In this document: positions 1-64,000 of the stretch, in pieces
Layout: the number at the start of each line of letters is the position of its first letter
How positions within the stretch are numbered: the first letter of the stretch is position 1
Assembly: GCA_006384855.1 (NCBI GenBank)
Contig: VCJN01001809.1
Span: 62,001-126,000 of the forward strand
DNA length: 64,000 nt
Direction: 5' to 3'
Origin: Tetraselmis striata
Lineage: Eukaryota > Chlorophyta > Chlorodendrophyceae > Chlorodendrales > Chlorodendraceae
The notes under the pieces: model-generated
Told to the model about the DNA's origin: nothing
Seen by the model: only the letters and a program-made list of their open reading frames with translations
The model's database searches: none
Made by a program: the position numbers and the translations under genes

Positions 1-1616
1 GGGGGGGGGGGGCTCACAGGTAGTTCAGCCCAGTCAGGGCGCTCAGCTGCGGAGGCACCGTGCCGGTCAGCTGACTGTTGAAGAGGTACCTGCAGGGGCA
101 GTGTCGCCGTTATTCCCCACCCCCGCTCACCTCCTCTCCCACCCGACCCAACCGCTCGCTCCTCCACGCCCCCGCTGCAGGTCTGTACGACGACAACGCA
201 GCCAAGCCACTCCCTTCCCGGGTCAGCAAGCAAGGTGGAGAGGGGGGGGGGGGGGGGGGCTCACAGGTAGTTCAGCCTCGTCAGGGCGCTCAGCTGCAGA
301 GGCACTGTGCCGGTCAGCTGATTGTTGTCGAGGAGCCTGCAGGGGCAGTGTCGCCGTTATTCCCCACCCCCCCCGCTCACCCCCTCTCCCACCCAACCCA
401 ACCGCTCGCTGCTCCACGTCCCCGCTGCAGCTCTGTGCGACCACAACGCAGCCAACCAACTCCCTTCCCGGGTCAGCAAGCAAGGGGGGAAGGAGGGAGG
501 GGGGGGGGGGGGGGGGGGGCTCACAGGTAGCCAAGCCCAGTCAGCGTGCTCAGCTGCGGAGGTACCGTGCAGGTCAGCTGATTGTCGTGGAGGCCCCTGC
601 AGGGGCAGTGTCACCGTTATTCCCCACCCCCGCTCACCCCCTGCCCTACCCAACCCAACCGCTCGCTCCTCCACGTCCCCGCTGCAGCTCTGTACGACCA
701 AAACGCAGCCAAGCTACTCCCTTCCCGGGTCAGCAAGCAAGCGGGGGAAGGAGGGGGGGGGGGGGGGGGGGGGGCTCACAGGCCCCACAGCCAAGTCAGC
801 GTGCTCAGCTGCGGAGGCACCGTGCCGGTCAGCTGATTGTCGTCGAGCCTCCTGCAGGGGCAGTGTCACCGTTATTCCCCACCCCCCCGCTCACCCCCTC
901 TCCCACCCAACCCAACCGCTCGCTGCTCCACGTCCCCGCTGCAGCTCTGTGCGACCACACCGCAGCCACGCAACCCCCTTCCCGGGTCAGCAAGCAAGGT
1001 GGAGAGGGGGGAAGGGGGGGGGGGGGGGGGCTCACAGGTCGCTCAGCTCCGTCAGCGTGCTCAGCTGCGGAGGCACCGTGCCATTCAGCTGATTATTGTT
1101 GAGCCACCTGCAGGGGCAGTGTCACCGTTATTCCCCAGCCCTGGTCACCTCCTCTCCCACCCAACCCAACCGCTCGCTCCTCCACGTCCCAGCTGCAGCT
1201 CGGTACGACCACACCGCAGCCAAGCAACCCCCTTCCCGGGTCAGCAAGCTAGAGAAGGGGGGAAGGAGGAGGGGGGGGGGGGGGGGGGCTCACAGGTAGC
1301 CAAGCCCAGTCAGCGTGCTCAGCTGCGGAGGTACCGTGCCGGTCAGCTGATTGTCGTGGAGCCTCCTGCAGGGGCAGTGTCACCGTTAATCCCCACCCCG
1401 CTCACCCCCTCTCCTACCCAACCCAACCGCTCGCTCCTCCACGTCCCAGCTGCAGCTCTGTGCGACCACAACGCAGCCAAGCTACTCCCTTCCCGGGTCA
1501 GCAAGCAAGGCAGGGGGGGGGGGCGGGGGGGCGGGGGGGCTCACAGGTAGTTCAGCCCAGTCAGCGTGCTCAGCTGCGGAGGCACCGTGCCGGTCAGCTG
1601 ATTGCTGTAGAGGCTC
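1..1616 (-). CDS. LRR protein gene, partial (seven tandem one-repeat exons)
   Basis: Read on the minus strand, seven 72-nt exons are visible: 1545-1616, 1294-1365, 1036-1107, 780-851, 525-596, 265-336 and 18-89. Each is preceded by a CTGCAG-type acceptor and followed by GTGAGC. Each encodes one 24-residue plant-type leucine-rich repeat containing QLTGTVPPQLSALTGL or a close variant. Exons of 72 nt keep phase, so the repeats join into a continuous solenoid. Family knowledge: LRRs of this type form curved protein-binding surfaces in receptors and surface proteins. The gene runs off the left edge of the window, and no first exon or signal peptide was found upstream of 1616, so it is partial and perhaps truncated at its 5' end. 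The exon calls are firm; the function is unknown. Confidence 0.8.
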
Positions 1617-1770
1617 CTGCAGGGGCAGTGTCACCGTTATTCCCCGCTCACCCCCTCTCCTACCCAACCCACCCGCTCGCTCCTCCACGTCCCCGCTGCA
1701 GCTCTGTACGGCCACAACGCAGCCAAGCTACCCCCTTCCCGGGTCAGCAAGCAAGGGGGAAGGGGGGAAT
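1..1770. repeat. Tandem array of ~255-bp exon+intron units
   Basis: Seven units start every 247-260 bp. Each holds one LRR exon plus about 180 bp of intron with a run of 8-24 G (C in the gene's sense) next to the splice donor, a GCTCGCTCCTCCACGTCCC block and a CCCTTCCCGGGTCAGCAAG block. Intron sequence is nearly as conserved as exon sequence, which suggests recent unequal crossover or gene conversion. Open frames of 200-330 codons crossing this array on either strand ignore the splice sites and are artefacts. Confidence 0.85.
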
Positions 1771-2640
1771 GGGTCTTGCCATTGTCGCCGTCTCTCAGAT
1801 ACGCAGTGTGTCAACCCACCACGCCACCCACCACCACCACCAACACCACCATCGATTAAGCGTCCTAACCAAGCCCATTCTCGCCCAAATCATACGGGAG
1901 TTCAGAGACTTACACGGAGCTTACTCGGCCCGCCTCGTCGCAGGACACGCCCGCCCAATCCTCACAATGATTGGCGTTGTAGATCCAGGAGGAAATGCTG
2001 CTCCCAGTGGGCGGATCGCTCTGCTGCTCGCGCACCGCCCACAATGCATCCTTCTCTGCTGGGACACGGCACAGTGCGCTGCGGCATTAGACCTAGTACC
2101 AGCACCGCCGAAAGAGCTGGAAAGAGCGGCCCAGGAAAAGAAAAGTCCGCGTGCGGAGGCAGCGACATGATGCGGATGGGGCGACCCCTCCTCCCCCCAC
2201 CCCTTGCCCACCCCCCCCCCCCCCCCCCCCCCCCGCTAGGTTTGAATACGCATTCCAGTAAAGGGACGGTCATGAACCCAGAAACTCGATTTTAATATAA
2301 TGTGATCGCACCAGCTACTGTGAACGGTGCGGTCAAAGAATTGCGAAAAGCAATACGGTGTGTCACATGCAGTGCATCCTGTTGGGGAATGCCCAATGGC
2401 TGAAGAGCACGGAGTGGCGTTTAATGTTTGCCAGCTGACGACAGCTGCGAGTAGGCGAGTGGAGAGGGCACTCTGCATCCATGTAATCTGCTTGGATTGG
2501 TAGGGTTTACAATAACTATAGTCAAACTGTATCACGGAAAGTGACGTGCTCCAGTGAAATCAGCTGCCAGCCCTAAATCTGCCAGGTGACGGAACCAACT
2601 GACTGTACTTGTGAGCTCGCCAGCACCCTGGGTAGACCTT
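1771..2640. other. No recognisable gene
   Basis: Short open frames only. A CCACCACCACCAACACCACC stretch lies near 1830 and a C run of about 25 near 2210-2234. No LRR exon is seen here, so the array's upstream gene part is missing or beyond recognition. Confidence 0.5.
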
Positions 2641-2651
2641 GTTTTATGTAA

Positions 2652-3294
2652 ATGCATGCATGTGACACCGCCTGGCCGCCTGGCAGTGGGCCAGGGTACG
2701 TGCGGTGGGGACGCCCAGCAGGGCCGCCAGGGGGGGGGGGACTCCATGGAGAAACACCCGATGGATACTCGTCCGATTCTGAGTCGGATAGTAGCGCAAG
2801 ACAACCAAGCCAAGAAGAAGGTGTCAGAAGGCGGTGTCGAAGGTTGTGCGGCGAGTTGCTCCAATGCAGTCCCTACGCGGCCGACCTAGTGAAAAGCGCC
2901 CTGTCGAGGCTTGGTCTGATATTGATGGGGATGGCCATGACGAGGACGGGGGACGAGACCGAGCCGATGGGTCCCCCGCGTTCCTCTTCTACTAGATAAG
3001 ATTATGGGAAGTTGCGGGAAGCGATTGACGAGGCATGGAAATTACCACAAACCCAGCGGCCACATTGCGGTGCCCCACAGTTTAAGTGGGACGGCCAGCT
3101 AGACAAGAATGTATAAGAACCCGTGCCGAACGACGCTTTCTTCTGGGCCTTGTGTGGAAGTTTGGGCTCTGGTAAGACTTTGCTGATGGTCCACCTCATG
3201 GGAAACCCGGATTGCTATCGGAAGGTGTTTCTCCACGAAAGTATTCTCACAATATTGTGGGTTACCATAGTAAGCCCACATGATTCCGCGTAAA
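2652..3294 (+). pseudogene. Packaging-ATPase remnant, polinton-like virus/virophage type
   Basis: From 3001 to 3294 one frame reads open except for a single TAA near 3113. It starts DYGKLREAIDEAWKLP. After the stop comes CGSLGSGKTLLM (near 3160-3195), a Walker A loop with the GSGKT core, then a NPDCYRKVF stretch and VSPHDS before a stop at 3292. The pattern of Walker A, then YRKVF, then a hydrophobic strand ending in SP matches FtsK/HerA-like (A32) packaging ATPases of polinton-like viruses and virophages, which pump DNA into capsids. An acidic, serine-rich open stretch (2745-2900) in a neighbouring frame may be its N-terminal part. The internal stop, lost frame and missing Walker B region mark it as an inactive endogenous fragment. 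The family call is inference from motif pattern. Confidence 0.5.
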
Positions 3295-3621
3295 TCATTG
3301 CCTTTTGTACCCGGTCGTGCTTCCAATGGGCGGCTTAGTCAACCCCCCCCCCCCCTCCTTGTCTATTCATTTTCCGCTCGCAAGCCAAAGCCCGTTGAGG
3401 TCTCTCGTAAGAACCGCTGCCGCCAGATCGTCTCACCGGGGTCTTACACACCTCACGCATTCCGACGTGGCTACAAGGACGGCGACACGTTTTCAGTTGA
3501 TTACCTGTCCGACAGCAACAAGGGGTTCGGCTACGCAAACTCCCTTCAGGCGTTCAACGGCGGGCCCGGCGGGCGCGGGCCGGTGTCCTCAAAGGGAATC
3601 AAGCGTACGTACGGGGCGTAA
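3280..3621 (+). CDS. Unrecognised 113-codon ORF beside the ATPase remnant
   Basis: Open frame ending at 3621. The first third contains a proline run from a C tract. The second half (SPGSYTPHAFRRGYKDGDTF onward, ending GIKRTYGA) looks more like real protein: balanced composition, glycine-rich near the end. I do not recognise it. It overlaps the end of the ATPase remnant by 15 bases in another frame. It could be the next gene of the same viral insertion or a chance ORF. Confidence 0.25.
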   Translation: MIPRKSLPFVPGRASNGRLSQPPPPLLVYSFSARKPKPVEVSRKNRCRQIVSPGSYTPHAFRRGYKDGDTFSVDYLSDSNKGFGYANSLQAFNGGPGGRGPVSSKGIKRTYGA

Positions 3622-5230
3622 CACGGGGTATGGGGTATCTTAGCTTCGACGTGGGGTATCGATTGCCCATTCCACGAGTCAGCCTGGGTGGCAGACCAGC
3701 ATATCAGCCTGTACTTCTATCGTTCTGTGTGTGTGTCATAGAAACAGTAGTTCTTGCAGCATTTCATGGCAAGGTTGACACATATTTGTTTTCAATTTGC
3801 TCAACTGAGCAGCTAAATACTTCAATCCGCCGGTGGATACCGTCAGAAGGGACATATACATGATATATGAACAAAGTAAGATGGGTTCCAACGCGGAATA
3901 CGTGCCGCTATGATGGGTATGTGTGAAAACGTGACAAGAGAAGGTGTGTGTGTATGCGTTTTCCGGCACACTGCAGCACGCCCTTCAGTCCACATAGCCA
4001 ATGTAGCTTTGGACTTCGGACTTTTTCCAACGATATTGTGTGTGACATCAGTTTGATCTATGTATGTCAGCGAGTCAGGGATGGCATGTGCTGGCTGTGA
4101 TTTTCCTCTTATGGCAACAATCACGCTGTAAAGTATGGGTGCCGTGCTCACATAAACTATCCATCCGACGAAGTAAGTGATGGCTAGGATTCACCCTCCT
4201 GATAAGATTGCATGTTTGAGTAGTGGCACAGAGTTGGGCGGTAGTGATGCATTGTCGGGAATTAGAACCGGGCTGTGGTACGAACCTGGGGGCCGGCGGA
4301 AACTACGCTCGGAGTCGGACGACATCGGCACATATGTGTTCGACAACCCCTCACGCCAACGGCCATATATCGTCGCCAATACCGTTCGTTTTCTACACGG
4401 GTTTGTTGCAACAACTCGATATGGTCGTTGGCTAGCCGGTCTGTTGCGGGGTTCCGGGATCGGCCAACCGTGCTGCCCGCAGGACTGTTCCCGCTATCTG
4501 GCGGTGGAGTGATGTACTTTAAACCCATTGCTAGGTTCCAACGGTGGGGGGCCTACGTCCCTAGGTGGGTGATAGTGCGTGAGCTACAACACCACTAAGG
4601 TCAGCTGCGACCCTGGTCGAGGCTGTGCTGCCGGGGAGCTTACCCGTCAGGCACGCGACTGGCACGAAGTGCCACAAGGACGGCAGCAGGAGGGCCAGCA
4701 GCAGGATGAGCCCGGAGTTGATTCGCGGCGCGGCCTCGAACGCTCGTCGACGGCGGCCACGGGGCGGGTCCGCCGACGCCCGCCCACCGCTGCAGTCGCC
4801 GCCCGTGGATGAGTCGCCTCCCCGTGGACCGTGCCAGCAAAGGCGGGCCGCCTCCGCCGCCGCTGGATTCGTCGAGGAGCGGCGACGCGGCCGCCGGTAA
4901 GTAGCTCCTGCCTTGTTCACATGTGCATGCGCGGTAGCATCACTGCTGCGCCCGTGTTTGGCGGCAGGGAGGCGGCAGCGGGGCCCTGCACACAGAGCTC
5001 GCTGGGCGCAAAGGGGGACGACATCACGCGCAGCGCTGCCCATGTTGGGCGGCAAGGTTGCAATGAGACGGGCAGGCGAAGGTATATGATGAGGCTCGGG
5101 AGCAGGGTGTGTGCGGGTGTGTGTTGGCGGGGGGGGTGGGGGGGGCGATGGCGCGGCGGGCGGACGTGAATTCGTGTTCGTGATCGTCCCGCCACCAGTA
5201 TTAAACCACAATACCGCATTTAAAAGGGGA
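3622..5230. other. Intergenic; no supported gene
   Basis: Only short, mutually overlapping frames. The GC-rich part 4580-5200 gives alanine/arginine/proline-rich translations on both strands, typical of GC-rich non-coding sequence. A CCGGTAAGTAG donor-like site at about 4893 has no convincing exon attached. Confidence 0.4.
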
Positions 5231-5623
5231 CCCCAACGGCAGGGGTTTCAGGGTGTTTCTTGGAGAACGCATTCTACACGACTTAAATTACGCTTATCTA
5301 AATTATCTACATCTTGGAAGATACGGGACTTTTCCCGGAACCAGAATAATCCGGGGGGCGAACGGGGGCCGAAGAAGGGGCGAAGAGGGGCGAAGCGAGA
5401 AGGCGGAGAGGGGATTTAATCGGTTGTACTGTGCGTCTGTACTTGTGCGGTATTGGTACAGTACCGCGGTAGTAGTCCAATACCTGTAGTATTAGTACTC
5501 CAGTACCTTGTAGTATTAGTAGTCTTTTGCTGGCAACCTTTCACAGTTGACGTTAGTTCTGTTTGTAGTGCGCTTTTGTGAAAGCCCTTATGTAATTAAA
5601 AAATTGTAGTATTAGTAGTCGTA
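5231..5623. repeat. Low-complexity GTA-rich stretch and relic of a dispersed retroelement end
   Basis: Positions 5430-5625 are rich in GTAGTATTAGTA-type repeats. Positions 5522-5590 (CTTTTGCTGGCAACCTTTCA onward) resemble 39416-39485 next to the tyrosine-recombinase elements, so this is probably the leftover end of that dispersed family. Confidence 0.45.
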
Positions 5624-5628
5624 GTGAT
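5624..5628. other. Target-site duplication of the copia element (left)
   Basis: GTGAT immediately before the 5' LTR, repeated immediately after the 3' LTR at 21784-21788. Five bp is the usual copia duplication, so the element still sits at its original insertion site. Confidence 0.88.
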
Positions 5629-6132
5629 TGTTGGACCCAGGGTACCCCGGTACCCTGAATCCGCTTTTTCTCTGTGAAATCCGCATTTTTCCAGTGAACA
5701 ACTGGCTGCCGTACATGTGCCTAATTTAGACCCTATGGCAGAATTACGGCACCCAGTTGTTACCAAAGCATGGCACCTAGGCATCTTTGCCAGTTGGCCT
5801 TCTTAGACGGAGAGGTGTCCGCCCTAATTGACACCTGGCCGGCTGGTATAAATTGCCAGCCTTGGCTCCTTGTAATTCAGTCAACTGCTTTTCCAGAAAT
5901 ATATTCCGACTCACCCTTTCTCTCTCGTGACAGTGCCACTCAGCCCTCACCACGGCGACAGCGACTACCTATCGTCCATCGCCCACGGCTCATAGCAGCC
6001 CTTTGCTTTTCCAGCTTGCACCTTGCTTGCTAGCACTCGACGTGATTCGACGCGTGCACGCCGACTCTCGCCGACTCTTCCCCCATCAGTGACAGTGCCA
6101 CTCGGCCATCACTTCGACAATCCACTCCGACA
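5629..6132 (+). repeat. 5' LTR of the copia element
   Basis: 504 bp from TGTTGGACCC to CTCCGACA. It aligns almost base for base with 21276-21783; differences are small indels and point changes, for example an extra CT in the pyrimidine stretch near 21320. The likely TATA-like promoter is GGCTGGTATAAATTGCC at 5840-5856. The segment just inside the LTR (6133 on, GGTTTTTGGGCCC) is not a primer-binding site I recognise. Confidence 0.92.
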
Positions 6133-6325
6133 GGTTTTTGGGCCCTCTCCTTTGGTTCGACGTCTTGCCCCGTGCTCGACGCCTGCCAGAGGCTTCAACC
6201 TGCGTGTATCTCGACCCTCGACAGCTTTCGACGATCGACGGCGACGTGCGACGAGACTTTTCTTCCCACCCGCCCACCCCTACAATTATATACATCTTCC
6301 AGGATAAGTGCGCCATCCTTCCACC

Positions 6326-7474
6326 ATGTCTACCAGCATCACCGCCGGCATGATGAACACCCCCCTAGCCAATCTGGCTCAGCAGAGTGCGATCAAGCCG
6401 GATCCTGGCGACGCCCCGCCACCGCCTGACTTCCGTGATGATACCAGTTCTGACGACGCCTTCAGCATGGACGAGGCATCAGACAGTGACTCAGGTGACA
6501 TCCAGCATATCAAGCCAGCTGCAGTGAAGCCAACACTAATACTCGACCTCAAGAACGTCCCCATCTGGGATAACACCATCTCTACGCGGGACAACGCTCA
6601 AGCTATCAAGATCGCTCTCGGGAGCGCCGGCTACCTTGACACCACCAAGGGCAAAGGCACCCGTCAGGAACAAATGATCCTTCTGGCAGCCCTTCGCCAC
6701 GCAACGGCGCATTATCCCATGGCAATGGCCATCGTCAACAGCATCAGCATGGACTCCAGGAAGTGTGGATATGCGGCCTGGACGGCCCTGTTTACTGAAC
6801 TCCAGGGCTCAGCCATAGAGGAGCGCAGGCGCTTGGAGGAAGAAATCACAGCAGGCCAGCTCCCGAATGAGCCGGTCCAGGGGTACGTTCGCCGCTGCCG
6901 GAACCTCTGGAATTTGTTGCGCAAGGCACATGGCCAGTGGACATTCGAGTACGTGGCCATCAACTACCTCATCCCAGGACTTCACCCAGCATACGATCAC
7001 ATTGTCGACGCCATCTCGGCAACCAATGGCAACAAAAGGTTGGCAACCATCATAAGTGCCAGACAGAACATGGAGGCGCGCACGCGCACGCGTCTGCAGC
7101 GCGCCCGTTCCCGCACGCCAACCCTCAATTCATGTGACCCCAGGGATCAACTATATGCCACCATGCCCAACATCGTCTGCAGTAGGTGTGACCGTCCAGG
7201 CCATGCTCAGCAGCAGTGTTTGGCTAGGCGCCATGCCAACGGCCTGCGTCTGCTGGGTAACACCGCCCCACCCAGCACCATGAACAACCCTAGCTATGGT
7301 AACTGTCAGCGCGCGCCTGCGGAGCGTCACGTCAACGACAACTATACCCACAACCTGCGCGACGACTACAACCACCAAAACAGGCCCCAGCGGCAGCAAT
7401 ATTGGCCCATCCAGAGCGACAACGACGACCGGCAGCGCCATCACCAGCCATTTTGCTTCGTCTCCCCGGCCTGA
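6326..7474 (+). CDS. gag: Copia Gag with CCHC zinc knuckle
   Basis: The ATG at 6326 lies in a good context (CCACCATG). The frame is open for 382 codons. The middle region (from about residue 75: LDLKNVPIWDNTISTRDNA) has the helical UBN2-like gag character, with W.AL...LQGSAIEERRRLEEEI and a downstream LIPGLHPAYDHIVDAI stretch. A single zinc knuckle CSRCDRPGHAQQQC (CX2CX4HX4C) lies near residue 285, followed by a basic, glutamine-rich tail. Family role: assembles the virus-like particle and packages element RNA. The frame is intact, unlike the pol region downstream, and the stop at 7474 separates it from the methyltransferase-like frame. Copia elements usually make one gag-pol polyprotein, so this stop is either secondary or bypassed. 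Confidence 0.85.
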   Translation: MSTSITAGMMNTPLANLAQQSAIKPDPGDAPPPPDFRDDTSSDDAFSMDEASDSDSGDIQHIKPAAVKPTLILDLKNVPIWDNTISTRDNAQAIKIALGSAGYLDTTKGKGTRQEQMILLAALRHATAHYPMAMAIVNSISMDSRKCGYAAWTALFTELQGSAIEERRRLEEEITAGQLPNEPVQGYVRRCRNLWNLLRKAHGQWTFEYVAINYLIPGLHPAYDHIVDAISATNGNKRLATIISARQNMEARTRTRLQRARSRTPTLNSCDPRDQLYATMPNIVCSRCDRPGHAQQQCLARRHANGLRLLGNTAPPSTMNNPSYGNCQRAPAERHVNDNYTHNLRDDYNHQNRPQRQQYWPIQSDNDDRQRHHQPFCFVSPA

Positions 7475-7552
7475 CATCACCACTACGGACATCACCCGGC
7501 CAACAACGACTCTGACCAGCAGCCGACAGGATGCCAGGAGGCCTACCCGTTA

Positions 7553-8837
7553 ATGGGTGTGTCCTCGTTGGCACCACACCACGGCGGCCTGCCCGTCGTG
7601 CTCACCTTCACCACCACCGCCCCAGGAGGGGCAGCCACCGGAGCGCAGGAGGGGCAGGGCGAGGACGACGAGGACGATGAATTTCATGAATCCTTGCACG
7701 TCCCCTACTCGAACTCTGACGACAACTTCCAGTTCCCGTTCTCACACCCATGGCGTGCGCGCCATTTCCGCTCTCAACCCATTCCCACCCCAATTCAACC
7801 TCTATGCCTCGCTTCACCCGCATTCCCAACCTCAGCGGCACTGGCGGCCCACGACGTTCATACGGGGCAGGGCGCCCTACGTGGAGACCTGCCACCGCCG
7901 CTCCCAATACTCACCGCTGCCCCGCTCCTCCATATGCCAAGCTCTTCTTTGGTAATCGAACATCTCTTCTCGCCCTGCCATGGCCCATCGGCATTTGAGG
8001 TGGAGGCTGTGGTGGAATACGGGTTCTCCATCCACGCATTCATCGGCGCCGACCCATCAACGGAGGCTCGCACTATGTGGCCACATCACCTACAGGTCAT
8101 CAGCAACAAATACCCGGGCCGCCTGCCTCCATCAGCATTTCAGGACTGTCATGACGGGACCCCCATGAACATCAACGACATCACTGTCACGGAGCTGGAG
8201 CGGCTGCGCCCGTTCACCCTCGTCGTGTCAAGCACACCGTTACAACCATGGTCACCCACGGGCTCACGCCTTGACTGGCAGGACCATCGCTCTCGTGCCT
8301 TCGCCTCCGCCATCAATTTCATCCGCTTCTACATGTCTTCTCAGCCCACACCAGTGCGCTATATTGTGCAGACTTTTTAGACGCGCTGGCCTTACCTGAA
8401 GCACTCTCCTCACTTGGCGCATGCAACATCGTGCGCGCGGCGTCCTGCGACTCACCGCGACACCCTTCTGTGGACCATTATCACTCAACCGCAGGACATC
8501 CATAACAGCGTCGACAACGTCGCCGCCATCAAGCTCGCCGACCCCGGCCCCTTCAGTGGCTACAGCATCTACAACCCGGTTGCCGGGCGCACGACCTCGC
8601 CTCTCCCTATGCCGGTCTTTCAGTTCTCCAACGCTGACTATCTGATGGACGAGTTTCAACCCTCGGGCCAGCAGGAGGGACCCCACGCACCGCCACCCAT
8701 GCTGCCATCAGCGGAGCTTGCTTCGGCACAGGAGGGGCCCCCATCTCCACATCACAACGAGCAGCACCCTCCGCACCATCAGGAGGGGGACGCCACGGCA
8801 CTGTCGGCTCCTCACACCAGCACACAGGCACAACTAC
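7553..8837 (+). pseudogene. C5-cytosine DNA methyltransferase domain, decayed, inside the copia element
   Basis: The open frame 7553-8380 carries, in order, a motif-I-like SLVIEHLF with VEYGF and GADPS.EAR (from 7937), then KYPGRLPP, NINDIT, a PFTLVVSS strand, motif-IV-like TPLQPWSPTG (near 8230), then DHRSRAF and YIVQ. Spacing and order fit C5-MTases: motif I, the P-C-Q loop, the G..D.RS..F helix, then Y.VENV. Two frame changes follow. After the stop at about 8378, another frame gives ALSSLGACNIVRAASCDSP, and a third resumes with HRDTLLWTI, matching motif VIII. The catalytic Pro-Cys is Pro-Leu here. From 8640 a low-complexity linker with repeated QEGP leads to the insertion point. Inference: a captured methyltransferase, now inactive. 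Confidence 0.68.
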
Positions 8838-8841
8838 CTTC

Positions 8842-8863
8842 AACAGTAATGCAACCTATTTTG
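8842..8863 (+). repeat. Left terminal inverted repeat of the methyltransferase transposon
   Basis: AACAGTAAT, GC, then AACCTATTTTG. The other end, reverse-complemented, has TT in place of GC and is otherwise identical. It is followed directly by TCCCGAGG, a TTTTGTCCC-type motif that recurs across the element. Confidence 0.88.
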
Positions 8864-9187
8864 TCCCGAGGCACGCGGTGCATTGTGGTTAGGTCTAAAT
8901 TAGGGTTTGGGGGCAGCAGTGGGATTGAAAGCTAATATGAATGCCGGTTGGTTCATTTTGTGCCAAGTCGGGGAAACCAATTCCGTCCAAGCAGGGACAA
9001 ATCAAAAGAGTGAAGGAAACGGGATGGTTACAAGAAGTTTGCGCCATCGGGGGCTGAAACTCTGTCCAAACTGGGACAAAAAGAAGTGCGGGGGCCGTGA
9101 TGGCTACAAGTAGTTTGTGCCGTCCGGGGCTGAAACTCAGTCAAAGCCGGGACATAACATATGAGCGGCTAATTTTGCGGAATTGTA
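8864..9187. other. Left subterminal region with repeated GGGACA motifs
   Basis: No gene. It contains three imperfect direct repeats of about 65 bp (near 8957, 9039 and 9110) with the skeleton TTTGTGCC, GGGGCTGAAACT, GTCCAA, GGGACA. Motifs of the form TGTCCAAACTGGGACAAA are short inverted repeats. These are candidate transposase-binding sites, but no binding data can be inferred from sequence alone. Confidence 0.5.
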
Positions 9188-12100
9188 CTACATATCATCA
9201 TCTTCGATCACATAATCCCCTCGGCGCTCTGCCGCCTCTTGCCTCCTCTTCTCCGCCGCTGCACGCTCTTCCCGCTCCTCTAACTCGGTCATTGGAAGGC
9301 GTAGACCCGGCCACTTCTCGAAGTCATTTGGACGCAGTCTTTGAGTCTCGTCCCATGGCTTCTCTTTGAACCATGCGGTCATCCTGGACTTCATCCCAGC
9401 GATTTGCGTCTTCTGGTTGTCAATGAGGATCGTCTTCAAGTTCCTGTGTGTGAACGAGTAGCTATGATCCATGTGGTCCCACCACACGGAAAAGGCCGCA
9501 GGGACCTGGAAAAGGCGTGGCAAACCGCACAAGGCGTTAATTTTTTTATGCTGACCCCATTAAGACACTCACCCGGGTTGCACCCCTCACGCACCGCGGT
9601 TGTCCCGGTTCCGGCTGTGACGTCGGCGATTGTTGTCCCGTCTGTTGCCGCCATCTTAAGGTGCTTGGCGAAGAGAGCGATAGGCTTTTGGTACTTGTTC
9701 ACCGTCTGTATGTTCTCGTCCTTCAATTTCGCACTGTCTTTGAAGTGACCCAACAGGATGGATGTAGAGAATCTGGAAAGGCACAACCGGCTTAGCGAGT
9801 AGAATATACAAGCCGGCTATTTTCCACGGATCAAATCTCACCTTCGGGGATCATCGAAACGGATGTTGTCAGCTATGATGCTTGGCGGGGGCTTCCTGAC
9901 GTAGAGGTAGTACTCAGCGTCGTGACGCAGAGAGCTGCCCATCTTCATCCCGCAATCCTTGGCCCAAGTCAGGACGTGATAGATGAGGTCCTCAGCTTGT
10001 TTTTGAACGGCTGTGATTGCGGATCCAAGTTGCTGGTCCGAGAGGTGAATGAAGAAATGGCACCCATCGAGAGCAGTGTGGACGTCAGAAGATCCAGTCA
10101 GGATATTCAACTGCCTGCGCGGGGGAAAAATCGGGAATGAGATAAATGAAAGCACAGTCATCTACGCACCGGGGTTGTGGGGGTTTGTCTTGCCTGGCGA
10201 AAGCAAACACGTCGTTGAAGTCGTCCGTACCCCACGCAGCATCCTTCGAGTCCCATGTGTGCGAACCAGCTCCGAAAAGCGCGTCGGCAATGAAGATTGT
10301 TGCCTTTCTGGCACGAACTGCCGACATGGCGTCCGCGACGAATTGTTTTGTCGCGGGAGCCTTAAAGTTCCCCTCCACAATGCAAGCCTTGCAAAGCTCC
10401 GTGTCTAACCAGATCTCCTCATCCTTGTCGACCTTTTCGCCCTTGGGCATCACCGGAAGTGCCCTGGCCTGTGTGTATTAGAAAACAGATTCGGGTTAAT
10501 AGCTCACAACGAAAATTCAGAAGAGCATTGTGGTTGCACAAGATCTTAGTTGCCTTCATCGATATCCACAGCTCATTAGAAACATTCGGAGCGGAAACCG
10601 CGATAAGCTCCGGCGCACATGCCAGAAGAGCAAACTCTGTGAAGAAGGAGATGACCAAGTCCGGCATCTGATTCTTGATGCGATACGCCTCACTCCTGAT
10701 GGTGGTGTCGGTGGCCGCGATATGCTCTCGAACCGGTAGTGGTGTGAGACAATCGGCGGATTTCATGTCCCCCCATCTGGCAGGAGGGGTCAGCAAGACC
10801 ATCAACGGACCGGATCGATGAGCACCTTTGAACAAATCCTGAAACTTTCTAGGGAAGCCTGTTGGGCCGAGGTCATCAACCTTGGCTCGGAACTTGGTGA
10901 TGGCGTCAAGGCGAGCGAATTTGGGAGAATGGGTCACTCACCAGGAGTTTGTGCATCGACGTGTCTCCCACGACGGTGTGACCCGCCTCGTTGAGCTTCA
11001 TAGACATGTAGCGGCAGACTTCCGGCGAGAGGCCGATGTACATCTTAGCCGACGTGAGGTGGATGCCTTTGTTGGCTTTGTAGATTTCCGGGTAGTTTTC
11101 TTTCACCATGCGCTTCGCCTCCCGTCTGTGGTTGCCGTCGATGTTGGCTTGAAGCGCGCCGTAGGCGCTAAGAAACTCGATGATGACGTCGATCTCCGGC
11201 TTGTAGGAACTTGAATCCGCCAACCTCGGGTTCTCCCCGCCTTCGTCTGCTGCGACTAGCTCCTTGAAGTTGGCCATGGTCTGAGCGAGGGGCTCGTACT
11301 CTTTGCGGAACGTTAAGCCTATATTCTTGGCAACCACTGGAAAGGACACTGAGAAATTCTCGGCGGGCAAGGAAGGATTCCTCTGAATAACAAATGCAAG
11401 AAATGGATGTCAGTAAGTTGCATTGTGTATTGATTTATATTTGACTACACATATTTGATCCGGTACAACAGGTCGCGATAGGCTTTTACCTTGTAGCTTT
11501 GCGCCACCATATTGCAGTCTTGCAGCTTTGGGGAACGGAATTCAAATTCCGGCGGCGGAGCGACGAACTTATCGGATATGAAGCTGAAAATGTGAGGCAG
11601 CCCCGTATCCTTGTCGACGACGAGGTTAACTCTGTCGGCGTATAACGTGTTGATGTCGCCACCGTGAGATGTCTTCACCTCTGGATCGGCAATCTCGACT
11701 CTGAGGTGGCCGTAAGAGATCCAGTCGACGGCACCGGTGTTGTGGAAGCCATTCAAGGCCGGCGGGACGGCCAACGTGTTGACGTATGGAAGCGCGTTCT
11801 TAAAATCCTTGTCAATGTTGGCCAAGTCATTGATGTCAATCTGACCAGACGCGAAACCTGTCAGCGCCTGCGCCAGCACATTGCGCTCGACCAAAGTCCA
11901 TGCGTAGTAAGACTGGAACCGCGGTTGGAAGCAGAGTGGCGGCTGGATCGCGTGGAGTAGCAACCTCTCAAAGCTGACATCGATCCTTAACTCCTTGTGC
12001 ACTGTCAAGCGATAAGGTTCAAGACAGATCTGTAGTAACAAGCATAAGAATATTAATACTTATTGAAACACGACATTGACACGAATTCAGACATCATATA

Positions 12101-15100
12101 AGCTTTACTCACCCCGTAGTTTCCGGCCGAGTCCAGCTCGACGTCCTTGATCTTTCCGATACACGCGAGAAGTGGCCTCTTCGGATCATCGAAAAAGTCC
12201 TTGCCAGTCAGCAGGCTCGCCTTATGCAATTCGATGTACAAATAGATCTGTATCTCAGCACTTGCGTTCTTGAACCAGTGGATAGTCCAGCTCCTTGAGG
12301 TAAAGTCGATGTAGGAGTCATGTTCTTGGGACCCGTCCCTCTCGTCAAAGAAGTCGTCGTAAGAGGCGACCGTCATCAGCTTTGTCTTCCTCTCGGGTCC
12401 GGGAGTGCCGGTGATGTCTAGAGCTTGCTTACGCTTCTCTGCCGCCCGTTGCCTCTGTTCTTCCTCTGTGCCGAAGACCTCTTCATCCGTGCACATACTG
12501 AGGAATTCAGGAACCCTTCTCGGAGCCTCGGCAATAGGGGCTCGAGAACAAGAGGCTCCAGAACCGGACGCTTGCTCGGTAGTCGGCGCTGGAGTCTCGA
12601 GCTCGGCCTCTGGCTCCGGGTCAAGCCGAGTGGGCTCGGGCTCCGGCTCGGGCTCCGGCTCGGGCTCCATCTGAGTTGGCTCAGTTTCAGGCTCATGTCG
12701 AGGCTCTGGCTCGGGCTCATTGGGCTCTGTTTCAGGCTCCGGCTCGGGCTCCGGCTCCGGCTCAGTGTGCTCTATTTCAGGCTCAGGCTCTGTTTCCGGT
12801 ACTTGAGGCGGGCCTTTAGACAAAGAAGAGCCTTGATTCGGGGAACCTGTAAAGAATGAGTAGAGAGTACTCAACACACCTGCGGTGGGCGTCGCGATTA
12901 ACTACTGAACGGTATCGCCATACACCATCAAAGCCAAGCGTGATTTTTCTTACCTGGGGATCCCGATTTACTAGCTGCTTCCGACGCGGTTGCCTGCGCC
13001 AATTTACCTGTTGGAACGTCAGATAACTCCTTGACGAGAAAGTAATCGATGTAAGGGTGAGAAGGCAGGGAGTGATACTTTCAGTCACAATTACCTGGAG
13101 TCACAATCGTCTCTGAAACCTTTTCTTTTCCCTTGGATTCCTTTGAAGCTTGAGTCGCTACTTGCTCATTTGCGCGTCCTTTCGAACCTGTCAACACACA
13201 TGATTTCAAACAATGTAAATATGACACAGTGCACTCACAAAGGCAGGGATTGATACTTTCAGTCACAATTACCTGGAGTCACAATCGTTTCTGAAACTTT
13301 TTCTTTTCCCTTTGATTCCTTTGAAGCTTTAGTCGCTACTGGCTCATGTGCGCGTCCTTTCGAACCTGTCAACACACATGATTTCAAACAATGTCAATAT
13401 GACACAGTGCACTCACAAAAATGATATGATTGGAGAGGCAAGGACCTGATTGATAGTAAGCTTGCATGAGCTTTTCGTAATCGATTAGCCTTCTCGCTGT
13501 CTGCATTTGAGCATCTGAGAGGACTTGGCCGCTCTTGATTCGGGCCCTCAAAAGCAAGGCGGCCGATCTTTCTCCTTGCGAGTGCGTGCCGTAAGCCGGC
13601 ACCCTACCTCCTAAAAGGCTCGGTTTCCAGGGGTTACCTGATGCCTCAGCGCCGGCTCTAGATGCAGAAGCTGAGGCTGCACGGCTCTTCTTCGCAGCCG
13701 GCTGCTCGGGCAGAGAAGATGACGCCTTGTGTTTTCTCCCGACTAGCGCTCCGAGCGCATCGAATTCTTTTGCTTTCTCGGTAGGTTTTGATGTCCGCTT
13801 GGACCTTCGACCTATAAATATCATATCCTGTCAGACCGTTTCGTCCCGCTGATGACAGACCGTTTCGTCCCACTGATGACAAACCCTTTCGTCCCACTGA
13901 TGACAGACCGTTTCGTCCTACTGATGACAAACCGTTTCGTCCCACTGATGACAGACCGTTTCGTCCCACTGATGACAAACCGTTTCGTCCCACTGATGAC
14001 AAACCGTTTCGTCCCACTGATGACAAACCGTTTCGTCCCACTGATGACAGAACATTTCGTCCCACTGATGACATAACGATTCGTCCCACTAATGACAGAC
14101 CGTTTCGTCCCACTGATGACAGACCGTTTCGTCCCACTGATGACAAACCGTTTCGTCCCGCTGATGACAGACCGTTTCGTCCTACTGATGACAGACCGTT
14201 TCGTCCCACTGATGACAGACCGTTTCGTCCCGCTGATGACAAACCGTTTCGTCCCACTGATGACAAACCGTTTCGTCCCACTGATGACAAACCGTTTCGT
14301 CCCGCTGATGACAAACCGTTTCGTCCCACTGATGACAGACCGTTTTGTCCCACTGATGACAGACCGTTTCGTCCCGCTGATGACAAACCGTTTCGTCCCA
14401 CTGATGACAAACCGTTTCGTCCCACTGATGACAGAACGTTTCGTCCCGCTGATGACAAACCGTTTCGTCCCGCTGATGACAAACCGTTTCGTCCCGCTGA
14501 TGACAAACCGTTTCGTCACACTGATGACATTTCGTCCCACTGATGACAAAACTATTTTCAATACATTATGTACTGCGGTTTAATAATGTAATGTCTGTAA
14601 GTACTGCGCTTCACACTAATATTAAACCACTCCTTACGGCGGAGTACAGGCAGAGGTTCCCCCTGGCCGCTCTTCACCCCCACCCCCTCCCACCACCAAT
14701 TAGCATCCTTACTGCTTGCCGCAGCTGCCTCGACGGGACGTAATACTACCCTGCACGACCCTGATGCCGCTCGTCTCGTTTGGGTTTCTATTCCCACTCG
14801 TCTGCCTACACCTCGAGCGGTCCTAGATTACACCGCTTCTACATGGAACCCTAACCGAACTCGCTAGATCTGGCCGCATCACGCGTCGAGCAGGCAGGCG
14901 GCTACTGTACGCTGCCACTCGTCTGCCTACACCTCGAGTGGTCCTAGATTACACCGCTTCTACAGTGAACCCTAACCGAACTCGCTAGATCTGGCCGTAT
15001 CACGCGTCGAGCAGGCAGGCAGCTACTGTACGCGCGCGCAACTCACCTGGGGTGGCGTCGTCCTTGTCTTCCTTGTCCTTGGCAGGCTCGTTCTTCTTCG

Positions 15101-15107
15101 GCGCCAT
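9188..15107 (-). CDS. Transposon-encoded N4/N6-type DNA methyltransferase-like protein (13 exons)
   Basis: Exons on the minus strand: 15047-15107, 13446-13811, 13273-13365, 13095-13187, 12954-13007, 12113-12846, 11451-12029, 10942-11382, about 10508-10890, 10170-10468, 9842-10114, 9573-9772, 9188-9504; about 1,290 residues. The start [16 protein letters not shown] is basic. Then come a serine/alanine-rich region, a Glu-Pro repeat region (12600-12810), a conserved-looking central region of unknown type, and at the C-terminus the order of a class-beta amino-methyltransferase. IFIADALFG followed by WD and W aligns with the DPPY catalytic motif; a LTWAKDCG and EYYLYVRKP region follows; then [10 protein letters not shown] and [11 protein letters not shown], the AdoMet-binding FxGxGTT loop, and a last strand LKTILIDNQ. 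Family role: methylates adenine N6 or cytosine N4. The DPPY position reads DALF, so activity is uncertain. Some exon borders (10508, 10890) are approximate. Confidence 0.72.
12590..12815 (-). repeat. Glu-Pro coding repeat in the methyltransferase gene
   Basis: Hexamer-like GGCTCC/GGCTCG repeats on the plus strand give a long acidic EPEPEP tract in the minus-strand frame, followed by a [13 protein letters not shown] stretch. It is probably a flexible acidic linker between the N-terminal tail and the folded part. Confidence 0.75.
13084..13425. repeat. 178-bp tandem duplication of a 93-nt exon and its intron
   Basis: Exons 13273-13365 and 13095-13187 are near-identical copies, each beginning (minus strand) GTTCGAAAGGACGCGCA and ending ACTCCAG before GTAATTGTGACTG. 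The flanking introns are also duplicated. Both encode GSKGRA.E followed by a Lys/Glu/Ser-rich stretch. At 93 nt the copy keeps the frame, lengthening the linker by 31 residues. Confidence 0.85.
13830..14550. repeat. 24-bp minisatellite, about 30 copies, in intron 1 of the methyltransferase gene
   Basis: The unit contains GTCCCACTGATGACA followed by AACCGTTTC. Variants alternate A/G before CTGATGA and A/G in GACA(A/G)AC. Because 24 is divisible by three and the unit lacks stops in several frames, it creates long spurious ORFs on both strands (for example 14092-14583 plus and 13658-14506 minus). The acceptor of intron 1 lies at 13812, just inside its edge. Confidence 0.92.
14793..15034. repeat. 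121-bp tandem duplication in intron 1
   Basis: Two copies begin CCACTCGTCTGCCTACACC at 14793 and about 14914 and run to GCTACTGTACGC. They differ by only a few bases. They lie between the minisatellite and exon 1 of the methyltransferase gene. Confidence 0.85.
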
Positions 15108-15647
15108 TCTGGCGGTAGGTAGGTTGACGCGGTAGATGAGCGGGTTTCTTGGTGGGAAGCGGTGAGGGAGAGGTGGAAATGACGTGGTTTCTGTCTGCCG
15201 CCGCTCTGACCCCTGCTAGACCAACGGCGCGCGTGCGCACACTATAGTGTACCTCGTCGTCGTCATCAGGTTCATGTATTTTGCACCGCGACGAATATAC
15301 AAGGCTAACTACTGCGACTATATATTACTATTACTGGAAGATAAAATATTCCCTACTCGAGAGTCATAACGGTACGAGAGTACAGTGGCGTGGCAATAAT
15401 ATTCCTTCATGGGATGATATATTCCTTGCATTGGATTCGGGTGTACTTACTAGTATAGAACTTTTTCCGACATACGAAAGAAACACGAAATAATAAGGTG
15501 TTTGAGTCCTCAATTATTTTGACCCGTAGCTGGATATTATGCCCCCCGGTCAACGGCCCGTCCGAGAACGGTCATCGGCCGTCACTCTTCCTCACCACAG
15601 ATCACAGTCCTTCACCCCCCCCCCCCCCCCCACTCGCCCCGCGCTGC
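15108..15647. promoter_or_regulatory. Divergent promoter region of the transposon
   Basis: 540 bp separate the methyltransferase start (15107, minus) from the transposase start (15648, plus). The middle (15270-15490) is AT-richer than its surroundings and includes TATATATTACTATTACTGG and AAATATTCC. A C run lies at 15615-15632 shortly before the transposase ATG. No specific factor site is recognised. The arrangement implies shared control of both genes. Confidence 0.5.
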
Positions 15648-18600
15648 ATGGCGGCGGTCGAAAGCATGGCCTCTTCTCCAGGATCCGGCGCGTCGGACAC
15701 TACACTTACATTACCGACGTGTTCGTGCCGCAGCGGGTACTCGTGTGATTGCGACGCGCGTGCGAGTGATCGTAAGGAGCCTGAGAAAAGGAAGTACACG
15801 TGGGGCAAGGGCTCCGATGAGGTCGCCGAAAGCGATAATGGCAAGGTCTCGTCTCTGATCAGCAAGCGCACCTCTCGCGATTGTATCCGCCTCATGCTCG
15901 CCAAGGAGGCTAGCGAGCAGTCGCCATGCTGTTCGCGCAAGTGCGTGCACAAGCTATACACACAGTGCGGAGAGGCCCTCGTTGATGCCGTGTTGGACCG
16001 TGCGTTGACCGTATACTCTAGCAATCAGAACCACTCCTTTGACCGGCTCGCTCAGGTTCTCAGGGGTGGCTACGAGTCGGCATCCGACAAGTTCGATTAC
16101 ATGTTCGATCACGGTGGCTACTTGCGATCTTTCGATCATCGCGGCCCCATCTACACGTGTGGGCGTGCGTGGGAGGTCTTGCATCAGGTCTCGAAACACA
16201 GACGTCTCGTGATCCAGCGGTCGGTGGTGGATAACGAACCCACGTACATCAGGCAGCGCAAGCAATACGAGAGCAGACAAACCGGACCGAGGGAGCATGT
16301 GCGCATGTTTCTCGAGCACTTCTTCTCGGATGACCTCGGTCACGTCGAGATCATGCCTTTTCATGACGGAAACAGCGGGACCTTCAAGAAGCACCTACCT
16401 CCCTGGATGACCAAGATTTGCGTCTACTACTACTACAAGTCGTGGGCCGAGGACGACAACGCCATTCTCCGTGGTGAGGCCCATTTTGTCCCACTGATGA
16501 CAGACCGTTTCGTCCCGCTGATGACAAACCGTTTCGTCCCGCTGATGACAAACCGTTTCGTCCCACTGATGACAGAACGTTTCGTCCCACTGATGACAAA
16601 CCGTTTCGTCCCACTGATGACAAACCGTTTCGTCCCGCTGATGACAAACCGTTTCGTCCCGCTGATGACAGACCGTTTCGTCCCACTGAGGACAAACCGT
16701 TTTGTCCCGCTGATGACAGACCGTTTTGTCCCACTGATGACAGACCGTTTCGTCCCACTGATGACAGACCGTTTCGTCCCGCTGATGACAAACCGTTTCG
16801 TCCCGCTGATGACAAATCGTTTTGTCCCACTGATGACAGACCGTTTCGTCCCGCTGATGACAAACCGTTTCGTCCCGCTGATGACAAACCGTTTCGTCCC
16901 ACTGATGACAAACCGTTTCGTCCCACTGATGACAAACCGTTTCGTCCCACTGATGACAAACCGTTTCGTCCCGCTGATGACAAATCGTTTTGTCCCACTG
17001 ATGACAAACCGTTTCGTCCCACTGATGACATGCCGTTTCTTCCCACTGATGACAAACCGTTTTGTCCCGATGATGACAAACCGTTTCGTCCCGCTATCGC
17101 CAGAACGTTTAGTCCCACCGACGCCGGACCGTTTCGTCCCACTGATGACAGAACGTTTCGCACCGCTCATGGCATACCGTTTCGTCCCACCGACCACAAA
17201 AGTATTTGTCCCACATAATTAGCCGATATCGTCCCACTGCAGAGAGAACGTCTTGTCCCACTGCTGAGAGACGGTTTAGTCCCACTACTGACATACCGTT
17301 TCGTCACACTTATGACAGATTGTTTCGCCATGCTGATTACAGAATTATTCACCCACTACCGATACAATTATTTCGACCACTTTAGACCGAACTTTTCTGT
17401 CTCGCATTATGAGACCTTATTTGTATACCGACCTATCATGCCCCTGCCCCTTTGTAGATTTGGCTACCGAGAGCGAAGTGAAGCTCGCATCGTTCGACAC
17501 TTTCCGCCGGACTTGGAAGGAAGACTTCCCGGATGTCACCACGCCGAAGGTGAAGCGATTCAGCCACTGTCCCATATACGCGGCGGGCAAAGCACTCAGA
17601 GACCAAGCTCGCGAGATTTGCACAAAGGACATGACGCCAGAGGAACGTCAAGTGCACCGTCAACATCAGCAGCTGGTGAGGCGTCAGGTCAGAGCTGAGC
17701 AGAAGGTACACCTCGAGAGAGTGCGCCAGGAACGAAGGGATCTGAACAACGCCGTCTTCCAGTCGCGCCTTGGCCATGGAAACTTCTTCTTCTTCGAAAT
17801 TGATAGCATGGACTCCGCGAAGACCCTGCTGCCTCACTGGGTTCGCATCCCCAAGACTGTGAAGCCCGACATGCTCCTCAAGTACCACCTCACCTGTGTG
17901 AAGTACGACGGATACCGCCCGGACGACATCTACTACTACACCAACACCATCCCCCACGATTCGTCCACGACGTGCACTCTGATATGGATCACGATCATGA
18001 AGGTGAGCTCGTTAGCCTCCCGATAGGTTCGCCGTGGTTGTCCGGTAGCCATGGACTGATGAAATCTTGTCTGCGATGCAGGAAATTCAACACCGTGGTA
18101 GAAAGATTCCGTACATCAGAATCCAGATGGACAACACCGTCAGGGAGAACAAGAATAGGAACGTGGCGGCCCTCTGCAATTGGCTTGTGTCTATCGGCAT
18201 CTGCGACGTCATTCATTTGGTCTTCTTGCCTGTCGGGCACACTCACGAACGGGTTGACCAGATCTTCAGCCGCATCAGTCTTGCGCTATCTCGCAGCTCC
18301 GCCTACACAATCGAGGCCTTTCTTGACTTGGTGGCGAAGGCATTCTCGCCCACTCCGGAGATTGCTGAGCTCTCATTCTCCCTCGACTTCTCTGAGTGGT
18401 TAAGGCCCCATTTCCAAGACCACATTCAGGACATCAGTAAGCCGCACAAATTCGAGTTCACCCGTGACGACGCCGCCGCGTCTGGCGGCTCGTTGCGCAC
18501 CGCCTTGTGGTCCAACACACCGCTTTCTGAGCCCGTGCAGATCTTGAAGAGCGCGCCAACTGGGACGCCCGAGATTCGTGCGGGCCGGCCCCTTTTGTAC

Positions 18601-19733
18601 GTACGCTCTCTGCGACAAAAAGAAGCCCGACGCGGTGAAGGTCCAGAGGTACTTGGATGATTTCAAGAAGGTCAGGTCGTACATCACGGACCTGGCGGTC
18701 CAGTGGCACTTCTCCCCAGTCGAGCGCGAGAGCTGGAAGAATCTGCTCGACGACTTGGATGAGATGCAAACTGCTCCTTCGGCAGCTTTCTCCGGGTTCT
18801 GGCCGCAACGGAAAGAGGAAGTTGACGACTTCTTGCGCGAGCATGGGCAGACCGCGCCTGCTGAGGCACGTCACACGATGGCTACCAACGCAGACCTCAA
18901 CAATGCCGAAGCCGCTCGCGTGGAAGCCGAGGTTCGTGCTCAAGTGCTTCAAGATGACAGCGCCTTCCGGGGAGTTCACGCCGGCGCCAAGGAGAGGCTT
19001 CATGACAACACATCGCCCAGCGATGCAAAGGGCTCGAACCTCGTTGTCATCGACGTCTCCGATGTGAGTCCCATTGTTTGCCATTTTTGTCCTTTACGGG
19101 ACAAAACGATTTGGTTCTTCTACCTTGCTTGTTATTTTGTCCCAACTGGGACAAAAATGGCGTGGCGTCTCGCTCGGGACTAACATAGCTCGCGGTCTTG
19201 GTCATCGTTAGGTGCATGAGGAAGACAAGTGTCCTGAAACTCTTGGTGATTGGGAGTCGAGATTTGTCATCGGGCTTGTGAAGTCGCGCGAGACTACCGA
19301 AGACACGTTGACCGTGGCCGTATACGAGCCCTTCCATGCCGATGCAAAGGGCAAACCCCTCATGCCCCTATGGTTGTACGCGCAGACAAAAGGAGGGAAG
19401 AAGCCAGTTGACACAAGCTGGGAGAAGTGCCTGACGCTTCCTTGGAAGCTTGTTGAAGCCGTCCCCCTATCGTACGCGAAGGCCATCCACGACGCGTCGG
19501 GAAGTCGAGAGGTATTCAACGAGGACGGCACCATGGTCAGAAAGAAGTGGTACGGTAAAAGCGTCCAAGTCGTGAAGACATATGCGCAAACTGGGTGGCA
19601 AATCAGCCAGCCACGAAACAACTGCGTCCACGTCATGTCAACCACCCCAGCGCAACGCAAACCCGGCGGAGTCGTCAAGTATAACGCAGCCACGAAGAAG
19701 GACTTGCTTGAGTTGGGGATGCTCAACGAATAA
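15648..19733 (+). CDS. DUF7869-like transposase (probable DDE nuclease), four exons
   Basis: Exons: 15648-16473, 17458-18002, 18082-19063 and 19212-19733. Junction reading fits: the first splice joins R-D-LATESEV in phase. I take the ATG at 15648 (MAAVESMASS) because the frame upstream runs through a C tract. Exon 1 has a Cys-rich CSCRSGYSCDC stretch and CCSRKCVHKLY. Exon 2 has a charged helical segment ending near HWVRIPKTVKPDM. Exon 3 has the family core: IQMDNT..ENKNRNVAAL followed 25 residues later by VFLPVGHTHERVDQIFSRIS, the D and GHTHE..DQ pattern of DUF7869 proteins, thought to be transposases with an RNase H-type fold. The C-terminal exon (VHEEDKCPETLGDW on) is unrecognised. A one-base frame change near 18580-18592 breaks exon 3 unless an unseen intron lies there. 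It presumably moves the element by acting on the inverted ends. Confidence 0.75.
16474..17457 (+). repeat. 24-bp minisatellite, about 34 copies, filling intron 1 of the transposase gene
   Basis: Donor GTGAGG at 16474, acceptor TTTGTAG ending at 17457. From 16482 the intron holds the same 24-bp unit as 13830-14550, in the same plus-strand orientation. Copies are regular to about 17090 and degenerate to about 17350. The unit is therefore sense in this transcript and antisense in the methyltransferase transcript. Confidence 0.92.
19064..19211 (+). other. Last transposase intron with TTTTGTCCCA palindromes
   Basis: GT at 19064, AG at 19210-19211. It contains TTTTGTCCCA, two bases, TGGGACAAAA (about 19135-19156), a perfect 10-bp inverted repeat, and a second imperfect one at 19086-19106. 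A related palindrome lies at 19809-19829 just after the gene, near the right end. Confidence 0.7.
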
Positions 19734-20004
19734 ACTATCAGCAACGTCTTGTGGCTAGCTAGCCGCTGGATGTAATAATCATAATAAATATTGATTTCAT
19801 TGCCTCATCTTGTCCCATTTTGGACAAAATGCTCCAAAACCAACATTGGATATGCGTCGCGGCTGGCCTTCATGCTGTTGAATGCTGCACTGCACCCAAG
19901 GTCTACAAACCCAAGCTACATCACCAGTGAGTCTTAAGTACTGATAGTAAACCCGGGAACTAGGGTATAAACAAACCCTACGGTGCAAAATGAATTCCAC
20001 GGCG
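19734..20004. other. Right subterminal region of the transposon
   Basis: No gene. An AATAATCATAATAAATA stretch after the transposase stop could serve as a polyadenylation region. A TTGTCCCATTTTGGACAAAA inverted motif lies at 19809-19829. Near the end, GGTGCAAAATGAATTCC and GGCGCAAAATAGG echo the terminal repeat. Confidence 0.45.
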
Positions 20005-20026
20005 CAAAATAGGTTAAATTACTGTT
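20005..20026 (-). repeat. Right terminal inverted repeat of the methyltransferase transposon
   Basis: The reverse complement starts AACAGTAATTTAACCTATTTTG-like, matching the left end at 20 of 22 positions. It is followed on the plus strand by CTTC, the target duplication. Confidence 0.88.
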
Positions 20027-20030
20027 CTTC

Positions 20031-20714
20031 CCATTATGTCGACCTCAACGACTACCACCCAACACTGGTGGCATCCGCGATCGCGGCGGTTGTGCGCCCC
20101 CACTCAGCGCGGCTGCCAGCCCTCGCTCTACCAGCACCCATTGTCCGCGTGTCCACGGCGCCGCGCACCTATCAAGAGGACATCTGCAGCACTCGCCCCG
20201 ATGACTGGAAGACGTCCATGAACCATAAGATCAACTCTATCACCACGATGGCACTTTTCGCCTGGGTCAACGTCCCTGAGCTTCGACGCAACAACGAGTC
20301 CGCGGTCGTCCAACAGATGGCGTGGGCCTTCACGGCGCAGCACAAAATGGCAACATCATCAGGCGCGAGGCCGGCGTGATCGTCCGCGGCAATCTACTCA
20401 CCACCGGCGAGACCTACAATGACGCCAAGACCTATGCCCCAGTCGTTCACTTCGTCGCCTTGCGCACCACCATTGCTAACACCCAGGTTCAACTCACCTG
20501 GGAGCTCTATCAGTTCGACGTCCGCTGTGTTTTCCTCAACGCCGATCGAAATGCAGATACCTATGACTACCTCTCCCCCGGCTGTGGCCGTAAGGACCAG
20601 GCTTGGAACCCCGTTGAGGCACTCTACGATCTGCCGCAGGCACCCAAGGCATGGTTTGCTTTTCTTCCTTTCTACGTGACTTCGACTTCATCGGCTCCGC
20701 ACCGGACGGCGTGA
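20031..20714 (+). pseudogene. pol: Copia reverse transcriptase, N-terminal half only
   Basis: In frame with 8414-8837 once the nested transposon is removed. Copia RT landmarks appear in order: DDWKTSMNHKINSI, a VNVPE stretch, a frame change near 20340, then VIVRGN, GETYND..TYAPVVHF, ALRTTIAN, YQFDVRCVFLNA (the conserved QfDv..AFLna) and ALYDLPQAPKAW. It stops soon after. The YVDD catalytic segment and the rest of the palm are absent, an internal deletion of roughly 150-200 codons. RT would synthesise element cDNA; this copy cannot. Confidence 0.85.
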
Positions 20715-20759
20715 TCCATCTTCATCGGGAAACCTGCATCATTGACATTCTGACTACCT

Positions 20760-21264
20760 TTCACATGACGGAGAGCAAGCCTCGCCGCCTGCCCTGCACG
20801 CTGAATACCAACTTTCATAACACTGCAGTCACCTACCGTGCGCAGGTTCGGAGGCAACGTGGCCATGTTTACTGCCGCAGCAGAGTTCGTGGCGCTCTGC
20901 GTGGTCTGCACATGTCTGGCGGTTATTCACGTTCTTCTGCGCCAAGCTCAGCCACCCCACTGCTGCCCCGGTGAAAATATGCGGGGACAATCGCGCATGC
21001 ATCGTTCAGGTGCAACATGGTATAATTACAGGCGCGGAACGCCACATTGACCTCCAGTTTCAGTATGCGGTCCAACTCTACCAAGACGGCATTATCTACA
21101 TGTACTACACGCCTACCCCGGCCCACCTGGCCGACTTCATCGCCGAAGCGCTGCCGCTGCCTACCTTTCTTCATTTCCGCGCTTTCCTGATGGGGTCATC
21201 CGAGGAGCCTTGCGTTGCGCCCCTGCCGCCATCAGTCCTGCGCCCACGGGATTCCACAGGATGA
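20760..21264 (+). pseudogene. Copia connection/RNase H remnant
   Basis: MTESKPRRLPC at 20767 is the RT tail (MSDCKPVxTPL equivalent), so the intervening catalytic part is deleted. From 20838 one frame reads FGGNVAMFTAAAEFVALCVV (the sTaEAEfva motif). From 20971 another reads KICGDNRACI, AERHIDLQFQYAVQL, YTPTPAHLADFIAEAL, the D-N, H-I-D and A-D landmarks of copia RNase H. Frames shift between them. Confidence 0.85.
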
Positions 21265-21271
21265 GGAGGGG
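21259..21271 (+). promoter_or_regulatory. Polypurine tract
   Basis: GGATGAGGAGGGG directly before the 3' LTR, the expected plus-strand primer for copia cDNA synthesis. Confidence 0.7.
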
Positions 21272-21275
21272 TGTT

Positions 21276-21783
21276 CGTTGGACCCAAGGTACCCCGGTAC
21301 CCTGAATCCGCTTTTTCTCTCTGTGAAATCCGCATTTTTCCAGTGAACAACTGGCTGCCGTACATGTGCCTAATTTAGACCGTATGGCAGAATTACGGCA
21401 CCCAGTTGTTACCAAAGCATGGCACTTAGGCATCTTTGCCAACTTGCCTTCTTAGACGGAGAGGTGTCCGTCCTAATTGACACCTAGCCGGCTGGTATAA
21501 ATTGCCAGCCTTGGCTTCTTGTAATTCAGTCAACTGCTTTTCCAGAAATATTCCGACTCACCCTTTCTCTCTCGTGACAGTGCCACTCAGCCATCACCAC
21601 GGCGACAGCGACTACCTATCGTCCATCGCCCACGGCTCATAGCAGCCCTTTGCTTTTCCAGCTTGCACCTTGCTTGCTAGCACTCGACGTGATTCGACGC
21701 GTGCACGCCGACTCTCGCCGACTCTTCCCCCATCAGTGACAGTGCCACTCAGCCATCTATCACTTCGACAATCCACTCCGACA
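21276..21783 (+). repeat. 3' LTR of the copia element
   Basis: 508 bp, partner of 5629-6132. Its first base is C where the 5' LTR has T, so the terminal TG is mutated; the end GACA is intact and is followed by GTGAT. High LTR identity implies a fairly recent insertion, and the nested transposon is younger still. Confidence 0.92.
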
Positions 21784-21788
21784 GTGAT

Positions 21789-22610
21789 ATTAGTAATATA
21801 CGCGACGATGAGTACGGGTACGGTACGCAATATTCAGTGCGCTTGCATTGCCCACGCGTAGGATGGTACTACAGTATTACCGCGCGTCTTCAATGTACTG
21901 ATGCCCTCGCAGTGCTCGTACGTCTATTGACGCGGTCTACATGCGCATGTCATAACACTAGTAGTTCCGCCGTCACCTGTCGCGCACACGGCGGGCGCTG
22001 TTGCAGCGGGTCTCGGCTTGCGTATATGGTATCCTAGGCGGCATTCTCTCTGCCGGTGTGCAGATGGCCAAGTCTTATGCGTGTGCTCGTGCCCACTTTG
22101 CGTCTTCTCATGTTACTGCTTCCACCCCGCAGTCGCTGTAGAGGACCTTTCTGATTGCCTTTTTTTTGGTGATTTCCGATAATTATCGCCTTATGCTACT
22201 AGCTCATGTAAATATAACACTAGTAGTTTCATTAGGTTGGAAGCCGTGAATGCATTGTGAATATATATATATATCTCGATTACATTAGCGACTATGTTAC
22301 ATATATACATTACAGTGTCCTATTGATGTGAGGAAAGGTGCGTGTGGTGGAGAAAGTGAGTGCTATTCCACTGAGTGATGGTAGAGTATGATCTGCTTAA
22401 AGGTCGACATGCGCCATGCCTGATACATCTGGCGACGCGATGTGGCCGACAGAGCGCGGGCGCAGCCCCTCACCTGACCGGCTCGCGCTACGCGCCTAAT
22501 GTGCTATGATGATTAGGGCTAGTGAGGGTATAGGATATATCCTCACAATTGCTGCCATATGAACACTACTACCCTCAGTAACACCGGCTACTGATGCGCG
22601 TAATCCTCGG
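21789..22610. other. Intergenic; no gene seen
   Basis: AT-richer stretch with an ATATATATATATATC microsatellite near 22261. No open frame with protein-like composition. Confidence 0.45.
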
Positions 22611-22614
22611 GTGA

Positions 22615-22875
22615 GTGCTAAAAAGTAAAGTTCGCCCCTGGACATCGGCCGAAGCCGCCCAGCACTTGACCTCTTGCGCCGACTGCAGTCGTAGGTCGGG
22701 CATAGCCCGTAGATCATTGCCTCTTTCGAACCCCGAAGGGCTAATGCATCAACCGGGGAAACCCGGGACACACCGGGACGATATTGCCGAAAAAACATTG
22801 GCAAGGAATCGAACCCGGTACCTCTCGCGTACGAGACGGCCGCTCAACCGAGCGGACAAGGGACGCACCGACAAG
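22615..22875 (-). repeat. tRNA-derived SINE-like sequence
   Basis: On the minus strand, 22870-22795 reads GCTCGGTTGAGCGGCC (A-box-like, D-arm pairing GCTC/GAGC), then TCTCGTACGCGAGA (hairpin) and GGTACCGGGTTCGATTCC (consensus B box). The anticodon arm does not form a normal 5-bp stem with a 7-nt loop and the T stem does not close, so it is not a working tRNA. It looks like a Pol III-derived repeat head. A similar but shorter copy lies at 35325-35376. Confidence 0.45.
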
Positions 22876-23680
22876 GGGTGAGAGCTACCGTGTCGATGTA
22901 CAGACATAAATAACATGAACCATGCGATAATAGCGATAATAGGATACGCTTCGCTGGATTAGCGACGACTGCTCTCCTCCCGCCCATGCAGCCAGCGGCC
23001 ACTTTGCCCCTTTGTTCCATGTGACCTAGGCATCAACTCATACAGCGCACACACCCCTCCAGAACAACACCGCTCTAGGTATGATGTTCTCTAGGTGCTA
23101 TGCACCTGGCTACCCTATCATTAGCGGGATTGAGCGACGTACCCTATGCAATCGGGCGCGTCGTGATGCCCCACAAGCTACCTATGTATGTGTGCTCACA
23201 ATGTAAATTAACTATCTTTGCTCTCTCTGCTCTCCCTCTCTCTCCCTCTCTCTCTCTCTCTCTCCCTATTTTGACGAGGCCACTTTTATGTAGTAATAGT
23301 GTATATGCTTTAGTAGATAGACCTTAAGACACTTCTGGCACTCGTAGTAGTAGCTTCTAGCTAGCATTATCACTGGTCGGTAATGCTCCACGGGCTGATG
23401 CGTGCGAGGCTGCTACAAGTATGAGTATTTGGCGGTCTATAGTCAACACTCAATGCTTGTAAAACGCCAGATCATAGGAGGATACATGATGTGTTTGGCA
23501 ACGACATCCACGCTCTGGTTGTATTGCTACTCATTTAGTGCCGCACACACTCTCTACTTTCCCTCACGGCCTGGTACAGGTACGTACCGACGCTCACCAG
23601 TAGCATCGAACGACGAAATCACCAGTACCGTTCAAGAAAACTCCCCCCGTCACAACGCCAACACATGGCTTAAAATACAT
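22876..23680. other. Intergenic with CT microsatellite
   Basis: CT/CCCT-rich run at 23219-23268. No supported gene. Confidence 0.45.
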
Positions 23681-23829
23681 AGTGTCCGAAATTCCTACCC
23701 CGCCACACGCCGGCCTCCGCCGCCTGCCGCCACCTGCTCCTGCCATGCGCAGCCCGCCGACTGCCTCCCCCCCAGTCCTCTTGCGACAGCCGGGAGGACA
23801 GACCCCCCGGTCGGACCTCGGACGAGGAC

Positions 23830-24630
23830 ATGGGGACGGAAGGCGAGGACTCGCTGGGGAACCCGGGGCGGCCACAAGCGGACGAGGCAATGGCAGATCT
23901 GCCCCCATCGGTCGGCGGCTCAGCCGCCCCGCCGCCACACACACCCCACCAGCACGTCCCACAGGACGCACCGGCCGACCCGGCCACCGCTGACTCACAC
24001 GCCCCACCCCCGCGTGATGCAATAAAGGCTGAGGAGGGAGAGATCCCGGCCGGTCAGGCCGCAAACGCCCCCCCGGGCAGTGCGAGCCCGACCGCGCCGG
24101 ATGATCAGACCATCCGCACCCCACGCAGATTCTCACGGATTCAAAAGCCGCATGCACCAGGGCCCCCGCCCAATGACGCCCCGGCCGCTCCTGCCCCTCG
24201 CGGAATCGTCAGAACCAAAACCAAAACCCATCGCTCCCTCAAGCGCAGTCTCAGCAATGGCCGCCATGCCGCTGCGACCGCAGCTACCTCTGATCCAGTG
24301 CCGCCCGCCCGGCCGCCCGCCCATACGGACGACGATGCCGCTGACCCCACCTCCCTCGTCCGCAAAACGACTACGTACGCCGACACACTGAGGCACCATA
24401 AGCCTCGTCCCATACCCCCCGCTAGATCCCCGGGACACCCGACCGGCACCACTTGCCCCAGCCTATCGGCCACCCCGGCAGGTACAGAGGCGCCACAAAC
24501 TACAAGTCGCGGGCCACCACTTACTGCGGCCGACGCGCTACCCAAGCGAAGCGCGCGCCCTCGCGCCCAACCCCCGAAATACCGCACGGGGCGGTCGCTA
24601 AGGTGGCCGCTACCCTACAGAAAGCCCTAG
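23830..24630 (+). CDS. Unrecognised proline/alanine-rich ORF, 266 codons
   Basis: ATG at 23830 (MGTEGEDSLGNPGR) to a stop at 24628. The composition is Pro, Ala, Thr and Arg with no obvious domain. PRRFSRIQK and VRTKTKTHRSLKRSLSN are basic clusters. It could be the disordered N-terminal half of a retroelement ORF1, because proline-rich frames continue to 25400 across two C runs (24720, 24890). No zinc knuckle or RT is seen. It could also be GC-rich sequence that is open by chance. Confidence 0.3.
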   Translation: MGTEGEDSLGNPGRPQADEAMADLPPSVGGSAAPPPHTPHQHVPQDAPADPATADSHAPPPRDAIKAEEGEIPAGQAANAPPGSASPTAPDDQTIRTPRRFSRIQKPHAPGPPPNDAPAAPAPRGIVRTKTKTHRSLKRSLSNGRHAAATAATSDPVPPARPPAHTDDDAADPTSLVRKTTTYADTLRHHKPRPIPPARSPGHPTGTTCPSLSATPAGTEAPQTTSRGPPLTAADALPKRSARPRAQPPKYRTGRSLRWPLPYRKP

Positions 24631-25400
24631 AAGTCAAAACCCAAGTCCCAGCGGCGCCCGCGGCTCCACCACCAACAAATCAGGGCTCGGCCGGACCTTC
24701 CACAGCCACATGGGCGCCCCCGCCCCCCCCCCCCCCTCCCTGTCCAACCCCTGCGCTGACATGGCGGGCCCAATGCGTCAACATACCCCAGACTGGCGCC
24801 GGCGGCCCAGCCCTGCCGGCGCTCTACAAACTTCCTCTCCACGACCTAAAACACCTTACCCGTACGGGCGAGTACAACCTCCCCCCCTCCCCCCCCCCCC
24901 CCCCCCCCCCCATCGGACACAGCCACCCTGGTGCACAACGACATAGCCAACCCCCAACACGAAATCACCACTTCTGTCGAACGCCACAACGCGTCGGCGC
25001 CCATTCTCCACAACACCAACAAACACTGGTCCCACATCACAGCAACCCCCGCGGACATATACGTCTGCTTCAAACGCCTTAAGGCGGCAAGACATACATG
25101 GCTTTATTTACTCCTCCGCCGCTCCCCCCCCCCTCCCCCCCCCCACATCTGCCTCTCCCCCACCGACGCACACACCACTGGCTACCGTCCGACCCCCCAA
25201 ACACAAATACCCCCTCAGCGACCTCTGCGCCCGCGAACAAACCGCCTACCCCCACACGCAACTACCACCGGCGATAAATCCGTGCTCCCTGCTCGCCGAC
25301 ACCGAAACAAGCAGCACTCCCCCGAACGACACCTCCCCCATCTAACAACGGCCGCGATGGCGCCCGCTTCGGCATGGGGCCCCCTGCACGATACCTAGAG
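24631..25400 (+). other. C-rich continuation of proline-rich frames
   Basis: Several overlapping frames, interrupted by C runs at 24718-24738, 24882-24911 and 25121-25143. A NPQHEITTSVERHNASAPIL segment (about 24950) is the only part with ordinary composition. No gene can be defended. Confidence 0.3.
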
Positions 25401-26361
25401 CGGGCAGGACGCTCCGGCTGCCTTAGTCCAGCTAGGTCTCCTCTGCGGGACACCCATACCTTAGTCGAAGTGGACGGTAAAAAGGCACCGCCCTAGCCCG
25501 ACCCCTACTTGAGCAGCGGGTCGATGTTGCAACTAGCGGACCAACAACCAGCGGACTATTGCTTGGGGCTCTATGCCGAACTAGGCGCGGAGGACGGAGA
25601 AGCCGCGAAGCCGGTGATAGTAGATTAGCGGGGCAGGCGAAGGCTGCAACGGAAGGAGGCGGGGATGGAAGCAGAAGAGGAAGGCCGGTAGCCGGTAATA
25701 CGCATCGGTGTCCCTAACATGGTTAAGATGGCAGGCCCCAAGAACAACTCGGTTCGGGCGGCGGATGAGAGCAACGAATTAACATGTTGTAACTCAATTT
25801 CAATTTATAGGGCCGCGAGTGTGCGCATTACGCATGGGGGCATACAACATTATTAAACGGGGGACATACTGACAATATAGTGCGTGACAATATATGTAAG
25901 GCGTGTATAGTGACACCGTCGGTGACGGTTTGCTCTTATTGTTCGGATGGGCATCATCATACAAGCATCGATAGTTCGATACGACACACGCCGGGCGCGC
26001 TGATGCGGGGATATTAAGTTGGTCGTGCCGGTGCATGGCTCAAGAAGGGTGGAGACACGGGGAAAGTAAACTTGGGAACCTGGATAATGATATACCCCGT
26101 AGCAGATACCATATTCATTTACTATTGATTATCGATATACAATGTAGCGACTATAATACCGGCGGGATGTAAGCGTTATTTACAGGTAAATTGCAACTAC
26201 ATAGAGACATGATGTAATAATTGCAGCGCCCCGCCGCGCCTGTAAGAGTACAATATTATTCTGCATGTAGACGAACAACGGGGTGTAGACGAGGTGTAGA
26301 CGAACAACGGGATATGCCGATATTTAATCGTACATTTAATTCTATATAATCGTACCTTGTT
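25401..26361. other. Intergenic; no gene seen
   Basis: Short frames only. Base composition changes from GC-rich to AT-rich near 25760. Confidence 0.45.
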
Positions 26362-26369
26362 GTTGGTAC

Positions 26370-28441
26370 CAGGGTTGCCCCGAAGGGGCTTCAGTTCAGG
26401 CCACTTCAGGCTGAAGTCCCGACTTCAGCTGAATTCAGTTCAGGCTGAATACCTAGCGAAAATGGCCTGAATACCCCCTACCTGAAGTCCCTCTAATCGT
26501 ACGAGTTTTGAGTGTAGCGGCTAGCGTACAATCCAATCGTTCTGATATGTCGGAATCCGCAGAGAAATTGTACTATAATCGCCCTAGGTGTCGCACACGG
26601 CCGCATCCGTACCAGGCCCACATACACAGCATATAGTACATTATGGTGCGCCAATAGTATATTGCGCAGTGTTAAACGGTGTTCTCAGTTTCGGTAATGC
26701 GTCATCCTGCACTTGCTGTATTCCTTGGGCGGCAACGCAGGCTGGCGACCGCCGCCAAGGAATACGGAATACCGCATCACCAAATGGCGCGCGATCGCAG
26801 CACTACACTCTCCACTCTCAAGTCTCAAGTCTCAACCCTACGCCCAGTCCCCCCCCTCCCCCCCCCCCAAGCTGATTATGGAAGCCGCGCAGGTTGCCTC
26901 GGAGGCCGCCGAACCTTAAGCCGGCGCTGCGGAGGCCGAAGTCGACATGCAGGCCGCCGGCCACGAAGAGAGCATGCCGCCGCCGCCCTCAGGCTCGCGC
27001 CCCGGCCCATCCCGCCATACGAACCGCCGTAACGTTGGCGATTCGTCGCAGTCCGCTTTGCCCCGGCCCGACAGTGCCAGCGCTGAACCACCGATAGAAC
27101 TTGACGGTGACGACGAGCAAGCAGCCGGCATCCCATGTGATGTGGTAGACATGCCCAGCTCCACTATCTACTGACTGCCATATGTGTGTTGGATGTGTAC
27201 GTGCAGAGTTTCACCTTGAGCAAGATTCAGAATAAGCTATAATCTTGCATCACCTCGACCAAGAAGTCCTCCAAGGGCTGGCACGCGCTGGTCCTCGCAT
27301 GCCGTGAGATGTGGGTGAAGGCTGTCAAGTTCATCACACCAGTGAAGACGCACTTCACCAGCGTATGTTTACACAACATGCCATGCTGTTTTGTATTACT
27401 CCTGAGCTGTTGTGCATGCCATGTCGTGCTGCAATACAACATACTGACATGCGTATTGCTTGCATATGCACGTCAGACATGGAGCATGCTGAGGAGCCTT
27501 ATCACGACACGTGCTGTGGTGGATCACCACCTGCATGGCACAATGCCACAGACCGCCAGCTCAAACTTGCGAGAGCGGCAGCCAGCCCACGAGGAATGGT
27601 CTGTGGCAACGGCCATGGAGTTTGTGCTGTCCCACCCCCGCAAACTCGGAATCGGAATTGGCACGTATGTTGCTTGCAATCCCTGCTAGTCAGATAGAGT
27701 GTGAGCGCGTGTTCCCTCTCGCTGGCCTAGTCACGCAGAGCCTGCGGAAGAAGATGGGTGTGGGGAATATGGCCACTGAAGTATCCATACACAATAATGT
27801 AGACCTGGTTGCACAGGTGGACGATGCTCTCTCGTGCAACTTTGGCTAGGAGTGTTACATGCTCTCTGTCAAGCCGGATATCAAGGCCACCGAATCGTAA
27901 GGAAGTCATCAAGACACTGGTAGCATGGAAAGGCGGGAGGGTCAGGGTTTTTCATCAAAGTTATGTAACAATTTCTTTACAAGCACTAAGTAATTTATTG
28001 GCCACTGTCTCTTGGGGGTGGGGGTGGGGGGGGGGGGGGGGGGGCGGGGGGGGGGGTAAGGGGGCGCAAAGGCACGCCGGCCCGCCGACCACCTCTTGCT
28101 CAGCGGAACGGCATGAGCACACGTATATACATATATATATCACTCCATATGCATGTTCGGAGGTCCATGTGTTGTCATGCTTGCCGCTAGGTATTAGTGA
28201 CTCAATAGACGCTGCTATGCCCACACCACATACAATATACATAGTACCTTGAGGGGGGTTCAGGCGCGAAGTTCAGCCTGAATACCTGAATACCTGAACT
28301 GAAGCGTCTTCAGGCTGAATTCAGGCCTGAATTCAGGCCTGAATTCAGCCTGAAGACCCTTCAGCTGAATTCAGCCTAAAGTGCCTGAATTCAGTTCAGG
28401 CTGAACTGAATACCTCTGGGGGGGGGTTCAGGGCAACCCTG
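26370..28441 (+). mobile_element. Decayed hAT transposon
   Basis: Perfect 11-bp terminal inverted repeats CAGGGTTGCCC (26370-26380) and its complement (28431-28441), flanked by identical 8-bp duplications GTTGGTAC (26362-26369 and 28442-28449). CAGGG ends and 8-bp duplications are diagnostic of hAT. Both subterminal regions are packed with the palindrome CTGAATTCAG and CAGGCTGAA variants. The coding part is fragmentary, and a G run of more than 25 at 28018-28056 interrupts the 3' half. Confidence 0.92.
26862..27849 (+). pseudogene. hAT transposase remnant
   Basis: The clearest part is 27655-27849: LARMLLAIPASQIECERVF, then AGLVTQSLRKKM and SIHNNVDLV, the hATC dimerisation region (P.s...ER.FS.aG..v...R..l). 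The usual S is P in this copy. Upstream 27300-27360 gives VKAVKFITPVKTHFTS, typical of the middle of hAT transposases. Frames are interrupted and the BED zinc finger and catalytic acidic residues could not be located. Confidence 0.75.
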
Positions 28442-28559
28442 GTTGGTACCATCTGTACTTCGGTGACTATTCGTACGATACTCGTACCCGTTGTGGGGTA
28501 CATGCAGAATTATTTGATTGGCCGTGTTCGCATCCTTGAATTATATTATACACGCCCAC

Positions 28560-28798
28560 CCACCCACCCACCGCGGGCGCGACGACCGTCCTCGGGCCTC
28601 GGAATCGCGGGCCCTTCCTCCGCCTCCACCCCCGGCTGGGGATGGGGGCGGGGCTCGTGCACGGGTTGCGCCTTGGTAGCCTTGGCCCCGCCCGTGCTGC
28701 CGCTGCCGCGGAGGAGCAGTGTGAGCTGGACACCGGCGTCTTACGTCGTTGGTGGTCCGGTCAAGTCCCCGTTCGCTATTCTTTGAGCACCCTCTCCC
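28560..28798 (+). repeat. Dispersed GC-rich repeat, left copy, first part
   Basis: GACGACCGTCCTCGGGCC through GAGCACCCTCTCCC. It matches the reverse complement of 53870-54105. In the intact copy the sequence runs straight on into the part found here only after 34476, so the left copy has been split by the CACTA element. Confidence 0.8.
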
Positions 28799-29085
28799 CA
28801 CTAGGCTCCCAGCCTGTCTCGTAATTATACGACAATACCCTGTATTTATCTTGTAATCTTACCACTAGTATGACACTTGTCTGTAGTCATTCCGTGACGT
28901 ACTCGTAATAAACTGCATCAGGCGCATATCACACGTCCTCGCGACGCTGCATCCAACGCGGACTATTTTTACATCTGCCCCTTGAAGCCCGACAATCTCG
29001 ATACGCTCTGGCCTAATCCGCGATAGCGCGCGCGCGGCAGTGCCAGTGGGCGGGCGCGCGGCAGTGGGCGGGCGGAATAAATTAT

Positions 29086-30302
29086 TTACATCCGGTTTTG
29101 ACTGGGACCGCCTCGGCGGCCGGCGTGCTGCTCGCGGGTGGCGGCAGCGGCTACGACGGCCCGGCGGCCGGCCCGCGACCCGAGCGCCCCACCGCCCGCC
29201 CTGGCCCCGGCACCACCCCGGCCCTTGGCCAGCCCTCCAGCCGCCGGCTTGGCGGGCTGCTTGGCCTTCTTGGCCGGGGGCTCCGGGCTACTGCCCTCGT
29301 CGACGTTGTCGCCGGGGACGGCTTGCGGGGCGGCCAGGTTCTTGACCGCGTTGGTGTTGTGCTTGATGATGCCGCCCGCCCTCTTCTGCTGCTGCGCCAG
29401 CACGCCCATCAAGCCGTGGAGCTTTGGCGACGCAGCGGTGCCCGCCAGCGGCAGCGACACGATCTTGTTGCGCTGAACACTCGATACGATCGGCTTATTA
29501 CCGCCGAACGTCGGGACTGGACGGGGGTCTGACACAACAACTGCGAAAGTCAGTATGCGTGTTGATTGCTTGTCGTGGCGGCGGTGGCTGTGTAATCGAA
29601 CAAGTGCGGAAACAAACGCGACTCACCTGCGGCTTCCCAATGCGGCGTCACCTCGCAGACCTCCTCCTCGCCCTTGAACATCACGTTAGCAGGGGGGCAC
29701 TTGCCGGCTTGGTAGTACCTCCCCAGCTCGCTCTGGTTCCATGCCTCTGCAAGGTCGAGGGCCTTCGCGAGTCCGTCCGCGCTCGGCAATGGTCCCTTCT
29801 TCCTACCTCCTTGGCCGTCCTTGCCCTCATCCTGGAAGTAGTACCGAGCGAGGTAGTTCCTCACGTTCCCCTGCTTCCTGTACATCACGAGGTGCACCGT
29901 CAGCACGACCCACAAGGATGGTCGCAGTGGGGTTGGGAGGAAGGGGGAGGGGCTGTACTCTCGGAACGCGGCAATGACGGCCTCCTTGGCGTAGACGACG
30001 TTGTCGGCTGTGTAGCCAGCACGGTAGTTGAAGGTAGTGTAGCAGATCCGCTCGGTGTACGGGGGCGCGGCGATGGAAAACCTGTGCGTCTTCTTCAGAG
30101 GGTAAGGGATCCATGTCTGATTGTCGCGCGGCCAGCATTCGTCAAAGACAGCCGACAGCACCGCCTTGTCCTTGGCTGCAGGAGCAAACAGCAAAACGCG
30201 GCACGGGCCAATCCTCCGCTGGGACTTCGCGCAAGAGGCGCAGAGTGTCCTCGACGAGCCTCGCCAATCTATGCCATAAAACAACTTGCCCGCGCTGCTC
30301 AA
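29086..30302 (-). CDS. Unrecognised two-exon protein of the CACTA element
   Basis: Exon 1 runs from 30302 or further upstream to 29627, with donor CCGCAG|GTGAGT. Exon 2 is 29086-29528, with acceptor TGTGTCAG. The first exon has an ordinary folded-protein composition: FYGIDWRGSSRTLC, PAAKDKAVLSAVFDECWPRD, PPYTERICYTTFNYRAGYTADN, and a YRKQGNVRNYLARYYFQ segment. Exon 2 gives PTFGGNKPIVSSVQRNKIV and ends in a basic Ala/Gly/Lys tail (PPAKKAKQPAKPAAGG). I recognise no domain. Position inside the CACTA element suggests a TnpA-like DNA-binding or accessory role, which is inference only. Confidence 0.5.
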
Positions 30303-30909
30303 CGGTGCGTTCTGCGCCCCGCTACCTGCAGGCCGTTCTGTGCGGGGCCCAGCTTGTGCGCAACGGCCGTGCGGTCAACGCCTGTGAAATTCAAATCCTC
30401 CACGCAGTCATGTCAGCCACTCGCCGACTCAGTGTACCTTTCAGGGTGGACTGGAGCCTCCGGCTCGTAGTGAGAGTATGGGATGGACCGTCGGCCGAGG
30501 CGTTCTTAACCGCGCTCTGCGAGTGCGGTATGCGAGTGCGGTCTGCGGGTGCGAGTGTGCCGTCACGCGAGCGCAGCTGCTGCTTTATTCAAAAACACCA
30601 AGTCCGGCGCCACGCGCCTAGAAGACCTCATCGCGCTCGCTGTTGGCGCACTCCGGCTTGCTGTGTAATCATCGCCTAATGTCCCGTATATGTCCCGTAT
30701 TTTGCGTTTACATGAGGACACATTTGACACACAATTGCGACAGAACCGCAAATCGGCCGTAGCTAACCCTTAACGGGGAATGGTCGCGTAATCTGGCGTA
30801 CTCCGCTTCTAAATCGAATGCACGTGTCTACTGCACAAGCCCAATCAGTCAGACATGCGGCTGATTATACGTCAGGGCTGCCGACGGTGGGGTAGTAGGT
30901 CATAACAAC

Positions 30910-31389
30910 ATGTGTCGTACTGCCCAACTGCGCGCGATGGATGCAACCCCGGAAGTGAAGCCACAGCCCGTGGCGAAAGGGGCAGCCCCCGGACCCGAAC
31001 CCGACGAGTCGGTGGAGGAAACGTCAGCCCCCGCGCCCGTTCCCGGCGAGGTGCTGCACTGCCCGTGGGACGATCTACCTGAGGACGTGTGGGCGAACAT
31101 TCGGGAAAAGGCCACTAACAGCTGCCCCGTAGTGTTTGGCGCCCTAAAGGAATGGCTCCCTCGAAGGACTGTGAGCCGCGCGTGGTCCAAGGCTTGGCTG
31201 CCCCTCCAAGAGCACACAAGCTTCAAAAAACTTTGGCGGGTTCAAGAGCACATATGGAGTAGGCGACCACACGTGCCTAAGTTCAAACGAGGCGATCTTG
31301 TGACGCCTCCTGCTGCCTTGCCCGACCCCCTCCCCCCCTTGCCAAGGTGGGAGCTACTAGTTATCCATAGCGGGGGAAGTACAAAGTAG
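30910..31389 (+). CDS. F-box-like short protein in the CACTA element
   Basis: 159 codons if started at 30910; the ATG at 30937 (MDATPEVKPQP) is also possible. After an acidic, proline-rich first third comes PWDDLPEDVWANIREKA, then VSRAWSKAWLPLQEHTSFKKLW, which follows the F-box outline LP.dvw..I......vs..W. F-box proteins recruit substrates to SCF ubiquitin ligases. The match is weak and no substrate-binding repeat follows. It could be a captured host fragment or chance. Confidence 0.35.
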   Translation: MCRTAQLRAMDATPEVKPQPVAKGAAPGPEPDESVEETSAPAPVPGEVLHCPWDDLPEDVWANIREKATNSCPVVFGALKEWLPRRTVSRAWSKAWLPLQEHTSFKKLWRVQEHIWSRRPHVPKFKRGDLVTPPAALPDPLPPLPRWELLVIHSGGSTK

Positions 31390-31667
31390 CAGCACGCAGA
31401 AGTGCGGTAATTTTAGGATTGTGTAACAGTCCGGCAAGCCTTACCCCTGTGACTGTCCCAACTGTATCACCTCTCTTTGCAATCCCTCGTACCCAGCAGA
31501 CTGCCAGCAAGGGCAGTTTAAAAACCGCCGTGGATTCAGATTGCAAAGGGGGCTAGGTTTATTTGGGCGGTGGGTGCGCATGGCATCAGCGGAGCCGGGG
31601 CGCTGCGCGGCGTTGCCGGGCAGCATAAGTTTGATCGATTACGTTTACAAGCTATGCGGAAATTCAG

Positions 31668-32151
31668 CTAGCAGTTCAGGGTCATTGTGTTATATGTGCA
31701 CCACACATACTGCCCCACATCGTGTGAGGACATGCCAAACTTGAATAAGTGCTGGCCTGTCACTATATCCGGATCAGCATAGAAGCAGCACAGTTTCTCC
31801 TGTGTGATGTGCTTCAGCGAGACAGGGAAGGCGTGATGCCTCTGCAAATGTTTGGCCAAAGGGCGCGTTGCTCTACCAATCAGCAGTGCCAAGGGGGGGA
31901 CCCTGCGCTCAACTGCATGCAGTCGGCACACAGCGAGGATGAGGTCCGGCAGCGAAGGGCTGGTGGGGGTCACCTCCAGGAAGTACTGCAATCCCCAACA
32001 TACATATGGTTGTCATGCTGCTCCATCTTGGCACGCCTGTCTCGCAGTACGGCATGCTTGCCGTATTCATAAGTTGGCACCCACTGCTCGTCTCATGTAT
32101 TGTGTCTGCACACCACAGGCATGTCTCGGGCTTCTTATGCACAACCTGCAT
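31668..32151 (-). other. Possible degenerate coding region
   Basis: Two overlapping minus frames (31668-31991 and 31909-32151) have protein-like parts, such as HITQEKLCCFYADPDIVTGQ and HKKPETCLWCADTIHE, but no intact gene or recognised family. Several CXXC-like pairs are present. Confidence 0.25.
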
Positions 32152-32571
32152 GTATGTGTATACCAGAACTCAGCAAGGCGACACTATGTAGGCAGTTTGG
32201 AGTCAGGCGTGGGGGGGGGGGGGGAGGGGGGGGTGCCTTTATCCAGAAGATGCGCTCCTATTTTGCACTGGTGATACAGGTTGTACCTGCGGTGTTAGCT
32301 ATACTCGTACCGATACTCGGCTGCCCGGTATCGATACCAGTATAGCGCGGTATACTAGTACTCGGCTGCCCGTGTACCGGCTGTATGGCTATATATGCGG
32401 TTGCCCGCGTGTATGTGACATGATTGAATCTTTTGAATTGCTTTCATGCGGGGTAGTGCAGCCAGCAACCTCATTAATCATAATCAACGATCATAACATA
32501 TCATTTTCGACCGCAGATAAGAGTTTAATCGACTCATGTCCGTCGATTTCACAAACCGCATTTCCATTGCT

Positions 32572-32632
32572 AGCGCGGCCGGGGCAGCGGGGCGCCAACG
32601 CGCCGCGGCCGGGGCAGCGGGGCACCAACGCC
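32572..32632 (+). repeat. Two copies of a GC-rich 27-bp unit
   Basis: GCGGCCGGGGCAGCGGGGC followed by GCCAACGC, twice. The same unit, as reverse complement with 30-bp spacing, forms the 18-copy array at 49310-49840 in the other CACTA-like element. Confidence 0.65.
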
Positions 32633-32799
32633 CAGCAGGGTAGCAACGCGCAATAGGGAACGCAGTAGGCGGTTCACATATGGTAGCAGAAAGTTGCGTA
32701 TATACCCGGAACATGCTGCGTTAAGATTCTTACCTATGACCTGAGTTCAGGTTATGATTAAATGGGGGTAGAGAGGGGGCATGGGTCCGGGGGGGAGGG

Positions 32800-33129
32800 T
32801 CACTTGATGTCATGGGGGTCGAGCTCCATTTCATATGCGCGCTTCCATGCCGGCTCAAGCTCCAGTGTGCCAGTTCCTTCACAGTGTTTATCCAGCGCCT
32901 CTGCGCAGGCCGCCCAGTTGGCGGGGGCGGCTGAGGCGCCTTGCTTCACGGCGGCTGACGTTCCGGTACTGAAGTCATACCTCGCAACAGCGTCTCTCGC
33001 CGTCGCTGTCGTTGCGGCTGTCATCAGAGGGGTTGCCTTCCACAACCCCCGCGACAATGCCTCCGGCGCCGCTATCGGCGTCGAGATGCTGGCGTAGCTC
33101 ATGTCATGTGCACATATGCGCGCAAGCAT
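32800..33129 (-). CDS. Unrecognised 109-codon ORF
   Basis: MLARICAHDMSYASI to ELDPHDIK. Alanine- and threonine-rich, with no recognised domain. It lies between the F-box-like ORF and the Tudor-like gene and may be an exon of the latter's 3' end or chance. Confidence 0.25.
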   Translation of the reverse strand: MLARICAHDMSYASISTPIAAPEALSRGLWKATPLMTAATTATARDAVARYDFSTGTSAAVKQGASAAPANWAACAEALDKHCEGTGTLELEPAWKRAYEMELDPHDIK

Positions 33130-33169
33130 CTAAACGAATGCGCGTGTAGTAAGGATGAAGCACAGCAAA

Positions 33170-34130
33170 TCATCGTTTACACGTGGCCAGTGCGATACCC
33201 TCACCCCTTAGAGAATATCTAAGGACCCCCCCGAAGGCACCGTCGGTGGGTGCGCAAGGGGCGCACGCCGGAAGGGCGTCAATGGCGCCTTGAGGCAACC
33301 TGTGACTGAAATCGCTCAGCTGCTCTGTCGTCGGGTATAGCGGTTGTATCTTCGACTCAGTTAGCTCTTCCGAGTCGCCATCGTCGTAAATCACCTTCAT
33401 CACCAGCTCCCTATCAGCCGGGTCTGCGTCCTCGTTATCCCATCTCTAGCCGACGACCTGGGTGTTGGATGATACACACGGGTGGCTGTCACATGTCGGC
33501 GGTGGGGCTATATATATGGCAGGTGGAACAGGGGGGGGGGAGGATACTACCTGGCCGAGAAAGGTCCCCCACGTCCCGAACGTCTTGGTTATAATAGCGC
33601 CCACGTGAAGTTCGGAATTCATCTCCTGCGCTGTCATGCTTGCTGCCAGGCCACCATCAGACGACACCGAACGCCCCTCCCCTCCGCCGGGTGCGGGGCT
33701 CGCTGATTCGTTTCGGGGAGACGAGAGCAGCGGAGAGGCGGCGGGGGCGATGGCAGCGGCGACGGTATCGATGCACCCGGCGGCTCGCCCCGCATTTCGG
33801 TCTGACCGGGTCCGGACGGAGCAGAGGGGTGACGGCCGTAGAGTGCAGCAGCTACCGCAGGGCGCCATCATCACCGGCTGCGACATGCGCGGCGGTGGAC
33901 GGGGGCGACCAGGCGCATGCCCATCCGTGTGTGTCGTAGAACCGAGTCTTCGTGAAGCAGGCGCCACACGCGCAGCAGCGCATTTTCTTGGTCACCTCTA
34001 CCCAAGTCCCCTCGGAAGGCGTCCAGCCCTCCTTGCCCTCAGGAATACGGCGCTTGGATTTGCGATGCCCGATGGCACACCACTACTCGGCGGCGGCGGC
34101 TCGCAGCGGCGGGGGTTGGTAGGGGCTAGT
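33170..34130 (-). CDS. Zinc-finger/Tudor-like protein of the CACTA element
   Basis: Minus strand from upstream to downstream. Near 34050-33930: GWTPSEGTWVEVTKKMRCC, then CGACFTKTRFYDTHGWAC, a four-cysteine zinc-binding-like motif. A Ser/Ala-rich linker follows, then MTAQEMNSELHVGAIITKTF and TWGTFLGQVV (about 33640-33550). An intron with a G/C run follows, then DRELVMKVIYDDGDSEELTE and SKIQPL (about 33410-33330). The pair 'VGa.I.K.F..wG.F.G.V' plus 'v.YdDGDsEeL....l' is the outline of Tudor-like chromatin-reader folds seen in many algal proteins. Exon borders are approximate. A similar protein occurs in the second CACTA-like element, so this is probably element-encoded. Confidence 0.5.
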
Positions 34131-34477
34131 CACTGGCGCTCCGACGCTGGTGAGATGCATGGTAGTAAAGTGTCCGTTGCGAGTCGTCACGGAGCTTGTA
34201 TTGTGAGGCGTTAAAGTACAGCGTGGCGGGAGTCCCAAAGATTACGGCTTACCACGCGAGGCGCGATGCAGGCCCAATGTTCTACGGGGACGGCACGACA
34301 TGGTACTGGTATAAATTACGGAAGGCGGGCCCGCCGGGGACTTCATTGCGACTACCGAGCCTAGCAGAAAAGTGGCGATTACACGGTATATACAGCGATT
34401 ACAAGCGAATTCCGTGGGAAAATCGCGATTACATTCCATTACAATATAATTCCGGGACAGTATGGGAGGCTAGTGCC

Positions 34478-35165
34478 TTCCTGTCCTGTCGGCGCCTCCA
34501 CACCACATTCGGCCTAGTGCCGCTATTGGAGTGGCCCGGGATGTTGTGATGGGAAGGACGTTCTGCGTGCGTTCGGCGGATGGGGACGCGACCGAGCTGG
34601 CGGCGGATCTGGCGCTGGGCGGAACAACGCGCGCTGGACACCGGCGTCTTACGTCGTTGATGGTCCGGTCAAGTCCCCGTTCGATGTTATGTGAGCACCC
34701 TCTCCCTTCCTGTCCTGTCGGCGCCTCCACATCACATTCGGCCTAGTGCCGCTATTGGAGTGGCCCGGGATGTTGTGCTTGGGAAGGCGTTCTACGTTTT
34801 TCGGATGGGGACGCGACCGAGCTGGCGGCGGATTTGGCGTTGGGTGGCCTGCGTATGTTGCACGCCCGTGGCGCCCCGTTTTGGGTTGAACCCCCCACTT
34901 CCGCTCTTTGCTGCGAGACCTCTACTTCGAAGCTTCTTTCCTGTCGGCGCCTTCACATCACATTCAGCCTAGTGCCGCTATTGGAGTGGCCCGGGATTGT
35001 GTGCTGTGGAGGGCGTCCCTACCGCGTGGAGCGGCGGCTGGCTGGTGGCGATGCCTGGTCGGTGGCCGTCATGGCGGTTCCCGCCTCTGGTGGCCCGTAG
35101 CTGGATTTTCGTCCGGATTTCTGTATGGATTTCTTGAATTTTGCAGCTGGCTCATGTAATCACAA
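34478..35165 (+). repeat. Dispersed repeat, left copy, second part (about three tandem ~220-bp units)
   Basis: Units share TTCCTGTCCTGTCGGCGCC, ATTCGGCCTAGTGCCGC, GGAGTGGCCCGGGAT and GGGACGCGACCGAGCTGG. The reverse complement of 52965-53880 has about four such units. The last part (AGCTGGATTTTCGTCCGG to CATGTAATCAC) also matches the inner edge of the other copy. Confidence 0.8.
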
Positions 35166-35376
35166 TTATTTTGTGCCCGGGGCAGCACATGCGGCGGTGC
35201 ACAGCCGTCACATGAATCGCTACTCGTACAGTATCGCGCAATCGTACGGGTATGAAAGTACGGGGTAGTATAGAATAATCTGGGCAGAATAATCGTCTCG
35301 GACCCTTCCTTCGCCCCTATTCATCAACCACGAATCGAACCCGGTACTTCTCGCATACAAGACGATTCCTCAATGA
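35166..35376. repeat. Spacer with tRNA-like fragment
   Basis: 35325-35376 on the minus strand gives CTTGTATGCGAGAAGTACCG followed by GGTTCGATTCGTGG, a B-box-bearing tRNA-like relic similar to 22795-22870. The remainder is featureless. Confidence 0.4.
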
Positions 35377-35699
35377 CCAAAGTGAGCGTTTTCAATTGCC
35401 GTGGATGTAGTTGTACGAAGCTTGCGGAGTACAACTGGAGACCGGCATTTGAAAATGCCGGTTTTCCGTGCCGTAGCCCGCCGCATATAATGCGGCGGCT
35501 GTCAATATGATTGCTCATTCTCTTGTCATGCTTACCGGCGCTTTGATTAACGTCTATTATACTTGTCAGTCACGAGCATGAGCAACATGGGCCGCTTCCA
35601 CCGCTTGCTGCTCTTTGCAGCCATCGTCGTGTTACATGTTTCCCCATGAATCTATCTACGACCACGAGGCTGGCCCTTCGGAGGGTCTCTCCCGTTCGA

Positions 35700-36450
35700 T
35701 AGACGCGTTCCTCAATTAGAGGACGCTATCAAAGAGGCTTCCCGCGACATAAAATCTGCTGAGGAGTTGCTTCTCTCTATTAAAGGAGAGAGATCTCGTG
35801 AGCAACACCGTATGCTCATCAACAACTACATCGCCAGTAGGACTGCTATGGATGCGCAGTTGGATGCTTTCATCCTCAAGGCGGGCGAGCGAGGAGGCCA
35901 ACAGAGTTCCGGGGGGAGCCAAAAGCAAGGCGGAGGCGCCTTCTGCTCCTACTTCTACTCGTCGCCCAAAACGCGCTCGGCGCGGGGAGAAGCACGACGA
36001 CCTCGACTCCGATGACGACGAGTTCGGCAGCGACTCTAAGCTGCCTCCTCGGGAGCTTCCCGAGCCTCATGGGGGTTTCCATAAGAGGAACATTAGTAAT
36101 AAAACTCACACTGTCTGAAACATGGTACCACTGAAACATGAACCCCTGCGATGCGAGTAGTGTGGTCGTAGTGGTGGTGGTGGCCGTGGTAACGGCGGCA
36201 AGCGCGGTGGCCGTAGTGGCGGCGGCGGTAGTCGTTATGGACGTCGATGTTATTATAACAGTTTCGATCCCCTAGATATGACATTTGTTATGGCCAAAAA
36301 CTTATTGGCACAACAAAATAAGCATCTGTCTATCAACCTTATGGTGGTCGTGTTGTCGGCCCATGCCATGGTTGTGGCGCGTTTGGCCATTTGAAACATG
36401 CATCAACACTGCCCCGATGCCAAGAAGGGCTGATTTGATGTGCATCTTCG
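35700..36450 (+). pseudogene. Gag-like remnant of element A
   Basis: LEDAIKEASRDIKSAEELLL and GERSREQHRMLINNYIASRT (35715-35840) form a charged helical region. Frames then shift; an acidic DLDSDDDEFGSDSK follows in another frame, then a glycine-rich GRSGGGGRGNGGKRGG tract (about 36165-36240) and a partial zinc knuckle CHGCGAFGHLKH near 36365. A similar helical gag is present in element B. Confidence 0.55.
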
Positions 36451-37369
36451 GATGTGCACACAGCTTCCTATACAAGATGTACTTGTAACATGTCTCTCAT
36501 AATGTACATGTGCATTGATACTTTGGGATCTGAGACTGTCCGTTCAGCTCTCTTTGTATTTCTATCTTCTGATTTCAGCTCTAGCTGATAGCTGCATCTT
36601 TTGAAATATTCCTTTGTTGTCCATTCAGCATTTGGTTTGTAAGTGAAGCCTCTGTGGTTGGCTGACTCTGATTCAGCTTTCAATTTTCCATTTCCTTACT
36701 CTTGACTCCCTATGTCCTTTGGCTATGATGTCTGTTTGATTTCCACTTGATTTCATTCGTATCGCTGATATGATTCATATCTTCAGCTTATTTGTGCTAG
36801 GGCATATTTATTTATAATGTCTCTTGGAGTTTTATATTCTGATTTCTTTGTCATGTTTCTTTTTTAGTATGATTTTGTATCTAAATTCAGATACGAATTT
36901 GAATTTCGTATTCTTCACTAACTCTAAGTTGCAGAATGATACCAACAGATATGTTCATTTTGTTTGCTTTTTGCTGCTGCTCGTGTTATAGGTGTCTTTC
37001 CCGGTCCTCATATTAATCAGCCTGATGACGAGTCTCAATGGGCTCTCGGAGAGTCTTTGGACAGATTTGAGATGGAGCAGGGCACATCCATGTTCAGAGC
37101 TGGCACTCTGAGGAGGCCACTCCCTTTCTGGCGTTCTATATGCCGCCCTCGCCCGCCCGATCGAGGACGGATTTTCTCTTCGTTGGAAGACTTACCCTGC
37201 CCCAGCTGAGTTCCCCAACCTCAAAAAGGCCCACCAGAATGTGTTGCTGAGTGTGTTGCTGAAATGGTGGCTGCTTGTCATCGCGGTTGCGTTTGCGTTT
37301 GCGTTTGCGCAGGTGAGTGTTGCTTACTGTCACTTGGTAGTCGCAGTCCTATATGCGTCCTCCGTTTTG

Positions 37370-38077
37370 GCGCATTGTGCCGGTTCAACTGCGTGTCGGG
37401 TTTGAGACACACCGATGTCGTGTTCGCCCCGAGCGATAAGTTTGTGACGATTACATTCGCAAAAAGAAAAGCGGATCAGTACCGTCAAGGGACGCATGTC
37501 GTTATTTCTAAGATTCCCAGGCCTACTTGCCATGTCCGGCTGTTGCGGCGGTTGCTTGATGAAGCTGACTCGGCCTACTGGTAGGCAAGCTCATGTTTGT
37601 CCTATCTTTCTGGGCTTTGTCGGAAAATTTGTCCGGTCTTCCCCGGGCGATATTAATCCCAATGGCAACATTATTTCATTTGCCCAGTACACTCGGTACT
37701 TGTCGCGGCAGTGGATGGGCTCTATCATGGGCGTTATCGCTAAAGAGATCATGGCTACTGGCGGATCACACTCATGCCGTAGTGGCGGTGGTTCTGGCAC
37801 TTCTATTGCCGTGTTTGACAGAGAAGATTGGGGTCAACGTATGGGCTCCAGTAGGGTTTCGTGCCAAGTCACGTATATGAAGAGTAGTGAGGAGAGAATG
37901 CTCTCCGTATATATCACGCGCAATCATGCGCGCCTCGCTCGGGTTCCACTGTTGTGGACAAGCGCTCGGTTGTTCCCGAAACGCAAATCGACCACGCATG
38001 CGCGTTGCGAGGCTCCCGTAGTGCCGGAATCAGAACCAGACGAATATACGGTTCCTGAGGTGGACGGTCGCCCATAG
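37370..38077 (+). pseudogene. Tyrosine recombinase of element A, frameshifted
   Basis: First frame (37380-37584): FNCVSGLRHTDVVFAPSDKF then TITFAKRKADQYRQGTHVVI, the catalytic-domain start with the first Arg (G.R..D). After a frame change, 37590-38077 gives PNGNIISFAQYTRYLSRQW, then GSHSCRSGGGSGTSIAVFD and WGQRMGSS, the H-x-x-R box and following G. A possible final Tyr lies in VTYMKSSE. Family role: integrates circular cDNA by site-specific recombination. It is broken by at least one frameshift. Confidence 0.75.
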
Positions 38078-38390
38078 AATATTTTTACTTGTTATTTTCC
38101 TGAGCAAGCGGGTGAGGATGATTCCTGATTTTAGTTGACCACTCGACACTTGCTCCGCCGATCTTGCTTACACGCGGTTGCAAACTGAGGCTACGTACTA
38201 GTGTTCTCTCATTGCATGTCGCTCAGTTGCGTGCGGGCACGACTCGGAAAGTGAGCGTTTTCAATTGCCGTGGATGTAGCCGTACGCAGCGTGCGGAGTA
38301 CAACTGGAGACCGGCATTTGAAAATGCCGGTTTTCCGTGCCGTAGCCCACCGCATGTAATGCGGCGGCTGTCAATATGATTGCTCAATCT

Positions 38391-39509
38391 TTCGGCGTGC
38401 TTACCGGCGCTCTGATTTCCGACCCGTTCCCTTTGGAGTCTCATTTGTAATGTAGGAGTACCGAGGTACCATGTTTCTGTGATTTGTTTTGTGCATTGTG
38501 GTGCGAGTACTGTTGTGGTACTATTTACGGGATTCGACGCGTTGATGTTCTGGCTAACTGTGCTAAGCATTGTGCCTTTTGGTTGAAGTGACGTTGCTGG
38601 ACGACCGCTGGCATGGAGATGAGATGTATGATTACAAAGAGGCAGCGGTTAACCGGCTTTTTCATATTTCTTGTAAGGAACACCCCTGTGCCTACCGACC
38701 TTTACCGGTTGCCCACTGAGACTACGTACCTTTACTATCCGGCCGATGTTGGGCTTTTTGGGTATGGTGCTATCCGCGGGAACACGGTTGCTATCGATAC
38801 CACCATTGCCCTATCATCGGCGTGTCAAGCTTGGATCCAACGACTGTATTGCGGGCCGCAGAGCGCCACAAAATCGAAAAGTATGACGAGGGTGTCCGAA
38901 ACGCCGCCGGCATGTTTGGCTTTGTGCATTTCGCCGTGATCTCCGAGTTTGGCTCGTTGGCCCTGCACGCTGAGGCTTTCTTGGTGGAGCTCGTGAAAGC
39001 TAGCCGCACGCACACTTGCCAGAAAATCGGCCGGCTCTTGTCTGCGTGGCGCCGCCGTTTCTCCTTGCTCATCAACATGTCGCATGCAGACAACGTTCTT
39101 GGCGGGGTCGCGGCGGCGCGCACGTCACGTGATGGTGCTCCTACGCGTGCGTCGCGTCGCTCGTCATCATGTTTTGCTATGACCCGGGTCATCGGCTGCA
39201 AGCGCACTCGTTGCGGCTGATGGCCCACCCATGGACGGTGACCCCATCGGTTTCCTGATTCCCTTTTGGTGTTTCTATTCGTTTCTTGGCTTTCGATGTT
39301 TCCCTTGACCCTTCGGTTCATTGGCAACTTGGCGACTTCCTGGTCCCCTTGGCTCTTCCTTGGTAATTGGTTCCCTGGCCTTCTGCTCGACTCTTGATGG
39401 TTGCATGCTTATATATCTTTTGCTGGCAACCTTTCATAATTGCTTTTAGTTCTGCTCTTAGTGCGCATATATATGTTAAAGCACTGATGTCAGAAAAAAA
39501 CTACACTGG
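38391..39509 (+). pseudogene. Retroelement 3' fragment between elements A and B
   Basis: About 38800-39220 in two frames: VAIDTTIALSSACQAWIQRL, then LRAAERHKIEKYDEGVRNAA, FGFVHFAVISEFGSLALHAE and INMSHADNVLGGVAAA. This resembles the region that follows RT in many non-LTR or DIRS-like elements of algae and oomycetes (AA..RE..K..kY...A...g..f.P.....G.lg..A). The assignment is from general pattern only. 39416-39485 repeats the sequence at 5522-5590. 39510-39565 repeats 38190-38245. Confidence 0.4.
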
Positions 39510-39858
39510 GGCTACGTACTAGTGTTGTCTCAGTGCCTGCCGCTCAGTTGCGAGCGGGCACGGCTCGGAACTCTCTAGGCTTTCCTAGGGAGAAACGACC
39601 TAAGAAACCCTGGTTTTCGCAGTGCCGTCAGGGTTATGTGACGACCCTGCCGGCCCGGTCCGCCTGGACCGGCCGGCGCCGGTCCGACGGCGCCCTTTAT
39701 TCGAGTATAAAGGGCAGCCGCCGACTGGGAGCGCCTTCAGTTGTTGGAAGGCACCCGTCTATATTGTCTTCTATGACTGGTACATTTTCGTTCATCTTCG
39801 ACTCCAATTTCAAAGTTCTTCTGCGTTCTATCTTTTGTGTGATCCCGGCACTCACCAT

Positions 39859-40950
39859 GGCTCGCTCCGCGAGTCCGTCGTGGGCGTGGCTCCTTGTCTC
39901 GCTCGTGGTGTTGTCGCCGTGCTTCCTCGTCCCTGTTTTGGAAGTGGACAAGTTTGAACTCGTTTGGAACGAGCTACTTGAGTCTCGCAAAGCTCTTCGT
40001 GAGCAAATCGTTACGCGCAAAAATCATCTCACGGTCCTAGGTGGTGATACTCCACATGCTAATGGGGTAACTGAGTCTCCCCTCTCGTCGCCGCTAGACA
40101 AGCATTAGCTGATACCTCTGCATCTCTACTCCGAATCGAACGTGAGATCTCGGAGCTTAGGCAGGCGGTCGCGTCGTCGAGCGGCCCGTCCACTTCGGCT
40201 TCGGCTTCGAAACGCGCTGCGGATGGAGACGCCGACTACGATCGCAAGGGCAACAGGCCAGCTCAACCACCTACTGCGGAGGCGCCGTCTCGCACCATCA
40301 ACGCGCCTGAGGATGGCTGGCTCGACAAAGCTGGTAAGGTTCACCGCCGCCATACCGCTAACGCGCGCATTCTTCATCGTGACCTGGACGACGTCTTCAA
40401 GATCCAGGACCTCTTGGCACCAGCGGAGGAGCCTCTGCGCGACCAGGTGAAGGACGGCACCGATCTTCCTGCTTCCTCTCCGGCGTCTTCTGCAGAATTG
40501 TTCAAGGCGATTACCGCGGCTTTGGCGTTGTGTACTACTGTGGCTCTTCGGATCAACAAGCGTGGCAAGAAGCTTCATGTGGAGCACGAGTACGGCGCGG
40601 AGGTCGCTAGGGAGTTTGATGCGGTGGACCCTCTCGACGAGAAGGGCTCGGCGGACAATAAGGAGCTGAAGAAGGCGATTGAGGAGGTCAAGGCCAAGAA
40701 ACCTTCCTCTTCTTCCTCGCGCGCGAAGCCAGCTTCCTCTTCTCGCAAGCCTGAGTCGTCTCGCCGTGGGAGCGACAACCGGAGGGAGGGCGGCCGTCGT
40801 GAGGAGAGGACTCCACATGGTCGGTCCTCCGCCGCGGACATTACCTGCTACCGCTGCCAGAGGAAGGTCATTTCAGTAGGGAATGCCCGAGTGCGCGTCG
40901 CTGAAGCGCTGTGGAGTCTGCAAGCCTCATGGCCTGGCCATTGATGGTGT
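39859..40950 (+). pseudogene. Gag of element B
   Basis: Starts MARSASPSWAWLLVSLVVLS near 39859. A helical segment ELVWNELLESRKALREQIV leads to a stop at 40106. The frame then changes to SRLGRRS and finally (40414-40944) to DQVKDGTDLPASSPASSAEL followed by a Lys/Ser-rich linker. The zinc knuckle CYRCQ.EGHFSREC (about 40845-40895) is split by a frame change in its middle. Not functional. Confidence 0.6.
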
Positions 40951-41539
40951 TTTTCATGTAGCTGCAATTAGGCCTCCGGGCACCTGTTAGCCCTCCTCCG
41001 TGAGCTGAGCTCATGCTCTTGTCGTGGCACCTCTGATACCCCTTAGGGGGAATCACCTGTTTGGTAGTATATCTCGGAGATATACCTTGTGAATAATGCA
41101 TATGATGGTCTCTACTATATCATGTGATGCCTCTGGCAGTTGCCTGCGCAACTTTTCATGTTTGACTGGTGATTCCATGTGTGTGAAGAACTGCACACCC
41201 TTGTGTGACGGCTCTTATCTTTCGATGTGACGGAGCGATATTTATTTTGAAAATACTGTTATTTTCAGTTACAGACAATTTCGATTTCAAACTCCCTGCT
41301 TGATGCATGTAGCAGTCATCCAGGCTGCTTGCTGACCATTACGGTGCTGTATGTTGCGTTGGCGTTTTGTGACAGTTTTAACGTCAGCTAATTTTGAGCT
41401 CCCTCATGAGCCAGCTTTGGACGTCAATTCTCCTGTGGAATCTGCCGGTGTTATCCGTAAAGGCTGACAATTTTGGGACAACATCACTGACCCAGTCAGA
41501 GATGGTCAGGTCAGAGACTGGGTCAGACATGGCTACCGT

Positions 41540-42455
41540 ATGAACTGGGCCGATGATCCTGCTCCATCCAGTCATCTGCCAAATCACCCTTCTTCTCTTC
41601 AGCACCCTGATTTTATTGATGTGCAGATCGCTATGTTATTGCCGTTGGGCCATATCAGAGAGGAGTCTGTACCACCTGTGGTCTTGAACCCCTTGGGTAT
41701 CCCCATGGGGTACTCAGGCTGATCTGTGACTAGCGCCATGTCAACAAGCATTTGGTTTACACTCCATTCAAAATGGAGTCGCTGTCTAAGTTGTCAGACC
41801 CGGTGAATCCCGGTGACATGCTGACAGTATGGACCTGACTCAGGGATATTATCATGTCCGTCTCCATGACTCTGCTGCTCCTTTCAGTGGGTTCGAGTGG
41901 AGAGGAAAATTCGATACTTGGCGGGTTTTGTGTTTTGGGTTATCTGATGCCCCCCGCTGTTTCTCTAAGGTCATGGGAGTGCTGGTGCGACAATGGCGAA
42001 GTAGAGGCATCATGATGCTCTGCTATCTGGATGATTGGCTGTTAATCTCTAGCTCAGTCAGGAAAGCACATCTGACTACTCAGCAAGTGCTGGCTTATGT
42101 TGAGCACGCTCATGTCAACATCAACTTCAGAAAATCCAGTCTGAATCCCAGCCCCACCATCACCCACCTGGGTTGTGATATTGACACGCTGCCTGGTACC
42201 TTCTCTATGCCTGAGAGGCGATGGGATGCCCTTCAGCTCGATATCCAGTCCCTGCGGCATGGCCACCATAGACGCCACAAAGTCAAGTCTCTAGCCAACT
42301 GTGCTGGGAAATTGATTTCTATGGGGCTAGCTTTGGGCCCAGTTTCTCGGCTATTTTCCAGAGGTATATATGCCAACATTGCTCGAGCTGAACGGTGGGG
42401 TCATCACGATGCTCTCTCTGAGGAATCCCGTGAGGAGCTACAGTTTTGGTCCTAA
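41540..42455 (+). pseudogene. Reverse transcriptase of element B
   Basis: The 41540-41722 frame (NWADDPAPSSHLPNHPSSLQ; PVVLNPLGIPMG) precedes RT. The frame changes near 41720-41830, where LICD.RHVNKHLVYTPFKME can still be read. The long intact part (41829-42455) has MDLTQGYYHVRLHD, FSGFEWRGKFDTWRVLCFGL, the catalytic CYLDDWLLIS, and INFRKSSLNPSPTITHLGCD followed by a thumb-like region. YLDD and the ITHLG.D tail are typical of DIRS-order RTs. Stops before 41829 interrupt it. Confidence 0.88.
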
Positions 42456-43326
42456 GTGTCTATGCAACAGTTCACTGGACGCATCGTACCTGATCTGGAC
42501 AACAAGCTGTCCGTTTTTCTGGAATGTGATGCCTCGGGCATCGGCTAGGGCGGCCTAGCTAGACCGACAGATGGCAGCTCCGACCCCGTCGCGAAAGCTC
42601 ACGGCTTCTTCCTTCCGTGGGAACGTGTAGAGTCCTCGACACACCGTGAGACTCGAGGTCTTCTTTTTGTCCTGAAGTAGTCCCTGTCGCACCTGATCGC
42701 GGGCAGACGAGTGCAAGTTCAGGTAGATAATAAAAAGATGCTACCAATTTGCTGACACGGCTCGTCGCGCTCGAGCTTGTCACTAAACTCTGTGGCTTAG
42801 CAAGTCTACCTCCTATGTCTCTCCTTGGGAGCGTCGCTCTCTATCGTGAGGGCTTCCCGCGAGGAGAATCCGGACTCTGACGAGATTTCTAAAATGTTCG
42901 ACAAAGACGACTGGCAGCTGCTGCCCAGGTTTTTTCGGCGTCTCAGCTTGAAATGGGGCATTCACCATGTCGACCGGTTCGCATCTGATCTGAACCATCA
43001 AGTTCCGAGGTTCTTCTCACGGTTCTGATGCCCTGGATGCGAAGGCGTCGATGCTTTCAGCCACTTCTGGGGCGATAATGTGAATAGTTGGGTTACTGCT
43101 CCATTTAGGTGTATTGGCCGGGTTATGCGCAAGCTGAAGGCTGATCGCGCGGTCGCTACAGTTATAGTGCCTTTATGGCCTAGCCTGTCTTGGTGGACCT
43201 TAGTAGCCCCTGACGGTATGCACCTAGCTGACTGTGTGGTCGATTGGGTCATGCTCGACATCGGCGAGGAGCTATTCAGTTCTAGCGAGGGCAGTGGTAA
43301 CAGCCGCCCGAGCTGCTCCCGGAACT
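42456..43326 (+). pseudogene. RNase H and connection region of element B
   Basis: VFLECDASGIG (about 42510-42545) is the first RNase H Asp motif. The part 42550-42820 needs several frame changes. Then EENPDSDEISKMFDKDDWQL, FRRLSLKWGIHHVDRFASDL, and after a stop SFWGDNV-like FSHFWGDNVNSW and VIVPLWPSLSWW, the typical DIRS RNase H tail (D.W......F..l...G....D.FAs..N then W......W). It ends at 43326. Confidence 0.8.
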
Positions 43327-43329
43327 AGC

Positions 43330-44099
43330 GCGTCCTCGCCTTGCGTGTCGACTGCCGATCTGGCGCGCGGCGCACCCCAGCGCACCACCGCTGCCTCCAC
43401 CCGAGGTGGTGCGACCGTCACGGCTCATGAGTCGGCCATCACCCAGGGGTGTACCTCCGCCTGGCCGAGTAACCCGGTAGCAAGCTTCAATGCGACCGGA
43501 ACATCATTGTTTAATGCTTTGATCACGTCGGCCCCACGACAGTGGGCAGCTGGCTCTAATCGTGCCTATGCCTACATATGGAATCGATTCGTGATTTTTT
43601 GCGAAGCTCGGACACGTCCCATGTGCCCTATGCCAGCGGCTCCGGTTGTAGTGGCTATGTTTTTGCAAGCTCGGTTGGACGCCCCGTCTACCAACAGTTA
43701 TTCCGTGATCAGGTCCGCATCGGCGGCGGTATCGCAGATGCACCGGCTGAATATGCACCCCACTCCTACCTTGTCACCGTGTTGCGCCTTTGCCCGGCAG
43801 CCAAGCGCACCCTGGGGCTCGCCGTGAAGAACGCCAAGGAACCCTTCGCGTGGTCTGACATCGCGAAGCTCGTCCGGCTCCGCTGCCGGGACGACTCGGG
43901 TATTTATTCGTGGATAATAGCAGTCGCCGTGGCCGTTAGTTTTACCAACTTTTGCCGCTACCGTGATCTCCAGGTTCTTCGGTGGGAGGACGTCTCCTTC
44001 CTCTCAACTTACCTGGAATTCCGCTTCGTGAAGCGCAAGAACGACCAGCACCGCATGTGTGGCAAAATGCGTGTCGCCAGGATGCCCGGCGCCGTGGTG
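43330..44099 (+). pseudogene. Tyrosine recombinase of element B, first part
   Basis: An N-terminal core-binding region (43500-43760: APRQWAAGSNRAYAYIWNRF, then VVVAMFLQARLDAPSTNSYS) is followed by a frame change near 43760. The catalytic domain starts with LGLAVKNAKEPFAWSDIAKL, FTNFCRYRDLQVLRWEDVSF and FVKRKNDQHRM. The first catalytic Arg is in CRYRDL. The frame runs to codon GTG at 44097-44099, where the CACTA-like element is inserted. Confidence 0.82.
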
Positions 44100-44801
44100 T
44101 CACTGTGAGATTCAGATGTGACATACGGGTGACGAAGCACTACTACTAGCGACTATTATTTATTCGTGAAGGCTGCTGCTGGTGGCGGCACGTCCATCCA
44201 GTTACGTGCGAGTACATCCGGCGTTATTGCCGGCGGGCGATAAATCCTTTTTGTCATCATTCTGGTAGTCGTACTAGCCCGGTGAATTGTTACATGGCAC
44301 TGACGTATAAGGTACAAGGTTGTCCGTGTAGTACCGGGTAGTACGCGATATATTTATTGAGCCGGTATCTAGTACGAACCCGGGCACGATGACGAGTCGT
44401 CCTGTGGATAACTACGACTATTAGTACATGGGAGCGCAAATCGCAGCCGTACGTATTTGGTAACACTGGGGAATTTTGTGCACATTATAGCTAGTACTGC
44501 TGAACGGGCCTGCCAACCGTCCGATCAAAGGTCATCAGATGGGCGGTTTGGCTGCCATGTTTTGCCAAAGAGTGCTCACGTTACATAAATATTCGCGAGG
44601 GGGAGGGCGGGGGCAGGCAGCGGTTTGCCGAAGAATGTTTGAATTACAATATTCGCGACAGCTGCCATCGGGGAATGTGGCCCGGGGGGGGGGGGGGGGG
44701 GGGGGGAGGCGGGCGGGCGTGGTCCCCCCCCCCCCCCCCCCCCCCCCGCCGCCCGCCGCTCCCGCCGGGGGAGTGAGGGGAGGGGGGTAAGGGGGCGGGG
44801 G

Positions 44802-45422
44802 CTACTGCTTGTTCTTGCGTGCCCGGGGGACCCTCCGCTTCGACGATCTCGCTGCCTCCGCCTCCGCCTGCGCCTCCGACTCCGCGACCGTCAGTTTCTT
44901 ACCTCGGCGCTTCTTCACTGGCCTCTTCCGCTTCTTGTCATCCGTCAGTGTCTTGACCACCCCGGGAGGCTGTGCCGTCGACGACGCCGCCATGAGCTTC
45001 CTTACCTTGGCGTCGGGACGCCTCCTGTGCCCGGACGCCCACAACAAGCCACAATCGTTTCGCCTTTAAGCGGCTGAGGATGCGGCCTCCTCGGCCACCA
45101 CGAGTTGCGCCGCTGGCACTGTGGAAGCCTTGGCGTTGAGGTGGGCCTTACAGCGCTCCCGGACGAACCTGCGCGCGGCACAAGTTAGCCACGAGTGGGT
45201 GCGTGCTAATGCGGAGGGTGGAGTGTTTTGTTGCGCGCCCACCTTGTCACGCGTTTCCTCATGTCTTTCTCGTCCTCCTCGATGCCGGCGGCGCGGACAC
45301 GCGAGACAACAAGGCTCGCCGCCCACTTTTGCCCGGGGGGCGAGGTCTGCCATGGCGTTGTGAGCGGTGAAGGGGCGTGGGGGGGGGGGGGGGGGGGGCG
45401 GCCGAGGTGGAGAAACTAACAC
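44802..45422 (-). CDS. Lys/Ala-rich C-terminal exons of an unrecognised gene
   Basis: Minus strand 45047-44802 reads VRKLMAASSTAQPPGVVKTL, then a basic DKKRKRPVKKRRGKKLTVAE stretch, ending RARKNKQ at a stop next to the large G/C runs at 44683-44747. A second minus frame (45200-45066) reads RRFVRERCKAHLNAKASTVP and ends AEEAASSAA. One or both may be the last exon of a gene running leftward. The basic tail resembles that of the leftmost gene in the other CACTA element in position and composition only. Confidence 0.3.
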
Positions 45423-46119
45423 CCAGTCGACGACCGCCTTCCGCAGCAGTCAACGACACATCGGAGGCGAGGAGCAGCGCGCCACTACTATTTATATGCA
45501 CGTATTGTCAAGGGCTAGTCGGTGCGGCATTGTGTCGGTGTAATTTCGCAATGTTTATTGTTGAAGTAGCACGGCGTAATGAATACGCGGTTTCACCGAG
45601 TGAATCCGGGATAATATGTGCGGTAGGGCGCGCGTATATGTGCGCGACGAATGTGCGCGCGCAGCGTTGTGCGGCGGTGTGCGGCGGTGTGCGGCGGTGT
45701 GCACCGATGTTAATATAGTGTGAATATTATATCGGCCGTAGACGATCGGGTCTGGCAGCACCGTCCGTGCTTGTAAATAAGCGACAATGGATCACGTCAT
45801 GCTCCGGTTGTACTCCTACACTTCCTCCACTTTGGCGGGTGGGGGGGGGGGGCGGGGGGGGGGTCCTGTCCTTATTACTTGCATCGGTGGACGTGCTGGA
45901 TATGGAGGTCACCGGGCACATCGCGTGGTTTCGGAGCAGTTCATTCGCGCCTCCTCGTCTTGTTTGCAATCGTCGCCCTAATCCAATGCAGGGTGAGTAG
46001 CGGGACACTGTGCCCCCCCCCCCCCCCCCCGGGTTTATGTAAACAAATATCTAGCCGTGCATGCGCCGCAATCGGTACCCAATGAGCGGGGTATGTGACA
46101 GTGGTTTCGGAGCAGTGCA

Positions 46120-47190
46120 AGCATTCCGTGCGTGTGCACAAGCACGTACGACTGGGAATGAGGCGGGGGTTGCGGATGGAGTGCATTGGCGGTGCATAGA
46201 ATAGCGTGTTCCTGGGGTTTTGGCTGCATCAGACGCCGTATTCCCGTCCATCCGGCACGGAATGTCCGGTTTTCACACATTTGTGTGTTAATATAGTGTG
46301 AATATTATTATGCGTCTTTTACGCCGGGTGGATGGGCATCCGGCGTCCGATGCACCCCAAGTATTTGCAGCACGCTACTCTACGCACCGCCAATGCACTC
46401 CGCAAGCCCCGCCTCCATCCGCGTCGGAACCGGTAGTAAGTGTTGTTGTGTGCGCACATCGTGACAACATTACACGGTGGCAATTGCAATTATTAGCGGT
46501 GGATAATGTGAAGGCGTTTTCGAAATCGACAGAGAATGAGGCGGTGCTGGCGGAGTGCATTGGCGGTGCATAGAATAGCGTGTTGCTGGGGTTTTGGCTG
46601 CATCGGACGCCTTATTCCTATCAATCCGGCACGGAATGTCCGGTTTTCACACATTTGTGTGTTAATATAGTGTGAATATTACGCGTCTTTTACGCCCGGT
46701 GGATGGGCATCCGGCGTCCGATGCACCCCAATTATTTGCAGCACGCTAGTCTGTGCACCGCCAGTGCACTCCGCAAGCCCCGCCTCCATCCGCGTCGGAA
46801 CCGGTAGTAAGTGTTGTTGTGTGCGCACATCGTGACAACATTACACGGTGGCAATTGCAATTATTAGCGGTGGATAATGTGAAGGCGTTTTCGAAATCGA
46901 CAGAGAATGAGGCGGTGCTGGCGGAGTGCATTGGCGGTGCATAGAATAGCGTGTTGCTGGGGTTTTGGCTGCATCGGACGCCGTATTCCCACCCATCCGG
47001 CACGGAATGTCCGGTTTTCACACATTTGCGTGTTAATATAGTGTGAATATTACGCGTCTTTTACGCTGGGTGGATGGGCATCCGGCGTCCGATGCACCCC
47101 GAATCTCACCAACACGCTACTCTACGCACCCCCAACGCACTCCGCCAGCCCCGCCTCTTTCCGCGCAGGTCCTACGTTCCATTGTATGTA
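46120..47190. repeat. ~372-bp tandem repeat, two full and two partial copies
   Basis: The junction motif GTGTTAATATAGTGTGAATA recurs at 46285, 46660 and 47030, with an isolated copy near 45708. Each unit includes GGATGGGCATCCGGCGTCCG, GTAGTAAGTGTTGTTGTGTG and GAGTGCATTGGCGGTGCATA. The apparent 61-94-codon ORFs inside are repeated copies of the same frame and probably not coding. Confidence 0.85.
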
Positions 47191-47880
47191 TATACATACG
47201 TACATGTACTGCTCCGAAACCAGCCCAAACTTAATGAGTGCACAAGTGTAAATGGGGGGGGGGGGGGGGGGGGGATGTGGCGGCGGGGCATCCACTCACA
47301 CATACCCCGGCGATGCATGACAGATATTACATGCCGTGGCGGGTCGGCGGGCCGACCCGGCGGGCCGACCCGGCGGGGGGTGGGGGGGGGGGGGGGGGGG
47401 GTCTATTCAACTACACGTGCCACAGTGTCGTTTCGTGGAGCAGTATATGTGCCCGGCCTCATTTATACCGCCCCCTACCTGCGCTGCATGGTCCACCCCT
47501 ACGAATTACTTAGCACAAACCGCCATTACTTAATAGGAACCTAGCACAGCCAGGCTTATATGCCCGCTTTGCCGATCAACTTCTACGCACTTTCCGTCCC
47601 TCAACCGCCGGACATGGGGGTTAAGCCGCCAGCCTCGGCAGTTGCTTAGCCAGACTTGGCATCCCGTACCGTGTCCATGGCTTCGCAGCTCTGCCGCCGG
47701 CACACGACGAGTCCGGGGCTTGCTGCCGCGGGGTTGCGCACGCATGCACGCACGGTAATACGCCGCCGACGCCGCCACGCTTACTTCCACCACCTTCGCC
47801 AGCCGCAGCTTCGCACGCCGTTCCGCCGACATACGAAACGCACGAATCTCCCCCCCCCCCCCCCCCCCCCCGTCCCCGCG
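47191..47880. other. Spacer with G/C runs
   Basis: G runs at 47252-47273 and 47376-47401 and a C run at 47849-47871. A duplicated GGCGGGCCGACCC motif lies at 47345-47375. No defended gene. Confidence 0.4.
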
Positions 47881-47882
47881 TC

Positions 47883-48748
47883 ATGTATAATATATTCGAG
47901 GCGACTATGCGGGGCCCAGCACACGCCGCGGCGTGGGTCGGCGGAGCGGCATGCGGCGGGAGCCCTAATGGCCGGGCAGTATCGACACCCACACAGGCAC
48001 CGCCGCTCACCTCCGACGCGGATGAACCGCCTCCCAAAGGAAACATGCCGGTTGGTGGTAAGCCCAGCAAGCGTGGGGTGCCGGCGCCGGTACTGGTGCG
48101 ACGGAGCTGTCGCGTCAGGAACCGCACCGCATGTGGAGCAACACATGGCGGTGCCGGCCCCACCTATGTCTAGGGCCACCTCCTCACAACACCCCGCCAC
48201 GACGGCGTCGGCCACCGCCGACGGCGCCGTTGCGTGGGGGGACGCCCTGCCAGGCGATGATGATGCGCCTGGTGCGCCGCGTCAGGAGGCGGAGGAGGCC
48301 GTGGTCGAGGCGACTGATCGGGCTGAGGGGGTTGTTGAGGCGAGCGAGGATGCGCTCGCGCCACCCGCCCCGCAGCCACCTGCGGGACATGCCGACTTGC
48401 TCGTCGCCATGTTGACCGGAGCACTACGAGCAGTGGCGGGAGGCGGCCACATGCACTATCATGTGCGTGGACTGCGGCCAACGGACGGACTGGGAGTGTT
48501 GCTGCGTCGGCACCCCGGCTTTGTGCGGCCCCAAGTACCCATGCATGGCGACCCATCAGCGGGCAGTCCCCTGCCCGACCACGGCCACGGTGAGGGCGGA
48601 GTTCCGCCATGTCAGGGACGCGTTCCACGACGCGACTCGCGCCGCCGTGTGTGAGGCTTCCGAGAAGGCACGCGCGGCTGGTGGGGTGCGCAGGGTGAGG
48701 CGGCGGACGGCCCGGGAGATGAAGGAGAGCGAGACATGCCGTCAGTGA
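47883..48748 (+). CDS. Unrecognised cysteine-rich protein of the CACTA-like element
   Basis: Three plus-strand frames look partly coding: 47883-48173 (MYNIFEATMRGPAHAAAWVG, then KPSKRGVPAPVLVRRSCRVR); 48146-48450 (acidic, Ala-rich, GHADLLVAMLTGALRAVAGG); and 48461-48748 (CVDCGQRTDWECCC, GPKYPCMATHQRAVPC and a basic helical end). The Cys pairs and His in the last frame suggest a zinc-binding knuckle. Whether splicing joins them is unclear. The family is not recognised; a DNA-binding accessory protein of the element is a guess. Confidence 0.35.
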
Positions 48749-48786
48749 GGTCGGGCGCAATGTCATTGGGTGGGGCACACGGACGT

Positions 48787-49310
48787 GTAACACTTGCACT
48801 TTGCGCGTACTGCTGGGTTACATCCAGGCGGTGTCACACTATGCAACCGGAAAGGCTGCGTTGCTACTGCAAACGATGCTACGCCTCACTCGGTAGCAAC
48901 CGCTGCCCCGCCTATCCCACAGCCGCTGCCCCCCCCCCCCCCCCCCTCGCGCACCATCCTGCGACCTCGCGTGGATCCCCGCCACCAGCAGCTTGCACTT
49001 GCACTTTGCGCGTACTGCTGGGTTACATCCAGGCGGCGTCACACTATGCAACCGGAAAGGCTGCGTTGCTACTGCAAACGATGCGACGCCTCACTCGGTA
49101 GCAACCGCTGCCGCGCCTATCCCACAGCCGCTGCCCCCCCCCCCCCCCCCCCCCGCGGGATCCCCGCCATCAGCAGCTTGCACTTGCACTTTGCGCGTAC
49201 TGCTGGGTTACATCCAGGCGGCGTCACACTATGCAACCGGAAAGGCTGCGTTGCTACTGCAAACGATGCTACGCCTCACTCGGTAGCAACCGCTGCCCCG
49301 CCCATCCCAC
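48787..49310. repeat. ~190-bp tandem repeat, three copies
   Basis: Each unit starts CACTTGCACTTTGCGCGTAC, includes GGGTTACATCCAGGCGG and GGAAAGGCTGCGTTGCTACT and ends with a C run of 14-24. Copies start at about 48788, 48996 and 49178. The third runs directly into the 30-bp array. Confidence 0.85.
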
Positions 49311-49840
49311 TCGCGTTGGCGCCGCGCTGCCCCGGCCGCCGCGCGTTGGCGCCGCGCTGCCCCGGCCGCCGCGCGTTGGCGCCGCGCTCCCCCGGCCGCC
49401 GCGCCTTGGCGCCGCGCTGCCCCGGCCGCCGCGCCTTGGCGCCGCGCTGCCCCGGCCGCCGCGCCTTGGCGCCGCGCTGCCCCGGCCGCCGCGCCTTGGC
49501 GCCGCGCTGCCCCGGCCGCCGCGCCTTGGCGCCGCGCTGCCCCGGCCGCCGCGCCTTGGCGCCGCGCTGCCCCGGCCGCCGCGCCTTGGCGCCGCGCTGC
49601 CCCGGCCGCCGCGCCTTGGCGCCGCGCTGCCCCGGCCGCCGCGCCTTGGCGCCGCGCTGCCCCGGCCGCCGCGCCTTGGCGCCGCGCTGCCGCGGCCGCC
49701 GCGCCTTGGCGCCGCGCTGCCGCGGCCGCCGCGCCTTGGCGCCGCGCTGCCCCGGCCGCCGCGCCTTGGCGCCGCGCTGCCCCGGCCGCCGCGCCTTGGC
49801 GCCGCGCTGCCCCGGCCGCCGCGCCTTGGCGCCGCGCTGG
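49310..49840. repeat. 30-bp GC-rich minisatellite, about 18 copies
   Basis: The unit is GTTGGCGCCGCGCTGCCCCG plus GCCGCCGCGC; later copies have CTTGGCGCC. Copies are nearly identical. Being 30 bp with no stops, it opens long Ala/Pro/Arg frames on both strands (for example 48794-49846 plus and 49229-49984 minus) that should not be taken as genes. Confidence 0.92.
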
Positions 49841-49849
49841 GTCTAGAGT

Positions 49850-51268
49850 CCTCCCCTCCCTGGTGAGCGCGTCCACCTGCGCCTTGCGCTCGGGGCCGTC
49901 CTCCTCCGTCACCACATTCTGCAACCCCCACCGCGTGACGAACCACGCAGCTCCTTGCATGCGCTTGTACATGTGCCCAAGCACCGCCTGGGCACGCGAA
50001 GCTCCTTCTCGGTCATGATCGCCTTCACCCGGGCCTCCTCGAACAGCGGACCGGCGTTAAGAATGGAAAATGTTTCCATGTGGTGCAAGCAGTCCTCCAT
50101 GACCCAGCCGGACTGCACCGTCACCTTGCCTGACCCTGCAGTCATGGAGGGGAATGCCGTCATGCCCACGCCCACGCCCACGCCCGGGGCGGGGGGGGGG
50201 GGGGGGGGGTTTACCTTTCGACTTCTTGGACACCGCAAACGAAGGGCGCAACCCGCGTCCAAAGTTGCTGGGTATCGGGACTAAAGCCTGGCGCCGGTCT
50301 TCCTGCTTCATAGCTCGGAATCCAATGTGGCCCTGCACGGTGACAAATTTCCTCCAGAAGTCCCTTCCCAAGCCAAAAAAAAACAGGTGGAACGGCGCGA
50401 GGGGGAAGAGGTTGACCATGCTGACATAGCCCAGGACCACATGCACATGGCACACGCCATGGCAGCCAGTGTTGTGCTTGGCCTCCGCCAGCCGGGTTGT
50501 GTTGAACGCACGCCGGGCAAGGTGCGTGATTCACTGGACAAGTCATCGCCTTCATGGACGGTTACCAAGCGAGCATCCCCGTCCGCATCCACAGGGGGGT
50601 GCTCCTGGGCAGCCGCCATAGCCTCCACAACCTGCCACGCCGACCGGGCGGGTGCGTGTGATTCCATACAACCGCAGTTGAGTGGTGCCACCCGCACGCA
50701 GGCCGGGCCCACTCACCTCTGAACGCAGAAGATCCACAATGTCACCGTCCTCGAAAACAGCGTGCCACTGGGTCGCCCCGCCGTAGTCCTCCAACACCCA
50801 CTCGGTAACGACGCCGGTTATCACGCCGTAGTGCCATACTCCCCGGAACTTCTTGGCGATGACCTTCATGTAGAAGTCACCGGGATCGCCTTTCCGTATC
50901 ACGCCCTCATCGGCAGCTTCCACGTCGGCCGGCGGCCACGCAGGCGCGTCGATATCCATACCGTCTTCGCCAACGGGGTCCTCCCCCACACCCATCACAT
51001 CGTCCTCCGAGACCGGCGCCGGCGGGCCGTTTCCGACGGCTGCAGCTACTCCTGCTGCCGCCCCTGCCGCTGCTGCTGCTGCTTGTAATAAGGCGGCCTT
51101 GCGGTGCAACTTAGCCGCACGCTTCAACGAGTGGCTACAGTTAGGGTATTTCCGGAAGTGCCGCTCTCGCGCCGTCCTTTCACTACTGCCCGTCACGATG
51201 ACGTGGCAGTGCTTGCATGTGTACACGCCATTCTTCGACACACTCGACATCCATCCCTCTCCCGGCAT
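49850..51268 (-). CDS. BED-like zinc-finger/Tudor-like protein of the CACTA-like element, multi-exon
   Basis: Minus strand start MPGEGWMSSVSKNGVYTC near 51268. TCKHC, a basic segment, then RHFRKYPNC form a BED-like zinc finger. An Ala-rich helix and an acidic linker with EDPVGEDGMDIDAP follow, then MKVIAKKFRGVWHYGVITG and WHAVFEDGDIVDLLRSE, the Tudor-like outline 'kkF.gvw.yG.I ... w.v.feDGD..dLl..E'. A donor GTGAGT follows LLRSE near 50718. Further minus exons are plausible: 50410-50215 (FFFGLGRDFWRKFVTVQGHI, then RGLRPSFAVSKKSKG with a donor before a C run) and 50150-49860 (GWVMEDCLHHMETFSILNAG, then a frame change into QAVLGHMYKRMQGAAWFV). The 3' end lies near the 30-bp array. The function is probably chromatin or DNA binding by the element. 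Confidence 0.5.
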
Positions 51269-51871
51269 GCCTGCTGCCGCGCGCGCGCGGGGGGGGGGGG
51301 GGGGTTGAGAGTTGGGGTGGATGTAGCCCACCACCGGCAGGGAGCACAAATGCGAGTGCGCGGCTGTCCGCGCTTGGTTCAGCGGTGAGCGGCGGTGACC
51401 GCCAGGCGACCCCGTACTTCATGCGCGTGCTGGGGCGTTACACAATCATCAGCAGTTAGGGCGGCTGCATTAAAACGCGCACCTACGAACACCACCTACC
51501 GCCTACCACCTAACGTACCACCTACATCCGCCCACACCTCCGCCCGTTGTGCCGCACATCGCCGCACACCGCGGGGTCAGCGGTCAGCGATGTGCGGTCA
51601 GCGATGTGCGGCGATGTGCAATGAGTGCGTACATCCGCCTGTACTTAGCCCGGGTGCTCCGCGTCGGCGGGCGACACGCGAGCCCGCGTGCGCATATCAA
51701 TTTGATGAAATTATGGAAACGAGAAATTCATATAGTACTTTACAGGTCGCGCGCGATAGTCGTCGCTACTGGGTATGAAATCCACGTCCCTCGTCCGTCC
51801 CGTATCGTCCCCGTATGTCGTCGTTCGTCACCAGTAGGGCACATTTACGTCACATCTGAATCTCACAGTGA

Positions 51872-52359
51872 TGTGCGTCTATGGACTCTCGCGCCAGTAC
51901 CATGCCGTCATGATCCGCTGGGCAACACCCACCCTGCCAGTGTTCCCGGGGTTCAGCGGCACAATCCTACGGCACAAAGGAGACCTAGGGACAGTTCCCT
52001 CCTCCTCCCCTATTGAGTACCCCGCGTTCAGACGCTACCTTATTGCGCGGTGGCTGGGCCCGCTGCTCACCCCTGCGATGCCCGAGGCCGCTTTTCTAGC
52101 CCAGTACGGCACCCATTCCAACCGGAGCGGCGGCGCTTTCGCTGCCGCTAACGCAGACATGCCGTTTGCAACATGGGGCCATCATGGTGGTTGGAAGTCG
52201 ACCTCGGCTCAGCTTCGCTATATGGGGCTGGATGAGGAGCACGTTTTGTCCGTGTCGCGTGCGATCTTGACACTTGCCGAAGAAGACGAGCCGGACGGTA
52301 GTGACGGTGACGATTCGTCACCCGGCACTAACTCGGATTCCTCCCGGGGCGACACTTAG
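51872..52359 (+). pseudogene. Tyrosine recombinase of element B, second part
   Basis: It continues the frame of 43578-44099 exactly if the insertion and one TG are removed. CVYGLSRQYHAVMIRWATPT leads to FLAQYGTHSNRSGGAFAAAN (the H-x-x-R box), TWGHHGGWKSTSAQLRYMGL (catalytic H/G-W-K-S and Tyr) and an acidic Ser/Asp tail ending at 52359. The motifs needed for catalysis are all visible, so before the insertion this recombinase was probably intact or nearly so. Confidence 0.85.
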
Positions 52360-52964
52360 GTCCCAACCTAGTGGCAGTTCTATACCGTGCTTGTGATGTT
52401 CCATGTCTGTATCTGTACCTGAATGTATGTAATTCCCTGTATGATTTGGCTCACATATGTCCGTGTACGGGCCCCGCCAGACCAGCCATTGTTCTTTCAT
52501 CTGTTGGATCATTCGGTCCCAGCCGACCCCATACATTTTGATGCAAAATCTACGATGTCAAGCTGCGAAAACTATAGGGTTTCCTAGGGAGAAAAGGCCT
52601 AATAAACCCTGGTTTTCGCAGTGCCGTCAGGGTTATGTGACGACCCTGCCGGCCCGGTCCGCCTGGACCGGCCGGCGCCGGTCTGACGGCGCCCTTTACT
52701 CGAGTATAAAGGGCAGCCGCCGACCGGGAGCGCCTTCAGTTGTTGGAAGGCACCCGACTATATTGTCTCCCACCCACCTGCCCGGAGACAATTATTCGCA
52801 GTTATAGTACGTTTCCGGATGCTGCTCGATTTAGATTAGGGATAGTCTGGTTATTTGTGAAAGCACTTGAGGTGGGGAGTGAATATCAGAATAAATTGGT
52901 ATACGTCATCCCACAGGGGTGTTGCGTGTCCGATAAACCCAGGTGCTACAACTATTAGTGATTA

Positions 52965-54110
52965 CATGTGCTAGCTGCAAAATTCAAGAAATCCATGAAG
53001 AAATCCAGAAGAAAATCCAGCTACGGGCCACAAGAGGCGGGAACCGCCATGACAGCCACCGATCAGGCATCGCCACAAGCCAGCCGCCGCTCCACGCAGT
53101 AGGGACGCTCTCCCCAGCACACAATCCCGGGCCACTCCAATAGCGGCACTAGGCCTAATGTGATGTGAAGGCGCCGACAGGAAAGGGACTTCGAAGTAGA
53201 GGCCTCGCAGCAAGGAGCGGAAGTTGGGGGGTCCAACCCAGAACGGGGCGCCACGGGCGTGCAACAGACCCAGTGCCAAATCCGCCGCCAGCTCGGTCGC
53301 GTCCCCTTCCGCCAAACGTAGAACGCCTTCCACATCACAACATCCCGGGCCACTCCAATAGCGGCACTAGGCCGAATGTGATGTGGAGGCGCCAATATGA
53401 CAGGAAGGGAGAGAGTGCTCAACGAGTAGGGAATGGAGAGCCGACCGGGCCAGCAAGGACGTAAGACGCCGGTGTTCAGTGCGCGCTGTTCCGCCCAGCG
53501 CCAAATCCGCCGCCGGCTCGGTCGCGTCCCCTTCCGCCGAACGCAGAACTTCCTTCCCAGCACACCATCCCGGGCCACTCCAATAGCGGCACTAGGCCGA
53601 ATGTGATGTGGAGGCGCTGACATGACATGAAGGGAGAGGGTGCTCAAAGAACAGCGAACGGGGACTTGACCGGACCAGCAACGACGCAAGACGCCGGTGT
53701 CCAACGCGCGTTGTTCCGCCCAGCGCCAGATCCGCCGCCAGCTCGGCCGCGTCCCCTTCCGCCGAACGTATAACTCCTTTCCCAGCACAACATCCCGGGC
53801 CACTCCAATAGCGGCACTAGGCCGAATGTGATGTGGAGGCGCCGACATGACATGAAGGGAGAGGGTGCTCAAAGAACAACGAACGGGGACTTGACCGGAC
53901 CAGCAACGACGTCAGGCGCCGGTGTCCAGCTCACACTGCTCCTCCGCGGCAGTGGCAACACGGGCGGGGCCAAGGCTACCAAGGCGCCACCCGTGCACGA
54001 TCCCCGCCCCCATCCCCAGCCGGGGGTGGAGGCGGAGGAAGGGCCCGCGATTCCGAGGCCCGAGGACGGTCGTCGGGCCCGCCCAGGCGGTGGGGGGGTG
54101 GGTTGATCTA
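52965..54110 (-). repeat. Dispersed repeat, right copy, inverted and uninterrupted
   Basis: Reverse complement of the repeat at 28560-28798 plus 34478-35165. It contains about four units with GGCACTAGGCCGAATGTGAT and a TCCGCCGCC(A/G)GCTCGGTCGC stretch, plus the GC-rich block GAGGCCCGAGGACGGTCGTC at its outer end. Being uninterrupted, it proves that the left copy was split by the CACTA element. Confidence 0.82.
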
Positions 54111-54608
54111 ATGCTACAGCTATTAATCAGGTTTTTCCAGCGTCTTGGCCATGATGAGAGGCCAGGAGCAGCACAGCGGGATGTACTGTCCTGATGAGCC
54201 ACGTGATCGCTGGTGGCTTGTAATTTATAACACCAGCGGGGGCTCGGGACGTGCGGCGCCTTTGCGGACACCATCCGGTCTAGCGGCCCCGTACCAGTCA
54301 TGGATCTTTCGGTACGTCCCAGCCGACCGCCCCGTACATTTTGATGCAAAATCTACGCTGTCAAGCTGCGAAAACCCCTCACCCCCCTCAATAACCGCCG
54401 CCGCAGCGGACAAGGAATGTATACCTTGCTGCTCGTGTACATACGTTGCCAGCAGCACCCGTAGTTTGGGGATCACGTCGCCCCAAACCGACGAAATAAA
54501 ACCGACCGCCCGCCACTGCTATGCTGCACATCCGCACACCTCGACCCTACGGAAGCACATCGCCAATCGCACGCAGCTGCGGGGCTACCGGGCCCTGCAG
54601 ACGCGCTG
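54111..54608. repeat. Fragment of a tyrosine-recombinase element end; otherwise no gene
   Basis: 54315-54375 (CCCAGCCGACC through TCAAGCTGCGAAAAC) matches 52515-52577 beside the right repeat of element B, so a truncated relative or duplicated end sits here. The remainder has no defended feature. Confidence 0.5.
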
Positions 54609-57600
54609 ATGATCCGCCCGGGCTGCAGCTCGGCTCCGCGCCGCTACGCCTTCGCGGCGCCTGTGAACGCCATCCGCTGCCACCGGAGCGCGGCCAGCGG
54701 TCCGCCGCACTGGCGCGCGGGGCATCGCCCATGCAAGCCGCGCCGACGTGACGGTAGTGAGGCTGGCGGGCGGCAAGTCGCGGTGCGCGCAGTGTCTCGG
54801 CCGGGTGTAGCTGACGACTCGGCAGTGGACTACAGGTGAGCGAGCGGCCGGACAGCTGCCCCCCCCCCGCCCGCCCCCCCCCCCCCCCCCCGGAGTTATT
54901 GACAATTCCTGTCTCCCTGATTGGCGGTAATCCCTAGTAGGGGACGCAACGAATCCTGAAATAACAAGGCTGCTTTGGCAACAGACCAGTGGGAAACCGG
55001 GAAATACCGACTGTTAGTGTTGAATATATTCCCAGCATTATCGAATAGGAATCTCAGGTTTCGTCAAGGCAGGGGAGGGGCAAAGGGGGGAGGGAGCTGG
55101 ATGTGGGTGATGCGCGGTCGACTTGCTTTATTGAGTTACCGGAGCGAGAGGGCCCAGCCCCAGTGGAGCATAGAAAACGAAATATGCCTGTGGTATCCGA
55201 TGAAACGTGGCGATCTCACAGAGGTCCGCAAGCAGATTCAGAATAGGCGACTCCGCCTGGTGGCACACCACTCCGCCCCCCCTAAGCAACGGCTCATGCC
55301 ACACCGCTGCACCCTATCCATGCTTTAGGGTTTGATCCACTGCTACACCCTATCCACTGCTCTGGACCCCATGGCGAAGAAGGAAACCATGCGTTAAATG
55401 TAAACCTAGTAGAATGCACCACGAACATTTCACGCAGTCTCTGACTCATTAACGCGAAACTCTTCAGTACTTTGGGGAGTACTTTGGGGGGTCCATGGCA
55501 CCCGTTGGAATGTTATGAGTGCGTACCAGGATGTGTTGAGTCTTTCCATGAGACAAATGCCATTCAATTACCACAATGATTGATTCAGATTGGGTTGGAC
55601 CTCCTGGATCCTTTCCTTCCCGAAACGCTCACCCCCCCCCCCCCCCCGCCCCCCCCTCGTTCATGGCAGCGGGCCCAAGGCAACGCTGGACAGAGCAACG
55701 GTGTGGCGGCTGCAGATGGCGCTGGAGGAGGGCGCGCCACCGGCTGTGGTGCACGTGCGCTTTGCGCGGGAGGAGGGGTATGAGCCGCCGCAGGGGGTGA
55801 TCGAGGTGGTGGAGGACGAGCGCGGAACGCTGCAGCAGGGCGCCTCCACGCGCTGGGAGCTGGGCGAGGACCCGGACAAGAAGAGTGCGCCCCCCCGGCC
55901 CCCCAAAACACACATACACCCCCTCTTCCTTCTATCGTCCGCCTGCCCGTCTGAGGAATACACACGTTCTTACATGTATGTGAATGAATGCGTGGGGGAG
56001 CGTTTTCCCTAATTGTTGAGCGATACTGTTACGACATGGGGCGAGGGCACACTTTACGGCAAGCGGTGGCTGTTGCGGTTCCCAAAGCAGGAATTAAAGC
56101 AAACGAGTTGTACCCAGGTGGGCGTCATTGGGATTTAGGTGACTAAACCCCTAAGTGCCACTTTCCACCAGGCTTGGGGGATCCCCCTCCCCAGATTCCT
56201 ATTGTACTCCGCACCCAACATCCGAGAGGGGGAGTCGGCGGGGCTGATGCCCTACCCAGCCCCGAACGTCCAGATGGGCTACGTCACTATTCCTGCAGCC
56301 CGGTAGGGCTTTAGCTGCTTACCCAACTGGGATGCAATGATGCCCTCTAACCACCTACAGCTCCATGTAATGTTCTCCCCCCCCCCCCCCCCCCCATCCC
56401 CTGGCCCACCCCTTCCTCTCTCTCTCTCTCTGGCCCAGGCTGGCCTTGGTACTGGGCGCTTAGTCTTGCTCCGTCGTTGCTTCTGCCGCGATGCTCCGCA
56501 CGCATCCGATCGCGCCCGAGTGCTGTACGCAGTTTCAAGAACTGTGTAACTTTGTAGGCGCTTTTACAGGACTCACCACCCAAGGATTTCGACCCTAGGG
56601 ACCTAACATGCCAGAGTTTAGCGAGACTGGTTATCATGTCGTTTCTTTGCCTCTGACTAGCTAGCCTAGCTAGCCTTTCTGGGACATTAACAACCCAAGG
56701 TCCCACCTTGGGTCAGCCTGTGCATGGGTCCTCCCCTCCCTGTCATCACACACACCCTACCAAATAGATGGACGGGAGGGTCCCCAAAACACTGCGCTGG
56801 TTGTTTGAACCCCAAATCACATCGTGTGAGGTATATATTCGTGCTGTGTTCACGTTATACATTGTGTCTCGTATGACAGCCTCCTCTGCGTGCGAATCCA
56901 AATATTAGCGTGTTATTATAGTCAATATCTGTACCATATTCAAAGGCCCATTTATACGGCATTACTTTTATTAATGCTTACATACACACTCTACCACGGA
57001 AAAGAATTATTATTGAAAATAAAACGAATATTAAGAACAAGATGAGAATAAGAACAATAGCAATGATAACAACAACAAGAACAACAATACTAATAATATT
57101 AATAATGATAATATTCTTGGAATTAGCCGCCCACTCATGGTGTAGATAAGCATGTTGTAGTCCTGTGCCTAACTCTCGTGGACGGCGTGCGAAACGCCTT
57201 CTGAAGTAAGCGCTTTTGGGCTCCCTCGCCAGGCGCCAACCCCATGGACGGTGGCGGCCTGTGGATCTGGGCGCTCTTCAGCGAGACGCCCTTCCCCTGC
57301 ATGCTGTTCAGCCTCGCCACCAACGAGGTGAACCCCCCCCCCCCCCCCCCCCCCCACTCTTTGTTATCCATAGCATGCCACGCAGTTTGGGTGTTCGCTT
57401 TAGTAATACCGATACTCGGTTGCCTGTGTAGTGCATACGTGGATGGTGTAATATATTATGTACATACCGGTATACATGTACATTTGTACATGTTTTTGGG
57501 GGGCTGGGGGGATTGTACGTGTGTGTGCGGGGGGTGCGTGTGTGTTTATTTGTGTGTGTGTGTGTGTGTGTATGTGCTGTGCCAGTCACACTTTTGGCTG

Positions 57601-58181
57601 CATCCACCTTTGCCTTTCCTCTGTAGTTGTTTCGGATGGCCGGAAGAAGCCAGGAAGTATCCTGTGGGGTGTCTGTCCCTAATGCCGCCGCTAGTGGGTG
57701 CAAGCGCAGCGTGCCGCCGTCGCTCGTGCCGCGGCCAACTCGCCACGCGGCGGGTCCACTCCGTGCGCTTTTTGGATTTGAGGGCGCCATCGGGGGCCGT
57801 CGGTGCTGGTGTGAGCCACGCCGAGCGCGCAGCGGTGCTGGGGGCGTTTCCACTGTCGCCACTTGGTGAGGGGGAGGCCACAGTGTCCGCTCCTTCGCTG
57901 CCTTCCACGTCATTGTGCATCTCGACCTCCAGCAGTGTGATGTGCGATCCTGTTCCGACGCCGCCTGTGCCTTCTGCCCCCGCGGGCCGCAGTACGGCAC
58001 CGTCTACGTCAAGGCCACGCACGGACAGGGCCCCAAGCGGGGCACGGTGCTCACGGACGGCGTGCTGAGCACGCGCACGATGACGGAGGTGGCGGCGGAT
58101 CTCATCGGACTGTCCAGGGCGCAGGTCGCGGAGCAGCTGCCGGCGGGCACGATCCGCATCGCGCCCCTGGGTTGCTACTGA
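54609..58181 (+). CDS. Multi-exon gene of unknown function, possibly plastid-targeted
   Basis: Probable exons: 54609-54835; 55670-55884; about 56021-56117; 56172-56302; 57233-57327; 57933-58181, with at least one more not found, since phases do not all join. The first exon (MIRPGCSSAPRRYAFAAPVN onward) is rich in Arg, Ser and Ala with few acidic residues until ADDSAVDY, like a chloroplast transit peptide. Body segments: VWRLQMALEEGAPPAVVHVR, FAREEGYEPPQGVIEVVEDE, LYGKRWLLRFPKQ, FLLYSAPNIREGESAGLMPY then NVQMGYVTIPA, NPMDGGGLWIWALFSETPFP then MLFSLATNE. The C-terminus is GTVYVKATHGQGPKRGTVLT, ending in RIAPLGCY. These read as a conserved soluble protein, but I do not recognise the family. It lies tail-to-tail with the UBA/PUB gene, 729 bp apart. 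Confidence 0.55.
56303..57232. other. Large intron(s) with A-rich simple sequence
   Basis: C run at 56379-56395; A-rich stretch of AATAAT/AACAAC repeats at 57005-57115. An exon could be hidden here because the flanking exon phases disagree. Confidence 0.4.
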
Positions 58182-58910
58182 GCAACAGCAGAAGATGAGT
58201 TCTCGTGACGAATTCGTCTATGTTCGGTATTAATCCGTGTACATTTGGCGACCGAGCGCCCCGCCAGTCGTCGACAAAACGCTACTGTGATCAGCAAATC
58301 GGCATCATTCCTATTATTACTTTGGCGGCCACTTCTCTTGCCACTTCTTCCGAGCCCCTGACCTCCGACGTAAGAAGCACAGCAACGCCTCCATGCGCGC
58401 GCGCTGTAATTCATCCAGTTTTGGCACCTTTTGCCTCAGGTAGCGATTTGACCTGATGAACTGATATGTGCGACGCAAAATCCTATCCAGAATGGCCAAA
58501 ACTGGATTCCAGTCAAATATCCGTCTAAATTCAGATGAATTCAGCTCTTGGGCTGCCTTGATCCTCTGCGGACCGCACATACCAGTACTCTGCGCAGTGC
58601 ACTTGCCGGGAAGCCCCTCTTGGCTGAATAACGGGAGCTGGGTGGCTGCATTAAAGCTGAATTCAGTGCCTTCAATTGGAATCCAGGCTGGAATTCAGTA
58701 CTCGGCGGCGTATTGCCGCACTGGTGAAAGCCCCGTCCAAGCCCCACTTCCGCGCAACGCTGAAGTGCTGAAACAGCGAGTGTGGCCAACGGGGAGGTCA
58801 ATCAACCGCCCGTCTCCGAGCTACCGGAGCGCGACTGCCCTTCAGCGGGGGTGGTGGGTTCGTTTGCTTTTAGGGTTTCAAGAGGGGTGTTGGGGGGGGG
58901 GGGGGGGGGG
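58182..58910. other. Intergenic space between convergent genes
   Basis: CTGAATTCAG-like motifs at 58530-58700 recall the hAT subterminal repeats, so a hAT-derived fragment may lie here. A minus frame (58317-58580) reads FDWNPVLAILDRILRRTYQF and RYLRQKVPKLDELQRARMEA, protein-like but unrecognised. A G run at 58891-58910 directly follows the stop of the UBA/PUB gene. Confidence 0.4.
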
Positions 58911-59984
58911 TCACAGCACGCCGAAGAAGGGGTTGCTGAGCGCGCTGTTGAGCTCGCCGCCGGCCGTGTTGAGCAGCACGAGGTCCACCGCGTCGCGCGG
59001 CATCGTCAGGCACCCCTGCGCGTCGTCCCTCTGCGCGCACCACGGGGCGCACCGCGCTTGACGGTCAGCATATGCCCCGCACGCCCTCGGCAGCATCAAG
59101 AGCTGTATCGACCAGCTTATAGTAAATATGCCCAAGGGTGCCCGCTCGGTAATAAACACCCTGCGGATAACAACCTGCCGAGCCTGCCAGACGTCAAATG
59201 TAGACGGAATCTTAGCGCATGATCTTATAGGATACTGGCAAGCCGAGTTCCAGGCTTATAATAAGGGTTCTTTTCGGTGCGACCGGCACCGCACGTAAGT
59301 TTCTCAAAAGCAAACGCCGGCGAAGAAAGGCCTCTGCAGCAGAAAGGGGAGGGGGGGGGGGGGGGGGGATGGGGGGCCGGGGGGAAGCCTTCACTGAACG
59401 ATCTAATAGGTTCCCCCCCCCCCCCCCCCCCCCCTCCCAAAACCACCACCCCCCCCCACACACACACACACACACACATGCACATGCACACGCGCACATG
59501 CACGTGCCGAATAATCCGTAGTGTAAGACACAATAATAACGGTATGTGACCTACATGAGCATTTGCTGCGCATCTGTGATAGCTTCATCTAGCTTTGACA
59601 TCTCATGGCGGGGCGCGTGTTTGGTCGCCTTGCCCGTGGATCTTTTTGGGGGGAGGGGTGCGTATTTGCGGTGTGTTTATCACCGCGCCAGCGCCCGCAG
59701 TTTGTCACCCCCGTATTTCTTCTTTCGTTTTTCGTTACGGGTACCGAGCCAGTATTACGAACACTGCGGATCAGAACCTGTCATGCCTGTCAGGGAGGCC
59801 GAATGTAGACATAACTGCAGCGGGGCTGTAGCGAACGTTCTCAGAGGTTGCGAGCAGGCCGAGTGTAAGGCTATAGCAAGTGTTCTTAACGGTGTGTCGT
59901 CGCCCGAAGTGGATAGTGGCTACGTAACATGGTACCCAAGAAAGTCATCACTCTTACTAGTGCCACCCCTCTCTTGCTCTCTCC

Positions 59985-60016
<32 letters not shown>

Positions 60017-63000
60017 ACCCACAGAGATAGATGGATGGCCGGGTGGATGGATTTGGCACTGGGAAAGCGAGCACACCATAATCGAAGTGGGCATGACATG
60101 GGCCCAATAACTAGCAGTGTACAATGCGGGCGCGTCACGGCATACAATTCATTTCACGCACACGCTCCCCCGGGCAACACCCTCCCATAAGTGGCACCCA
60201 ATTTGGGGCTGGTGCTCAAGTGGAAAGGGAAGGGGGGGGAGGGGGGGGGGGGGCAGATGACGGGCGCATGCCTGGAAGCCGCAGACCGTCAGGAACTCAA
60301 TGGCGCCCGTCGCAGAGCCAACGCGCCTCTGGAAGGCCTCGTTGGAGAGCTTGATGGTACGGAACTTGTCCTCGTCCGGGTTCTTCACCACGTTGCCGAG
60401 GTACTTGAGCAGCGTCTGCCACGCGACCTTGGCGCGCTCCTCGCCGTCCGCCTTCTTCATGTCCACGAGCAGCTTGCGCATCTTGTCCATGGCTGCCGAC
60501 ACCCACAGACTCAGCAGCTTTCAGAAGGAAAGAAAGCCGTCCAAAACAAACACTGGCCCGCTACCCTCCGCAAGCCACCAGCCCCTCCGAAAGACACCAG
60601 TCCGTCGCCGTTTCAGCATTTCAGGCGCGATTTTTAGCAGTGCTTCTCGAGGTTCCAGGACGTACACCATACCATTGAACTGGATCCGTTGGTCCACATA
60701 CGTCAGTCAGCAGTAATGAACTGTGTTGTAGGCAACGGGTCCGAGTGTCCGAGCCGTCTGATGCTGCTTCTCTTATCACAGCCTTTCGATCATCATATTC
60801 TTGATCCCAAGAAGATTAAACAACTAGAGCTATGTGAAGACATGTCAGACTGCGACACTAAAATACTTCATAAAAATATGTCTTGATACTTCATGAAGTT
60901 GGGGGCCCGCGAACTTGAGTCAATGGTACCAAGGTGCAACACCAGGAGTTGTAGTGGCTTTGTTGCCCGACTGCCTGTACGCAAGGGTGGTGGTGGTGGT
61001 GGTGGTTGGGGGGGGGGGGGGGGGGGGGGTGGAAGGGCACCCGAGACGGGCTTCACAGGCAGCCCCATGCGCGAGGCCGCCGCCTTCTCTGCCTCGGCCG
61101 CCTTCCTGGCCGCCTCCGCGGCCTTCTCCTCTTCCGTCAGCTTCTCAGGGAGACCCAGCTTCCGCCGCCGCTCTTTGCGATCCTCCTCTGCCGGGGCGGG
61201 GGGGGGGGGGGGGGGGGCACCATCAGGGGGTGAGAAGAGAGGCGGATAGAGGTTGCCCAATGTCAGTTATGCAGTTGTTTGAGGAGAAGTAAAACAACTA
61301 TAGAAGTACGAGTTTGGGATGATCGATTTGGGATGAAGTGTGTGTGTGTGTCTGAGTGTGGTTTGGTTTAGGGGGGGCATGGCTTCTTCACCGATCTTGG
61401 CCTTTATGGCGGCCATGGCGCGCTTCTCCTCCTCCTTCTCCGCCTGCCGCACCTGCGCGTTGCGCCGCAGCGCCTGCTCCTCCTCCGCCTTGCGCGCCAG
61501 CGCCATCTGCTTGCCCATCTCGATGCGCTGCCGCTCGCGCTCCTTCTCACGCTCCTTCTCCTCTGCCTGCCCGCCCCCATACCCCCCGTAGCGCCCCCTC
61601 AACAGTGCTAGCAGGCGAGGCCGGCATGACATTTGGCGCAGGCAGATGTGCTGCTATATGTAGCTGGCATGATCTAGAGAAAGTCAACGTGGTTTTTGCG
61701 GCGGCTGCTGATGAGGCTGAGATACATGTCCCAATGTCCCCATTCACAGCCACGGCCCCATGCGCCGCACGCTCGATGACCCCGCCGGATATCAACTACT
61801 CCGCAAAGCACATCACGACGCGATTCTGGTCTTCACGGCAAGCGTTGTCCGGCTGGAATCATCTGAAGAAGGCTGCTATCCCTCCTCATGCAGGGGAAGA
61901 GGGGGGGGGGGGGGGGGGGGGGGGCACAGTCTGCCGCCATCGCGTCCACACCTCCTTTTTCTTTCTGGCCACCGCCACCATCTCCTCTAACTTGCGCTTT
62001 GCCTCCTCCGGGGACAACGCCGGCTTGATGGAGCTCTGCGGCCACATCGGCACCGCATCCGCTCAGCCCTCGAGTGCCGCCCAACATCCCCCTAGGGATG
62101 GAAACACAGAGCCAACCCCCGGCGCACCTTGGGAACAAAGAGCGGGTCGTCGATGTCCGCGTCGGCCTCGTGCTCCACGATCCACGTGATGGCAGTCTCC
62201 ACGTTCTCCGTGCCGGTGAAGTGCAGTGCGCGCGTGGCTCTTTGGGAATGTACAACGGGGGTGGGGGTTTGGGAAATCGCGGGTGGAGAGGGGTGGGCGG
62301 TGGGCGTCCGGGGCCGGGTGGTGGGCGTCCGGGGGGGGGAGGGGGGAGCGTTAGCAACACCTCTTTCGCTCTCGCCTTGTCGCATGTGAGACTGTCCGCA
62401 CACTGTGAGATACCCCGGGGGCCAGGTTACGTACCTGTTCTCTGGGAAGCCCATGTCCTTGAGCTGCTGCATCAGGTCCGCGTTGACCTCCGGCTGCACC
62501 TGTGGGCGCGCACCCCCCATGCCATCCATGGTAGCCTCAGCCCCTGCAAGTCCCCCCCCCGCCCCCCCCCCCTCCACTCTCACCATGCAGCGGGCACCTC
62601 ACCATCTCCTCCTCCTTGGGCGCCGCGTCAGGCATCTCCGCATCCCGCGCCTCCTTCATCTGCTTCTCCGTGTTGATCGTGGCCGCCTCGTTCGTCTGCG
62701 CCACGAGCACCCAGCTAAGCGACTCGCAGCCCCGAACCACCCCCCCTTCCTTCGGTCTGTCATACTCCCTGGTTGCCCCTTGCTGTGGGGTTGCTGCCAC
62801 AATGCCCCACCCAGCAGTGGCGAGAGGCCACTGCGCCGCAGAGGCCACTGCGGCGAGAGGATCCGCCGCGACGCCGCCGCACCTTATCCACAAAGTCCTT
62901 GTGGCCCGTGCGCTGCGTGTGCAGATCGCACTCAGTCTGGCTGCGGCATGGCTTGCCGCAGTCGGTGCAGGTCATGTTGAGCACCTGCGCGAGGTGGCGC

Positions 63001-63898
63001 CAGGGCGGTGGCGGCTCAGCCGCGGGGCAGCGTCTAGGATGAGGGTCACCCCTCACAGGCGTACATTCGGACCCGTAATCTTAACAGCCGGAAGGTGAGC
63101 TTGCATGCACCCTATCTATGGGAAAAATTCTTGCTTCAGTTCCGTCTACATATGACCTCTCAGAGAGCAGGCAAGTTCGTATTCGCAGCGTTCCTACTAC
63201 CACGTCGGCACTCGTAGTTACCAAAGCCCCCCCCCCCCCCCCCCCCCCTCGAGCCCGCCGCCCACCACCGTCCACCACCAAGCCAGATATCCCAGAGCGG
63301 TAATAGACTCAGACGAAGACACGGAGTGCAGTAAACCAGTATTAACCCGTGCTTATACATGCCCTTAGAAGGGGGTGGGTGTGGCCCCGGGGGCCATGCC
63401 CAGGCATCGCCGCACTGCATAGGGGTAGCCCAGGGGCGGCAGGAGCGAGAAGGGGCGAGTGGGAAAGGGGCACTGCCGGCGGATCCAGCTCAGCCAGCGC
63501 AATCGCCAGGCTCGGGATGCCCCCCTAGCTGCGCTTGAGCCTCGCTGGACGGGTGGCGGCTTCAACCGGCCGGCTATCGCCGAGGCGGGTAGGTAGCGGG
63601 CGAGAGGGGGGCGGGAAGGGGGGGGGGGGGGGGGGGCGCACCGCTTCCGTGGACTCCGAAAATTGAGAGTGGCCTGCGGTGAGGGCGGACGGGGGCGTGA
63701 GGATAGTCACTATTCGTCCGGCACTGGGCTTCTTGGGCCCCTGCGGAGTTGGGGCGGGGGGGGGGGGGGGGGGGGGGGGGGGGAGGGGGGACAGATCCCA
63801 TGCCGCTGACCTGTCACTTCGCCGTGCTCCTGCGCCTCCGCCACGCTGCGGAGCTGCGTGCCGCACTGGTCGCACTTAAGCGACAGCGGCGCAGACAT
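58911..63898 (-). CDS. Zinc-finger/UBA/PUB domain protein, ubiquitin-p97 adaptor
   Basis: Ten exons on the minus strand: 63811-63898, 62883-62984, 62603-62695, 62435-62543, 62128-62239, 61952-62035, 61392-61566, 61041-61187, 60272-60492 and 58911-59030. Domains in order: a first CDQCG..L pair; a C2H2-type finger MTCTDCGKPCRSQTECDLH with H in RTGH; a UBA domain starting NADLMQQLKDMGFPENR and ending TAITWIVEHEADADIDDP; LSPEEAKRKLEEM and long charged helices (EEKEREKERERQRIEMGKQM; RKERRRKLGLPEKLTEEEK); and a C-terminal PUB domain (LLKYLGNVVKNPDEDKFRTI, AFQRRVG, IEFLTVCGF, DLVLLNTAGGELNSALSNPF). This order matches land-plant UBA/TS-N zinc-finger proteins. UBA binds ubiquitin and PUB binds the tail of p97/CDC48, so it probably links ubiquitylated clients to p97. 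The last intron uses a GC donor (CCAG|GCATGC). Confidence 0.85.
59031..60271 (-). other. Last intron of the UBA/PUB gene, GC-AG, with microsatellites
   Basis: 1,241 bp. It contains a G run (59350-59368), a C run (59413-59434), CA repeats (59456-59480), CT repeats (59968-60016) and a G run (60235-60253). Splicing CAG to AGG in phase 0 joins GFQ to RDDAQG, making the PUB domain continuous. Confidence 0.75.
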
Positions 63899-64000
63899 GG
63901 CGGCCCGGTGGTGTTGCTAGAGAGATTGGCGCTACCCCGTACTAAAAGAACTGCTGGATGGTTGACGACTCGCTGCTGTTATGGCGGACAGAATGTGCAG
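63899..64000. promoter_or_regulatory. Upstream region of the UBA/PUB gene
   Basis: About 100 bp to the window edge. No TATA box; only the start context is visible (gene strand GCCGCC|ATG). Confidence 0.3.

Follow-up and report, generated by a model that had tools for sequence, protein, structure and literature searches.

A high-copy DNA transposon of Tetraselmis striata with a DUF7869 gene and a putative methyltransferase-derived gene of altered catalytic signature

The Ectocarpus element Sola1-1_Ec32, described in 2025, encodes a protein with ParB-like and N4/N6-methyltransferase (MTase) domains opposite its transposase, and the same source cites similar proteins in transposons of green and red algae (PMC12477816). 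An algal transposon with an MTase accessory is therefore a kind already published, not a new one, and within the literature searched such transposon-borne amino-MTases of algae receive only this brief mention, with two citations. The original prediction for the present locus named no precedent for pairing an amino-MTase with a DUF7869 transposase; the Sola-1 element is a published parallel (PMC12477816). A 4-bp target duplication is reported for Sola2 (PMC3627910).

The element described here is a DNA transposon of 12.2-12.6 kb, abundant in its host, which protein matches identify as the green alga Tetraselmis striata, and young, with a mean identity of 97.7% among 10 copies. One damaged copy lies in the window, which is the whole 64,000-nucleotide stretch of DNA analysed. 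Its boundaries and internal repeats are as follows.

8842 to 20026: window copy of the transposon, damaged
8838 to 8841: left target site duplication CTTC, from the flanks and from empty sites with a single CTTC
8842 to 8871, plus strand: left terminal inverted repeat AACAGTAATGCAACCTATTTTGTCCCGAGG, from alignment with the right end
19997 to 20026, minus strand: right terminal inverted repeat, from alignment with the left end
20027 to 20030: right target site duplication CTTC, the flanking match to the left CTTC
13835 to 14550, plus strand: tandem array of a 24-bp unit (ACCGTTTCGTCCCACTGATGACAA) within MTase intron 1
16484 to 17317, plus strand: tandem array of a 24-bp unit within DUF7869 intron 1

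The inverted ends and 4-bp duplication proposed at the outset are borne out. The terminal repeats of the window copy align over 30 bp with 25 identities, and CTTC stands on either side. The corresponding empty site, made of the joined flanks with one CTTC, was matched end to end at all 40 places scored among 135 candidates (92-96% identity), and the junction was ungapped in the three of these 40 inspected at base level. The empty sites fall within a host repeat. Both ends were located in nine of 10 further fetched copies, and AACAGTAATnnAACC occurs at the same (left) end in nine of the 10. Perfect 4-bp duplications (ATAT, ATGT, GTTA, GTTC and ATGC) flank five of the nine two-ended copies and are absent from the other four. 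The 4-bp duplication and short inverted ends that are traits of the Sola superfamily are thus present in the window and in five of nine other copies. Duplications of this length also occur in superfamilies other than Sola. The array in MTase intron 1 holds the same place in 11 of 11 copies, and TTTYGTCCC is common to the intronic arrays and the left end.

The plus-strand gene is resolved into four exons by a copy-based gene model.

15648 to 16473, plus strand: DUF7869 gene exon 1
17458 to 18002, plus strand: DUF7869 gene exon 2
18082 to 19063, plus strand: DUF7869 gene exon 3, which holds QMDNTVRENKNRN and LPVGHTHERVDQIF
19212 to 19733, plus strand: DUF7869 gene exon 4, with the stop codon

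The product of 15648-19733 had been expected to carry DUF7869 (PF25273), and the profile is matched with E 4e-38 by an exon piece and with E 1.1e-43 (149.5 bits; cut-off 26 bits) by the full protein of copy C154. The protein is 956 aa long and its frame is open in nine of 11 copies; in the window, a 4-nt insertion in exon 3 (about 18598-18605) breaks it. The pooled pN/pS of the nine open copies is 0.19, and the gene is under purifying selection. Among 11 aligned proteins, conservation reaches at least 90% at D385, Q466, D468, N469, K475 and FLPVG499-503. Because a search against PDB sequences gave no match, a DDE fold is only inferred for this protein. No mention of DUF7869 was found in the literature searched.

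The minus-strand gene was modelled in 15 exons on copy C154 and then mapped onto the window.

11451 to 15107, minus strand: MTase gene exons 1-7, start codon at 15107
15047-15107, 13446-13811, 13273-13365 and 13095-13187, minus strand: exons 1-4
12954-13007, 12113-12846 and 11451-12029, minus strand: exons 5-7
10942 to 11380, minus strand: exon 8 with G(N/S)HRREAKRM, a GxHR pattern
10918 to 10941, minus strand: intron 8 remnant at the internal-deletion junction, from comparison with 10 other copies
10554 to 10917, minus strand: exon 11 remnant
10194 to 10468, minus strand: exon 12 with the motif IV position, its modelled end a GC donor (AG/GCAAGA)
9842 to 10114, minus strand: exon 13, core of the PF01555 match, from profile and model
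9595 to 9772, minus strand: exon 14 with motifs X and I, from the model and PDB profile alignment
9188 to 9505, minus strand: exon 15, C-terminal tail, from the C154 model

The gene models are based on open frames and splice consensus, with one GC-AG intron, whose GC donor is unused in the JGI models examined. The predicted protein is about 1,560 aa long, with the MTase domain at its C-terminal end. The frame is open throughout the gene in four of 11 copies, and through the final five exons in 16 of 31. The 13-exon reading first built around two of these exons was partly an artefact and is replaced by this model: it is open in the window and in none of 10 other copies, owing to an extra A of the window that, in the new model, falls within the intron following exon 12. 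The window copy is further marked by an internal deletion from intron 8 to exon 11, where 10 other copies hold 1,307-1,692 nt, with the loss of exons 9-10 and the 5′ 425 nt of exon 11. It also lacks 5 nt, present in most other copies, close to where exon 7 ends (about 11461), and its donor after exon 11 is GC instead of GT. The window copy is defective in both genes.

The anticipated match to PF01555 (N6_N4_Mtase; curated cut-off 26.7 bits) was obtained with the window's own domain as spliced (27.2 bits) and with the corrected C154 domain (32.1 bits); the whole 1,260-aa window reconstruction scores 23.4 bits, below the cut-off. PHROG 67 DNA methyltransferase matches the protein with E 2.6e-8, and in the stretch of motifs X and I there are profile matches to the PDB entries of MboIIA, RsrI and CcrM (E 0.0034 to 0.063). 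Motif X (QKPIAL) is followed by the AdoMet motif I, both C-terminal to motif IV and aligned to MboIIA and RsrI. The prediction that the element encodes its own N4/N6-type methyltransferase stands as to a gene of the beta-class amino-MTase type; as to a working enzyme it is unproven, given a motif IV that is not DPPY and weak selection. The gene is a probable derivative of a bacterial-type DNA methyltransferase with an altered catalytic signature.

The two genes travel together in the genome, for which 150 of 590 DUF7869 candidates and 150 of 425 MTase candidates were listed. Of the 150 DUF7869 matches listed, 76 have an MTase match in divergent orientation no farther than 12.5 kb away, against about two expected by chance, and counting any orientation raises this to 78. 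Divergent genes in one element, with DUF7869 on the plus strand and N6_N4_Mtase on the minus strand, are supported. Of the two outcomes named beforehand as refuting the original prediction, a missing MTase hit and an independent minus-strand gene, neither occurred. A second family, long diverged from the first, has this pair too; its MTase is 30% identical (E 1e-23) and scores 37.9 bits against PF01555. For the DUF7869 protein of this family, identity is 31% across 619 aligned columns at one locus and 29-50% per stretch at another. The family 2 MTase set comprises 39 rows, with family 1 and the five best, unrelated matches excluded. Among the DUF7869 matches listed (150 of 169), one lies on the same contig in 15 of the 39 rows and none in the other 24. 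The pair is divergent in 14 of these 15 rows, in 10 of the 14 within 15 kb, and is not divergent at C2618. Two copies of family 2 share break points; neither inverted ends nor a duplication was detected for this family. A bacterial or viral donor of the MTase gene was considered and dropped: two pattern scans gave no relative, family 1 gave no match to phage proteins at E 1, and family 2 gave weak matches only, the best (E 2e-3) covering 75% of the query at 25% identity. G(N/S)HRREA is present in both families and is ParB-like by eye, with no ParB match for the MTase-gene protein in Pfam, PDB or NCBIfam searches. One phage MTase protein, translated as a possible ParB-MTase yardstick, has its MTase domain at its start. 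Transposons can capture genes accidentally, and the inverted ends of some copies might by chance enclose an ordinary host gene; this reading of the minus-strand gene, now very improbable, is contradicted by the divergent pairing and its recurrence in family 2.

Still less probable is a viral or retroelement insertion, such as a Polinton-like or DIRS element. By eye, some MTase genes of the genome are virus-like (CDLPYG; L032, L033), and DIRS elements do carry MTase domains, but the only Pfam matches above cut-off in the C154 proteins are DUF7869 (plus strand) and N6_N4_Mtase (minus strand), and the element has short inverted ends with 4-bp duplications.

The catalytic motif IV of beta-class amino-MTases has the consensus (D/N/S)PP(Y/F/W). 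A DPPY-like stretch had been placed here by the original prediction; the position is right, while the residues there are DALF in family 1 and either DSNY or DNNY in the second family, with both prolines absent. The register with the DPPY of MboIIA comes from a weak alignment piece (3.9 bits, i-E 250). Among 172 retrieved proteins the consensus is absent anywhere, and the 59 that span the position read DALF (50), DSNY (6), DNNY (2) or DALL (1). The Asp is kept in all 59, and the aromatic residue in all except DALL. Across 31 copies the motif is DALF in 18, DTLF in one and unreadable in 12. TPPARWGD, which lies far upstream and by eye is not conserved in family 2, was rejected as motif IV. Both families retain motif X (QKPIA) and motif I (GTGTTAV) at an overall identity of 30%. 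Over 16 copies, the pooled pN/pS of the 288-codon MTase region is 0.94; the 189-codon core spanning motifs IV to I has 0.45, the part upstream of it 0.49 and the tail 1.00. Constraint on this region is much weaker than on the transposase.

Methyl transfer is unproven, since motif IV is DALF or DSNY/DNNY and not DPPY. With a probability a little short of even, the domain is a pseudo-enzyme retained as an AdoMet-sensing or DNA-binding part. This would fit two families that lost both prolines while motifs X and I stayed intact, and it has a parallel in ALOG-type DIRS1 elements, whose adenine-methylase domain Iyer and Aravind call catalytically inactive (PMC3537659); the persistence of the Asp at the catalytic position and of the aromatic residue speaks against it. 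The same two residues, the intact motifs X and I and the constrained core favour an active methyltransferase of the N6-adenine or N4-cytosine type whose motif IV is unusual and which would mark the element's own DNA. This is a reasonable possibility, less than evenly probable, as the consensus is missing from every retrieved protein and every readable copy, the domain as a whole is weakly constrained and the DIRS1 domain is called inactive. The altered motif IV of both families would represent either a new catalytic variant or, as that DIRS1 domain suggests, an MTase fold reused for binding. It may tentatively be proposed that both families, with D-x-x-(F/Y) in place of the catalytic DPPY and the AdoMet motifs retained, kept the protein as a non-canonical methyltransferase or as an AdoMet-sensing reader of the transposon's DNA, including the 24-bp arrays.

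As a whole, the locus is very probably one damaged member of a DNA transposon family that is young and high in copy number, with a putative DDE-type DUF7869 transposase and an MTase-derived accessory that would mark or occupy DNA. The DUF7869 protein would cut and join the element ends, while the accessory would bind AdoMet and the element's own DNA. Candidate binding places are the ends and perhaps the intronic arrays, which share TTTYGTCCC with the left end. By marking or occupying this DNA, the accessory could assist the transposase, shield new copies or influence silencing. As there are many young copies and two diverged families, self-marking by such elements is directly testable from native long reads.

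Comparable elements are found in giant-virus genomes. These viral Mariner elements are likewise DNA transposons with an MTase domain, which differs in being of the Methyltransf_26 or C5-cytosine type (PMC3627910). Fungal TET/JBP transposons also place a DNA-modification enzyme gene beside the transposase, but the enzymes are oxygenases and the elements belong to KDZ, hAT, EnSpm and other superfamilies (PMC12730594). DIRS1-type retroelements are mobile and have an N6-adenine-type MTase domain; they differ in encoding a reverse transcriptase and a tyrosine recombinase, with the MTase in Pol (PMC3537659, PMC3266345, PMC5890265). That MTase is described as Dam-like (PMC5890265), whereas the Tetraselmis domain matches PF01555. 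In Sola1-1_Ec32, likewise a large DNA transposon of an alga, the accessory gene also runs opposite to the transposase gene and encodes a long protein (1104 aa) that includes an N4/N6-type MTase domain, with the same role proposed for it (PMC12477816). The element differs in length, at 21.5 kb against 12.2-12.6 kb; its ParB-like domain has a possible counterpart in the GxHR pattern of the Tetraselmis protein, a resemblance seen by eye. Judged by gene layout and duplication length, the Tetraselmis element is most like the Sola group.

The element in Tetraselmis striata, a chlorodendrophycean green alga, is a copy of a real, young, high-copy family of DNA transposons with a conserved accessory methyltransferase (MTase)-type gene. 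The features of the window are:

8842-20026: transposon copy, with 30-bp inverted ends (25/30 identical) and CTTC flanking both sides
7475-8840 and 20031-21264: host repeat around the insertion, a Copia-like retroelement by eye
13062-13419: 178-bp tandem duplication, doubling one exon and one intron of the MTase gene

The first 359 bases of the element have a full-length match at 98-100% identity at all 40 scored places, its own included (the best 40 of 403 candidates). The host repeat is present in empty form, with a single CTTC, at 40/40 scored places (the best 40 of 135 candidates), three of which were checked base by base. Ten further copies, selected for having both genes listed about 10 kb apart, were fetched for comparison. 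Both ends were located by pattern in nine of them, with lengths of 12.2-12.6 kb, and perfect 4-bp duplications were found in five of these nine. Pairwise identity between copies averages 97.7% (range 96.3-99.6%; 45 pairs among 10 aligned copies, with the window in and C1496 out). The element proteins are up to 100% identical to jgi/Tetstr1 predicted proteins.

The plus-strand gene consists of four exons encoding 956 aa, with an open frame in 9 of 11 copies; the frame is broken by a 4-nt insertion in the window and by a 1-nt deletion in C54. The protein matches DUF7869 of Pfam at 149.5 bits. Residues D385, Q466, D468, N469, K475 and FLPVG (499-503) are conserved at ≥90% across 11 aligned DUF7869 proteins, whose identity to the first sequence falls as low as 20%. 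Its place in the element and the conserved acidic residues suggest a DDE enzyme. A sequence search of solved structures gave no match, and no mention of DUF7869 was found in the literature searched.

The minus-strand MTase gene was originally predicted to have 13 exons. As reconstructed, these give an uninterrupted reading frame in the window's copy and in none of the 10 others. By alignment of the copies, the window has lost exons 9-10 together with 425 nt of exon 11, a stretch of 1,307-1,692 nt elsewhere. It is also without 5 nt that most other copies have near the end of exon 7, and the donor after exon 11 is GC instead of GT. A 15-exon model with one GC-AG intron is open in 4 of 11 copies (1,559-1,576 aa); in 16 of 31 copies the frame stays open through the last five exons (609-610 codons). 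This intron is put forward as a proposal, because the JGI models examined skip about 30 residues there. With it the PF01555 (N6_N4_Mtase) score rises from 27.2 to 32.1 bits, for two queries that differ also in copy and length. The 178-bp duplication appears as a single unit in C2782, one of the 10 other copies.

A profile built from three sequences matches MboIIA, RsrI and CcrM across motifs X and I; in the same output the DPPY of MboIIA is placed on DALF, within a weak 3.9-bit piece only. Motif IV is covered by 59 of 172 retrieved proteins (DALF 50, DSNY 6, DNNY 2, DALL 1), and (D/N/S)PP(Y/F/W) is present in none of the 172. Read from the DNA of 31 copies, the motif is DALF in 18, DTLF in one and unreadable in 12, the window included; in these the joined exons are out of frame or the region is missing. 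Exon 12 of the window alone gives DALF. Methylation, self-marking and protection are hypothetical roles for the accessory protein, and the altered catalytic motif makes the gene worth testing. Elsewhere in the genome, MTase genes at L032 (C803) and L033 (C1597) carry the motif CDLPYG, differing from that of the transposon, and are possibly integrated viral DNA. At L029 (C1010:98304-102224) an intronless open frame of 637 aa resembles type III modification methylases and has DPPYN; its contig may be a bacterial contaminant within the assembly.

Selection on the MTase gene was estimated as pooled pN/pS over 610 columns of the 16 copies with open C-terminal exons. The value is 0.70 overall, 0.49 upstream of the MTase region, 0.94 in that region (288 codons), 0.45 in the 189 codons of its core, which spans motifs IV to I, and 1.00 for the tail; the whole gene gives 0.52 (4 copies) and the DUF7869 gene 0.19 (9 open copies). 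The MTase core is thus more constrained than its surroundings and far less than the transposase. Such weak constraint argues against individual copies having strongly needed the protein in recent times; it would be consistent with a protein provided in trans, or with one whose role is being lost.

In all 11 copies the first intron of each gene holds an array of a 24-bp unit, TTTCGTCCCACTGATGACAAACCG. The unit is also present at a third place, MTase intron 8, in the 10 other copies (C1376 with only one counted unit); this place is gone from the window, removed with the internal deletion. Counting both strands, the window's element contains TTTYGTCCC 58 times, with five occurrences lying outside the arrays; elsewhere in the window it occurs 0 times. 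The left end includes TTTTGTCCC. The repeated unit and left-end motif suggest a candidate binding site for an element protein.

At least 76 of 150 DUF7869 matches (the best 150 of 590 candidates) have a divergent MTase match (from the best 150 of 425) 3-12.5 kb away, and at least 78 have an MTase match at that distance in any orientation; about 0.013 per DUF7869 match is expected by chance. A PF01555 search of the genome, with 104 matches listed, reveals a second repeated MTase (family 2), 30% identical to that of the element's own family 1 (E 1e-23). A search with P0065, another DUF7869 protein that shares 35% identity with that of family 1, located DUF7869 genes on contigs of this second MTase. 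A recount covered 39 PF01555 rows, leaving out family 1 and the five best, unrelated matches. Among the matches listed, 15 rows have DUF7869 on the same contig and 24 do not. All 15 pairs except C2618 are divergent, 10 of the 14 within 15 kb. The DUF7869 proteins at two family 2 loci show 29-50% identity to family 1 per stretch, one locus having 31% over 619 columns. Since the pair recurs in this diverged family, it predates both. One family 2 example is:

C761:75580-92320 (loci L035 and L036): divergent DUF7869/MTase pair, transposon-like

Inverted ends were sought at these two loci and none were found. A different minisatellite, around CATGCGTCCATGCTGTGGATGGA, is seen by eye in family 2 MTase introns. 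Beside family 2, in the left flank of C761 (L036 1-1080), a frame resembles a tyrosine recombinase by eye, perhaps of a DIRS or Crypton element. The 533-aa predicted protein P0041 (jgi Tetstr1/459753) holds DUF7869 and N6_N4_Mtase in a single frame and is probably either a derivative with an internal deletion or a fusion made by gene prediction.

Excerpts of PMC12477816 describe Sola1-1_Ec32 of Ectocarpus (21.5 kb), in which a 1104-aa protein with ParB-like and N4/N6 MTase domains is encoded opposite the transposase, and report similar proteins in green and red algal transposons, citing Iyer 2011 and Petroll 2025. Genes on opposite strands and a long accessory protein are shared with this class. 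The element's 4-bp duplications, which Sola2 elements also make according to an excerpt of PMC3627910, and a GxHRREA stretch, ParB-like by eye, agree with it as well; no ParB domain was matched in the accessory protein with Pfam, PDB or NCBIfam. In layout, then, the element fits this class, with the Ectocarpus transposon of PMC12477816 as nearest precedent. The main text of a 2025 eukaryotic 6mA survey (PMC12695648) makes no mention of Tetraselmis. Fungal TET/JBP transposons (PMC12730594) and DNMT retroelements (PMC5890265), both as given in excerpts, are analogues but carry other enzymes. Transposons with accessory MTase genes are a class known already; new here is a further family, in which the catalytic motif is altered.
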